NCBI GenBank assembly: GCA_030765785.1
Contig: JAVCCC010000055.1
Coordinates: 1 to 39,647 of the forward strand
DNA: 39,647 bases
From: Candidatus Aceula lacicola
Lineage (GTDB): Bacteria; Omnitrophota; Gorgyraeia; Zapsychrales; Aceulaceae
Direction of reading: 5' to 3'
A program made the position numbers and the translations under genes. Under the pieces are notes generated by a model, which worked only from the letters and a program-made list of their open reading frames with translations, searched no databases and had not been told where the DNA came from. Shown here piece by piece: positions 1-39,647 of this stretch (positions within the stretch are counted from its first letter, which is position 1; every line of letters starts with the position of its first letter).

Positions 1-122
1 CACGATTAGGCCGCATAGCTCACTTGGCTATCGTCCGCCAGCACCGGAAGCAATACAGCCAAGATGGCTAAATCAACCATTGTTCTCTCACGGCTATTGG
101 TACAACTAATAGGGGCAGGTCA
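1..122 (+). mobile_element. 3' (right) end of an IS3-family insertion sequence
   Basis: The segment carries the last codons of an IS3-type OrfB and then a terminal inverted repeat. The last bases, 112-122, read GGGGCAGGTCA. Their complement TGACCTGCCCC matches the outer end of the IS copy at 39522 (TGACCTAGCCCCC) apart from one extra base. The bases just outside are CCC at 123-125, and CCC also flanks the other copy, which would fit a 3-bp target duplication or a target preference. The rest of the element lies before the window. Confidence 0.85.
2..109 (+). CDS. IS3-family transposase OrfB, C-terminal fragment
   Basis: The frame opening at base 2 encodes 35 residues and stops at TAA 107-109. 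It contains RPHSSLGYRPPAPEA, the hallmark C-terminal motif of the IS3-family rve/DDE integrase domain (OrfB), which lies just after the catalytic glutamate region. The catalytic residues themselves are upstream of the window. The TAA sits just inside the terminal repeat, as is usual for IS3 elements. Partial because the window starts inside it. Confidence 0.85.
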   Translation, partial: TIRPHSSLGYRPPAPEAIQPRWLNQPLFSHGYWYN

Positions 123-389
123 CCCATCTATAATTAATACCTAAACGATTACTCAAAACTGCTCAAAATATCTGCAGCATCAACACTAATTAGCAAGAAT
201 GAACTAATTAACAACTCAGAAACAGAAAAAAGGATCAATAGAAATTCTTAACTATTTTCTACAATAAGAAATTATTTTGCCGCCAAAGAAATAGCGTCTC
301 TACTCTTTTGCCACACCAATACACAAAAAACCCTTAAAAGCAATTGCCTTTAAGGGTTTTATCATTGATTAACTAACGTCTAGGATGTC
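123..389. other. Non-coding gap between the IS end and tRNA-His
   Basis: About 265 bases of AT-rich sequence with no open frame worth calling. The only structure I can support is the terminator at 327-360. The rest shows no repeat or conserved RNA signature that I recognise. Confidence 0.5.
327..360 (-). terminator. Rho-independent terminator after tRNA-His
   Basis: CCCTTAAA at 331-338 pairs perfectly with TTTAAGGG at 349-356 around a short loop. Runs of A before and T after make it work on either strand; read on the minus strand it ends the tRNA-His transcript with a run of six T. Confidence 0.8.
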
Positions 390-466
390 TGGGGTGAGTG
401 ACGGGATTTGAACCCGCGACCTCCTGAACCACAATCAGGTGCTCTAACCAACTGAGCTACACCCAC
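390..466 (-). tRNA. tRNA-His (GTG)
   Basis: Full cloverleaf on the minus strand. The acceptor GTGGGTG pairs with CACTCAC, the anticodon stem CCTGA/TCAGG encloses a loop with GTG, and the T arm is normal. The discriminator base is C, the encoded CCA is at 390-392, and base 467 supplies the G(-1) that pairs with C73, both specific to tRNA-His. The first 11 bases around its 5' end are repeated at 522-532. Confidence 0.95.
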
Positions 467-500
467 CATTCTATATTTATATCATTTCTCAGAAAAGCAT

Positions 501-607
501 GGTTGGTAGTCCTCTTGCGGGACACCCACCATAAATGAGCACACAGTCTTGCGAAACAAAGTGATCGCAAATTGCTGTGCGAATTTATCCAGAAAAGCTG
601 GATAAAT
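501..607. repeat. Cluster of three hairpins upstream of tRNA-His
   Basis: Three neighbouring stem-loops fill the gap between the AsmA-like gene and tRNA-His. One spans 501-530, with GTCC/GGAC at its centre and GGT...ACC at its foot. One spans 542-579, with CACAG/CTGTG outside and TTGCGA/TCGCAA inside. One is a perfect 10-bp stem, ATTTATCCAG (583-592) with CTGGATAAAT (598-607). None has a strong T tract on the minus strand, so they are not simple terminators. They may be processing sites in a joint mRNA/tRNA transcript, a small RNA, or repetitive extragenic DNA. Confidence 0.5.
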
Positions 608-657
608 GATTTTCTAAATTATAAAGAGCTATATTTTACAAAACTATTACAAGTTGT

Positions 658-1599
658 CTATTGATTTTTTCCAAACGCTCCAGACAAAGATACCTCAGAA
701 ACCCGAAAATCATCCATCTTTGTTTTAAAATCAAATTTCATATCAATGCGAGCTCCGCTCGATTGCAACGTCTTAACAAAAAAATCCTCAAATGTTTTTG
801 GATCTTCTTTTATCTCTTTCTGACCAAAAGCCAAGTTCATTTTTCCCTTAACAGATAAATCATTATTTTCAGAAAAAAGATCTGCTAAAAGCCCTACTTG
901 CCCACCCATGCCGCTGATCTGAAGCTTAGCCTTCATATCTTTCTTGTGAAAATCTGCCCATCCATAACATTTAAGATCATCATCATTAAAACGACCATTA
1001 AATCCAGTAAGTGTTGCAGCTATATCGAAACTTGTTTCCAGAGGTTTTTCCTGAGGAAAAACAACCCCTTGAATCGTTGCGTTAACATTATTAAGTGAAA
1101 ATAATTCTTCTTCTTTCTCTTCAGATATATTAAAAATAGATACGTTCCCATTCCTTACAATAAGGTGATCCACAAAGATAATAAAATCAGCCTCTTCTTG
1201 AATTTTTGTTCCAGAATCCTTTTTCGTATTCAATGCTTGCTTATTTTCAGCAAAAGGAGAAAAAGAAAAGGAATCTTTTATTTTCTGATGAATTTCAATT
1301 CTTGGACTAACAATCTCGACGACAGGAAAATAAATTTGCTTTAATAAAAAATACACTGGATTCAAAGAACACACAATCTTCTCAAACGACCCTATGCCTT
1401 CAACTTTAAGATTTTTAACCTCCAAGGTTAGAGGAAAAGATACATGAATTTCATCGAAAATAATTCTCTTCTTTAATTGCTGCTCGACTTTCTGGATAAC
1501 GATATCTTTACCATTAGCACTTAAATAAAAGTACCCTCCTACGAGAAGGCTAAAAAGAAAAACTAATAAAATAATAAATATAAGTATAAGACGTTTCAT
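658..1599 (-). CDS. Small AsmA-like envelope protein
   Basis: 313 residues from ATG 1599. One N-terminal membrane segment (residues about 3-25) is followed by a periplasmic part with the AsmA/DUF748 pattern: an amphipathic KVEQQL-type helix, then alternating strands with phrases such as LEVKNLKVEGIG and LIVRNGNVSIFN. AsmA-like proteins are inner-membrane-anchored, periplasm-facing proteins linked to lipid transport and outer-membrane homeostasis. This one is short, about a third of the AsmA relative at 4736. The frame is open for 24 further codons upstream, but those codons run through a tRNA relic, so the inner ATG is preferred. No Shine-Dalgarno is visible. It lies downstream of tRNA-Arg on the same strand. 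Confidence 0.7.
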   Translation of the reverse strand: MKRLILIFIILLVFLFSLLVGGYFYLSANGKDIVIQKVEQQLKKRIIFDEIHVSFPLTLEVKNLKVEGIGSFEKIVCSLNPVYFLLKQIYFPVVEIVSPRIEIHQKIKDSFSFSPFAENKQALNTKKDSGTKIQEEADFIIFVDHLIVRNGNVSIFNISEEKEEELFSLNNVNATIQGVVFPQEKPLETSFDIAATLTGFNGRFNDDDLKCYGWADFHKKDMKAKLQISGMGGQVGLLADLFSENNDLSVKGKMNLAFGQKEIKEDPKTFEDFFVKTLQSSGARIDMKFDFKTKMDDFRVSEVSLSGAFGKNQ

Positions 1600-1611
1600 A
1601 AATAATAAAGA

Positions 1612-1640
1612 TGGCGTCCCTGGCACGACCCAATCGTGCC
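1612..1640 (-). pseudogene. Relic of a tRNA 3' end (T arm, acceptor strand, CCA)
   Basis: These 29 bases copy the 3' end of the nearby tRNA-Arg: GGGACGCCA at the end and a T-stem-like hairpin GGCACGA/TCGTGCC. There are differences in the loop and no 5' half. It lies 12 bases before the start codon of the AsmA-like gene. It could be a decayed tandem tRNA or an old attachment site left by an integrated element. Confidence 0.6.
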
Positions 1641-1716
1641 AAAAACATCTCTGGGTTTCCAGAAAAACCAAAACGTTCCTATTTTAGTTCGCGCCAAAAA
1701 TAACGCATCAAATATA

Positions 1717-1793
1717 TGGCGTCCCCGGCACGATTCGAACGTGCGACCCTTTGCTTAGAAGGCAAATGCTCTATCCAACTGAGCTACGGGGAC
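1717..1793 (-). tRNA. tRNA-Arg (TCT)
   Basis: Complete cloverleaf on the minus strand. The acceptor GTCCCCG pairs with CGGGGAC, discriminator G, encoded CCA at 1717-1719. The anticodon stem TTTGC/GCAAA encloses CTTCTAA, giving TCT (reads AGA). Confidence 0.95.
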
Positions 1794-1921
1794 GTAGTTT
1801 TTAAAGATTTATTTTGGACAAAATCGTCATTTCCTTAAAAACGGGTGAACGCCAAGATAAACAAAATTTAATGAAAACATTATATCAGGGATAAAAAAAC
1901 TCGCAAGAAAAACAGCCTTGG

Positions 1922-2308
1922 CTATGTCGAACCTCTTCCAATCTCTTTTTTCTGAATTTTCAAAAGATAATCATCAGCCTCTTCTCTGTTCATAAAAACA
2001 CTCATTGCTGGCAAAGCCGAAATCACATCAATTGCTTTTTTTATCTGAACAGGAAAATTAATGATCACAAGATGGTCGCTTGCTTTTTGCAAAGCCCTTT
2101 CCATCTTTACCAAAAAACTCAAACCCAGACTATTGATATACTGTAGACGGGCTAAATCCAAGACAACAATTTCCGGTGGATTCAACAAAACCTCTTGAAG
2201 CTTATCCTCAAGATCAAGATAAGTCTCAGAATCAATCGATCCATCAAGAGAAATTCTTAGCTCTTTTTCCTTTTTCTTATCTGTAAAAATATCTAACGCC
2301 GTAACTAC
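1922..2308 (-). CDS. STAS-domain protein with no normal start codon
   Basis: The open frame encodes up to 128 residues. LRISLDGSID begins the STAS fold, and the core carries LVVLDLARLQYINSLGLSFL-type strand-turn-helix with the serine (NSLG) that is phosphorylated in SpoIIAA-like anti-sigma-factor antagonists. The frame starts directly after the TAG of the TPR lipoprotein gene and in the same frame. No ATG, GTG or TTG precedes the first strand; the first TTG (2191) would remove strand 1 and helix 1. Start options are AUU at 2290 or readthrough of the TAG. STAS proteins mediate protein-protein switching or, in Mla-type systems, lipid transport; the partner is not evident here. The domain call is firm, the start is not. 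Confidence 0.7.
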   Translation of the reverse strand, partial: VVTALDIFTDKKKEKELRISLDGSIDSETYLDLEDKLQEVLLNPPEIVVLDLARLQYINSLGLSFLVKMERALQKASDHLVIINFPVQIKKAIDVISALPAMSVFMNREEADDYLLKIQKKEIGRGST

Positions 2309-2776
2309 CTACTTTTCTTCTGGTGTAAGTTTTTTTAAGATCTCAACAGCATTCTTAAAGCCTTCCATATTATTCTGCTCCTGAAACAAAGCCATGCTTA
2401 TCTTTACAAGTTCAGAAGCTTTTTCAGGTTCTCCCTTAAGATCATAACATCCAGCCATTAACAAATAAACATGCGGATTTTTTTGATCCCTTTGAAGAAT
2501 TTTCTGACAAATGATAATAGCATTATCATACGACTTTAGTCTCATATAAAGTTGTGCTAAAGCAAAATAAGAATTGATTTCTTCTGGAGAAACCTCAGCC
2601 GCTTGCTCCAAAGATTGAACAGCCTCCGGAATTTTATTTTGAGCTAAAAACGTCATTGCTTTTTGAAAAAGCTGTTCTGATGTTTCCTGAAGGGCAGGCG
2701 CAGACGCTTGCTTCTCGGCTGTGCATCCAACCAAAAAAATTGCACCCAAAATTAAACACAACGCTTTTATCTTCAT
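2309..2776 (-). CDS. TPR lipoprotein
   Basis: 155 residues with a lipobox, LVGC, at the end of an N-terminal signal segment, so the mature protein should be lipid-anchored at the cysteine. Three TPR-like helical pairs follow (EAVQSLEQAAEVSPEE, NAIIICQKILQRDQKNP, KASELVKISMALF). ATG 2776 has a good ribosome site (AAAGGGG six bases upstream) and its own promoter. TPR lipoproteins of this size usually act as scaffolds for outer-membrane or pilus complexes; no specific family is recognised. It ends in TAG, and the frame continues after it into the STAS domain. Confidence 0.75.
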   Translation of the reverse strand: MKIKALCLILGAIFLVGCTAEKQASAPALQETSEQLFQKAMTFLAQNKIPEAVQSLEQAAEVSPEEINSYFALAQLYMRLKSYDNAIIICQKILQRDQKNPHVYLLMAGCYDLKGEPEKASELVKISMALFQEQNNMEGFKNAVEILKKLTPEEK

Positions 2777-2808
2777 TCTAAACCCCTTTCGTATTAAATA
2801 TTTATATC

Positions 2809-2837
2809 ATTCTAGTATAATCACAAAAGTCCTGCAA
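2809..2837 (-). promoter_or_regulatory. Promoter of the TPR lipoprotein gene
   Basis: Sigma70-type boxes on the minus strand: -35 TTGCAG (2832-2837), 17-base spacer, -10 TAGAAT (2809-2814). The predicted leader is about 27 bases and includes the ribosome site. Confidence 0.6.
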
Positions 2838-2862
2838 GGAAAAAGCAACTGTACCATTTTGC

Positions 2863-4545
2863 TTAAAATCGAGAAGCTTCAAAAAACATAAAATCAATAT
2901 CTTCCCCTCTTTTTTGCAATTCTTTTAAATATTCTTCTGCTTTCTCAAGATTTCCCTCATGATACGCATTAATACTTAAAGCTCGATATGCATCATTATA
3001 ATTAGGATTATATTTAATTGATTCTAAAAAAGAAACTTCTGCTTCTTTTCTAAACCCTTGGCGATAATAAAGAATGCCTAAGTTATAAAATGCCAAGCTA
3101 CTATTAGGACGAATGGACAACTCTTGCAAAAACTCTTGCTCAGCCTCATGAGGCTTTCCTCGATTCATATAAATAAGACCTAAATTGTTATGCACCATCT
3201 CCTCATATGGATTCAAAGAAAGTGCTTTCTTGTATTCTTTTTCCGCCAAACCCCATTCACCTTCCAAATAATACATTGCCCCTAAATTTCTATGAGCAAA
3301 TGGCAAATGTGGCGAGCTTTCGGCAGCACTAATCCAAAAGTTTAAGCGATTTTTATATTTTTGACTAATATTAAAATGAACTATAACAAAAAGAATCAAA
3401 AATACGCATGACAAAAGAACACCGGCAATATTTCGATATTTCCACTGCTTAAATGGCCTTAGAGCAGCCAAAGCGATCACAAATCCAATCATCGGCAAAT
3501 AAATCCTATGCTCTTGAAAATCATGCGTTATGGACCAATGCGGCCTTAAAAATGACATGATTAAAAAAACAAAAAACCAAATAAAACCAAAAAGAACATA
3601 TTTCCAGTTTTCTTTTGAACAAAAGAATAAGAAAACAATAAAAACAATTAGACAAAAGAATCCATACAAAAGATTCGAATCAGGCAAAATCGGCATAATC
3701 GAAAGATTAAAAGGAAGAAATATCTTTCCAAAATAAAGAAGCATCATTGGAATACTTATAAGGGCTGTATTTATCAATGCGGCCGGCAAAAATGATGCGA
3801 TATTTCCTATCACAAGCTTTCTTACAAAAAACCATAAAATCACGACAATGGCCCATCCCAATGCTTGCTTTCGTATAACGCTTTTTGTGGCCTTGCCCTT
3901 AATGAGAAGAATATATGCAGCACAAATAATAGGAAATGCCAAAGCAGACTCCTTGACTAAAAGCGCTAAAACAAAAAACACAATTTGGATAAAATAATCC
4001 TTTTTCTTCTCTGTTTCTATAAAACGTAGAAAATACACAAACGATATTATTATCAACAATGTCAAAAGAGAATCATTGCGTCCTGGAATCCAATAAACCG
4101 CATGACCTAAAACCGGATGCGCAACAAACAAAATTGATAAAATAAAAACTTTTACCTTAGAAAAATTTAATCTCAATAAAAGAGAAAACAAAAAACATGT
4201 CGTCGCAATATGGATAAGAATATTTGTTAAATGATAAACAAGCGGATTTGCACCAAAAACCGAAGTTTCCAACATAAAAATAGAAGCCAAAACAGGACGA
4301 TAATACATGGTATACGGATACGGATGCTGACCAAAAAAGATATCTTGACCAAATAATTTTGGAAAATTAACTAAATTCTTTAAAAAATGAATATGATCAA
4401 CAATTAAAACATTGTCATCAAGATACGAAAATCCAAAAAATAAAGATTGAGCATAAATGGAAAAACCAATAAGAACAAACCATGCAAAAGGATGCCAAGA
4501 ATCTAAAAAGATATGATAAAGATAGGATTGAAGCGATTGTTTCAT
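2863..4545 (-). CDS. GT-C type membrane glycosyltransferase with C-terminal TPRs
   Basis: 560 residues. Many hydrophobic segments fill residues 20 to about 400, then come four TPR units (NLGAMYYLEGEWGLAEKEY, NLGLIYMNRGKPHEAEQEF, NLGILYYRQGFRKEAEVSF and a last, weaker one). The first external loop holds YLDDNVLI (Asp43-Asp44), the acidic catalytic position of GT-C transferases that use polyprenyl-phosphate sugars, followed by YYRP and HPVLGHAVYWIPGRND. The layout matches the TMTC-like O-mannosyltransferase group of TPR-tailed proteins. Donor and acceptor cannot be read from sequence. The ATG is only 12 bases after the CCA of tRNA-Pro and has no ribosome site, so the mRNA is probably the trailer of the tRNA transcript. 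Confidence 0.75.
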   Translation of the reverse strand: MKQSLQSYLYHIFLDSWHPFAWFVLIGFSIYAQSLFFGFSYLDDNVLIVDHIHFLKNLVNFPKLFGQDIFFGQHPYPYTMYYRPVLASIFMLETSVFGANPLVYHLTNILIHIATTCFLFSLLLRLNFSKVKVFILSILFVAHPVLGHAVYWIPGRNDSLLTLLIIISFVYFLRFIETEKKKDYFIQIVFFVLALLVKESALAFPIICAAYILLIKGKATKSVIRKQALGWAIVVILWFFVRKLVIGNIASFLPAALINTALISIPMMLLYFGKIFLPFNLSIMPILPDSNLLYGFFCLIVFIVFLFFCSKENWKYVLFGFIWFFVFLIMSFLRPHWSITHDFQEHRIYLPMIGFVIALAALRPFKQWKYRNIAGVLLSCVFLILFVIVHFNISQKYKNRLNFWISAAESSPHLPFAHRNLGAMYYLEGEWGLAEKEYKKALSLNPYEEMVHNNLGLIYMNRGKPHEAEQEFLQELSIRPNSSLAFYNLGILYYRQGFRKEAEVSFLESIKYNPNYNDAYRALSINAYHEGNLEKAEEYLKELQKRGEDIDFMFFEASRF

Positions 4546-4557
4546 GTTAAATAAAAA

Positions 4558-4635
4558 TGGTCGGGGAGGAGAGATTTGAACTCTCGACCTTCTGTTCCCA
4601 AAACAGACGCGCTAACCGAGCTGCGCTACTCCCCG
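4558..4635 (-). tRNA. tRNA-Pro (TGG)
   Basis: Complete cloverleaf on the minus strand. The acceptor CGGGGAG pairs with CTCCCCG, discriminator A, encoded CCA at 4558-4560. The anticodon stem TCTGT/ACAGA has the loop TTTGGGA, giving TGG. A protein gene follows after 12 bases. Confidence 0.95.
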
Positions 4636-4669
4636 ATTCAAACCCACATTTTGTATGAGTTGAGACGGT

Positions 4670-4698
4670 AGTATATCACAGCGATTAAAATCTTGCAA
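4670..4698 (-). promoter_or_regulatory. Promoter of tRNA-Pro
   Basis: -35 TTGCAA (4693-4698), 17-base spacer, -10 TATACT (4670-4675) on the minus strand. It is back to back with the promoter of the AsmA-like gene. Confidence 0.7.
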
Positions 4699-4701
4699 CT
4701 G

Positions 4702-4729
4702 TTGAAGACTTGAAGAGTTTTGGTATAAT
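4702..4729 (+). promoter_or_regulatory. Promoter of the large AsmA-like gene, predicted leaderless
   Basis: -35 TTGAAG (4702-4707), 16-base spacer, -10 TATAAT (4724-4729). The ATG begins at 4736, about where transcription should start, so the message would have little or no 5' leader. There is no ribosome site to contradict this. Confidence 0.6.
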
Positions 4730-4735
4730 GGAGCG

Positions 4736-7588
4736 ATGCTTAAAAAGACTATTTTGATTCTTATTCTTATATCGACTATATTAACCGTTGGCTTGGTTTA
4801 CCTCAACGAGGTCCTTTTACCGACGAAGCTTAAAGATATTCTTATCAAAAAAATCACCCAAGAAATTGGTCGTGAAATCTTAATTAGCGACCTCCGATAT
4901 GTCCCTTTGAAAGGACTCGTTATAACAGAATTAACAGTATTTGAAAAGAATCAAAAAAAAGAACCTTTTTTATCTGTCAAAGAAGCTTCTATTAGCATCC
5001 TCTATATTCCAGCTTTAATGAGCAAAAAAGTAATCATCCCATCTCTTGTTATTAAAAATCCTATAATACGCATCACAAAACACCGAACAAATGAATGGAA
5101 TTTTAGCGATCTCTTATCTTTAAAGAAAACAAACAATGAGAAAAGTCAAATTACCGCTTATATCGGAGGGCTTAAAATAATCAATGGAACCTTTATTTTC
5201 TCAGATAAAAATTTATTTAAAGAGCCCATTGAAATTATCGAAAATATCAATCTTTCAGCCAATCTCGCTCTCCCCAAAGGCGCTAGAGCAGATATCAGAA
5301 TTATGCCTTCGGCGAAAAATCCTTTAAAACTTATCTCGAGCATTAATTGTCAATTTGATTCTGGTGATTTCTTATCTACGCTTAATGTTGAAAATTTCTC
5401 ACTCAAGAAGCTCGCCCCCTACATTAAGACCTCTAATCTTCATCTTAAAGACAGTTCCGTTAGCATCGCAGCTCTTGATATTTCAAGACGAAATAAAAAA
5501 ACAACCGCCAAAGGTAAAGCCTCTCTTGGAAAAACACATCTTGCAACAGAAAACGAAACACATTTCTCCTCAACGCCCTCTATCTCAATCGACGAACTAA
5601 CAATTGAAAACGGAATACTGTCCTGCTTAGGAAATCTCTATCTTCATAAGAGCGTAATTATCGACGATAAAAATAAAATCGAAGGCACAATTTCTTATAA
5701 TTTTAATTTAAAGAAAAAAGGTCAAATGATCGATTCTTCTGGAGATTTAACGATTGAAAATCTTAAAGGCAAATTTAATGCGAAAACACTTTCTTCAAAG
5801 AATGTGAAAGGAAAAGCTGAATTAAAATATAATGGCAAAATTCTAGAGTCATTCTTAGATATGCAAGCACAAAATACCGTAATCGAATTTCCAGACAAAA
5901 CCCAATTTTCTGGAAATCCGGCTCTAAAAGCAAATATAACCTTCAACTCCATATCAAGAAAAACACCGCTGAAATACTCTGGATCTATCACAACATCCTC
6001 TGCGCTCTTGACACACCTTCCTTATCTAAAAAATGCGCAAAATATTAAAGGAATCCTAAACTTTGAAAACAACAAAATATCGTCTCCTGAAATCTTCACT
6101 CTAATTAAAAATACTCCCTTAAAGCTATCGGGAGAACTCACTAACTTTCAGAAACCAATCCTTAGCATCCAAGGCGAAATACCTAACGTCGATTTATCTA
6201 ATTTCAAAGATATCTTTAAAGAAATTCAAAATGATCCCACCTCTGACATCAAAGGCCAAGCTTCTATCGCATTTAAATACAAAGGTGCTGCAAAATCTAT
6301 CGACAATTCTACTATTTCAATTTCTTCCTCTCTAAAAAATGCCGCTATCAAAACAAAAATCCTGCCATCTGAAGTCGTAAATATCTCCGGTGATATTTCT
6401 TATGCTGTTGATAGTCTGTCCCAAACACATTTCTTGCCAGACAATGCAACATGGAAAAACCTAAAAGGCACATTTCAAGAAAGACAATATATATCTGACG
6501 GATCTCTTGCCTTTAATAGCCTTTTAGCAAGAATTATTGTTGACGGACTTGAAGCTGATGCAAATGTAAAATTAATGTTAGACCGATTCAAAATCAATTC
6601 ACTCAAAATTAAATATGAAGATACTGACTTAGTGACTCAAGGAGAAATTCTATATCCTAAAGGTGATGAATTAAATATCAATGTCGACATCGACGGAAAC
6701 TTAAGGCTCGAACATTTATCTAAATTTATCAAACCTTTCAAAGAAAAATTTAAAAACATCAATCCTCAAGGCCTTTGTTCAATCAAAAGCTCTTTTACTG
6801 GCGACCCAAAATATTGGAAAGACTGGGCATTATTCCTAAAAGTAAAAAGCAATAAAATATTTCTTAAGAATTACGAACTAAATAATCTTTCTCTTAAAAT
6901 TAACCAGCGCGACCGATATATCAGCGAATGCTCTGCCTCTGCTCTTTTCTACGATGGAAAACTTACCGCTGACGCCTCAGTTGATTTATCTATCGAAGAG
7001 ATACCATATAAAATAGAATCAAATATTCAAAACTTAAATTTAGAAAAGCTTAAAAACGCAACGCCGCTACGCGATAAAGATATCTCCGGACTATTGCAGG
7101 CAACATATCAAGGAAGCGGCCCTTTATCTGATATTCATTTCAGCAAAGGAGCAGGTTCAATTGCTATCAATCAAGGAGAGCTTTGGCATCTTGACCTTCT
7201 GAAAGGACTCGGAAAATTACTTTTTGTACCAGAATATAAAAATATCACTTTTGACCATGCAAAAAGTGATTTTGTCATAACCAATGAAAAGGTTTTTATT
7301 AAGGACGGCATTTTAAAAAGCAATCAAATGCAACTCGCATGCAACGGAACGATTTCTTTTAAGGGAGATTTAGATCTCGATATCATTTCTAGATTTGAGC
7401 AAAATATCATGAAAATACAATCGCTTAAAAAAACAATTGCTGCAATCCTCACTCAAGCCAACGATTTTTTAACTGTTAAAATTACAGGAACATGGAAAGA
7501 ACCAAAATACTACATAGTTCCCTCCACTCACGGAATGATTCAAAAAACTAAAAATTTTATTCTGGATGGGCTTCCAAATATTTTTTAA
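4736..7588 (+). CDS. Large AsmA/TamB-like periplasmic protein
   Basis: 950 residues. One N-terminal membrane helix (residues about 4-24) is followed by the AsmA start pattern (LKDILIKKITQEIGREILISDLRY, LVITELTVFEK, VIIPSLVIKNPIIRI) and a long run of beta-rich repeats. A C-terminal AsmA-like domain has GELWHLDLLKGLGKLLFVPEY and FKGDLDLDIISRF. Such proteins form long grooved bridges that move phospholipid between inner and outer membrane (TamB, YhdP, AsmA); that role is known for the family and inferred here. It stands alone on the plus strand. Its 3' end overlaps the convergent rdgB gene by 32 bases. Confidence 0.75.
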   Translation: MLKKTILILILISTILTVGLVYLNEVLLPTKLKDILIKKITQEIGREILISDLRYVPLKGLVITELTVFEKNQKKEPFLSVKEASISILYIPALMSKKVIIPSLVIKNPIIRITKHRTNEWNFSDLLSLKKTNNEKSQITAYIGGLKIINGTFIFSDKNLFKEPIEIIENINLSANLALPKGARADIRIMPSAKNPLKLISSINCQFDSGDFLSTLNVENFSLKKLAPYIKTSNLHLKDSSVSIAALDISRRNKKTTAKGKASLGKTHLATENETHFSSTPSISIDELTIENGILSCLGNLYLHKSVIIDDKNKIEGTISYNFNLKKKGQMIDSSGDLTIENLKGKFNAKTLSSKNVKGKAELKYNGKILESFLDMQAQNTVIEFPDKTQFSGNPALKANITFNSISRKTPLKYSGSITTSSALLTHLPYLKNAQNIKGILNFENNKISSPEIFTLIKNTPLKLSGELTNFQKPILSIQGEIPNVDLSNFKDIFKEIQNDPTSDIKGQASIAFKYKGAAKSIDNSTISISSSLKNAAIKTKILPSEVVNISGDISYAVDSLSQTHFLPDNATWKNLKGTFQERQYISDGSLAFNSLLARIIVDGLEADANVKLMLDRFKINSLKIKYEDTDLVTQGEILYPKGDELNINVDIDGNLRLEHLSKFIKPFKEKFKNINPQGLCSIKSSFTGDPKYWKDWALFLKVKSNKIFLKNYELNNLSLKINQRDRYISECSASALFYDGKLTADASVDLSIEEIPYKIESNIQNLNLEKLKNATPLRDKDISGLLQATYQGSGPLSDIHFSKGAGSIAINQGELWHLDLLKGLGKLLFVPEYKNITFDHAKSDFVITNEKVFIKDGILKSNQMQLACNGTISFKGDLDLDIISRFEQNIMKIQSLKKTIAAILTQANDFLTVKITGTWKEPKYYIVPSTHGMIQKTKNFILDGLPNIF

Positions 7589-8165
7589 TAACAAATTTAA
7601 ATTTTTTCAACGCGCGTGCCCGATGGCTGATTCTTGATTTAATGTTGGGATCTAATTCTCCAAAAGTTTTATTATATCGGGGAACCAAAAAAAGAGGATC
7701 ATATCCAAAACCATTGCTTCCTTTTGATCGAGTAGAAATAAGTCCACTGCAGCTTCCAGAAACAACATCCACAATTCCGCTTTGATCCGTCAAAGCAACA
7801 AAACAACGATATCGAGCCTGTCTTTTCTTTATCGAAACCTTACGCAAAGATCTTAAAAGCTTTGCATTGTTCTTTTTATCTGTAGCATTAGCCCCTGAAA
7901 AACGAGCAGAAAAAATACCTGGATTATTATCCAACGCTTTAACTTCTAATCCAGAATCTTCCCCCATGACAAGTTTTTTTGTATAAAGAGATATCGTCGA
8001 TGCTTTCTTTAAAGCATTTGCAGAAAAAGTCTTTCCATCTTCCTCAATATGAGGCATATTTTTATAATCTTTTAAAGACGTAATTTTTAAAGGAAGGTCA
8101 GCTAAAAACTCTTTTAACTCTTTTAACTTCTTTTGATTATTAGTTGCAATTAAAAGCTCTTTCAT
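7557..8165 (-). CDS. rdgB: XTP/dITP pyrophosphatase (RdgB/HAM1)
   Basis: 202 residues, normal length. It opens with LLIATNNQKKLKELKEFL, carries EDSGLEVKAL and GIFSARFSG, and ends with SHRARALKKF, all diagnostic of the ITPase/HAM1 family. It hydrolyses non-canonical purine triphosphates such as XTP and dITP to the monophosphate, keeping hypoxanthine and xanthine out of nucleic acids. It is the last gene of the run that starts at merR; the rph stop is three bases before its ATG. The last 32 bases overlap the AsmA-like gene on the other strand. Confidence 0.93.
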   Translation of the reverse strand: MKELLIATNNQKKLKELKEFLADLPLKITSLKDYKNMPHIEEDGKTFSANALKKASTISLYTKKLVMGEDSGLEVKALDNNPGIFSARFSGANATDKKNNAKLLRSLRKVSIKKRQARYRCFVALTDQSGIVDVVSGSCSGLISTRSKGSNGFGYDPLFLVPRYNKTFGELDPNIKSRISHRARALKKFKFVIKKYLEAHPE

Positions 8166-8168
8166 TTC

Positions 8169-8876
8169 TTAGTTATCTAGCACACTTTTTTGGATATCAA
8201 ACAATTCTGCAATCCCTTCTTTCGCTAAAACAAGGGCTTGGTCCATCTGCTCTTTTGAAAAAGGCAAGCCTTCAGCCGTGCCTTGTACCTCAATAAAATC
8301 TCCACATCCACGCATAACAACATTCATATCCATATCCGCTTTTGAATCTTCTGAAAAATTTAAATCCAACAAAAGCTCATTATTAACAAGACCAACACTT
8401 ACAGCGGCAACACAGTCTCTTAATGGAAGCTCCACTAACTTAATGTCTTTCTTAAACTTCTTTAAAACATCCACAAGCGCAACATAAGCTCCAGTAATCG
8501 AAGCCGTACGTGTTCCTCCGTCAGCCTGAATAACGTCACAATCAATTTTAATCGTACGCTCACCTAAAGCAACAAAATCAACAACACTTCTCAGCGATCG
8601 CCCTATTAACCTTTGAATCTCATGTGTACGTCCAGATACTTTATTGCGTGCAATGCGAGACGAACAAGAACACGGCAACATACCGTACTCTGCCGTCAAC
8701 CACCCCGTCGAAGAATTCCGCAAAAAGATTGGAACGTTATCTTCAATGGTAGCTGTACAAATAACACGGGTATCTCCAAACTCTACCAAGCAAGAACTCT
8801 GAGCATTCTTTAAATAATTCCGCGTAATTTTAATATCTCTCAATTGATTAGGTTTTCTACCATCTTTTCTTGACAT
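8169..8876 (-). CDS. rph: Ribonuclease PH
   Basis: 235 residues from the ATG at 8876, which follows AAAGGA by seven bases; a second ATG lies directly before it at 8879. The sequence starts [16 protein letters not shown] and carries [25 protein letters not shown] and [16 protein letters not shown], all typical of RNase PH. The enzyme trims the 3' tails of tRNA precursors by phosphorolysis. An open frame extends upstream into queF, but those residues are not family-like. rph next to rdgB and, further off, murI is a widely conserved grouping. Confidence 0.94.
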
Positions 8877-8892
8877 CATTAAATCCTTTCTA

Positions 8893-9285
8893 TTAGCTCT
8901 GAGAATACTCTGCTGTAACCGTTGTCTGAATACCACCCCGCGTGCCCATGACAACCTCCACCTTAATCCAGCGTGGCTGACATGCCTTCACAACATCATC
9001 AAGAATTTTGTTTACCAAATGCTCATGAAAAATACCAACATCGCGATAAAATACAAGATAATACTTAAATGATTTAAGCTCAACACATGTTTTATCTGGC
9101 CTATAATTAATATTAATCGTCGCAAAATCTGGCAATCCCGTTTTAGGACAAATACACGTAAATTCACTCGTTTTTAAATCAACTAAATAATCCCGATCTT
9201 GATATTTATTCTTCCAGACATCAATTTTCGGAGTTTTAAGATCTCGAATGTTTTCTTGAAGCCCCTTATATGTTTTTTTTGCCAT
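8893..9285 (-). CDS. queF: NADPH-dependent 7-cyano-7-deazaguanine reductase QueF (short type)
   Basis: 130 residues, matching the single-domain YkvM-type QueF. It has the catalytic cysteine in [13 protein letters not shown], the family motif as ELKSFKYYL, and GIFHEHLVN. It reduces the nitrile of preQ0 to the aminomethyl group of preQ1 for queuosine in tRNA. It lies three bases after queE, completing a queD-queC-queE-queF block. Confidence 0.93.
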
Positions 9286-9288
9286 AGC

Positions 9289-9978
9289 TTACCGTACCCC
9301 TAGTATCTTATGTATTTGAGGAACAACTCGAACATCTGTTAAGAATTCGAGACAAACTTTTTGAAACCTTTGACATTGATCAACAATACCATCTTGAATT
9401 TCTAACGTATTCGGCTGCAGAATAAATACTATATCACGATTCACTTCAGATGCAAGTTTTGCTGCGAAACGAACATCTACTTCTGTCGTGCTTAATGAAA
9501 TAACATTCTTGATAAAAACATCTTTTTTTATCGCAATATTTAAAAATGCTTTATGCTCTTCCCAAAACGCTTTTTGTCCTGTTGAGCTCGGAAGTTTAAA
9601 ATCCATAGAAACAAAATCAATCTGATCAATCAGCTCTTCTAAAGCTGAAAATAAAATACCGTTAGTCTCTAAATAAACCAAAAAACCTCTTTGCCTTAAA
9701 AGAGGTAAGAGCTCCCTTAAGAAATCTTTTTGTAACAGAGGCTCTCCTCCCGTTAAACTAACAGAATGAATGCTTTGAGCTTCTTTTAAAATAACCTCTA
9801 AAAGATCTTGGCTTGAAGATTCTTTGAAACTACCCTCTTCTCGTTCTAAGCTTGCCTCTGTGTCACACCAATCACATTTTATATTGCACCCATAAAATCG
9901 AACAAACACTTGAGGCACTCCTAAATACTTGCCTTCCCCTTGAATTGATTGAAAAACTTCTGAAATTTTAGATTTCAT
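9289..9978 (-). CDS. queE: 7-carboxy-7-deazaguanine synthase QueE
   Basis: 229 residues. A radical SAM enzyme with the cluster motif YGCNIKCDWCD (CX3CX2C) near residue 30, after the QueE-type start VFQSIQGEGKYLGVPQVFVRF, and SLTGGEPLLQ for SAM binding. It converts 6-carboxy-tetrahydropterin to 7-carboxy-7-deazaguanine. Its start overlaps the queC stop (ATGA), which indicates translational coupling. Confidence 0.93.
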   Translation of the reverse strand: MKSKISEVFQSIQGEGKYLGVPQVFVRFYGCNIKCDWCDTEASLEREEGSFKESSSQDLLEVILKEAQSIHSVSLTGGEPLLQKDFLRELLPLLRQRGFLVYLETNGILFSALEELIDQIDFVSMDFKLPSSTGQKAFWEEHKAFLNIAIKKDVFIKNVISLSTTEVDVRFAAKLASEVNRDIVFILQPNTLEIQDGIVDQCQRFQKVCLEFLTDVRVVPQIHKILGVR

Positions 9979-10655
9979 TTTAAAGAAGGGTCTTTGAACT
10001 TAATCGCATCAAAACCTTTTTGCCGAAGCAAGCAGCTATCGCATACACCACAAGGTTTCTGCCCACCTTGATAACATGACCATGTTAATCGGTACGGCAC
10101 TTTTAACTTAAGTCCTATTTTTATAATTTGGGCCTTTGTTTTAGAAATCAAAGGAGCGTAAATCTTAATTCTCTTTTTACAAACTCCAGATTTTGTCCCC
10201 TTGTCTAAAATTTCCTGAAAACTAACAATAAACTCTGGACGGCAATCTGGGTAACCAGAATAATCAACAGCATTTGCTCCTATAAAAATTGCAATTGCAC
10301 CAATGCTTTCTGCAAATGACGAAGCAAAGCTTAAAAAGATAATGTTTCGAGAAGGAACATATGTCGACGGGATTTCTTTCTTTATTCGCTCAAGCGATCG
10401 TTTCTTAGGAATCTTTATTTTCTTATCTAAAAGCGAAGACCCTTTCCATGGAAAAGAAACTTTAACAACTTTAAAAGAACACTGAGCAACTTTTGCAATT
10501 CTTTTTGCCTGCACAATTTCTTTTAAATGCTTTTGACCATAATCAAAGATAAGGCCATACGGCTCAAATCCCTTGTTTTTTGCAATATAAAGAGTCGTTG
10601 CCGAATCAAGCCCGCCAGACAACAAAACAACTGCTTTTTTCTTTTTCTTACTCAT
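9975..10655 (-). CDS. queC: 7-cyano-7-deazaguanine synthase QueC
   Basis: 226 residues from ATG 10655. The PP-loop motif VVLLSGGLDSATTLY binds ATP, and the C-terminal CYQGGQKPCGVCDSC provides four zinc cysteines. It makes preQ0 from 7-carboxy-7-deazaguanine, ammonia and ATP. An upstream in-frame start exists but lies inside queD and adds non-family residues. The chosen ATG overlaps the queD stop by 8 bases. Confidence 0.93.
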   Translation of the reverse strand: MSKKKKKAVVLLSGGLDSATTLYIAKNKGFEPYGLIFDYGQKHLKEIVQAKRIAKVAQCSFKVVKVSFPWKGSSLLDKKIKIPKKRSLERIKKEIPSTYVPSRNIIFLSFASSFAESIGAIAIFIGANAVDYSGYPDCRPEFIVSFQEILDKGTKSGVCKKRIKIYAPLISKTKAQIIKIGLKLKVPYRLTWSCYQGGQKPCGVCDSCLLRQKGFDAIKFKDPSLK

Positions 10656-11010
10656 AATAAGTCGCGCTTGCATTCTCAGACTCCCAAACAGTAACACTTT
10701 TGACTTTAACAGAAGGAAGCTCTTTGGATATTTGTTGAAAAACATACTTTGAAATATTCTCAGAGGTAGGATTTAATTCTTTAAAATACGCACAATCATT
10801 TAAATGCGTATGATCAAGTGCATCAACGACATCCTTTAAGCCTTTTTTAATCTCTGTAAAATCAATAAGCATTCCTGCTTCATTTAATTTCTCTCCTAAA
10901 AAAACAACTTCCACTTTCCAGGTGTGTCCATGCAAATTCTTGCATTTTCCCTGATAATCTCTTAAAGAATGCGACGAAGCAAAATCTGATTTAACAGTTA
11001 ATTCATACAT
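10648..11010 (-). CDS. queD: 6-carboxy-5,6,7,8-tetrahydropterin synthase QueD
   Basis: 120 residues, the usual length. Zinc histidines appear in SSHSLR and NLHGHTW, with the catalytic cysteine in GKCKN and the DHTHLND motif later on. It turns dihydroneopterin triphosphate into 6-carboxy-tetrahydropterin, the first committed step of the preQ0 pathway. GTP cyclohydrolase is not in the window. Confidence 0.92.
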   Translation of the reverse strand: MYELTVKSDFASSHSLRDYQGKCKNLHGHTWKVEVVFLGEKLNEAGMLIDFTEIKKGLKDVVDALDHTHLNDCAYFKELNPTSENISKYVFQQISKELPSVKVKSVTVWESENASATYYE

Positions 11011-11015
11011 AAAAT

Positions 11016-11813
11016 TTAAACCTTTTTAATATTTTTAATAGGGCATCCTAAGAATCGTTTCGCGAGATCTTTAAAATGCTGAGGCTTGTCACTTACAAAG
11101 AATTGATATCGCCCCTCATTAGACAACGAATTCTCTAAATCCATCTTTTTAAGAATATCCTTAACTTCTCTCGCCACTTCCTTCGCTGAATCAACAAGAA
11201 AAACTTTTTTTCCCATAACAGAACCAATGACTTTCTTAAACAAAGGATAATGAGTGCAGCCTAAAATAAGCGTATCAATTTTTGATTTAATCATTACGGA
11301 AAGATATTCTTTAGCAATACCGTATGTTGGTTTTTGCGAAAACCATCCTTCTTCTGCCAAAGGAACAAAAAGCGGACAGGCTTGCGATCGAACCGTTACC
11401 CTTTTTGAAATTTTCTTTATCATCTGAAAATATTTCTGACTCTGAATTGTTGCAGATGTTGCAATAACACCAATTTTTTTATTCTTCGTGACTGCGCACG
11501 CTTTCTTTGCCCCAGGCTCTATAACACCCACAATTGGTAAAGAAAACTTCTTACGCAATGATGAAAGAGCAAAACTAGAAGACGAATTACATGCAACCAC
11601 AATCATTTTGACATTATGCTTTAAAAGAAAACTGACATTTTCTTTAGAAAAACGAACAATTGCTTCTTTTGATTTTGTTCCATACGGAACACGCGCTGTA
11701 TCTCCGAAATAAACAATATTTTCATTTGGAAGTTGTTTCATTATCTCTTTAACAACTGTAAGACCACCAAGGCCTGAATCAAATACTCCAATGGCACATT
11801 TTCGTTTATCCAT
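11016..11813 (-). CDS. murI: Glutamate racemase
   Basis: 265 residues. Both catalytic cysteines are present in their motifs, VACNSSSS and LGCTHYPL, with GVFDSGLGGLTVV at the start and YFGDTARVPYGTKS. It supplies D-glutamate for peptidoglycan. It follows a cell-wall amidase gene by six bases and precedes queD by five. Confidence 0.95.
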   Translation of the reverse strand: MDKRKCAIGVFDSGLGGLTVVKEIMKQLPNENIVYFGDTARVPYGTKSKEAIVRFSKENVSFLLKHNVKMIVVACNSSSSFALSSLRKKFSLPIVGVIEPGAKKACAVTKNKKIGVIATSATIQSQKYFQMIKKISKRVTVRSQACPLFVPLAEEGWFSQKPTYGIAKEYLSVMIKSKIDTLILGCTHYPLFKKVIGSVMGKKVFLVDSAKEVAREVKDILKKMDLENSLSNEGRYQFFVSDKPQHFKDLAKRFLGCPIKNIKKV

Positions 11814-11819
11814 ATTTAT

Positions 11820-12842
11820 TTACCGTGTATAGAGCACCAATCCATCAGCTAAGCTATTTGCAATCTTCTGCCGATAAGCGCTACTTTTTAATTTTTGCTC
11901 TTCTCTTTTATTTGACAAAAACCCAACTTCAACTAAAACAGCAGGAATTAAAGTATTCTTTAAAATATAAAAATTAGCTGTTTTATTTCCTCGATTTCTT
12001 GTATTAATCTTTTTCGCAGTATACCCAGCTAAATATCTTGCAATATCTGATGAAGATTGTTGTTTATATGTATGCAACATATCAAGCACTATTTTTTTCG
12101 CATTAATATTATCATATTTCATATTATATTTCCGAAACATTTTTTTATGTTTCTCAATACAACAAATTTCTTTTTTATCTCTCCAATTTAAAAATCCTAA
12201 ATAATATGTCTCTAACCCCTCAACCCCAAAACTATTAGCAATATTCGCATGAACACTAATAAATAAATCCGCATTCTCTGATCTTGCCACGTCAACTCTT
12301 TCATCTAAAGACAAAAAATTATCCGCATCCCTTGTCTGAACAACAAAGACTCCTCTTTTCTTTAAAGCACTAGAAAGCCGATTAGCAATATCAAGAACAA
12401 TATCTTTTTCTTGAGTCCCTCTTCGACTAATCGCACCTGGATCTTTACCTCCATGCCCAGCGTCGACGATAATCTTTCGAAATGTTTTTGATATGGATCC
12501 CGCTTTTTCGGAAAGAGGTACCATAACGCGTTGCTCAAAATCAAAAGGAACGGAAATAACTCCTCGAGAAATCTTAATTGGCTTACTTAAATAAACATCC
12601 CTTTGCTCAATAACAACAATATTGCTTCCGATAAGACCTCGAGCTTCAATTTCTTTTCTGCTTAGTTTAATCACTTGCGTTATACTATCCATCGTACAAT
12701 CAAATCCATAACGCATGCAAAGCTCTTTTAAAACAAAATTTTGCTTTCGTAATTTTTGATATGGAGTTGACGCACAACCCGAAACAAAAACCAGAAAACC
12801 AACTATTAAGAATATAATATATTTTCTAAAAGATTGAACCAT
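11820..12842 (-). CDS. N-acetylmuramoyl-L-alanine amidase, lipoprotein
   Basis: 340 residues. A signal segment ends in the lipobox VSGC, then comes a region of about 100 residues with a short AMIN-like or linker character, then a full Amidase_3 domain. Zinc ligands and catalytic glutamate are in IIVDAGHGGKDPGA, LFISVHAN and AVLVEVGFLSN. It cuts the bond between muramic acid and L-alanine in peptidoglycan. Its place directly after the secretin gene suggests local wall opening for the secretion complex, but general cell-division use is equally possible. Confidence 0.9.
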   Translation of the reverse strand: MVQSFRKYIIFLIVGFLVFVSGCASTPYQKLRKQNFVLKELCMRYGFDCTMDSITQVIKLSRKEIEARGLIGSNIVVIEQRDVYLSKPIKISRGVISVPFDFEQRVMVPLSEKAGSISKTFRKIIVDAGHGGKDPGAISRRGTQEKDIVLDIANRLSSALKKRGVFVVQTRDADNFLSLDERVDVARSENADLFISVHANIANSFGVEGLETYYLGFLNWRDKKEICCIEKHKKMFRKYNMKYDNINAKKIVLDMLHTYKQQSSSDIARYLAGYTAKKINTRNRGNKTANFYILKNTLIPAVLVEVGFLSNKREEQKLKSSAYRQKIANSLADGLVLYTR

Positions 12843-12848
12843 TGTCGA

Positions 12849-14471
12849 TTACTTTAAAATATCCTCTCCAGACAACCGATCTCCGGTAATAATCCTAGGC
12901 GTTAAAAAGATAACAATTTCAGTTTTTGTTACACTTTTATCTTCATTGCGAAAGATGGATCCCAAAAATGGAATATCGCCTAAAATCGGAACTTTGTTAA
13001 CCGTTCGAATATCTTGTTCCTTAATTAAACCGCCAATAATAATCGTAACGCCATCTTTAGCTGTAACGGTTGTTTCTGCCTCAGATGTGTCAACGGTTGG
13101 TATTTTGTTATTTGTGCTTGTCGTTACATATCCAGTAAGTGAACTTACCTCTGGTTTAATCTTCATTGTAATATATCCATCTCCATGGATTGTGGGCGTT
13201 ACAAAAAGCTTAACGCCAACTTCAATGAAGTTAACACTTTCAGCCGTTGTTACTGGGCCGGATGCCGTTGTTGTTGTTTCGCTCGTTACATATGGCTCGC
13301 TTGATCCTACTAAAATCTTAGCCTCTTCATTATTAATAACTGCTATTCTCGGATTTGAAAGAATATTCGTCTCACCAACCGTTTCAAGAGCCTCAATTAA
13401 AACACTATAATCATCACTAGCAATAGTTCCTATGCTAAGTTTCCCACTTTTATCAGTTGACGATAAAACATCAAAATTGCTCGCAAAATCTAAAGTATGA
13501 AAATCTGAAACGATCGCCTGCCAATCAATGCCCATTTTATATTGATCGCTCAGCGTGATTTGAAGTATTTTAGCCTCGATTAAAACTTCTGTATGTTTCT
13601 CATCAAAAGCCTCAATCATCTTTAAAATTTCATTAATCTTTTCCTTTGTCTCTGTCACAAAAATCTTATTTGATCGATCATCAAATTCAATTTTACCGAT
13701 ATTTTTTGTTAACAAATTTTGAATCTTGCTCGCGACTTCATCAGCTTTGGCATATCGCAATGAAAAAACTTTTGTCGACAGAGGAATATCTGCCCGACGT
13801 ATTACTTCCTCCATCAAAAGAATCTTTTCGGGTCTATCCGTAATAATCAATGTATTCGACTTCGTATCAGCGGTCACTGTTCCAAGCTGACTTTTCATCT
13901 GACCTAAAACCGGTAGAACTTCATCTGCTTTCGCATATTCTAACTGAACTAATTTTGTTTCTGTTTTCTGTCCAAACTTGTAGCCATATAATTGCTGAAA
14001 ATCTTGAGCCGTTAAAACTTTGATGATCCCACCTTCTTCCACATAGGCTAAATCATTTGATTCAAGAATAATCTGAAGGGCATCTCTAACGCCCACACTT
14101 TTTAAATAAATTGTTACTTTGCCTTTAACATTCTTTCCTGCAACAATATTTAATCCACTTTTTTTCGAAATTAATTTTAAGACATCAACAATATCCATAT
14201 CCTTTAACTCAAGAGCATCTAGCACAATCCCTGCCGAAAACGAATTACTTGACCCAAAGCCTTGATTAATTTCATTAATATTACGCGCAGAAAAAACTTT
14301 TCCGGAATAGGTCCTTGGCGCAGGATCTTCTGCCTGAACTTGCTCAAAGAAATCAAGCGCATTGGTAACAACGGAATCAGAGCTATCTTTTTGTGCATAG
14401 CTGATGGTTCCGCCGATCAGCAAAACAAAAATAACTAAATAGCATAGTATAAAATTTCTTTTCATATTCAT
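12849..14471 (-). CDS. gspD: Type II secretion/pilus secretin GspD/PilQ-like
   Basis: 540 residues, starting at ATG 14471 with AAAGGAG six bases upstream, and a cleavable signal peptide ending near SYAQ. An N-terminal STN/N0 domain (LELKDMDIVDVLKLISKKSGLNIV) is followed by two N1-type modules (LEYAKADEVLPVLGQM, LRYAKADEVASKIQNL), then the secretin core with EVGVKLFVTPTI and GGLIKEQDIRTVNKVPILGDIPFLGSIF, ending in EIVIFLTPRI. It forms the outer-membrane channel. It is shorter than classical GspD, with fewer N modules. It lies 31 bases after the GspC-like gene and six before the amidase. Confidence 0.9.
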   Translation of the reverse strand: MNMKRNFILCYLVIFVLLIGGTISYAQKDSSDSVVTNALDFFEQVQAEDPAPRTYSGKVFSARNINEINQGFGSSNSFSAGIVLDALELKDMDIVDVLKLISKKSGLNIVAGKNVKGKVTIYLKSVGVRDALQIILESNDLAYVEEGGIIKVLTAQDFQQLYGYKFGQKTETKLVQLEYAKADEVLPVLGQMKSQLGTVTADTKSNTLIITDRPEKILLMEEVIRRADIPLSTKVFSLRYAKADEVASKIQNLLTKNIGKIEFDDRSNKIFVTETKEKINEILKMIEAFDEKHTEVLIEAKILQITLSDQYKMGIDWQAIVSDFHTLDFASNFDVLSSTDKSGKLSIGTIASDDYSVLIEALETVGETNILSNPRIAVINNEEAKILVGSSEPYVTSETTTTASGPVTTAESVNFIEVGVKLFVTPTIHGDGYITMKIKPEVSSLTGYVTTSTNNKIPTVDTSEAETTVTAKDGVTIIIGGLIKEQDIRTVNKVPILGDIPFLGSIFRNEDKSVTKTEIVIFLTPRIITGDRLSGEDILK

Positions 14472-14502
14472 TTCCGTCTCCTTTAAAAGTATAAAATATA
14501 TT

Positions 14503-15123
14503 TTATTGGAACAATTCTATTGTAGACCCATTGTAATCTAAAATGATCTTTCCTTCTTTGATAGACCGAATCTTCCCTTCTAAAACTTCATCTCCTTGAT
14601 GAAGAAAAAATATTTTTCGAGATTTGATATCCTCAATAATCGCCTCTGGGACATCTCCTAAAACAATTCCGACTATACGAAGGCTTTCTGATAAATTAAT
14701 ATTTTCAGCTTTTACCTGCTCTTCTTCTTGTTTTGGCTTTGGTCGAGAAAAAACATCGCGCTCTTCAATTTCTTGCGCATAATACTCATACGGCTTACTT
14801 TTTTCATCTTTCAAATCAACAGTCTTGCTAATTTCAGCAGGCACATCGTCGACAACAAAATCATCTACCTTATTCTGAGAAAAGATAAAAATATACAACA
14901 AATATCCTGCCAAAACTAAAACAATTAAAATCATTAGTTGATTAAGCACTCGAAAAACACGCTCAAAACTATCAGAATCAATTTTCTCAACACTATCTTT
15001 ATCATCAGCTTTCTTTTTAGATATACTTTTATCTTTTTTACGAATAATCTTTAAAAGCTTCTCTTCTGGCAATCCCTCTCTATTCATCTGTACCCCATTG
15101 CCTTTCTTCTTCAGCCAAGACAT
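14503..15123 (-). CDS. GspC/PilP-like inner-membrane coupling protein
   Basis: 206 residues. A charged cytoplasmic tail is followed by one membrane helix (about residues 63-81, LMILIVLVLAGYLLYIFIF), a charged linker, and a C-terminal homology-region domain with LRIVGIVLGDVPEAIIED, FFLHQGDEV and IILDYNGSTIELF. That pattern matches GspC/PilP, which link the inner platform to the secretin. Position right before gspD agrees. ATG 15123 has GGGAG nine bases upstream and overlaps exeA by 44 bases; ATG 15087 is an alternative with only an eight-base overlap. Confidence 0.75.
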   Translation of the reverse strand: MSWLKKKGNGVQMNREGLPEEKLLKIIRKKDKSISKKKADDKDSVEKIDSDSFERVFRVLNQLMILIVLVLAGYLLYIFIFSQNKVDDFVVDDVPAEISKTVDLKDEKSKPYEYYAQEIEERDVFSRPKPKQEEEQVKAENINLSESLRIVGIVLGDVPEAIIEDIKSRKIFFLHQGDEVLEGKIRSIKEGKIILDYNGSTIELFQ

Positions 15124-15913
15124 CAATCAATTCTCCCGTAACAACTTCGCGTCCTTCCATAACAAGTCGTTCTAACGCATTATGACAATATAACGTAATT
15201 TTTCTTGGATATCCTTGAGTCACCGCATAAATCTTCTTAATAGCTTCATAGCTAAAAATATCACGCTGCCCGCTAAAACCAGCTTGTTTAAGTCTAAAAT
15301 AAATCATCTGCGCTGTTTCGTTCTCGTCAAGTGGATTAATAATATATCGTAAACTCACACGATCCATAAAATTATTAATTTTCTTTATTCTAGGCAAGAG
15401 CTCCATCTGCCCTAAAATAACAAGCTGAAGCAACTTAAACTCGTTTGTCTCGTAATTTAAAAACGTTCTTAAAATTTCGATAAACGGTAACGACAACTTT
15501 TGCCCTTCGTCAATTAAAAGAATAATTGTTTTTTCTTCCTCAACACCTTTTTGAAACAAATATTTCTCAATTGCTTCTCTATGATCCATTGCAGATCGCA
15601 AAAAAGGGCTCACGCCAAACATTTTTGTTAAATGAGCCAAAAACTGATATTCGCTTTTAAAATCTGGATCAAGAATCATATGAAAAACAAACTTATCTTC
15701 TTCGCCATTAAACGATTGCAGCAGAGCCCTTGATAAGGTCGTCTTTCCGGCTCCTACGTCACCTAAAATAAGACTTAACCCTCTTCGCAAGCGAATCGCA
15801 ATCTCCAAACGCTTTAATGCCGTTGTATGCTCTCTCGAATGATAAAAAAAATCAGGATCCGGACTTGTCGAAAAAGGTTCCTTTTGAATATCTAAAACTT
15901 CATAATAACTCAT
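15080..15913 (-). CDS. ExeA/GspA-like AAA ATPase
   Basis: 277 residues. The start YYEVLDIQKEPFSTSPDPDFFYHS is the standard ExeA opening. Walker A is GDVGAGKTT and Walker B LLIDEGQKL. No C-terminal peptidoglycan-binding domain or membrane helix is present, so it is the short form. ExeA-type ATPases help insert or assemble the secretin through the cell wall; related short forms accompany MSHA-type pili. It lies one base after merR and overlaps the GspC-like gene. Confidence 0.88.
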   Translation of the reverse strand: MSYYEVLDIQKEPFSTSPDPDFFYHSREHTTALKRLEIAIRLRRGLSLILGDVGAGKTTLSRALLQSFNGEEDKFVFHMILDPDFKSEYQFLAHLTKMFGVSPFLRSAMDHREAIEKYLFQKGVEEEKTIILLIDEGQKLSLPFIEILRTFLNYETNEFKLLQLVILGQMELLPRIKKINNFMDRVSLRYIINPLDENETAQMIYFRLKQAGFSGQRDIFSYEAIKKIYAVTQGYPRKITLYCHNALERLVMEGREVVTGELIDVLAEEERQWGTDE

Positions 15914-15914
15914 A

Positions 15915-16139
15915 CTAAATCTTTAACCTTTTTTTAATTTCTTTTAAAGATAGTCCTTTGCTTCGCATACCACGAATCTCCTTAAGACGATCAACAGAGC
16001 CATCATCAAAGTATCGAAAATTTGTGATTGGACTACGACCAATTTCCTCTAAAAGCCCAATACCCAAATAATACTTTACTGTATACGTTGAATAACCTGT
16101 TGAAACCGCTAAATCTTTTAGTAAATATATGTTTTTCAT
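15915..16139 (-). CDS. Minimal MerR-family DNA-binding protein
   Basis: 74 residues, only the winged-helix DNA-binding domain: YLLKDLAVSTGYSTYTVKYYLGIGLLEE, then RYFDDGSVDRLKEIRGMRSKGLSLKEIKKRL. There is no effector domain or dimer coiled coil, and it is far shorter than classical MerR proteins. It is the first gene of a 12-gene run. A perfect inverted repeat overlaps its predicted transcription start, making autoregulation likely. No ribosome site precedes the ATG, only the end of the hairpin six bases away. Confidence 0.85.
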   Translation of the reverse strand: MKNIYLLKDLAVSTGYSTYTVKYYLGIGLLEEIGRSPITNFRYFDDGSVDRLKEIRGMRSKGLSLKEIKKRLKI

Positions 16140-16145
16140 AGACTT

Positions 16146-16177
16146 AAGTATAGCTCTCTACTCAGAGAGCTATACTT
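16146..16177. promoter_or_regulatory. Perfect 14-bp inverted repeat at the merR transcript start
   Basis: AAGTATAGCTCTCT (16146-16159) and AGAGAGCTATACTT (16164-16177) are exact complements with a 4-base centre. The predicted start of transcription (about 16173) is inside the right arm. It can act as a DNA operator for the MerR protein or as an RNA hairpin six bases before the start codon. It lacks a T tract, so it is not a normal terminator. Confidence 0.8.
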
Positions 16178-16179
16178 TA

Positions 16180-16208
16180 AAAATAGCAAAATCTATACAT
16201 CTTGTCAA
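16180..16208 (-). promoter_or_regulatory. Promoter of the merR-exeA-gspCD...rdgB run
   Basis: -35 TTGACA (16203-16208, perfect), 17-base spacer, -10 TATTTT (16180-16185) on the minus strand, 41 bases before the merR ATG. Spacing between the following genes is so short that it may serve the whole run down to rdgB. Confidence 0.7.
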
Positions 16209-16237
16209 TAATAAAGCGGTCTTTTTATAGGATATTC

Positions 16238-16777
16238 TTACTTGGCGGGATCTAGCAAAATGCGACTAGCAACAATTTCACATCGTATATCTTCCGAACG
16301 AGTAGATCGTTTTTCTAAGCGCACTTCTTCAATTTGAAAATAATAGGGTTTTTGTTCTAAAAAATACAAAAACTTTGTAATCAAGCTCATCGTACCTTGT
16401 GTCTGAATCGTAAACGAAAAATTCTTGAAAAAATCTTCTTCTTTAATTCTTCTGGGCTTCATATCAATAATTTTAATATCTGCTTTTTTCGCTGCAACTT
16501 CAATTTCAGAAAAAATTCGATTCATTTCCTGCTGATCAGAAAGCTTTTGACCAAAATTCTCCAAATATTGATCATACGTTTCCTTGACACTTTTTTCCTT
16601 TTTTAGAATATTCATACTCTTCTTAATCTTTTTCTTTGTCGCATTAATCTCTTGTTGAAAAAAATCTTCTTGCAACTTAATCGGCTTATAAACAAATTGT
16701 ACGCCAATGTAAATTAAAGAAACTAAAATACATAAAGTAAAAATTTGGCTTTCTCTCTTTGATAAATTCTTAATCAT
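16238..16777 (-). CDS. PilO/GspM-like inner-membrane assembly protein
   Basis: 179 residues from ATG 16777, whose first base is the last base of the gspL stop (TAATG). One membrane helix (residues about 13-31, IFTLCILVSLIYIGVQFVY) is followed by a coiled-coil stretch and a C-terminal ferredoxin-like domain with FSFTIQTQGTMSLITKFLYFLE. This layout fits PilO/GspM, partner of PilN/GspL. It ends the gspF-to-gspM run, and the promoter of the merR run follows. Confidence 0.75.
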   Translation of the reverse strand: MIKNLSKRESQIFTLCILVSLIYIGVQFVYKPIKLQEDFFQQEINATKKKIKKSMNILKKEKSVKETYDQYLENFGQKLSDQQEMNRIFSEIEVAAKKADIKIIDMKPRRIKEEDFFKNFSFTIQTQGTMSLITKFLYFLEQKPYYFQIEEVRLEKRSTRSEDIRCEIVASRILLDPAK

Positions 16778-18225
16778 TATTGTGTGTCCTGTGAAATGCT
16801 TCGAACAATCTGACATGTTATTTTGAAATCAGTAATCTCCCCTTCAAAAACTCTTCTCTGAGTGGCATATTTTAAATTAACATCTTTAAATAAAGGCGAT
16901 CCAATTAAATTCTTCTGAAATTCATTAACATCAACCCTCTTCTCAGAAATTCCCTGAATCGTTAAGTTATCATTCTCATCAATGCTTAAACTGCGATACG
17001 AAACGTTTTCTGGCGTTAGCCGATAAAGCCTATGAATAATGTCTACCATCGACGGAACAGAAACAAGATAATTTTTAATATCAGCAATACGATTCTTTTT
17101 TGTTCGAACTTCTTCGACACGAGGTCTCAATTGTTGATGTTGCATTTCCAATTTCTTAGAAACAATCTTTTCTTGATACAAGTTAAAAGAAAATGCAGCC
17201 ACAATCAAGCATCCAGCCACAAAGAAAAGCCCTATTAACTGCAACCACATAACTTGTTGTGCTTTAATTTTTCTTGTTTCATTTTCTTTTTTAGGTAAAA
17301 GATCAAACGGTTTTTGCGGTCCACGAAAAACAGCCCCTAAGCTGCTTGAGGAAGAAAAATAATCTCCTTCTGAGAGAATCGGAATAAAACAATCTTTCAT
17401 TTTAGGAAAAACTCGATAAAGATCAATGATATCAACGGGTATTCGTATTTCTTCAAAAATCTTTTCTTTTAAAAAAATACTTTCATGAAAAGATGAAATT
17501 AAAACAACGCGACTTGGCAGCGATCCTAAGTTTTCTTTTCGATAAGATTCAAGGGTTAATGAAACCTCTCTAACAAAGTCATTCTGAAAATCACCACCTA
17601 AATCTTTTGCGCCAAAGTGAATATTGCGTGAAAACAACAACTTTCCATCAAAACAAAAACAAATCTCACTGTCTGACGTATCTACATTTATAACCATCAA
17701 CAAAGCAATGTTTTCTTTCTTAACTGCTTTCTGCCAATGATAAAATCCATTAACAATGCTACTTGAGCTTAACGTTAAACTGTTTAAAGTTAGCTGACAT
17801 TTCTTGAAAACATCTAAATATTTCTGTGTCACTTCCTTGTGGACAATCGCCGCTAAAACTTTGCTGTATCCGTCAGGATTCTTAGATATCAAAGAATGAT
17901 CAAAAACAATATCTTCTTTTGCATAAGGAGTCTGATTTCCGATCTGTAAAGAAATCATCTTGCTCAATTCTTGCCCAGAATGAGAAGGTAAAGAAAAATA
18001 CCTAACCATAGACTGACTTCTGGGAATAATGCCAATGATATGGCTTTCTCTTACTTTATCGTCAACCATTGAAGATAAAAGATTAACAATACCCTCAAAA
18101 GACGAATCAGCAATCTGTTTTGCTTGATGACGAACAAGGCGAATGCGCCCGCCCTGCCTTAAAACCTGTAATAACTTAATATGAAATTCACTAATCTCTA
18201 TGGTCGTAATCATTGATTTCATCAT
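16777..18225 (-). CDS. gspL: GspL-like protein (PilM-type plus PilN-type domains)
   Basis: 482 residues. The N-terminal actin-like, PilM-type part (ITTIEISEFHIKLLQV, ISLQIGNQTPYAKEDIVFDH, ALLMVINVDTSDSEICF, FGAKDLGGDFQ) is followed by a membrane helix near residue 340 (LQLIGLFFVAGCLIVAAFSF) and a periplasmic PilN-like part with a coiled coil. In the family this is the platform protein that couples the GspE ATPase to the periplasmic side. The start is one of two adjacent ATGs (18225 or 18222). It begins three bases after gspK ends. Confidence 0.82.
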   Translation of the reverse strand: MMKSMITTIEISEFHIKLLQVLRQGGRIRLVRHQAKQIADSSFEGIVNLLSSMVDDKVRESHIIGIIPRSQSMVRYFSLPSHSGQELSKMISLQIGNQTPYAKEDIVFDHSLISKNPDGYSKVLAAIVHKEVTQKYLDVFKKCQLTLNSLTLSSSSIVNGFYHWQKAVKKENIALLMVINVDTSDSEICFCFDGKLLFSRNIHFGAKDLGGDFQNDFVREVSLTLESYRKENLGSLPSRVVLISSFHESIFLKEKIFEEIRIPVDIIDLYRVFPKMKDCFIPILSEGDYFSSSSSLGAVFRGPQKPFDLLPKKENETRKIKAQQVMWLQLIGLFFVAGCLIVAAFSFNLYQEKIVSKKLEMQHQQLRPRVEEVRTKKNRIADIKNYLVSVPSMVDIIHRLYRLTPENVSYRSLSIDENDNLTIQGISEKRVDVNEFQKNLIGSPLFKDVNLKYATQRRVFEGEITDFKITCQIVRSISQDTQ

Positions 18226-18227
18226 TT

Positions 18228-19328
18228 TTATTTCTTGCTCCAAGATGCAATCGAGAAATTTTCTCGATCTACAACAACTTCAATTTCTGATAAAACATTT
18301 AGAAAAAAACTTCTTCCTTGTGTTTTTATACGATAATACAAACTTTCTTCCTTTATTTTACCTGACGCACTTAAAAAAATCGATAACTCAATTGAATTTA
18401 ATGCAAACGTCTCTACATTATTCTTTTGTATCGTCTGATCATCTGCCGTACACGGCTTTCCGTCTGATCCCTGTCGATATTGCAAAATTTTAGCAACCAA
18501 AGAATCCGCATCAGCCCATGATGCCGTTGGATTTTGATCTGCAAATAAATAAAAGAACGATTTCAAAACAATCTCTGATGCCGTATTAACATTGATAGAA
18601 AGCTCCGTGCTTTGTTTTGGAAATACCGTTATATATCCTTTTAGCCGTTTGAATATTTTATCATCAACTGACTTTACCAATAAAATCTCTTCAATCGTAT
18701 CAAGACTAAGATTTTTACAATGATATGGTTTCTCTCGAGACATATAAAAATCATCTTCAGCTCCAAAAGATGAGTTAAAAACATCGCTGTCAGCATCTTT
18801 CCAATCAACAACAGAAGAAGCAATTTCATCTGCCGCTATATTCTCGACACCTAAAAAAACAAGCAAATAGCTTAACACTTTATAATTTTGTGAATTAAGC
18901 GCATTTAAATTAATCCGCCTTTCCTCGTCTTGAAATCCATAACAAATATCATTTTGATTATTCGATGCATCATAAATATTATAACGGACGTCAAATATTC
19001 CATCTTTCAAAGGAATGTCTTTAAAAACGCTCTCTGATGTTTGTTCTTCATCAAACGAAATCCCACATTGATACAATATATCAATTTTATTTTCTTCATT
19101 CCCTGATGCCAAATTGCTCATTTGATTTAAAGCATAATTAATTCCCGCCCAAGCCAAATAATCAGCCTTTGTTTTTGCAACAACATGCTTGGCCAATGCT
19201 AAATTAATTCTAGTTCTTCGGCCCAATCCAATCGCTAAAATTGAAAGCACAACAAGAATCCATAATCCGACGATCATAATAACACCGGATTTATCTCTCA
19301 AAAAAAGCTTTTGTCGTCTTATTTTCAA
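18228..19328 (-). CDS. gspK: Minor pseudopilin GspK
   Basis: 366 residues. A prepilin-like N-terminus, KSGVIMIVGLWILVVLSILAIGL, then the large GspK domain with a metal/insert region, INLNALNSQN and later VNVNTASEIVL (a helix-hairpin-helix-like motif typical of GspK). The start is TTG 19328: AGAGGA lies six bases upstream and the TTG overlaps the gspJ stop as TTGA. GspK caps the pseudopilus tip with GspI and GspJ. Confidence 0.85.
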   Translation of the reverse strand: MKIRRQKLFLRDKSGVIMIVGLWILVVLSILAIGLGRRTRINLALAKHVVAKTKADYLAWAGINYALNQMSNLASGNEENKIDILYQCGISFDEEQTSESVFKDIPLKDGIFDVRYNIYDASNNQNDICYGFQDEERRINLNALNSQNYKVLSYLLVFLGVENIAADEIASSVVDWKDADSDVFNSSFGAEDDFYMSREKPYHCKNLSLDTIEEILLVKSVDDKIFKRLKGYITVFPKQSTELSINVNTASEIVLKSFFYLFADQNPTASWADADSLVAKILQYRQGSDGKPCTADDQTIQKNNVETFALNSIELSIFLSASGKIKEESLYYRIKTQGRSFFLNVLSEIEVVVDRENFSIASWSKK

Positions 19329-20044
19329 AGGACTTCCTCTCCCCAAAAGCCAGCAGGAACATAAATGCTACGCCTAATAACAAGCGGACTACGTGTTTGC
19401 GAATCAACAATCTTTAATTCCACTCGTATGCCCGCTGGAACATAATTATTTTCCCAAACATCTTTCCATGCAAGCTGCGAATCATTCTCCGATGACTCAA
19501 GAAACGCATATGAAAACTTTAAACCTTGTTCCTCGACATTAAAACAAACCACTTCTTTTAAAGACCTATCTTTTGATTTATTTATAAAATCAACTAAATC
19601 TTGCTCTTCGCGAATCAAAACTTCTTGCACCAAAGCTTCTTGTCGTCTTTCCGTTACAGAAATGCTCTTTCTTGATCGCTTCCCAATAATAACTTTATGA
19701 ATAAAAATTTCTTCTTCTTTCTCTAAGTAATACTGAACAACTTTTATGCCTTCATCCGTTGTTACCAAAAACCTAATTCTTTCTTTTTCTCCTAAAAACC
19801 CATTAATATCAGGATATGAACTTGAGAAATCATAAATCGTTGCATTTTGCAACTCTCTCGCCATTCCTTCTAACGCCCAGCTTGCCTGTCGATATATCCT
19901 ATCTTCTAATCTTTGATCAATCTGAATACCGCTCCAAAATGTGCTATAAAGCGTTACGGCAATAACAGAAAAGATTGCAAGCCCTAACAAAGCTTCAATC
20001 AAAGAAAACCCTTTTCTTTTTATTGCTGAAAAATCTTTTTTCAT
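19325..20044 (-). CDS. gspJ: Minor pseudopilin GspJ
   Basis: 239 residues from ATG 20044. The class III signal KRKGFSLIEALLGLAIFSVIAVTLYSTF has the cut after Gly and Glu at mature position 5. The body has GMARELQNA and later NYVPAGIRVELKIVD, as in GspJ. It lies four bases after gspI. Confidence 0.82.
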   Translation of the reverse strand: MKKDFSAIKRKGFSLIEALLGLAIFSVIAVTLYSTFWSGIQIDQRLEDRIYRQASWALEGMARELQNATIYDFSSSYPDINGFLGEKERIRFLVTTDEGIKVVQYYLEKEEEIFIHKVIIGKRSRKSISVTERRQEALVQEVLIREEQDLVDFINKSKDRSLKEVVCFNVEEQGLKFSYAFLESSENDSQLAWKDVWENNYVPAGIRVELKIVDSQTRSPLVIRRSIYVPAGFWGEEVL

Positions 20045-20048
20045 TATT

Positions 20049-20444
20049 TTAAAAAGTATTAAAAACATATGTCGACGCTGATATTAAATTTTCCCTTCGT
20101 CCATTTTTCCAAGATACAATTAAAACAACTTCGCTTAAATCCTTGCACATCTCCTCGCACCCCGGCTCAACTGCTTGAACATGATATTGAAAATTTTCAT
20201 ATGGAGACGCAAACAATCCTTTCTCATCTAAGTCAAGCTCAACAACAGCTTGCTCCAAAACTTCATTCATTTTATTTCTTAATAAAAAAGATGCTTTAAA
20301 AAAATCATCGCTGTATATTCCTGCGCGCAAACTTGCCAAATGAGACTGAACGATCAATACAATCCCTACTGATAAAATAGCGACAGTAAGAAGGACTTCC
20401 AGCAAAAGAAATCCTTTTTTTCTATTTCTCAATTTCATAAACAT
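20049..20444 (-). CDS. gspI: Minor pseudopilin GspI
   Basis: 131 residues from the ATG at 20444, preceded by GAGG at eight bases; neighbouring in-frame ATGs at 20450 and 20438 are alternatives. The class III signal RKKGFLLLEVLLTVAILSVGI is typical of GspI/PilV with Glu at mature position 5. The body is short with a two-cysteine loop (GCEEMC). It overlaps the end of gspH. Confidence 0.8.
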   Translation of the reverse strand: MFMKLRNRKKGFLLLEVLLTVAILSVGIVLIVQSHLASLRAGIYSDDFFKASFLLRNKMNEVLEQAVVELDLDEKGLFASPYENFQYHVQAVEPGCEEMCKDLSEVVLIVSWKNGRRENLISASTYVFNTF

Positions 20445-20910
20445 AAACATTGCCTCGCTGCTCTTTCGTTGAAACAACAATCTCATTCTTTTGGTCTGTA
20501 AGATCGATCTGAGCTTTGTCCATTAAGCCATCTGGATAAAAACAAATTGTTTTTTGATCAACCTTAAACCCAATCCTCTTAGGAACAACAAAAACCTTCC
20601 CCAGCCTTCCAGTAAATCTTTCAAATCTCTTTTCATTGCCAATGGTCTCGTCAATCGGCGCTTCCACCAACAGCCAATATTTATTCATTGAGGAATCAAG
20701 TCGTATTTGATATTCCTTATTATCAATAACAGAACGCTGCTGCGCATACTGCATAATATACGCAATATCTTTTGCTGTTTGTTTTAATTCTAGATATGAC
20801 CGCCCCTTAACAAGATTCGGGATGGCAAGCCCTGCAAGAAGAGCAATAAGAACAATGACAAGTAAAAGCTCAATGAGACTGAAAGCTTTTTTAAAATAAA
20901 AAAGAATAAT
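20422..20910 (-). CDS. gspH: Pseudopilin GspH, apparent AUU start
   Basis: About 162 residues. The prepilin signal FKKAFSLIELLLVIVLIALL is plainly encoded and in frame with the downstream body (IAYIMQYAQQRSVIDNKEYQIRLD; later a beta domain ending VYVYEIEK). No ATG, GTG or TTG exists between the upstream in-frame TAG and this signal. AGGGGAAG lies just before AUU at 20910, which is the best start. A start at the first ATG (20754) would delete the entire assembly helix. It begins 14 bases after gspG. Confidence 0.78.
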   Translation of the reverse strand: MILFYFKKAFSLIELLLVIVLIALLAGLAIPNLVKGRSYLELKQTAKDIAYIMQYAQQRSVIDNKEYQIRLDSSMNKYWLLVEAPIDETIGNEKRFERFTGRLGKVFVVPKRIGFKVDQKTICFYPDGLMDKAQIDLTDQKNEIVVSTKEQRGNVYVYEIEK

Positions 20911-20924
20911 GTTCTTCCCCTAAA

Positions 20925-21362
20925 TTAATTATATGATTCTTCTATCCAATTAGTAATGTCATCTTCGCTTTCAACTCCATCAGAACCAAGAGAAGATAAA
21001 TCATATTCTTCTGCATTATTGTTACCCGGCGACACATAAACGTATTCTGCTCCCCAAGGATCTTTTGGAATCTTTTTCTTTTTCAAATAAGGACCATTCC
21101 AGTGCGCTGGAACAGGAGACGCTGTAGATTCTTTCAAAAGCGCTTTTAAGCCTTGCTCTGTGGCAGGATATTTTCCATTATCAAGCTCATAAAGATCTAG
21201 TGCCGTCGATAAATTTGCCTCAATATCAGCACGAGCAGCAGCCTCGCGCGCTTGCTCTCCTCGTCCAGCCAAGTTTGGAACAACCATCGCAACCAAAATA
21301 CCTAAAATAATAACCACCAACATAATTTCAATAAGAGTAAAACCTTGTCTTTTATTTTTCAT
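20925..21362 (-). CDS. gspG: Major pseudopilin GspG
   Basis: 145 residues. KNKRQGFTLIEIMLVVIILGILVAMVVPNLAGR is the classic GspG start, followed by AREAAARADIEANLSTALDLYELDNGKYPATEQGLKALL. The C-terminal loop DLSSLGSDGVESEDDITNW keeps the calcium-binding acidic residues of GspG. A good ribosome site (AAAGGA) precedes the ATG. It is the main building block of the pseudopilus. Confidence 0.95.
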   Translation of the reverse strand: MKNKRQGFTLIEIMLVVIILGILVAMVVPNLAGRGEQAREAAARADIEANLSTALDLYELDNGKYPATEQGLKALLKESTASPVPAHWNGPYLKKKKIPKDPWGAEYVYVSPGNNNAEEYDLSSLGSDGVESEDDITNWIEESYN

Positions 21363-21379
21363 TTCTCAATCCTTTCTAT

Positions 21380-22600
21380 TTAACGAATCATTAAATTCAT
21401 TTGAAATATCGGAAGTAACATTGCAATAACCACAAATCCCACAACCGATCCAATAGCGACAATTAGAATCGGCTCTAGCAGCGCAGTAATTGTTTTCATC
21501 ATTTGGTCCGACTGTTTTTCATAAACATCAGCAAGTTTATGGAGAGAAACCTCAACACGACCAGCCTGCTCCCCGGTTGAAATCATGTCAATCGCTGTTT
21601 GAGAAAAAAACTGACTATGCTGAAAACTTTCCATCAAGCTCGAACCTGCAGAAACTTGTTTAGCAACTTTTTTTATATCTGCTTTAAAAGCTTCGTTTTC
21701 TAAGATATCCGAAACAGAATTTAGCGCCGAAACAATAATAACCCCCGAATCAAGCAGTGTTGCCAACGTCCCTGCAAAACGTGCGATTTCAACACTTTCA
21801 ATAAACTTTCCAATAATAGGAATGTTCAGCTTTATCTGATCAACAAAAAGCTTTCCTTTTGTTGAACGAGAAAATTCTTTTAAATAAAAAATAATGGCCA
21901 CTAATGCCAAAACAATAATCCACCAAAACCGTGCAAAGAAATCACTAATATTCATCAAAAATACTGTTGGCCAAGGAAGATTTGCCGATAAATCTTCAAA
22001 CATTTCTGTTAAACGAGGAATAACAAATGTTAATAAAATAAAAACAGTCATTATCCCAACGCTTAAAATTAATGACGGGTAAATAAGGCTTGTTCTTGCT
22101 TTTGAAATCATCTCTTGATCTTTTTCCAAAGACTCTGTCAATCGACCCAAAACAACATTAAGCTTTCCGCTAATTTCCCCAGATTTAACCATGTTAATAT
22201 ATAGCGGTGAGAAAACATAAGGATATCTCTCTAAGCTTACAGATAAAGAGCTTCCTTCTTCAACAGAAATACGAATCTGCTCAACAATTTTCTTAAAATG
22301 AATATTCGTAACTTGGCGAGAAGATGTTTCAAGCGCTCGTAAAAGAGGAACACCCGAATCAACTAAATCATAAAGATGTCGCGTTAAAGAAACAATATCT
22401 GAAGACTTAACTCTTATTTTTGATGATTTCTTTTCTTTTTTAGAATTAGCTGAACTTTTTGCTTTGTAAGGAATGACATCGATTGGGGATAATCCAAGAT
22501 GAATAACTTTCTCGACAGCCTGATCGAAATTCTCAGCCTCAATCACATCTTCAATGATTTGAGAAGGTCCTTTTTTGGCCTTATATGCAAATGTTGCCAT
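21380..22600 (-). CDS. gspF: Inner-membrane platform protein GspF
   Basis: 406 residues, the family length. Two T2SSF domains, each with a long helix pair, are visible around VSLTRHLYDLVDSGVPLLRALE and VEIARFAGTLATLLDSGVIIVSAL, with membrane segments near residues 170, 220 and 380. It anchors the ATPase and the pseudopilus base. The -10 box ends nine bases before its ATG and there is no ribosome site, so its mRNA appears nearly leaderless. Confidence 0.94.
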   Translation of the reverse strand: MATFAYKAKKGPSQIIEDVIEAENFDQAVEKVIHLGLSPIDVIPYKAKSSANSKKEKKSSKIRVKSSDIVSLTRHLYDLVDSGVPLLRALETSSRQVTNIHFKKIVEQIRISVEEGSSLSVSLERYPYVFSPLYINMVKSGEISGKLNVVLGRLTESLEKDQEMISKARTSLIYPSLILSVGIMTVFILLTFVIPRLTEMFEDLSANLPWPTVFLMNISDFFARFWWIIVLALVAIIFYLKEFSRSTKGKLFVDQIKLNIPIIGKFIESVEIARFAGTLATLLDSGVIIVSALNSVSDILENEAFKADIKKVAKQVSAGSSLMESFQHSQFFSQTAIDMISTGEQAGRVEVSLHKLADVYEKQSDQMMKTITALLEPILIVAIGSVVGFVVIAMLLPIFQMNLMIR

Positions 22601-22609
22601 AACGGAGTC

Positions 22610-22638
22610 ATTCTAACATACGAAAAATGCCATTGCAA
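22610..22638 (-). promoter_or_regulatory. Promoter of the gspF-M run with AT-rich upstream tract
   Basis: -35 TTGCAA (22633-22638), 17-base spacer, -10 TAGAAT (22610-22615) on the minus strand. Upstream of the -35, bases 22650-22693 are almost pure A/T, as expected of an UP element or curved DNA. The predicted start is two or three bases before the gspF ATG. Confidence 0.65.
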
Positions 22639-22701
22639 GATCAACAAACATATAATATATGTATATATATTTCTATATAATATAATTTATATAAACACAT
22701 G

Positions 22702-22742
22702 AAATAAAAAATGCCGGCTATCAATAAAAACCATAGCCAACA
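22702..22742 (-). terminator. Rho-independent terminator after gspE
   Basis: On the minus strand TGTTGGCTAT pairs with ATAGCCGGCA (ten pairs, two G-U) and is followed by TTTTTTATTT. It separates the gspE unit from the gspF promoter. Confidence 0.75.
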
Positions 22743-22763
22743 TTACTTCAAAATCCTTGAAAC

Positions 22764-24455
22764 TTAAATATTTTCTTCTTGTGTAACCCGAATAACTTCG
22801 CTTGGACTTGTTAATCCGCTCTTAATTTTTTCCCAACCGCTCTCTCTCAATGTTTTCATTCCAAATTCTACGGCTTTATTCTTTATTTGTGCAGCAGAAG
22901 CTTTCTGAAGTATCAAATCTCTGATCTCTTCATTTAAAACTAAAAACTCATAAATTCCTTGCCTGCCCTTATATCCTGTCATGCCGCAAAACTCGCACCC
23001 TTTTCCCTCGTAAATAATAACATCTTGCAAATCCTCTTGTTTTAACCCAAGGCTCTGAATCATCTCTGGGGTTATCTTAGCAGGCTGCTTACATTTTGGG
23101 CAAATTAATCGCACAAGCCTCTGAGCAATAAAACACAATACCGAACTAGAAATCAAATACGACTCTATGCCCATATCTAAAAGACGCGCAACAGCGGATG
23201 CCGCATCATTTGTATGAAGCGTTGAGAAAACAAGATGTCCTGTTAGCGCCACCTGGATCGTAATTTCAGCCGTTTCCGCATCTCGAACCTCACCGACCAT
23301 CATAACATCCGGATCATGACGCAGCATGGATCGAAGACCGGCAGCAAACGTAAGGCCAACCTGAGAATTAATTTGAATCTGTGTAATTCCTTTAAGCTGA
23401 TACTCAACAGGATCTTCTATTGTTATAATCTTTTTTTCAATGCTATTAATTTTAGAAAGACAAGAATAAAGTGTCGTTGTTTTTCCACTTCCCGTCGGGC
23501 CCGTCAAAAATATAATACCATGCGGCTTTTTAATCAAACTCGATAAAAGAACTTCATTTTGCTTGTCCAACCCTAAATCTAACAAACTATAAAGCTTTGT
23601 TGAACTCAAAAGACGAATAACAACACTCTCTCCATAAGGTGTCGGTAAAAATGAAACTCTCAAATCTAAATCAGCATTCTTAGTTCTCACCTTAAAACGT
23701 CCATCCTGAGGAAGTCGTTTTTCTGCAATATTTAAATTCGACATAATTTTAATACGCGAATTAATTGAATCCTTAAAATGCTTAATATTCGCAGGAACTT
23801 TTGCATCATGCAAAAGACCATCAACACGATACCGAACATTAAGCTCATCTTCAAATGGCTCAATATGAATATCTGTCGCACCATCTCGATATGCTTCTAA
23901 AAGAATCTGATTAATAAATTTTCCTATCGAGGCTTCAGAATCAAGCTCCTCTAAATCTTCGTGACCTAAATCCTCCTCAATAACAGAAACACCATCCATC
24001 ATCTTTTCAATAGTTTGCGCCCCTAATCCATAATATTTTCGAATGGCCTCCTCAATATCTTTGTGGCTTGCCAAAACAGCGTCTACCTTAGCCTTTGCCG
24101 CAAGAGCAACATCATCTAAAACATGAATATCTAAAGGATTTGTTAATGCAATTGTTAAAATATTGTTTTTGTATTCAACGGGCATAATTTTATAATAATC
24201 AACAATTTTGGCAGGAACACGCTTAACCACATCAGAAGAAATAGAAAAATCTTTTAAATTAATAAACGGAACATCGAGCTGCTCTGAAAGGATCGGAAGA
24301 TAAATTTTCTCCTCGTCTACAAATCCAAGCCGAACCAATGTGACACCCAGCATCTCCTTGGTTTGCTTCTGTTCATCCAATGCTTGATTGAGTTGATCAA
24401 CACTAATAATATTCTTTTCGACGAGAAGCTGTCCTATGGGAGATTTTGATTTCAT
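22764..24455 (-). CDS. gspE: Secretion ATPase GspE/PilB-like
   Basis: 563 residues. An N-terminal MshEN/T2SSE_N domain (IGQLLVEKNIISVDQLNQAL, KEMLGVTLVRLGFVDEEKI) is followed by the catalytic half: GPTGSGKTTTLYS (Walker A), MMVGEVRDAETAEI (Walker B), the His box TGHLVFSTLHTNDA, and four zinc cysteines (CPKC...CEFC). It drives pseudopilus assembly. In the MshEN motif the usual Arg and Gly are replaced by Pro and Asn, so c-di-GMP binding is doubtful. It has its own transcription context, apart from gspF, and a structured leader. Confidence 0.94.
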   Translation of the reverse strand: MKSKSPIGQLLVEKNIISVDQLNQALDEQKQTKEMLGVTLVRLGFVDEEKIYLPILSEQLDVPFINLKDFSISSDVVKRVPAKIVDYYKIMPVEYKNNILTIALTNPLDIHVLDDVALAAKAKVDAVLASHKDIEEAIRKYYGLGAQTIEKMMDGVSVIEEDLGHEDLEELDSEASIGKFINQILLEAYRDGATDIHIEPFEDELNVRYRVDGLLHDAKVPANIKHFKDSINSRIKIMSNLNIAEKRLPQDGRFKVRTKNADLDLRVSFLPTPYGESVVIRLLSSTKLYSLLDLGLDKQNEVLLSSLIKKPHGIIFLTGPTGSGKTTTLYSCLSKINSIEKKIITIEDPVEYQLKGITQIQINSQVGLTFAAGLRSMLRHDPDVMMVGEVRDAETAEITIQVALTGHLVFSTLHTNDAASAVARLLDMGIESYLISSSVLCFIAQRLVRLICPKCKQPAKITPEMIQSLGLKQEDLQDVIIYEGKGCEFCGMTGYKGRQGIYEFLVLNEEIRDLILQKASAAQIKNKAVEFGMKTLRESGWEKIKSGLTSPSEVIRVTQEENI

Positions 24456-24461
24456 AATTAT

Positions 24462-24571
24462 TGACCTTTTCTCAACTAAAGATAATGGTAGTCAAAATAT
24501 TCTGGTCTTTTCTCAATGTGAAAAAGGTCTCAATATTGGTTTCCATAATATCTTTAATTCAGAAAAGACCA
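24462..24571 (-). promoter_or_regulatory. Candidate cis-regulatory RNA leader of gspE
   Basis: Four segments lie in the leader in mRNA order. A is TGGTCTTTTCT (24571-24561), D is GACCTTTTTC (24529-24520), B is AGAAAAGACCA (24513-24503) and C is AGAAAAGGTCA (24472-24462), which contains the ribosome site nine bases before the ATG. A pairs perfectly with B (11 bp). D pairs with C over eight bases plus a G-U. A can also pair with C over 11 positions with two G-U. A:B and D:C cannot both form as simple nested stems, so the leader offers an open and a closed form of the ribosome site. No known riboswitch class is recognised. Confidence 0.5.
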
Positions 24572-24586
24572 ATAAAGAAAATAATG

Positions 24587-25120
24587 CTAACGAGGATTTC
24601 TTACCGTTACTCGATAATAATCTCGAGAAAAATCATCTATAGATTTCTTTACAGGATTGGCATACGAGACAATATCGTAAGATTTGTCAACTACAGCGTC
24701 TGCAATCTTTTCGTTTACAACAACGCCGTCTGAACGTTTTATTTCATCATAAACACCTAAATATGATCCAGGCACAAGCCCGTTAACGACTCCCAGCGTG
24801 ACCATGCACCTCGATGACTTCCGGTCAATCCACATAATGCCATCTTTGCGATCAAGCTCTTGGCCACCATAAATGATTTCGGCTTTTGCCAAAACATCTT
24901 CAATCTTAATCGGATCTCTTTTAACTTTTTTCTGATCCGATTCAGAGAGAAAGCTTTGACTTTTTTCAGATATTAAATTGGCAAGCTGAGCTTGGAGGGC
25001 ATCTGCTTCTTGAGTGTTTTCTTTATTTCTTTGATCAATAAAATAAGAAACAGCTGTCACACATACGAAAGCAACAACAATCAGTAAGAGACCTATAAGA
25101 ATTTTAGTTTTATTATTCAT
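24587..25120 (-). CDS. Membrane-anchored protein of unknown function upstream of gspE
   Basis: 177 residues. A short cytoplasmic tip, one membrane helix (about residues 6-28) and a charged, probably coiled-coil stretch (QEADALQAQLANLISEKSQSF) lead to a beta-rich C-terminal part. VTLGVVNGLVPGSYLGVYD and IADAVVDKSYDIVSYANP are reminiscent of small periplasmic domains seen next to flagellar or pilus genes, but I do not recognise the family. It ends 131 bases before gspE. Its topology resembles bitopic coupling proteins of secretion systems, so a role in this machine is a guess from context. Confidence 0.6.
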   Translation of the reverse strand: MNNKTKILIGLLLIVVAFVCVTAVSYFIDQRNKENTQEADALQAQLANLISEKSQSFLSESDQKKVKRDPIKIEDVLAKAEIIYGGQELDRKDGIMWIDRKSSRCMVTLGVVNGLVPGSYLGVYDEIKRSDGVVVNEKIADAVVDKSYDIVSYANPVKKSIDDFSRDYYRVTVRNPR

Positions 25121-25150
25121 ATTAATATAAGTAGAGTTTTATCTCTTCTC

Positions 25151-25179
25151 TTTTTAGCATGACGTGATGCTATTGTCAA
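25151..25179 (-). promoter_or_regulatory. Promoter with an 18-bp palindrome in its spacer
   Basis: -35 TTGACA (25174-25179), 17-base spacer, -10 TAAAAA (25151-25156) on the minus strand. TAGCATGACGTGATGCTA (25155-25172) is palindromic at 16 of 18 positions and fills the spacer, the position used by MerR-type activators and by many repressors. It controls the membrane protein gene and perhaps gspE. Confidence 0.6.
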
Positions 25180-25233
25180 CTTATGACGGAAGAATATTAA
25201 AACATCTTTAAAACAAAAAACACTTCCCCTCCC

Positions 25234-25262
25234 TTGAATCCTAATAAAAAATATGCCATACT
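25234..25262 (+). promoter_or_regulatory. Promoter of a candidate small RNA
   Basis: -35 TTGAAT (25234-25239), 17-base spacer, -10 CATACT (25257-25262) on the plus strand. No open frame of any length follows before a terminator about 60 bases on. Confidence 0.55.
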
Positions 25263-25268
25263 TAAATT

Positions 25269-25353
25269 AGAAAGAGGAGGTAGGAGATAGCGAAAGCGAT
25301 CAAGGTCTATCACCTTATAAGAAAGGCTCCCAAATAAGTTGGGGGCCTTTTTA
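25269..25353 (+). ncRNA. Candidate small RNA, about 85 bases
   Basis: It runs from the predicted start near 25269 to a terminator. The middle folds as GGT/ACC and GATAG/CTATC around a GCGAAAGC tetraloop (25279-25313). It begins with a purine-rich, anti-SD-competing stretch GAAAGAGGAGG. The terminator is GGCTCCC (25325-25331) with GGGGGCC (25341-25347), then TTTTT. No known family (6S, SRP, tmRNA, RNase P) is recognised. Because the terminator abuts the pgi stop on the other strand, the structure could also serve only to end pgi transcription. Confidence 0.45.
25325..25353 (+). terminator. Terminator between the small RNA and pgi
   Basis: Seven-pair GC-rich stem (one G-U) with a nine-base loop and TTTTTATTT behind it on the plus strand. 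The pgi stop lies four bases further on, in the opposite direction, so it may work for both. Confidence 0.75.
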
Positions 25354-25356
25354 TTT

Positions 25357-26631
25357 CTATTTACGCCCTAAAAGCGCAAACATCTTTTTCTTATATGCCT
25401 CAACTCCAGGCTGATTAAAAGGATTGACTCCCATCAAATAACCCGTCGTTGCCACAGCTTTCTGGAAAAAATAATAAAGCTGTCCTAAGGCATGCGCATT
25501 GCACGATGGCAACATAATCGTCATATTGGGCACGCCACCTTCATAATGAGCTTCAGCTGTTGCCTTGTGTGCCTGCTTGTTAACAAAATCCAAATCTTTT
25601 CCGGCCACACAATTAAAGTTATCTAAATTCTGATCATCCTTTGGAATAATCATCTTGTGCCCAGAATCCTCAACCATCAAAAATGTTTCAAAAACGTTTC
25701 GCTCACCTTCCTGCATCATCTGCCCCATTGAATGAAGATCCGCCGTTAAATTAAGAGATGCGGGAAAGGTTCCTTTGCCATCTTTGCCCTCACTCTCACC
25801 AAAAAGCTGCTTCCACCACTCTGCAATATAAGACAATCGTTGATAAAATGTAGAGAGAACCTCTATCTTCTTGCCTTTTTGATGAAGTAAAAAACGAGCC
25901 GCAGCATATTGATGCGCGATATTTTTCTCAACGCTTGGTGTCATAAATTTCTTTTCAGCAACTCTTGCCCCTTCAACAAGCTGCCTAATATCAATACCAG
26001 CAATAGCCAAAGACACAAGACCTGCTGGACATAAAACTGAAAAACGTCCCCCCACATCATCATAGATTGGATAAGTTTTATATCCTTCTTGATCTGCAAT
26101 CTTTTTTAAAGCACCTCGATGCGCATCTGTAGCACAAATAATATGCTTTTTAAGTTCTTCGGGACTATATTTTTCTTGCATAAATTTCTTAATGATACGA
26201 AACGCCAATGCGCATTCTGTAGTTGTTCCAGATTTTGACACAACGACAACCGTAACATGCTTATCTTTTAAACTTTCAAGCAAATGAAACAGGTAACCAG
26301 AGCTTAAATTATTACCAGCATAATGAATAGGAATTTTCTGATCTGCGATCAAAAACTCCATTGTTGCTCGCACTCCAAGATAAGAACCTCCAATACCAAT
26401 ATTGATTAAACAATCTGAATGGGCTCGAACCTCTTCTCCAAAACTTTCAAGCTCGTCGATCAAAGAATCGCTAATTTGAGACGGAAGATCTACCCATCCT
26501 GTGAAATCATTACCCTGTCCTGTTTTATTGATCAAATCCTGATGCACTTTCTCAACATCAGGCTCAATCGCTTTCCATTCACTTTTATCAATAAATCCGT
26601 TTAAATTCTTAATATCAAGTTTAATGTCCAT
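25357..26631 (-). CDS. pgi: Glucose-6-phosphate isomerase
   Basis: 424 residues from ATG 26631, which follows GGGGA by five bases. It contains the signature DVGGRFSVLCPAGL, VVVSKSGTTTECALAF for phosphate binding, and GESEGKDGKGTFP with the catalytic glutamate. It interconverts glucose-6-phosphate and fructose-6-phosphate. It is a short pgi of the bacterial GPI type. It ends the biotin operon, 13 bases after mnmA. Confidence 0.94.
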   Translation of the reverse strand: MDIKLDIKNLNGFIDKSEWKAIEPDVEKVHQDLINKTGQGNDFTGWVDLPSQISDSLIDELESFGEEVRAHSDCLINIGIGGSYLGVRATMEFLIADQKIPIHYAGNNLSSGYLFHLLESLKDKHVTVVVVSKSGTTTECALAFRIIKKFMQEKYSPEELKKHIICATDAHRGALKKIADQEGYKTYPIYDDVGGRFSVLCPAGLVSLAIAGIDIRQLVEGARVAEKKFMTPSVEKNIAHQYAAARFLLHQKGKKIEVLSTFYQRLSYIAEWWKQLFGESEGKDGKGTFPASLNLTADLHSMGQMMQEGERNVFETFLMVEDSGHKMIIPKDDQNLDNFNCVAGKDLDFVNKQAHKATAEAHYEGGVPNMTIMLPSCNAHALGQLYYFFQKAVATTGYLMGVNPFNQPGVEAYKKKMFALLGRK

Positions 26632-26644
26632 AAAAATCCCCCAT

Positions 26645-27742
26645 TTAAAAAACTTTGTTAATAATGCCTCCACCTAAAACTGTATTATTTCGATAAAAAA
26701 CTGCTGATTGCCCAGGCGTCACAGACCTCTGAGCGCGCTTTAAATGAATCCTTACTTCTCCTTTTTTCTGATAAACCAACTTCGCTTTTACTTCTGGATG
26801 ATTATATCGAATTTTTACCTTTACCTCTATCTCTTTCTTCGGAATATCGCAACTTACAAAATTAACATCACAAACAGAAAATTCCTTGGCCAGCAAAAGA
26901 TTCTTCTCGCCAACATAAATCGCGTTTTCTTCTTTATCAATTTTATACACATACACCGGCTTTCCAACAGCAATCCCTAGCCCTTCCCTCTGACCAATTG
27001 TATAAAAAAAGATTCCTTTATGCTCACCTAAAACATTTCCATCTTTACCTTTAATCGGCCCCGGCGATATCATTTCTTTTCCAATTCGATCTTGGATAAA
27101 CTTTTGATAACCCGAATCAGGCACAAAGCAAATATCCTGGCTTTCTTTCTTTTGCGCATTCTTAAGATGATATCGTTTCGCTAATTTTCTTACTTTTTCT
27201 TTAACTAACCCGCCTAAAGGAAACAAAATAAAAGGCAAATCTTCTTTCCTAATCTGATGCAAGAAATAAGACTGGTCTTTAGATCCTTGTATTCCTTTCT
27301 TTAACTTATAATTCTTGCGCACCATTCCTCGGCCAACTTGTGCATAATGACCCGTCGCCAAATAATCTGCACCCAATGCTTTTGCCTTTTTAAACAGCGT
27401 TCCAAATTTAACATATTGATTACAGCGTACGCACGGATTAGGCGTTCTTCCTTCTAAATATTCTTCTACAAAATGATCAATGACTTTATCATTTAATTCT
27501 TTTCCAAAATTTAACACGTAGTGTGGAATACCTAATGTTTGCGCAACACGCTTCGCGTCTTCAATAGCATCAGCGCCACAACACGATGATTTTTTCCCAA
27601 GAGCAAGCGAAATATTAAAACACATGGTTATTCCTACAACATAATAACCTTTGCTTTTTAAGAGCGCAGCTGCCACCGACGAGTCTACGCCACCACTCAT
27701 GGCCACAAAAACTGTTTTATTCTTTCTTTTATGCTTAATCAT
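26645..27742 (-). CDS. mnmA: tRNA-specific 2-thiouridylase MnmA
   Basis: 365 residues. The PP-loop FVAMSGGVDSSVAAALL, the catalytic cysteines in NPCVRCNQYVKFG and SQDICFVPD, and GQREGLGIAVGKPVYV identify MnmA. It installs 2-thiouridine at wobble position 34 of Lys, Glu and Gln tRNAs. Its start overlaps the end of bioDA by eight bases. Confidence 0.95.
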   Translation of the reverse strand: MIKHKRKNKTVFVAMSGGVDSSVAAALLKSKGYYVVGITMCFNISLALGKKSSCCGADAIEDAKRVAQTLGIPHYVLNFGKELNDKVIDHFVEEYLEGRTPNPCVRCNQYVKFGTLFKKAKALGADYLATGHYAQVGRGMVRKNYKLKKGIQGSKDQSYFLHQIRKEDLPFILFPLGGLVKEKVRKLAKRYHLKNAQKKESQDICFVPDSGYQKFIQDRIGKEMISPGPIKGKDGNVLGEHKGIFFYTIGQREGLGIAVGKPVYVYKIDKEENAIYVGEKNLLLAKEFSVCDVNFVSCDIPKKEIEVKVKIRYNHPEVKAKLVYQKKGEVRIHLKRAQRSVTPGQSAVFYRNNTVLGGGIINKVF

Positions 27743-29774
27743 TTTCCGTAATCACTTTTATTGCTTGATACGTTGCTGAGCAAAGTTCCTGAAGTTCTTT
27801 CTTAGCTATCGAGAGTGGTGGCATCAAAACAATAACATTGCCAAGCGGCCTTAAAATAACTCCCAATTCACGCACCTTCTGACAAACCTTAACCCCCATC
27901 TGCTGATCCCAAGAATATTCTTTTTTTCTTTTCTTATCAGCCACAAGCTCAATTCCAATCATAAATCCTTTTTGACGCACAGCTCCAACATGTTTTAATA
28001 CTTTGAATTTCTTGAGCTCTCTTTCTAAAAAAACTATTTTACTTTTCAATCTATCGAGTGTTTTTTCCTTCTTAAAAACATCTAAATTTGCAATGGCTGC
28101 GGCACACGCCAAAGGGTTCCCCGTGTAAGTATGGCCATGAAAAAATGTTTTTTGATCTTTATAATCAAATAAAAACCCATCATAAATTCTTTGTGTTGTC
28201 AACGTCGCAGCTAAAGGCAGGTATCCCGCGGTCATCCCTTTCGCAAGACACAAAATATCTGGCATTACCTTTTCCTGTTCACATGCGAACATCGTTCCTG
28301 TTCGACCAAACCCCGTCGCGACTTCATCGGCAATCAAAAGAACATTATATTTCTTGCATATTCTCGTCAAGCGTCTTAAAATTCCTTTTGGCCAAACAAT
28401 CATACCGGCTGCACCCTGAACGAGAGGCTCAACAACTAATGCGGCAATCTTACCATGCGATTTCTTTAAAAAAGTTTCCATTTTATTAATAGAAAACAAA
28501 AATTCTTTCTTGAATCCCACAATATCATCAAATGGACTCGCATTTGGCGTTGGCCACTTAATTGTCTTAAAAATTAAATGTCGATATACCTTATGAAATA
28601 AATCGATGCCTCCAACGCTAACGCTACCTAAAGTATCCCCATGGTAGGAATGTGCTAAATGGATAATATTTATTTTCTTCGTTTTCCCAATATTCTGCCA
28701 ATATTGATACGCGATTTTAATAGCAATCTCAACGGCCGTTGACCCGCTATCAGAATAAAAAACTTTTTTCAATCCTTTTGGCGCAATCGAAACTAAACGT
28801 TTTGCAAATTCAACAGCCGGAACATTTGAAAGTCCCAAAAGAGTTGAGTGGCTTACTTTTTTTAATTGTTTTTGAATTGCCTGATCAACTTCTTTGTTTT
28901 GATGCCCGTGCACATTAACCCAGAGACTTGAGACACCGTCCAAATATTTCTTTCCATCGACATCCTTAAGATAAGAACCTTTGGCAGACTCAATAATCAA
29001 CGGACTATCTTTAAGCCAATCTTGCATCTGCGTAAACGGATGCCAAATATATTCTTTATCATCAGCCTCACATCTCTTAGCAAGAAAAGTCTCTTTCTTC
29101 TTTAAAATAGATGACACATTTATTTCTTTAAAACACTGCTTTATAATTTCCTTCTTATTAAAACGATTCAAATGTGGAATAAATCCTAAAATAGGAACAT
29201 TGCCAAATTTTTTTATCGCATTCGGGTTTGTTTTCTTAAGGATACCTTTTTTCATTCTCAAAGGTTCATTAAAAATAACTCCTCGCACATCAAGCCCTTG
29301 CGTGCGTGCCTGCTGAACGGTCAAAAGCGTATGGTTAATTGTTCCAAGCTTAAGCGTCGAAACAATAATAACATCTAAATCAAGATCTCTTATCAAATCG
29401 CTCATCAAATAATTATCTTTAATCGGAACAGATAAACCCCCGGCCCCTTCAACAAGAACAACATCATGCTTCTCTGAAAGCGTCCGATAACATCTTTTTA
29501 TTTCTAAAATATCAATTTTCTTTTTAGATCGCTTAAAAGCCAAATGCGGAGAAAGAGAATCTTTCGCAAAAAAAGGATTAATCTCGTCGATTACATCGTT
29601 TATTCCTAAAGATTTTTTCAAAAATAACGCATCTTGACCAGAACACTGAATAGGCTTCAGGACGCCAACATTAACTTTTTTCTCTTGCAACAATGTCGCT
29701 AAAACAAGAGTCGTCACTGTCTTTCCAATATTCGTATCAGTTCCTGTAATAAAAATACCTTGTTTACGTTTCAT
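27735..29774 (-). CDS. Fused dethiobiotin synthetase / DAPA aminotransferase (BioD-BioA)
   Basis: 679 residues in one frame. Residues 1-230 are BioD: FITGTDTNIGKTVTTLVLA (P-loop), LKPIQCSG, VLVEGAGGLSVPI. Residues about 240-679 are BioA: WHPFTQMQDW, GSYLKDVDGKKYLDGVSSLWVN, SDSGSTAVEIAIKIAYQYW, ADEVATGFGRTGTMF, and the PLP lysine in CLAKGMTAGYLPLAATL. It carries out two consecutive steps of biotin synthesis: amination of KAPA to DAPA, then ring closure to dethiobiotin. The order D-A is the reverse of the reaction order. The start overlaps the bioC stop (ATGA). Confidence 0.93.
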   Translation of the reverse strand: MKRKQGIFITGTDTNIGKTVTTLVLATLLQEKKVNVGVLKPIQCSGQDALFLKKSLGINDVIDEINPFFAKDSLSPHLAFKRSKKKIDILEIKRCYRTLSEKHDVVLVEGAGGLSVPIKDNYLMSDLIRDLDLDVIIVSTLKLGTINHTLLTVQQARTQGLDVRGVIFNEPLRMKKGILKKTNPNAIKKFGNVPILGFIPHLNRFNKKEIIKQCFKEINVSSILKKKETFLAKRCEADDKEYIWHPFTQMQDWLKDSPLIIESAKGSYLKDVDGKKYLDGVSSLWVNVHGHQNKEVDQAIQKQLKKVSHSTLLGLSNVPAVEFAKRLVSIAPKGLKKVFYSDSGSTAVEIAIKIAYQYWQNIGKTKKINIIHLAHSYHGDTLGSVSVGGIDLFHKVYRHLIFKTIKWPTPNASPFDDIVGFKKEFLFSINKMETFLKKSHGKIAALVVEPLVQGAAGMIVWPKGILRRLTRICKKYNVLLIADEVATGFGRTGTMFACEQEKVMPDILCLAKGMTAGYLPLAATLTTQRIYDGFLFDYKDQKTFFHGHTYTGNPLACAAAIANLDVFKKEKTLDRLKSKIVFLERELKKFKVLKHVGAVRQKGFMIGIELVADKKRKKEYSWDQQMGVKVCQKVRELGVILRPLGNVIVLMPPLSIAKKELQELCSATYQAIKVITEND

Positions 29775-30550
29775 TTCCTAGCTCTTGTCTTTATGATCTC
29801 AAAGCTTGCATAGACAGACTCCCCGTCTGCATAATTCTTCATATAAAATGCATTTGCCTCACTTAAAAGATCTCGCCCAATAAACACATTGCGCTTAACC
29901 TGATTTGCTCCAATAACCTTAAGCCAACGAATGAGGCTAATCATATCCACAAACTTTATTTTGATAACCTCTGATTCTACCTCGATATCCTTAAACCCAT
30001 TTGATTCAAGTCGGTTAAAAATATTATTTACGTCAATATCTTCCCAATGGCCATCACGGAACACTAAATCCTTAGAGACTGATTCTAAAGATGCTTGCAG
30101 CTCTTTTAAGGTGCTTTTGCCAAAACATGAAAAATAAAAATCGCCACTACCTCTAAGCACGCGGCAAGCTGAAGAAAATGCTTTACTCAAGTCCGGAACC
30201 CATTGATATGCGCAATTTGAAACAATAAGATCAAAAAATCCATCTTTAAATGGCAACGTTTGAGCATCAGCCCGAAGGACGTAATCAATATTTTTTCCTT
30301 GTGCCTGCGAAATCATTCCTGGAGCAAAATCAATTCCAAATAATCGTGCCTCTGGAAATTTTACCCCAATCTTTTCTGTAAGCCACCCTGTCCCCATGCC
30401 AATGTCTAAAATAAAAGAATACAAATTATCGTTAGAAATCCGATTAATCAGATCTAAGCCAATTCGTTTTTGTAAATCCGAAGACGCTTCATAACAATTT
30501 GAAGCTTTAGAAAAACATGGTTGAGGTCTATCTTTTTTTAGAATATTCAT
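29771..30550 (-). CDS. bioC: Malonyl-ACP O-methyltransferase BioC
   Basis: 259 residues. A class I SAM methyltransferase with DIGMGTGWLTEKI (motif I), ADAQTLPFKDGFFDLIVSNCAYQW (motif II) and the family start FSKASNCYEASSDLQKRIG. BioC methylates malonyl-ACP so that fatty acid synthesis can extend it to pimeloyl-ACP. It sits two bases after bioH and overlaps bioDA. Confidence 0.92.
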   Translation of the reverse strand: MNILKKDRPQPCFSKASNCYEASSDLQKRIGLDLINRISNDNLYSFILDIGMGTGWLTEKIGVKFPEARLFGIDFAPGMISQAQGKNIDYVLRADAQTLPFKDGFFDLIVSNCAYQWVPDLSKAFSSACRVLRGSGDFYFSCFGKSTLKELQASLESVSKDLVFRDGHWEDIDVNNIFNRLESNGFKDIEVESEVIKIKFVDMISLIRWLKVIGANQVKRNVFIGRDLLSEANAFYMKNYADGESVYASFEIIKTRARK

Positions 30551-30552
30551 TG

Positions 30553-31353
30553 TTACGCTTTTAAGAATTTCTCAACTTTTTCGTTAAACTCCTCAGACTT
30601 TATCAGGAATGGAAAATGTCCACACTCTTCCATAAAATCAACTATAGCGTTAGGCACAATATCCTTAACAAATTCCAAAGAACTCTCCGAGCAGATATAA
30701 TCTTTTCTTCCGGCTAAAAAAAAGATTGGAATACCGACAGTCTCTGCAAACTCTGTCAGATCTCCTTCCCTTAACATATCCAAAAAACTTTCGAGAGCTT
30801 GTCTTTCTGGTGCTTTTTCCTGTTTTCGAAACTGATGAATCCATTTGAACTTCTCACTCTCTCGCTCTTGAAGCGTAAACAAGGAGCGAAAAAAAATATC
30901 GAGAATACCTGGGTATCTTGCCTGAAGCTGTTGCTTCAATTTATTCATCTCAAATTCTGTCAATCCCAAAGGACGTTGCTGTGTTTTTAAAAACTTTGGG
31001 AGCGATCCAATCATTGCCAACTTCTCGACTCGCCCTGGAAACAGTTGCGCTATTTTAAGGCCAATAAATCCGCCCATAGAGCTTCCAACAATGCTAAATG
31101 TTTTCACGCCAATTTCATCAGCAATACCCTTGATTCCAGCAGCGACTTCATCAAACGTCATTGGTTTCCAATTTGTTTTTCCATGTCCTGGCAAATCCAC
31201 AAGAACAACTTTATGATTCTGAAAAAAGTATCTTGCCTGCTGACTAAAAACTTGCATGCTTGCAGCCCAACCATGAATAAAGAAAATACAACTTCCTTTT
31301 CCCAACACATTATAATGCCAACGAATATCATCTGTTGTTACAAGATAAGACAT
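30553..31353 (-). CDS. bioH: Alpha/beta hydrolase, probable pimeloyl-ACP methyl ester esterase (BioH type)
   Basis: 266 residues. The triad is visible: Ser in IVGSSMGGFIG, Asp in LAGRKDYICSES, His in ECGHFPFL; the oxyanion region is FIHGWAAS and the strand VVLVDLPGHGKT. Within a bio operon beside bioC, the expected job is release of the methyl group from pimeloyl-ACP methyl ester. Several unrelated esterases fill this role in different bacteria, so the bioH symbol rests partly on context. It overlaps bioF by 16 bases. Confidence 0.82.
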   Translation of the reverse strand: MSYLVTTDDIRWHYNVLGKGSCIFFIHGWAASMQVFSQQARYFFQNHKVVLVDLPGHGKTNWKPMTFDEVAAGIKGIADEIGVKTFSIVGSSMGGFIGLKIAQLFPGRVEKLAMIGSLPKFLKTQQRPLGLTEFEMNKLKQQLQARYPGILDIFFRSLFTLQERESEKFKWIHQFRKQEKAPERQALESFLDMLREGDLTEFAETVGIPIFFLAGRKDYICSESSLEFVKDIVPNAIVDFMEECGHFPFLIKSEEFNEKVEKFLKA

Positions 31354-32513
31354 AATTCTTTTCCTATTCTTTGAAATTCCTCAACGACAAAATCAATGTC
31401 TTCTTTTGTATGCGTTGCCATAACCGTTAAACGTAACCGTGCTGTCCCTGATGGAACAGCGGGAGGTCGAATGGCTTGAACAAAAATTCCTACATCAAAA
31501 AGTTTTTTAGAGAATTCAATCGCCACAAGCTCTTCTTTAACAACAACAGGAATAATTGGCGTGCAAGAATCAAGTATGTCAAACCCCATCTGCTTTAACG
31601 CATTTCTCATTCGATCACCATTAGCCAAAACTTCACAACGTCTCCTTGACTCAGATTGAATAATCTCAATAGCCTTAATTGAAGCTGCTGCAACCGAAGG
31701 TGGCATTGCTGTTGTATAAATAAAGCTACGCGCCTTATTAATAAAAAATTGTATCATTTCTTTTGTGCCACAGCAATACGCTCCAAAAGAACCTGCGGCT
31801 TTACTCAATGTCCCCATCTGAATATCAATTTCTTTTTCAACGCCAAAATATTCAGCCAACCCTTTTCCATTCTTTCCCAAAACACCAAAACTATGTGCTT
31901 CATCAATCATAACCAGCGCATTATATTTTTTTGCTAAAGAAACAATTTTATCTAAAGGTGCAATATCTCCGTCCATACTAAAAACACTATCCGTCACAAT
32001 AAGCTTTTTCTTATACCCTTGTGCCTCTTTGAGCATTTTTTCAAGAACATCCATGTCTCGGTGAGGATAGCGCGTAAAAGTCGCTCGACTTAAAATAATG
32101 CCATCAACAATAGATGCATGATTAAGACGATCCGAAAAAACAATATCGTCTCTCGTGCACACACTAGAAATAATTCCAATATTGGCCATGTATCCTGTGC
32201 TAAAAACAAGACAATCTTCGCTTCCCTTAAACTGTGCAATCTTTTTCTCAAGCTGCCTATGCGCATCAAGATTACCGCAAACCAGACGCGATGCACCCGA
32301 CCCAAAACCCTGAGTTTTCAAAGAATCTTCTGCGGCTTTTGACAAACGAACATCATCAGCTAGCCCTAAATAATTATTTGAACAAAAATTTAAGACATCT
32401 TTTCCATCGACAAAGATTCGCCTAGACTGTTTTCCAGATACATCTCTAAGAGATCGCTTTAATCCTTTTTCATCTATATTTTTAAGTGTCTGGTTAATAA
32501 AATCTACGCTCAT
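31338..32513 (-). CDS. bioF: 8-amino-7-oxononanoate synthase BioF
   Basis: 391 residues from ATG 32513. An alpha-oxoamine synthase: FCSNNYLGLADD, GFGSGASRLVCGN, IVTDSVFSMDGDIAPL, DEAHSFGVLGKNGKG and the PLP lysine in GTLSKAAGSFGAY. It condenses pimeloyl-ACP with alanine to form KAPA. It starts four bases after birA. Confidence 0.92.
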   Translation of the reverse strand: MSVDFINQTLKNIDEKGLKRSLRDVSGKQSRRIFVDGKDVLNFCSNNYLGLADDVRLSKAAEDSLKTQGFGSGASRLVCGNLDAHRQLEKKIAQFKGSEDCLVFSTGYMANIGIISSVCTRDDIVFSDRLNHASIVDGIILSRATFTRYPHRDMDVLEKMLKEAQGYKKKLIVTDSVFSMDGDIAPLDKIVSLAKKYNALVMIDEAHSFGVLGKNGKGLAEYFGVEKEIDIQMGTLSKAAGSFGAYCCGTKEMIQFFINKARSFIYTTAMPPSVAAASIKAIEIIQSESRRRCEVLANGDRMRNALKQMGFDILDSCTPIIPVVVKEELVAIEFSKKLFDVGIFVQAIRPPAVPSGTARLRLTVMATHTKEDIDFVVEEFQRIGKELCLIL

Positions 32514-32517
32514 CTTT

Positions 32518-33474
32518 TTAACGCAGGTGAACAACTTCACCCGATGTCCTTTTAATTATTGTCTTGTCCTCTTTTTCAATCAATAAAGCCCCTTGAGAAT
32601 CTACGTCAATTGCTCGTCCTTCGATAACGCCGGACGGCTGAATGATTTTAACATTCTTGCCCAATGTCTCGGAAAGCTCTCTCCACTGATCAAAAATAGG
32701 TTCAAATCCTTGATCTTGAAAAATCAAATAATAACGTTCGATTTCCCTTAAAATTTCTTGTAACAATTTTACGCGCGATATCTTTTTTCCCGATTGGTCA
32801 AAAAGAGATGTCGCTTCTTTTGGCAAAAAACGCTTTGATTCGTTAACATTAACACCTATTCCAACAATAACAAAATTGATTCGATCGACTTCTCCGTTAA
32901 GCTCTGTCAAAATACCTGAAACTTTCTTCTGATTAGAAACAAGATCATTGGGCCATTTTATTTTGACTGAAACATCAGACACAATCTTAATAGCTTTAGA
33001 CACAGCCACAGACAAAAGAAGCGTTAAGCCTGAAATTTCCTGCAACAATACTTTTGGACGCAAAACAATCGAAAAATACAAGCCTTTTCCCTTAGAAGAA
33101 GACCATTGCCTGCCAAGTCGGCCACGCCCTTTTGCTTGAGTTTCAGCGCAAACCACCAGCCCTTCAGGAACACCATCAAAAGCTTTTTGAGACGCGATAT
33201 CCATAGTTGATCCTATTTGATCGTAACAAATAATCTCACAACCCATTATCTTGGTCCGAAGCTCTAATTTAATAACATCCGGTAAAAGTTTATCGGGGCA
33301 AGACACAAGACGATATCCTCGGTGTGAAACAGCATCAATCTTATAGCCTTCCTCTCTTAAATGCTTAACATGCTTCCAGACAGCACTTCGGCTTAAAGAT
33401 AAAGACTTGCTGATTTCTTCTCCGGAAAGAAATCCCTGTGTGGTTCTTAAAAATTGGATGATTTTTTCTTTCAT
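32518..33474 (-). CDS. birA: Bifunctional biotin ligase / biotin repressor BirA
   Basis: 318 residues from ATG 33474. The N-terminal winged helix is ISKSLSLSRSAVWKHVKHLREEGYKI. The ligase part has GSTMDIASQKA, the biotinyl-AMP loop as KGRGRLGRQWSS, IKWPNDLV and GIGVNVN. The C-terminal SH3-like domain is kept. It attaches biotin to acetyl-CoA carboxylase and, as a dimer with biotinyl-AMP, should repress its own operon through the operator at 33519-33550. The longer frame upstream covers the promoter and is rejected. Confidence 0.94.
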   Translation of the reverse strand: MKEKIIQFLRTTQGFLSGEEISKSLSLSRSAVWKHVKHLREEGYKIDAVSHRGYRLVSCPDKLLPDVIKLELRTKIMGCEIICYDQIGSTMDIASQKAFDGVPEGLVVCAETQAKGRGRLGRQWSSSKGKGLYFSIVLRPKVLLQEISGLTLLLSVAVSKAIKIVSDVSVKIKWPNDLVSNQKKVSGILTELNGEVDRINFVIVGIGVNVNESKRFLPKEATSLFDQSGKKISRVKLLQEILREIERYYLIFQDQGFEPIFDQWRELSETLGKNVKIIQPSGVIEGRAIDVDSQGALLIEKEDKTIIKRTSGEVVHLR

Positions 33475-33496
33475 ATAAAGCTCTTTTAAAGAAATT

Positions 33497-33525
33497 ATTT
33501 TACAATCATTACTTTTTATTGTCAA
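33497..33525 (-). promoter_or_regulatory. Promoter of the birA-bio operon
   Basis: -35 TTGACA (33520-33525, perfect), 17-base spacer, -10 TAAAAT (33497-33502) on the minus strand. The -35 lies inside one half of the BirA operator, so repressor binding would exclude RNA polymerase. Confidence 0.8.
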
Positions 33526-33550
33526 CCTTGAAATCTGCAACGGTTGACAA
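33519..33550. promoter_or_regulatory. BirA operator (BIO box)
   Basis: Perfect inverted repeat: TTGTCAACC (33519-33527), 14 bases, GGTTGACAA (33542-33550). Sequence and spacing match the known BirA-box style TTGT-AACC...GGTT-ACAA. It is located directly before birA. Confidence 0.92.
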
Positions 33551-33567
33551 TCATAAAGATAGGTTCG

Positions 33568-33596
33568 TTGACAAAATATAAGACAAATGCTATATT
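33568..33596 (+). promoter_or_regulatory. Promoter of tRNA-Ala/tRNA-Leu
   Basis: -35 TTGACA (33568-33573), 17-base spacer, -10 TATATT (33591-33596) on the plus strand. The predicted start is about 18 bases before tRNA-Ala. It is divergent from the bio promoter, with the BirA operator between them. Confidence 0.75.
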
Positions 33597-33620
33597 GGGA
33601 AACATCTTAGAAAAGAATCT

Positions 33621-33696
33621 GGGGCTGTAGCTCAGCTGGGAGAGTACTTGCATGGCATGCAAGGGGTCGAGGGTTCAAATCCCTCCAGCTCCACCA
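33621..33696 (+). tRNA. tRNA-Ala (GGC)
   Basis: Acceptor GGGGCTG with CAGCTCC, discriminator A, encoded CCA at 33694-33696. The anticodon stem CTTGC/GCAAG encloses ATGGCAT, giving GGC. T arm and D arm are normal. Confidence 0.95.
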
Positions 33697-33714
33697 GATA
33701 CATATAAGATCATT

Positions 33715-33801
33715 GCTGGAGTGGCGGAACTGGTATACGCGCTGGTCTCAAAAACCAGTGTCTTCGCGGGCATGAGGGTTCGACTCCCTCCTCCAGCACC
33801 A
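33715..33801 (+). tRNA. tRNA-Leu (CAA)
   Basis: 87 bases with a long variable arm. The acceptor GCTGGAG pairs with CTCCAGC, discriminator A, encoded CCA at 33799-33801. The anticodon stem CTGGT/ACCAG has the loop CTCAAAA, giving CAA (reads TTG). Confidence 0.95.
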
Positions 33802-33849
33802 TTTATCTTCATAAGATAAAAATAAAATCCCGCTTTTCCAAAATTTTAG

Positions 33850-34515
33850 TTAAATCTGAAAAATATCAATAAAATCTTTAAATTTAATTCTTGGGTAGGA
33901 AAATTGTCCCTTTAATCGTAAGCCAACCGGCACTTCTTTGATTAAAAGATTCTTTTGAAAACCAACCGCATACATCTCCGGGAAAATAACCTTTTCTTTT
34001 GCCTTTAAATCCAAATCTAAAACTTTTTCTCTGCGTAAAAATACCATCGCAGACTCGACGTCTTTAATATTATGTTTTAAGAAAAGTGAACATAAAAATC
34101 GATAGATTGCAAATATCGCACTCAGTTTTGCATTCTTTGATGTATCAGAATTTACAAAACGAGACGCGACCACAATATCCAAATCTTTAATCTTAGCTAA
34201 AATGGCGGAGAAATTATTAAGATCAAGAGGTAAACCTGCGTCTAAATAAACAACAATAGTTCCCCTAGATTCATTAAGAAGATCTCGAAAAGATTTACCA
34301 AATCCTTCATGCCTTCTGTGAAAAATACCTTTAATAATAAATCGACGAAAAACAATGTCTTTTATCATTTCAGTGCTTCCGTCGCTGCTGGCATCATCGC
34401 AAAGAAAAATCTCACATTCCAAGCTTACATTCTTGGTGACATGTTCAAGCGCATCGCACAAATACACAATATCTTTTTTTTGATTATAAATAGGGATAAT
34501 AAAGGAAAGGTCCAT
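33850..34515 (-). CDS. GT2-family glycosyltransferase
   Basis: 221 residues from ATG 34515. A GT-A fold start, LSFIIPIYNQKKDI, the nucleotide-sugar Asp in FLCDDASSDGSTEMI, and VVYLDAGLPLDLNNF at the DXD position (here DAG). Such enzymes transfer sugars from nucleotide donors; the relative DPM/GtrB group lacks membrane helices in this half, as here. The product is unknown. A TTG at 34533 overlapping the PilZ gene stop is an alternative start. Confidence 0.8.
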   Translation of the reverse strand: MDLSFIIPIYNQKKDIVYLCDALEHVTKNVSLECEIFLCDDASSDGSTEMIKDIVFRRFIIKGIFHRRHEGFGKSFRDLLNESRGTIVVYLDAGLPLDLNNFSAILAKIKDLDIVVASRFVNSDTSKNAKLSAIFAIYRFLCSLFLKHNIKDVESAMVFLRREKVLDLDLKAKEKVIFPEMYAVGFQKNLLIKEVPVGLRLKGQFSYPRIKFKDFIDIFQI

Positions 34516-34529
34516 ACAAATTGATTTGA

Positions 34530-34937
34530 TCAAGCTGCTTCAAACTGATCAATGATTCCTTTTTCACATTTCAATTGTTGTTTTTTAGCAACATCAAAAA
34601 TGTAATCTGATGTCAAAATAGCGTCATCGGGAGACATGTCCAAAAGCATCAAACCTGTGGCATAATACATTTTTTGACTCTCTGGAACATATTTGCATTC
34701 TTTCTGCCAGATAACTTTAGCTAAAGCAAAAATAGGACTTTTTTCTTTCGTAATAAAAAACTTGATGCTCAGCTCTTCCCCGATTTCAATAGGAGCTCTG
34801 CCAATCACTTGAGCGCCAATAGAGCTAACGTCTGCAGTATACGCCTCCCCTTTGATAGACGAATTTCTTACGGATTCATAAAAAATCTTAATTGATGTTT
34901 GGACACGAAAAAGTTTTCGATGCTCAATTGTTCCCAT
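34530..34937 (-). CDS. PilZ-domain c-di-GMP effector
   Basis: 135 residues. Both c-di-GMP motifs are present: the RxxxR type in HRKLFR near the N-terminus and DVSSIGAQV (D/N-x-S-x-x-G). The remainder is one beta barrel. No partner domain, so it probably signals by binding another protein. GGAG lies seven bases before ATG 34937. It is in one unit with the glycosyltransferase. Confidence 0.88.
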   Translation of the reverse strand: MGTIEHRKLFRVQTSIKIFYESVRNSSIKGEAYTADVSSIGAQVIGRAPIEIGEELSIKFFITKEKSPIFALAKVIWQKECKYVPESQKMYYATGLMLLDMSPDDAILTSDYIFDVAKKQQLKCEKGIIDQFEAA

Positions 34938-34982
34938 TTCAAAACTCCATTCTTAAAACTTAAATTTCCTTAATTGAAAGGT

Positions 34983-35010
34983 ATTATACCCCAAAATTAA
35001 AACGAACCAA
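34983..35010 (-). promoter_or_regulatory. Promoter of the PilZ/GT2 unit
   Basis: -35 TTGGTT (35005-35010), 16-base spacer, -10 TATAAT (34983-34988) on the minus strand; the leader is about 40 bases and carries the ribosome site. Confidence 0.6.
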
Positions 35011-35046
35011 AACAAAAAACATTTCTTATTGATATTTTTAACAAAA

Positions 35047-35075
35047 TTGTCTTTTCCCGTTAATTGGACTATACT
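35047..35075 (+). promoter_or_regulatory. Promoter of the exported STI1-like gene
   Basis: -35 TTGTCT (35047-35052), 17-base spacer, -10 TATACT (35070-35075) on the plus strand, followed by TGGAGG at 35091-35096 before the ATG. Confidence 0.65.
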
Positions 35076-35100
35076 ATTATATATAACCCATGGAGGAAAC

Positions 35101-35598
35101 ATGAAAAAATTATTTCTTACTCTTTTTCTTATCTCAACACTATTTATTTGTCACTTTTCTTACGCTCAAAACTTAAAAACGATTGAATTAAAGGATGGAT
35201 CCCAAATCAAAGGCAACGTTTTAAGTTTAAACAATGGTATCTATTCTGTTGAGACCTCTTTTGGAGCAATCCAAGTCGAAGAAAAAAATATCCTCAATAT
35301 TTCATCAGAAAACTCTTTTCCTCAAGCACAATCCCAAAAAATAGGAAAAGACCAGATGATGGAATATCAACAGCAACTTCTGGGAGACCCTCAAGTCCTA
35401 TCCGGAATTCAAACGATTGCTCAAGATCCAGAAATTCAAGCAGCATTCTCAGATCCAGAATTTGCCCAAGCGATTATGGCTCAAGACTTGCAAAAACTTC
35501 AAAACAGTCCAAAATTTAAGGATCTTCTTAAAAATCCTAAGATGCAAAAGCTAATCAACTCAGCTGGCCAAGCCATTGGACAACCTGTTTCTTTTTAA
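35101..35598 (+). CDS. Exported protein with STI1-like C-terminal repeats
   Basis: 165 residues from ATG 35101, preceded by GGAGG. A Sec signal peptide ends near SYAQ. Residues about 25-65 form a small beta module (KTIELKDGSQIKGNVLSLNNGIYSV-type) often seen in exported proteins of delta-proteobacteria and PVC-like phyla. Residues 85-165 hold STI1-like helices with repeated DP/NP turns (GDPQVLSGI, QDPEIQAAF, SDPEFAQAI, KNPKMQKLI). The function is unknown. Its last four bases overlap the rlmN remnant on the other strand. Confidence 0.7.
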   Translation: MKKLFLTLFLISTLFICHFSYAQNLKTIELKDGSQIKGNVLSLNNGIYSVETSFGAIQVEEKNILNISSENSFPQAQSQKIGKDQMMEYQQQLLGDPQVLSGIQTIAQDPEIQAAFSDPEFAQAIMAQDLQKLQNSPKFKDLLKNPKMQKLINSAGQAIGQPVSF

Positions 35599-36173
35599 CT
35601 TTTTCCCATATTCACATAACGAAGCTGACCACACGCAGCAGAGATATCTTCTCCTCTTGGCTTGCGCGTCGTCACAGGAATTCTTTTGTCTTCTAAAACT
35701 TTCTTGAAACGAAAAACATCGTCGCGACCAACTGCAGAATATCCAACAATATCAATTTGATTGTAAGCGATCAGGTTAACCTTGCACAGCATTCCCTTTA
35801 AAAGACTGGCTAAATTTTCAGCATCTTGACGACTTGCATTTAAATTCTTTATCAATATGTATTCGAAGGTAATCTGACGTTTTGTTTCTTGAGAATACTC
35901 TCGACATGTCTTTAAAAGTTTTTCTAAAGGATACTTCTTATTCACAGGCATCAGCCTGTTTCGAAGCCTATTATCTGAAGCATGCAAAGATATCGCAAGT
36001 TCTATTTGCATGCCTTCTTGTGAAAACTTCATTATTTCTGGAATCAAGCCGCACGTAGAAACCGTAATCCGTCGAGCTGCAATACCGAAACCCCTAGGGT
36101 CATTGATAATTCTTATTGCTTTTAACACATTGTCATAATTATCAAACGGTTCGCCCATCACTGCGGTCAGCAT
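35595..36173 (-). pseudogene. rlmN: rlmN 3' part, cut by an integrated element
   Basis: 192 codons of RlmN (23S rRNA A2503 / tRNA A37 C2-methyltransferase), about half the usual length. MGEPFDNYDNVLKAI is the internal MGMGEP region, followed by ITVSTCGLIP, LAISLHASDN, FEYILIKNLN, NLIAYNQI and the catalytic cysteine in SAACGQLR. The N-terminal half with the CX3CX2C radical SAM cluster is missing; the reading frame enters the recombinase gene instead. The remnant alone cannot be active. The other half should lie at the far end of the element, outside the window. Confidence 0.9.
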
Positions 36174-37758
36174 GACTCTCCTGTTCCTCTGAGAAAAAAG
36201 AACTTGCTTTAAAATTCATCTCCCCGAGAAAGGTGTCGAAAGGCTCATAAACTACCAGCTCCACAATCCTCCGGTCTTTCACAACAATGCGTTTAAAAAT
36301 CAATTGTAAAAACTCTTTGGTCAACATTAAGTCCATCTTATCACATGTTCGCTTAAACTCACTCACGACCTTTTTAAGACGAAGCTCATATTCCTCTGAC
36401 CTTTCTTTCTCAATTGTTTTCATATCAAGCTTAGCTAAATCGGAGTTAATTCGCTGTTCTTCAGCTCGAACATCGATGCTTTCATTCTTATAAACTTCGT
36501 ATGTCATGCAGCCTTCCGAATGAGAGCGCCAAAGCTGCTTCTGCTTCTTAAGATTTTTTCTCAATTTATCCTTCAGGTTCTTGGCTTCTACCTCCAAATC
36601 CGTATTGTTTGAATACTCATTAAACCTAGTTAATCCTTCAACTCTCGCATTCTGCAATTTAGGATGTTCAACAATCATCCGAATAATGGCAAAAATTTGA
36701 GGCTCAATATATTCCGCTTTAAATGAAGAATTCTTGCAATCGATGTCATGCTCAACTTTACCACAACACCGATAGTATCTTTTTTTCTCTTTAGTTTTAC
36801 GACTAGAAAGCTGACTTGCTCCCCGAAAACGGTGATTGCATTTACCGCAATATAACAACCCTGTTAATGGATACCCGGCGTTACGATTTCTATGTAGCTG
36901 CCCTCTTCTATTCGCAGCCAATTTTTTCTGAACAAAATCATAATCCTCCTCGGAAATCAAAGCTTCATGTTTACCTTCAAAAATAAGTATATTAGCTGGG
37001 TCATTCTTAATAACCTTACGCTTTCCAGTTTTCTTGCGTTCGACCTCATCAAACGTATAGCGAGCCCATTCAATTTTTCCTAAGTAAATCTTGTTCTTAA
37101 GAATGTCACACACCAAAGACGGATAAAACTTCCCTCCGCACCTTGTCTTATAACCATGCTCATAAAAATATCCAGCGATACACGTAATGCTTTTATTTTC
37201 TAAATACATTTTGTAAATCCGCTGGACCAACTTTGCCTCCTCTTTATGAATCTCCAGCATTTTTTTCTCTTTATTATATTGGTATCCATAAGGCGGCTTT
37301 CCACCTTGCCAATTACCCTTCTCCGCACTTTTGCGCATACCGGGTAACACACGTTCAACAATGCGATTACGCTCAAATTCTGCGAAGCTACCTAACTGCT
37401 GAAACATCAACTTTCCGGAAGAAGTGGTTGTGTCAAAAGGCTCTGTCACTGACTTAAACGCAATATTGTAAGAATCCAAATCATCTACGAGATTCAATAA
37501 ATCTTTTAATTTTCTAGAAAATCTATCCGTCTTGTACACCAAAACCATGTCAAACTTACTCAACTTTGCATCGGCAAATAATTGATTCAATGCCGGACGA
37601 TTAATTGAATAGCCGGACTTATCGTCCGAATAAATTTTAACAACTTCCCAACCACTATTTTCAGCAAACTTTTTGAGGTTTTCTTCTTGCACTTCAAGAG
37701 AATATCCCTCTTGAGCTTGCTCATCAGTTGACACTCTAAGATAACATGCACATTTCAT
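36142..37758 (-). CDS. Large serine recombinase (integrase)
   Basis: 538 residues. The resolvase domain has the nucleophile Ser10 in YLRVSTDEQ, YSDDKSGYSINRPALNQL, and DRFSRKLKDLL. The Recombinase domain contains GKPPYGYQYN, and a zinc ribbon with CGKC and CC...C lies near residues 315-350, followed by a long coiled coil that controls integration direction. It is the only integrase seen in the element and sits at its edge. The last residues (about SDGRTV) and the stop are encoded by rlmN DNA. The remaining C-terminus after the coiled coil is short. Confidence 0.93.
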   Translation of the reverse strand: MKCACYLRVSTDEQAQEGYSLEVQEENLKKFAENSGWEVVKIYSDDKSGYSINRPALNQLFADAKLSKFDMVLVYKTDRFSRKLKDLLNLVDDLDSYNIAFKSVTEPFDTTTSSGKLMFQQLGSFAEFERNRIVERVLPGMRKSAEKGNWQGGKPPYGYQYNKEKKMLEIHKEEAKLVQRIYKMYLENKSITCIAGYFYEHGYKTRCGGKFYPSLVCDILKNKIYLGKIEWARYTFDEVERKKTGKRKVIKNDPANILIFEGKHEALISEEDYDFVQKKLAANRRGQLHRNRNAGYPLTGLLYCGKCNHRFRGASQLSSRKTKEKKRYYRCCGKVEHDIDCKNSSFKAEYIEPQIFAIIRMIVEHPKLQNARVEGLTRFNEYSNNTDLEVEAKNLKDKLRKNLKKQKQLWRSHSEGCMTYEVYKNESIDVRAEEQRINSDLAKLDMKTIEKERSEEYELRLKKVVSEFKRTCDKMDLMLTKEFLQLIFKRIVVKDRRIVELVVYEPFDTFLGEMNFKASSFFSEEQESHADRSDGRTV

Positions 37759-37851
37759 AATAATTCTCTTGGGTCAAAGCCCGCCTCCTTTATAAAAATC
37801 ATTATACTGGAATTAGGCCCTGACTCAAGTTTCTCCTTTCCGCTTATAGGT

Positions 37852-38037
37852 TTATGATAATTCTTGTAATGTTTTCAAATCGGCCTGTAAAAGAATCTTC
37901 AAAACACAGTTTAATCTCTTTTCATTCTCGGCCTTTCTAGTTTTCTCTGGCGACCTAATAATTCTTATCGCCTCTTTATCAATGGGTATAAGACCCTGTT
38001 TCCCTCTATTACGAGAGAGCCCGTTGCGCTTTGGCAT
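37852..38037 (-). CDS. Small basic protein of unknown function
   Basis: 61 residues, rich in Lys and Arg in the first half (MPKRNGLSRNRGKQG), then a helical region (KAENEKRLNCVLKILLQADLKTL). GAGG lies upstream. It sits between the Rep-like gene and the recombinase, the usual spot for small recombination-directionality or regulatory proteins, but no family is recognised. A seven-codon mini-frame lies just before it. Confidence 0.45.
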   Translation of the reverse strand: MPKRNGLSRNRGKQGLIPIDKEAIRIIRSPEKTRKAENEKRLNCVLKILLQADLKTLQELS

Positions 38038-38044
38038 TTAGGGC

Positions 38045-38068
38045 CTACCTCGTCTTTAATCCTTTCAT
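38045..38068 (-). CDS. Possible 7-residue leader peptide
   Basis: ATG 38068 follows AAAGGAGG with six bases, the strongest ribosome site in the area, yet the frame is only MKGLKTR followed by TAG. The 61-residue gene starts eight bases later. A second mini-frame (MKNKGGLR) ends on the same ATG as ATGA. Either a leader that couples translation, or the remains of a longer gene. Confidence 0.35.
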   Translation of the reverse strand: MKGLKTR

Positions 38069-38097
38069 CGTAAACCTCCTTTGTTTTTCATAATTAT

Positions 38098-38511
38098 TTA
38101 TTTACCTCGGTAACGAGAATTAATTTTAAAATAATCAAAATGCTCAAGAGTCTTTTTTTGAAATTTCTCAGTTAAGTAAGGAATAACATGCTCGTGAACT
38201 TTTTTGATTTTACTCTGTCCTATAGGAGACCATCGTCTTTCTAGTTTTTGCATCTGTTTTTCGCTTAATGAAAACCGATTAAACAATGCGTGGATATGTG
38301 TTCCTCTGCGAAATTTGTTTTTTTCAAAGAAAACCATACAATAGAAAAACATATCAAAAAATTTATCCTCTGGACTATTTAAATTCTTAAAGAACTTCTT
38401 AAACACTCTTGAAGCTTTTTCAGAACTACATTCCCATCTAAAACTCAAGCTGACCCATGTATCCCACTTATGCATCTTTAAAAACTCTTGTAAATTACTT
38501 GTATCATTCAT
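38098..38511 (-). CDS. Small HUH-type Rep-like protein
   Basis: 137 residues from ATG 38511, which follows AAGGAGG. Three motifs fit HUH replication or mobilisation proteins in order: WVSLSFRW (motif 1, like F-TLTF), RGTHIHALF (motif 2, HxH), and IPYLTEKFQKK (motif 3, Tyr and downstream Lys), with RRWSPIGQSKIKKV between, as in rolling-circle Rep proteins. No helicase domain. It is expected to nick one strand and hold the 5' end on Tyr. Family assignment is by motif only. Confidence 0.55.
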   Translation of the reverse strand: MNDTSNLQEFLKMHKWDTWVSLSFRWECSSEKASRVFKKFFKNLNSPEDKFFDMFFYCMVFFEKNKFRRGTHIHALFNRFSLSEKQMQKLERRWSPIGQSKIKKVHEHVIPYLTEKFQKKTLEHFDYFKINSRYRGK

Positions 38512-38688
38512 TCTTATTTTCCTCCTTAATAACTTACTAATATCATTCTGCGAATATAGAACTTCCTTAAAACAATTTATATCACACAAAATTTAATTTA
38601 TTGTCGCTCTACTGCAATCAGGGAAAGGCCGTGAAGCAGAGAAATCAACGAATATCAACGTTTATACATCATTCTTCAAATTTTCGTA

Positions 38689-38874
38689 TCAAGACTGATT
38701 CTTCGTAATAAATCTTAAAACCTGTTCTGGGTCAAAGCGAAGATACTTACCAACCCTGATATGAGGCAATGCCTTCTTTCCCTGTCTCGGTCTAACATTC
38801 TGATAAACCCAGCTTACCGAGACGTTAAGAAGCTGTGCAATTGCCTGAACATCAACTAACCTTAATTCATTCAT
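38689..38874 (-). CDS. Excisionase-type HTH protein
   Basis: 61 residues, essentially one HTH_17 domain: LVDVQAIAQLLNVSVSWVYQNV, then HIRVGKYLRFDPEQVLRFI, the usual form of Xis/AlpA-like factors. AAAGGAGG precedes the ATG. It overlaps the end of the upstream gene by eight bases. In integrated elements such proteins direct excision or regulate transcription. Confidence 0.85.
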   Translation of the reverse strand: MNELRLVDVQAIAQLLNVSVSWVYQNVRPRQGKKALPHIRVGKYLRFDPEQVLRFITKNQS

Positions 38875-39262
38875 TTCGATTCCTCCTTTCTGAAACTTCT
38901 AATTTACCTTTTTTCTTCAATATAGGATTAAACGGAATAATACGATGCGCTAACTTCTTTTGCATTTTTTTAATCCATTTACCGTTTTTGTGCGGCCTAC
39001 GCTTAAACACTCCCAGTGCGATTATCTGGGGTAAATATCGCTGATTGACATCAAAGATATACAATCTATCATCTGTGCTGTCTTCATTTAAAATCACTGC
39101 TGATTTTCGCAACTGAACAGCTTTTGAGTGCAAAGAAATTATGACTCTCAAGACATTTTTTGAGTATCGGAAAACCTCTCCGTATTTAAGCAATAAAAAC
39201 ACATCTCCTAGCTCATCTTTGTAAAGCAACTGTTTTTCCCTGCGCGTTATCAAATCAATCAT
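38867..39262 (-). CDS. Element protein of unknown function
   Basis: 131 residues; AAAGGAGGT eight bases before ATG 39262 is a near-perfect ribosome site. The N-terminal 75 residues look like a compact alpha/beta domain (LYKDELGDVFLLLKYGEVFRY, DDRLYIFDVNQRYLP). The C-terminal 45 residues are strongly basic (RRPHKNGKWIKKMQKKLAHR, LKKKGKLEVSERRNRNE), which suggests nucleic acid binding. First gene of the element cluster read towards the recombinase. No family recognised. Confidence 0.6.
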   Translation of the reverse strand: MIDLITRREKQLLYKDELGDVFLLLKYGEVFRYSKNVLRVIISLHSKAVQLRKSAVILNEDSTDDRLYIFDVNQRYLPQIIALGVFKRRPHKNGKWIKKMQKKLAHRIIPFNPILKKKGKLEVSERRNRNE

Positions 39263-39521
39263 AAAAAACTACCTCCTTTTTTTAAAAATCTGTTTATCAT
39301 TTTTGTTATCATTAGAGAACAATGCTCATCATGCATCTCTACCATTAAATACAGATAACTCTAAAAAGAAAAATGCTTTTAGGACAGAATTCTTAAGTTT
39401 TCTTCAAATTTAAAATCTTTAATCTTCTAGAATGTTGAAAATTTTTCCCGGATTTCTTTTGAATTATTTTTGGATTATTTTTTAGATAAAAATTAGGAAG
39501 GTCATGAATTGAAGGAACCCC
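39263..39521. promoter_or_regulatory. Gap between the element genes and the IS copy
   Basis: About 260 AT-rich bases without a gene. A likely promoter for the minus-strand cluster lies near 39288-39317 (TTGTTC, 17 bases, TGATAA). TTATCATT occurs twice there and could be an operator. The part from 39320 to 39521 shows nothing else that I can name. The element boundary is not visible in it. Confidence 0.35.
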
Positions 39522-39647
39522 TGACCTAGCCCCCGAAAGTTGATCCACTTTTTATGATAGAATAACGATGTCAGAAAGGGGTTCAAAATGGGGAAAAGAT
39601 TCAAGGCCGAAGAAATCGTCATGAAATTACGTGAAATAGAATTATCG
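39522..39647 (+). mobile_element. 5' (left) end of an IS3-family insertion sequence
   Basis: Begins with TGACCTAGCCCCC, the inverted-repeat partner of the IS end at 112-122, and is flanked by CCC on the outside. It contains the start of OrfA and is cut by the window end after 126 bases. Confidence 0.85.
39588..39647 (+). CDS. IS3-family OrfA, N-terminal fragment
   Basis: 20 codons from ATG 39588, after AAGGGG at six bases. MGKRFKAEEIVMKLREIE is the usual start of the OrfA helix-turn-helix protein of IS3 elements, which binds the IS ends. Cut by the window end. Confidence 0.8.
   Translation, partial: MGKRFKAEEIVMKLREIELS

Follow-up and report, generated by a model that had tools for sequence, protein, structure and literature searches.

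Bacterial MITEs are short, A+T-rich elements with terminal repeats and TA ends that duplicate their target (PMC2229807). ERIC (also IRU or RU-1) is a 127-bp enterobacterial repeat (PMC2229807, PMC2267715) that has been described as one long stem-loop (PMC2267715), and in Yersinia it has been reported to act on mRNA by conformational change (PMC2229807). The Correia (NEMIS) elements of Neisseria carry TA-flanked terminal inverted repeats and can be transcribed with neighbouring genes. RUP is a 107-bp repeat of the pneumococci with a matching insertion sequence, IS630-Spn1. Translational riboswitches and other leader switches hide or free a ribosome site through alternative pairings.

The stretch analysed here lies ahead of gspE in Candidatus Aceula lacicola (Omnitrophota), within a window of 39,647 nt (positions 1 to 39,647 of contig JAVCCC010000055.1). 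An initial annotation had read it as a leader dedicated to gspE, either a riboswitch, a protein-autoregulated leader or a small-RNA target. The same ~116-bp sequence occurs at unrelated loci, both in this genome and in others, and is missing from empty sites, and we estimate a probability of roughly 90% that a dispersed, short non-coding MITE-like element inserting at TA left one of its copies here. The element belongs with ERIC, RUP and Correia among the bacterial MITEs, and the family, spread over an order of uncultured bacteria, is apparently undescribed; a search of the open literature for a described gspE leader or Omnitrophota repeat returned nothing relevant. By description, the likeness to ERIC covers a similar size, an imperfect palindrome, a TA-ended terminal repeat and target duplication, as well as a mostly intergenic position, a long RNA hairpin and the ability to lie within mRNAs, while ERIC's description sets it apart by host group and by its single long stem-loop in place of the crossing pairs A:B and D:C found here. 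RUP is similar in size, in its short terminal repeats and in its insertion at TA. The features given above for Correia are likewise shared, but the contiguous terminal repeat of the present element is shorter. The resemblance to riboswitches is one of working only, as the element is not bound to one gene or pathway, is not kept before gspE in relatives and has no Rfam match.

The element copy ahead of gspE

The feature first placed at positions 24462 to 24571 is real and extends on both sides to a full element (Table 1). The pairings A:B, D:C and A:C are present in the sequence as they had been described. A:B is a perfect 11-bp inverted repeat, an equally long one appearing in 5 of 300 dinucleotide shuffles, and the outer arms (24458-24484 and 24549-24575) form a 27-nt inverted repeat that is 85% complementary. 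The alternative pairings come from the outer repeats A and C and from their inverted copies further in, B for A and D for C. The identity of the gene as a secretion ATPase is borne out by its Pfam domains, and the nearest named relatives of the protein belong to Omnitrophota genomes. Its ATG begins at 24455, 3 nt past the element, and the ribosome site does lie within C, where the AAGG of the right terminal repeat can serve gspE. The stop codon of the upstream gene lies ~12 nt ahead of the element.

Table 1. Positions of the element copy, its parts and the flanking genes in the window.
Feature	Position	Strand	Basis
Whole mobile element copy	24459-24574	minus	116 bp, counting the TA at either end; matches positions 1-116 of the covariance model at 106.2 bits; multi-copy; TA ends like other copies
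Left terminal repeat TATTGGTCTTTTCT	24561-24574	minus	contains segment A; left end conserved, 38 copies
Segment A, TGGTCTTTTCT	24571-24561	minus	inside left terminal repeat
Segment x	24540-24560	minus	complementary to x'; copy-specific x:x' z 3.3, within genomes 2.3
Segment b, CCAATATT	24532-24539	minus	left tip in inverted copy; TAYTGG/CCARTA variable letter agrees 39/39
Segment D, GACCTTTTTC	24529-24520	minus	inverted copy of C; D:C co-variation
Segment B, AGAAAAGACCA	24513-24503	minus	inverted copy of A; A:B co-variation
Segment x'	24473-24490	minus	partner of x in minimum-energy fold; x:x' co-variation
Right terminal repeat AGAAAAGGTCAATA	24459-24472	minus	contains segment C; right end conserved across copies
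Segment C, AGAAAAGGTCA	24472-24462	minus	inside right terminal repeat
gspE-type ATPase gene	22764-24455	minus	Pfam T2SSE 437.9 bits, MshEN 61 bits
Upstream 177-aa gene	24587-25120	minus	no Pfam match; gene order same in G001-G003

A promoter-like site, TTGACA-17-TAAAAA, lies on the minus strand ahead of the 177-aa gene (25179-25151) and is not listed by a separate scan; both hexamers are kept in a congener (G001), the spacer between them having diverged. Judged by its sequence, this is likely the promoter of a transcript running from the upstream gene into gspE, and given such a site the element would be transcribed mid-way within a single mRNA.

Copies in the genome and in its relatives

The consensus of the family reads TA-TTGGTCTTTTC...GAAAAGGTCAA-TA with terminal inverted repeats, and copies of 108-122 bp span from TA-[T/C]TGG[T/C]CTTT[T/C]C to GAAAAGGTCAA-TA, the end sequence also being written TACTGGCCTTTTC. 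The terminal dinucleotides are nearly invariant (first two letters, T in 35/38 and A in 37/38; last two, T in 38/38 and A in 34/38). MITEs are expected to be shorter than ~200 bp and to encode no protein, and both hold here; the short frame of the gspE copy has no ATG start in the G001 sequence. Terminal inverted repeats with TA ends and multiple dispersed copies complete the description.

Within the A. lacicola genome (G000), BLASTN with the leader returned three further places: one on contig C4 (88% identity), one between infC and rpmI on C23 (78%) and one ahead of a ferredoxin gene on C15 (72%), the neighbouring genes being named from their translations. A covariance model built from relatives found a fifth full copy on C55, and on C45 a ~39-nt remnant immediately precedes a start codon, bringing the genome to at least five full copies and a short remnant. 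At the C55 copy (L204:1725-1753), a 136-aa gene takes its final codons from the left end of the element. Across the order, BLASTN matches occurred in 13 of 54 genomes, with up to 16 in one genome, while the covariance model matched at least 16 of 383 related genomes at more than 60 places and in every orientation to genes, counts that are minima because few candidates were scored per genome. Among the copies of G008, some at unrelated sites are almost identical to one another.

Genes flanking 38 copies, called by a simple longest-open-frame rule, were divergent at 11, both reversed at 11, both co-directional at 9, convergent at 4 and incomplete at 3; the family has no fixed orientation to genes. 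All five full copies of G000 point with the downstream gene, a suggestive pattern that counts against the MITE reading, in a small sample.

Several variants were observed among the relatives. In G059 a 77-110-nt subfamily lies at the ends of contigs C2, C5, C6, C24, C26 and C28, a placement that suggests a high copy number which broke the assembly. Longer variants of ~180-200 nt (L116, L120 and L122 in G010; L131 and L132 in G005) have a left part with another hairpin-forming sequence, e.g. GATGAAACTAGGATTAGTACTTGTTT...ACAAGTA, that is the same in several places, and by their sequence these variants read as composite elements. A 95-bp variant in G013 (L130:1502-1596) combines the same terminal repeats with an unrelated centre. 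In G008 (L010, ~1504-1616) a GC-rich palindrome, GCGCGGGGCGGGCC...GGCCCGCCCCGCGC, has the element in its loop, an arrangement that looks like insertion into a terminator or a different repeat. Three copies (L019, L128 and L129) lie inside long open reading frames.

Filled and empty sites

The cleanest empty site is on contig C54 of A. lacicola, where ATTTT-TA-TTATAT stands against ATTTT-TA-element-TA-TTATAT in G001. Conversely, the infC-rpmI spacer holds TA-element-TA in A. lacicola and a single TA without the element in G001, with one extra T besides. The element is also absent from G001 at the C15 and C4 loci, where the spacers are too diverged to show the exact join. Filled and empty sites thus show target duplication at TA, though an element that ends in TA and inserts without duplication would look identical. 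Together, the TA ends and the filled and empty sites give the pattern of bacterial MITEs (PMC2229807).

G001 has the insertion before gspE at the position that it occupies in A. lacicola (L006). A further congener (G002) and a member of the next genus (G003) keep the upstream gene and gspE without the element, with spacers of ~26 and ~20 nt, and no element match was found at 27 gspE-type loci of named and unnamed relatives. Conservation of segments A to D in homologous gspE leaders, on which the initial annotation had staked its proposal, is thus confined to two genomes. Since the element is shared by A. lacicola and G001 and absent from G002 and G003, the simplest reading of these sequences is that insertion between the 177-aa gene and gspE took place in an ancestor common to the first two. 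It should be noted that empty sites of this kind make it possible to date the arrival of element copies.

Co-variation of crossing pairs and candidate mobilisers

Segments were compared position by position over 39 copies. The complete agreement between the tip of A and b (Table 1) consists of 29 T-A and 10 C-G pairs. The variable letter of A:B agrees in 34 of 36 copies, the remainder being T-G; for this single letter a within-genome shuffle test was not significant (p 0.49) because the letter varies mainly between genomes. For D:C the variable letter is Watson-Crick in 37 of 39 copies (T-A 19, G-C 12, C-G 6) with the remainder T-G, an agreement reached by 0 of 5000 shuffles, including those that exchanged letters only among the copies of one genome, although shuffles model relatedness incompletely. 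An alignment-free test on fixed segments gave z 6.4 for A:B (3.4 within genomes) and 8.4 for D:C (5.0), with x:x' as listed in Table 1, and placed A:C and D:B at chance. The order A-x-D / B-x'-C combined with this co-variation means that A is kept as an approximate complement of B, and D of C. The crossing pairs A:B and D:C are therefore the conserved ones, and they are a property of the element family rather than of gspE. Co-variation, for which the initial annotation had suggested testing homologous gspE leaders, exists over the 39 family copies, and the element is missing from the gspE leaders of G002 and G003 and from the 27 gspE-type loci.

That the co-variation is crossing rather than nested is unexpected for a palindromic MITE and yields a testable prediction on how the element is recognised. 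One tentative explanation is that the element works as a single strand, either DNA or RNA, and that selection maintains a fold with A:B and D:C present at once, as a pseudoknot, or alternating with the long hairpin, for instance during transposition by a single-strand enzyme of the HUH/Y1 type. Such a fold fits the co-variation of A:B, D:C and x:x' and its lack in A:C and D:B; wherever A6:B or D7:C2 departs from Watson-Crick pairing the letters are G-T, and on a rough, weak tree from which D and C were left out the state of the D:C pair changed ~8 times and the C letter 6 times. However, a protein binding two kinds of end repeat as duplex, at left and right end sites that co-evolve, could produce the same pattern, as could template switching that copies one arm to the other; the latter is disfavoured by the sequences, with D:B, the closest pair, lacking co-variation. 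Antisense strands also fold slightly better on average (-32.3 vs -30.1 for the sense strand), so there is no sign of selection on a sense-strand RNA.

The search for transposases bears on the same question. Y1 transposases were present in 7 of 10 genomes, several carriers among them, but not in G000, G002 or G016, of which G000 and G016 carry the element. No element-like ends flank the Y1 genes, and near one lies an apparently separate element copy. An IS630-type transposase was rejected as the mobiliser: no DDE_3 domain (PF13358) was detected in eight carrier or related genomes, which counts against an IS630-derived MITE and differs from RUP with its matching IS630 element. DDE_Tnp_1 occurred in two genomes only and was absent from the carriers with the most copies. 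Among the DDE_3, Y1_Tnp and DDE_Tnp_1 loci of these draft assemblies, no autonomous element or transposase had the ends of the family, and the MITE would have been moved in trans by a transposase outside them. In its general form, the proposal of a selected fold describes an Omnitrophota family with repeats ordered alpha-x-beta / alpha'-x'-beta', pairing outer left with inner right and inner left with outer right, that would function in transposition as single-stranded DNA, or else as RNA, and would deliver the same fold to any gene before which it lands; we regard it as conceivable but rather doubtful.

Folding of the leader and possible effect on gspE

The 147-nt leader does fold more stably than expected (-34.1 kcal/mol, z -4.05; none of 200 shuffles reached this). 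The switch-like pairings of the initial annotation survive in that A:B and D:C co-vary across the family; the minimum-energy fold of the gspE copy, on the other hand, is the long A:C hairpin with the ribosome site closed, and not A:B. Enforcing A:B or D:C carries a predicted cost of ~11 or ~12.5 kcal/mol (ensemble energies -38.1, -27.3 and -25.6). At equilibrium, the RNA would mainly form the A:C hairpin, covering a ribosome site now supplied by the right end of the element. RNAalifold over all copies returned only the A:CCAATA pairing because the right half was misaligned, and a cleaner alignment seed recovered A:B and a right-end hairpin. Across the window, Rfam at the gathering score identified tRNAs only, and a permissive search gave nothing credible over the element.

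If the element affects gspE at all, it would do so in the manner of an ERIC-like insert, through damped or translation-coupled expression or mRNA processing, and not as a dedicated sensor. The predicted fold, in which the A:C hairpin buries the ribosome site, makes an effect on gspE possible, and by analogy with ERIC such an effect could act through the mRNA. A stronger version, to which we give perhaps one chance in three at most, holds that the insert has been co-opted as a working gspE leader, the hairpin hiding the ribosome site until it is opened by a ribosome ending the upstream gene or by A:B forming first during transcription, which would couple translation of gspE to that of its upstream neighbour. 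This would suit the closed fold and the short distance to the upstream stop codon, and A:B does form first when growing prefixes are folded computationally. The orthologous copies of A. lacicola and G001 are also 85% identical, compared with fourfold sites at 58% in gspE and 55% in the upstream gene, a retention that could reflect function at this site. Yet identity over all alignment columns is 68-84% in other between-gene stretches of the region, some of them resembling unannotated coding sequence, so constraint on the gspE copy is suggested only. A, D and B hardly differ between the two genomes, but C, the ribosome-site arm, is among the most changed parts, and for the G001 copy the predicted fold is A:B and a local hairpin at the start codon without the long A:C hairpin; a conserved switch is thus not supported, and gspE in G002 and G003 does without the element altogether. 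As for the separate control of gspE dosage that had been proposed, nothing in the analysis shows control by the element.

A gspE-specific riboswitch, autoregulated leader or small-RNA target, attractive for the mutually exclusive pairings laid out around the ribosome site, is very improbable given the same sequence at unrelated genes, its absence from the other gspE leaders and the lack of any Rfam family above the gathering score, and a false lead is thereby removed. With the stretch read as a MITE copy, two minor observations may be added. An ATG-led frame of ~23 codons ending just before the gspE ribosome site was considered as a leader peptide and rejected, its start being ATA in G001. On the plus strand at 25243-25356, the block AGGAGGTAGGAGATAGCGAAAGCGATCAAGGTCTATCACC is followed by a strong terminator-like hairpin (25320-25352); this region matches no Rfam family above the gathering score, is near-identical in G001 against fourfold sites diverged to 58%, and is possibly a small RNA or the structured 3' end of the phosphoglucose isomerase gene.
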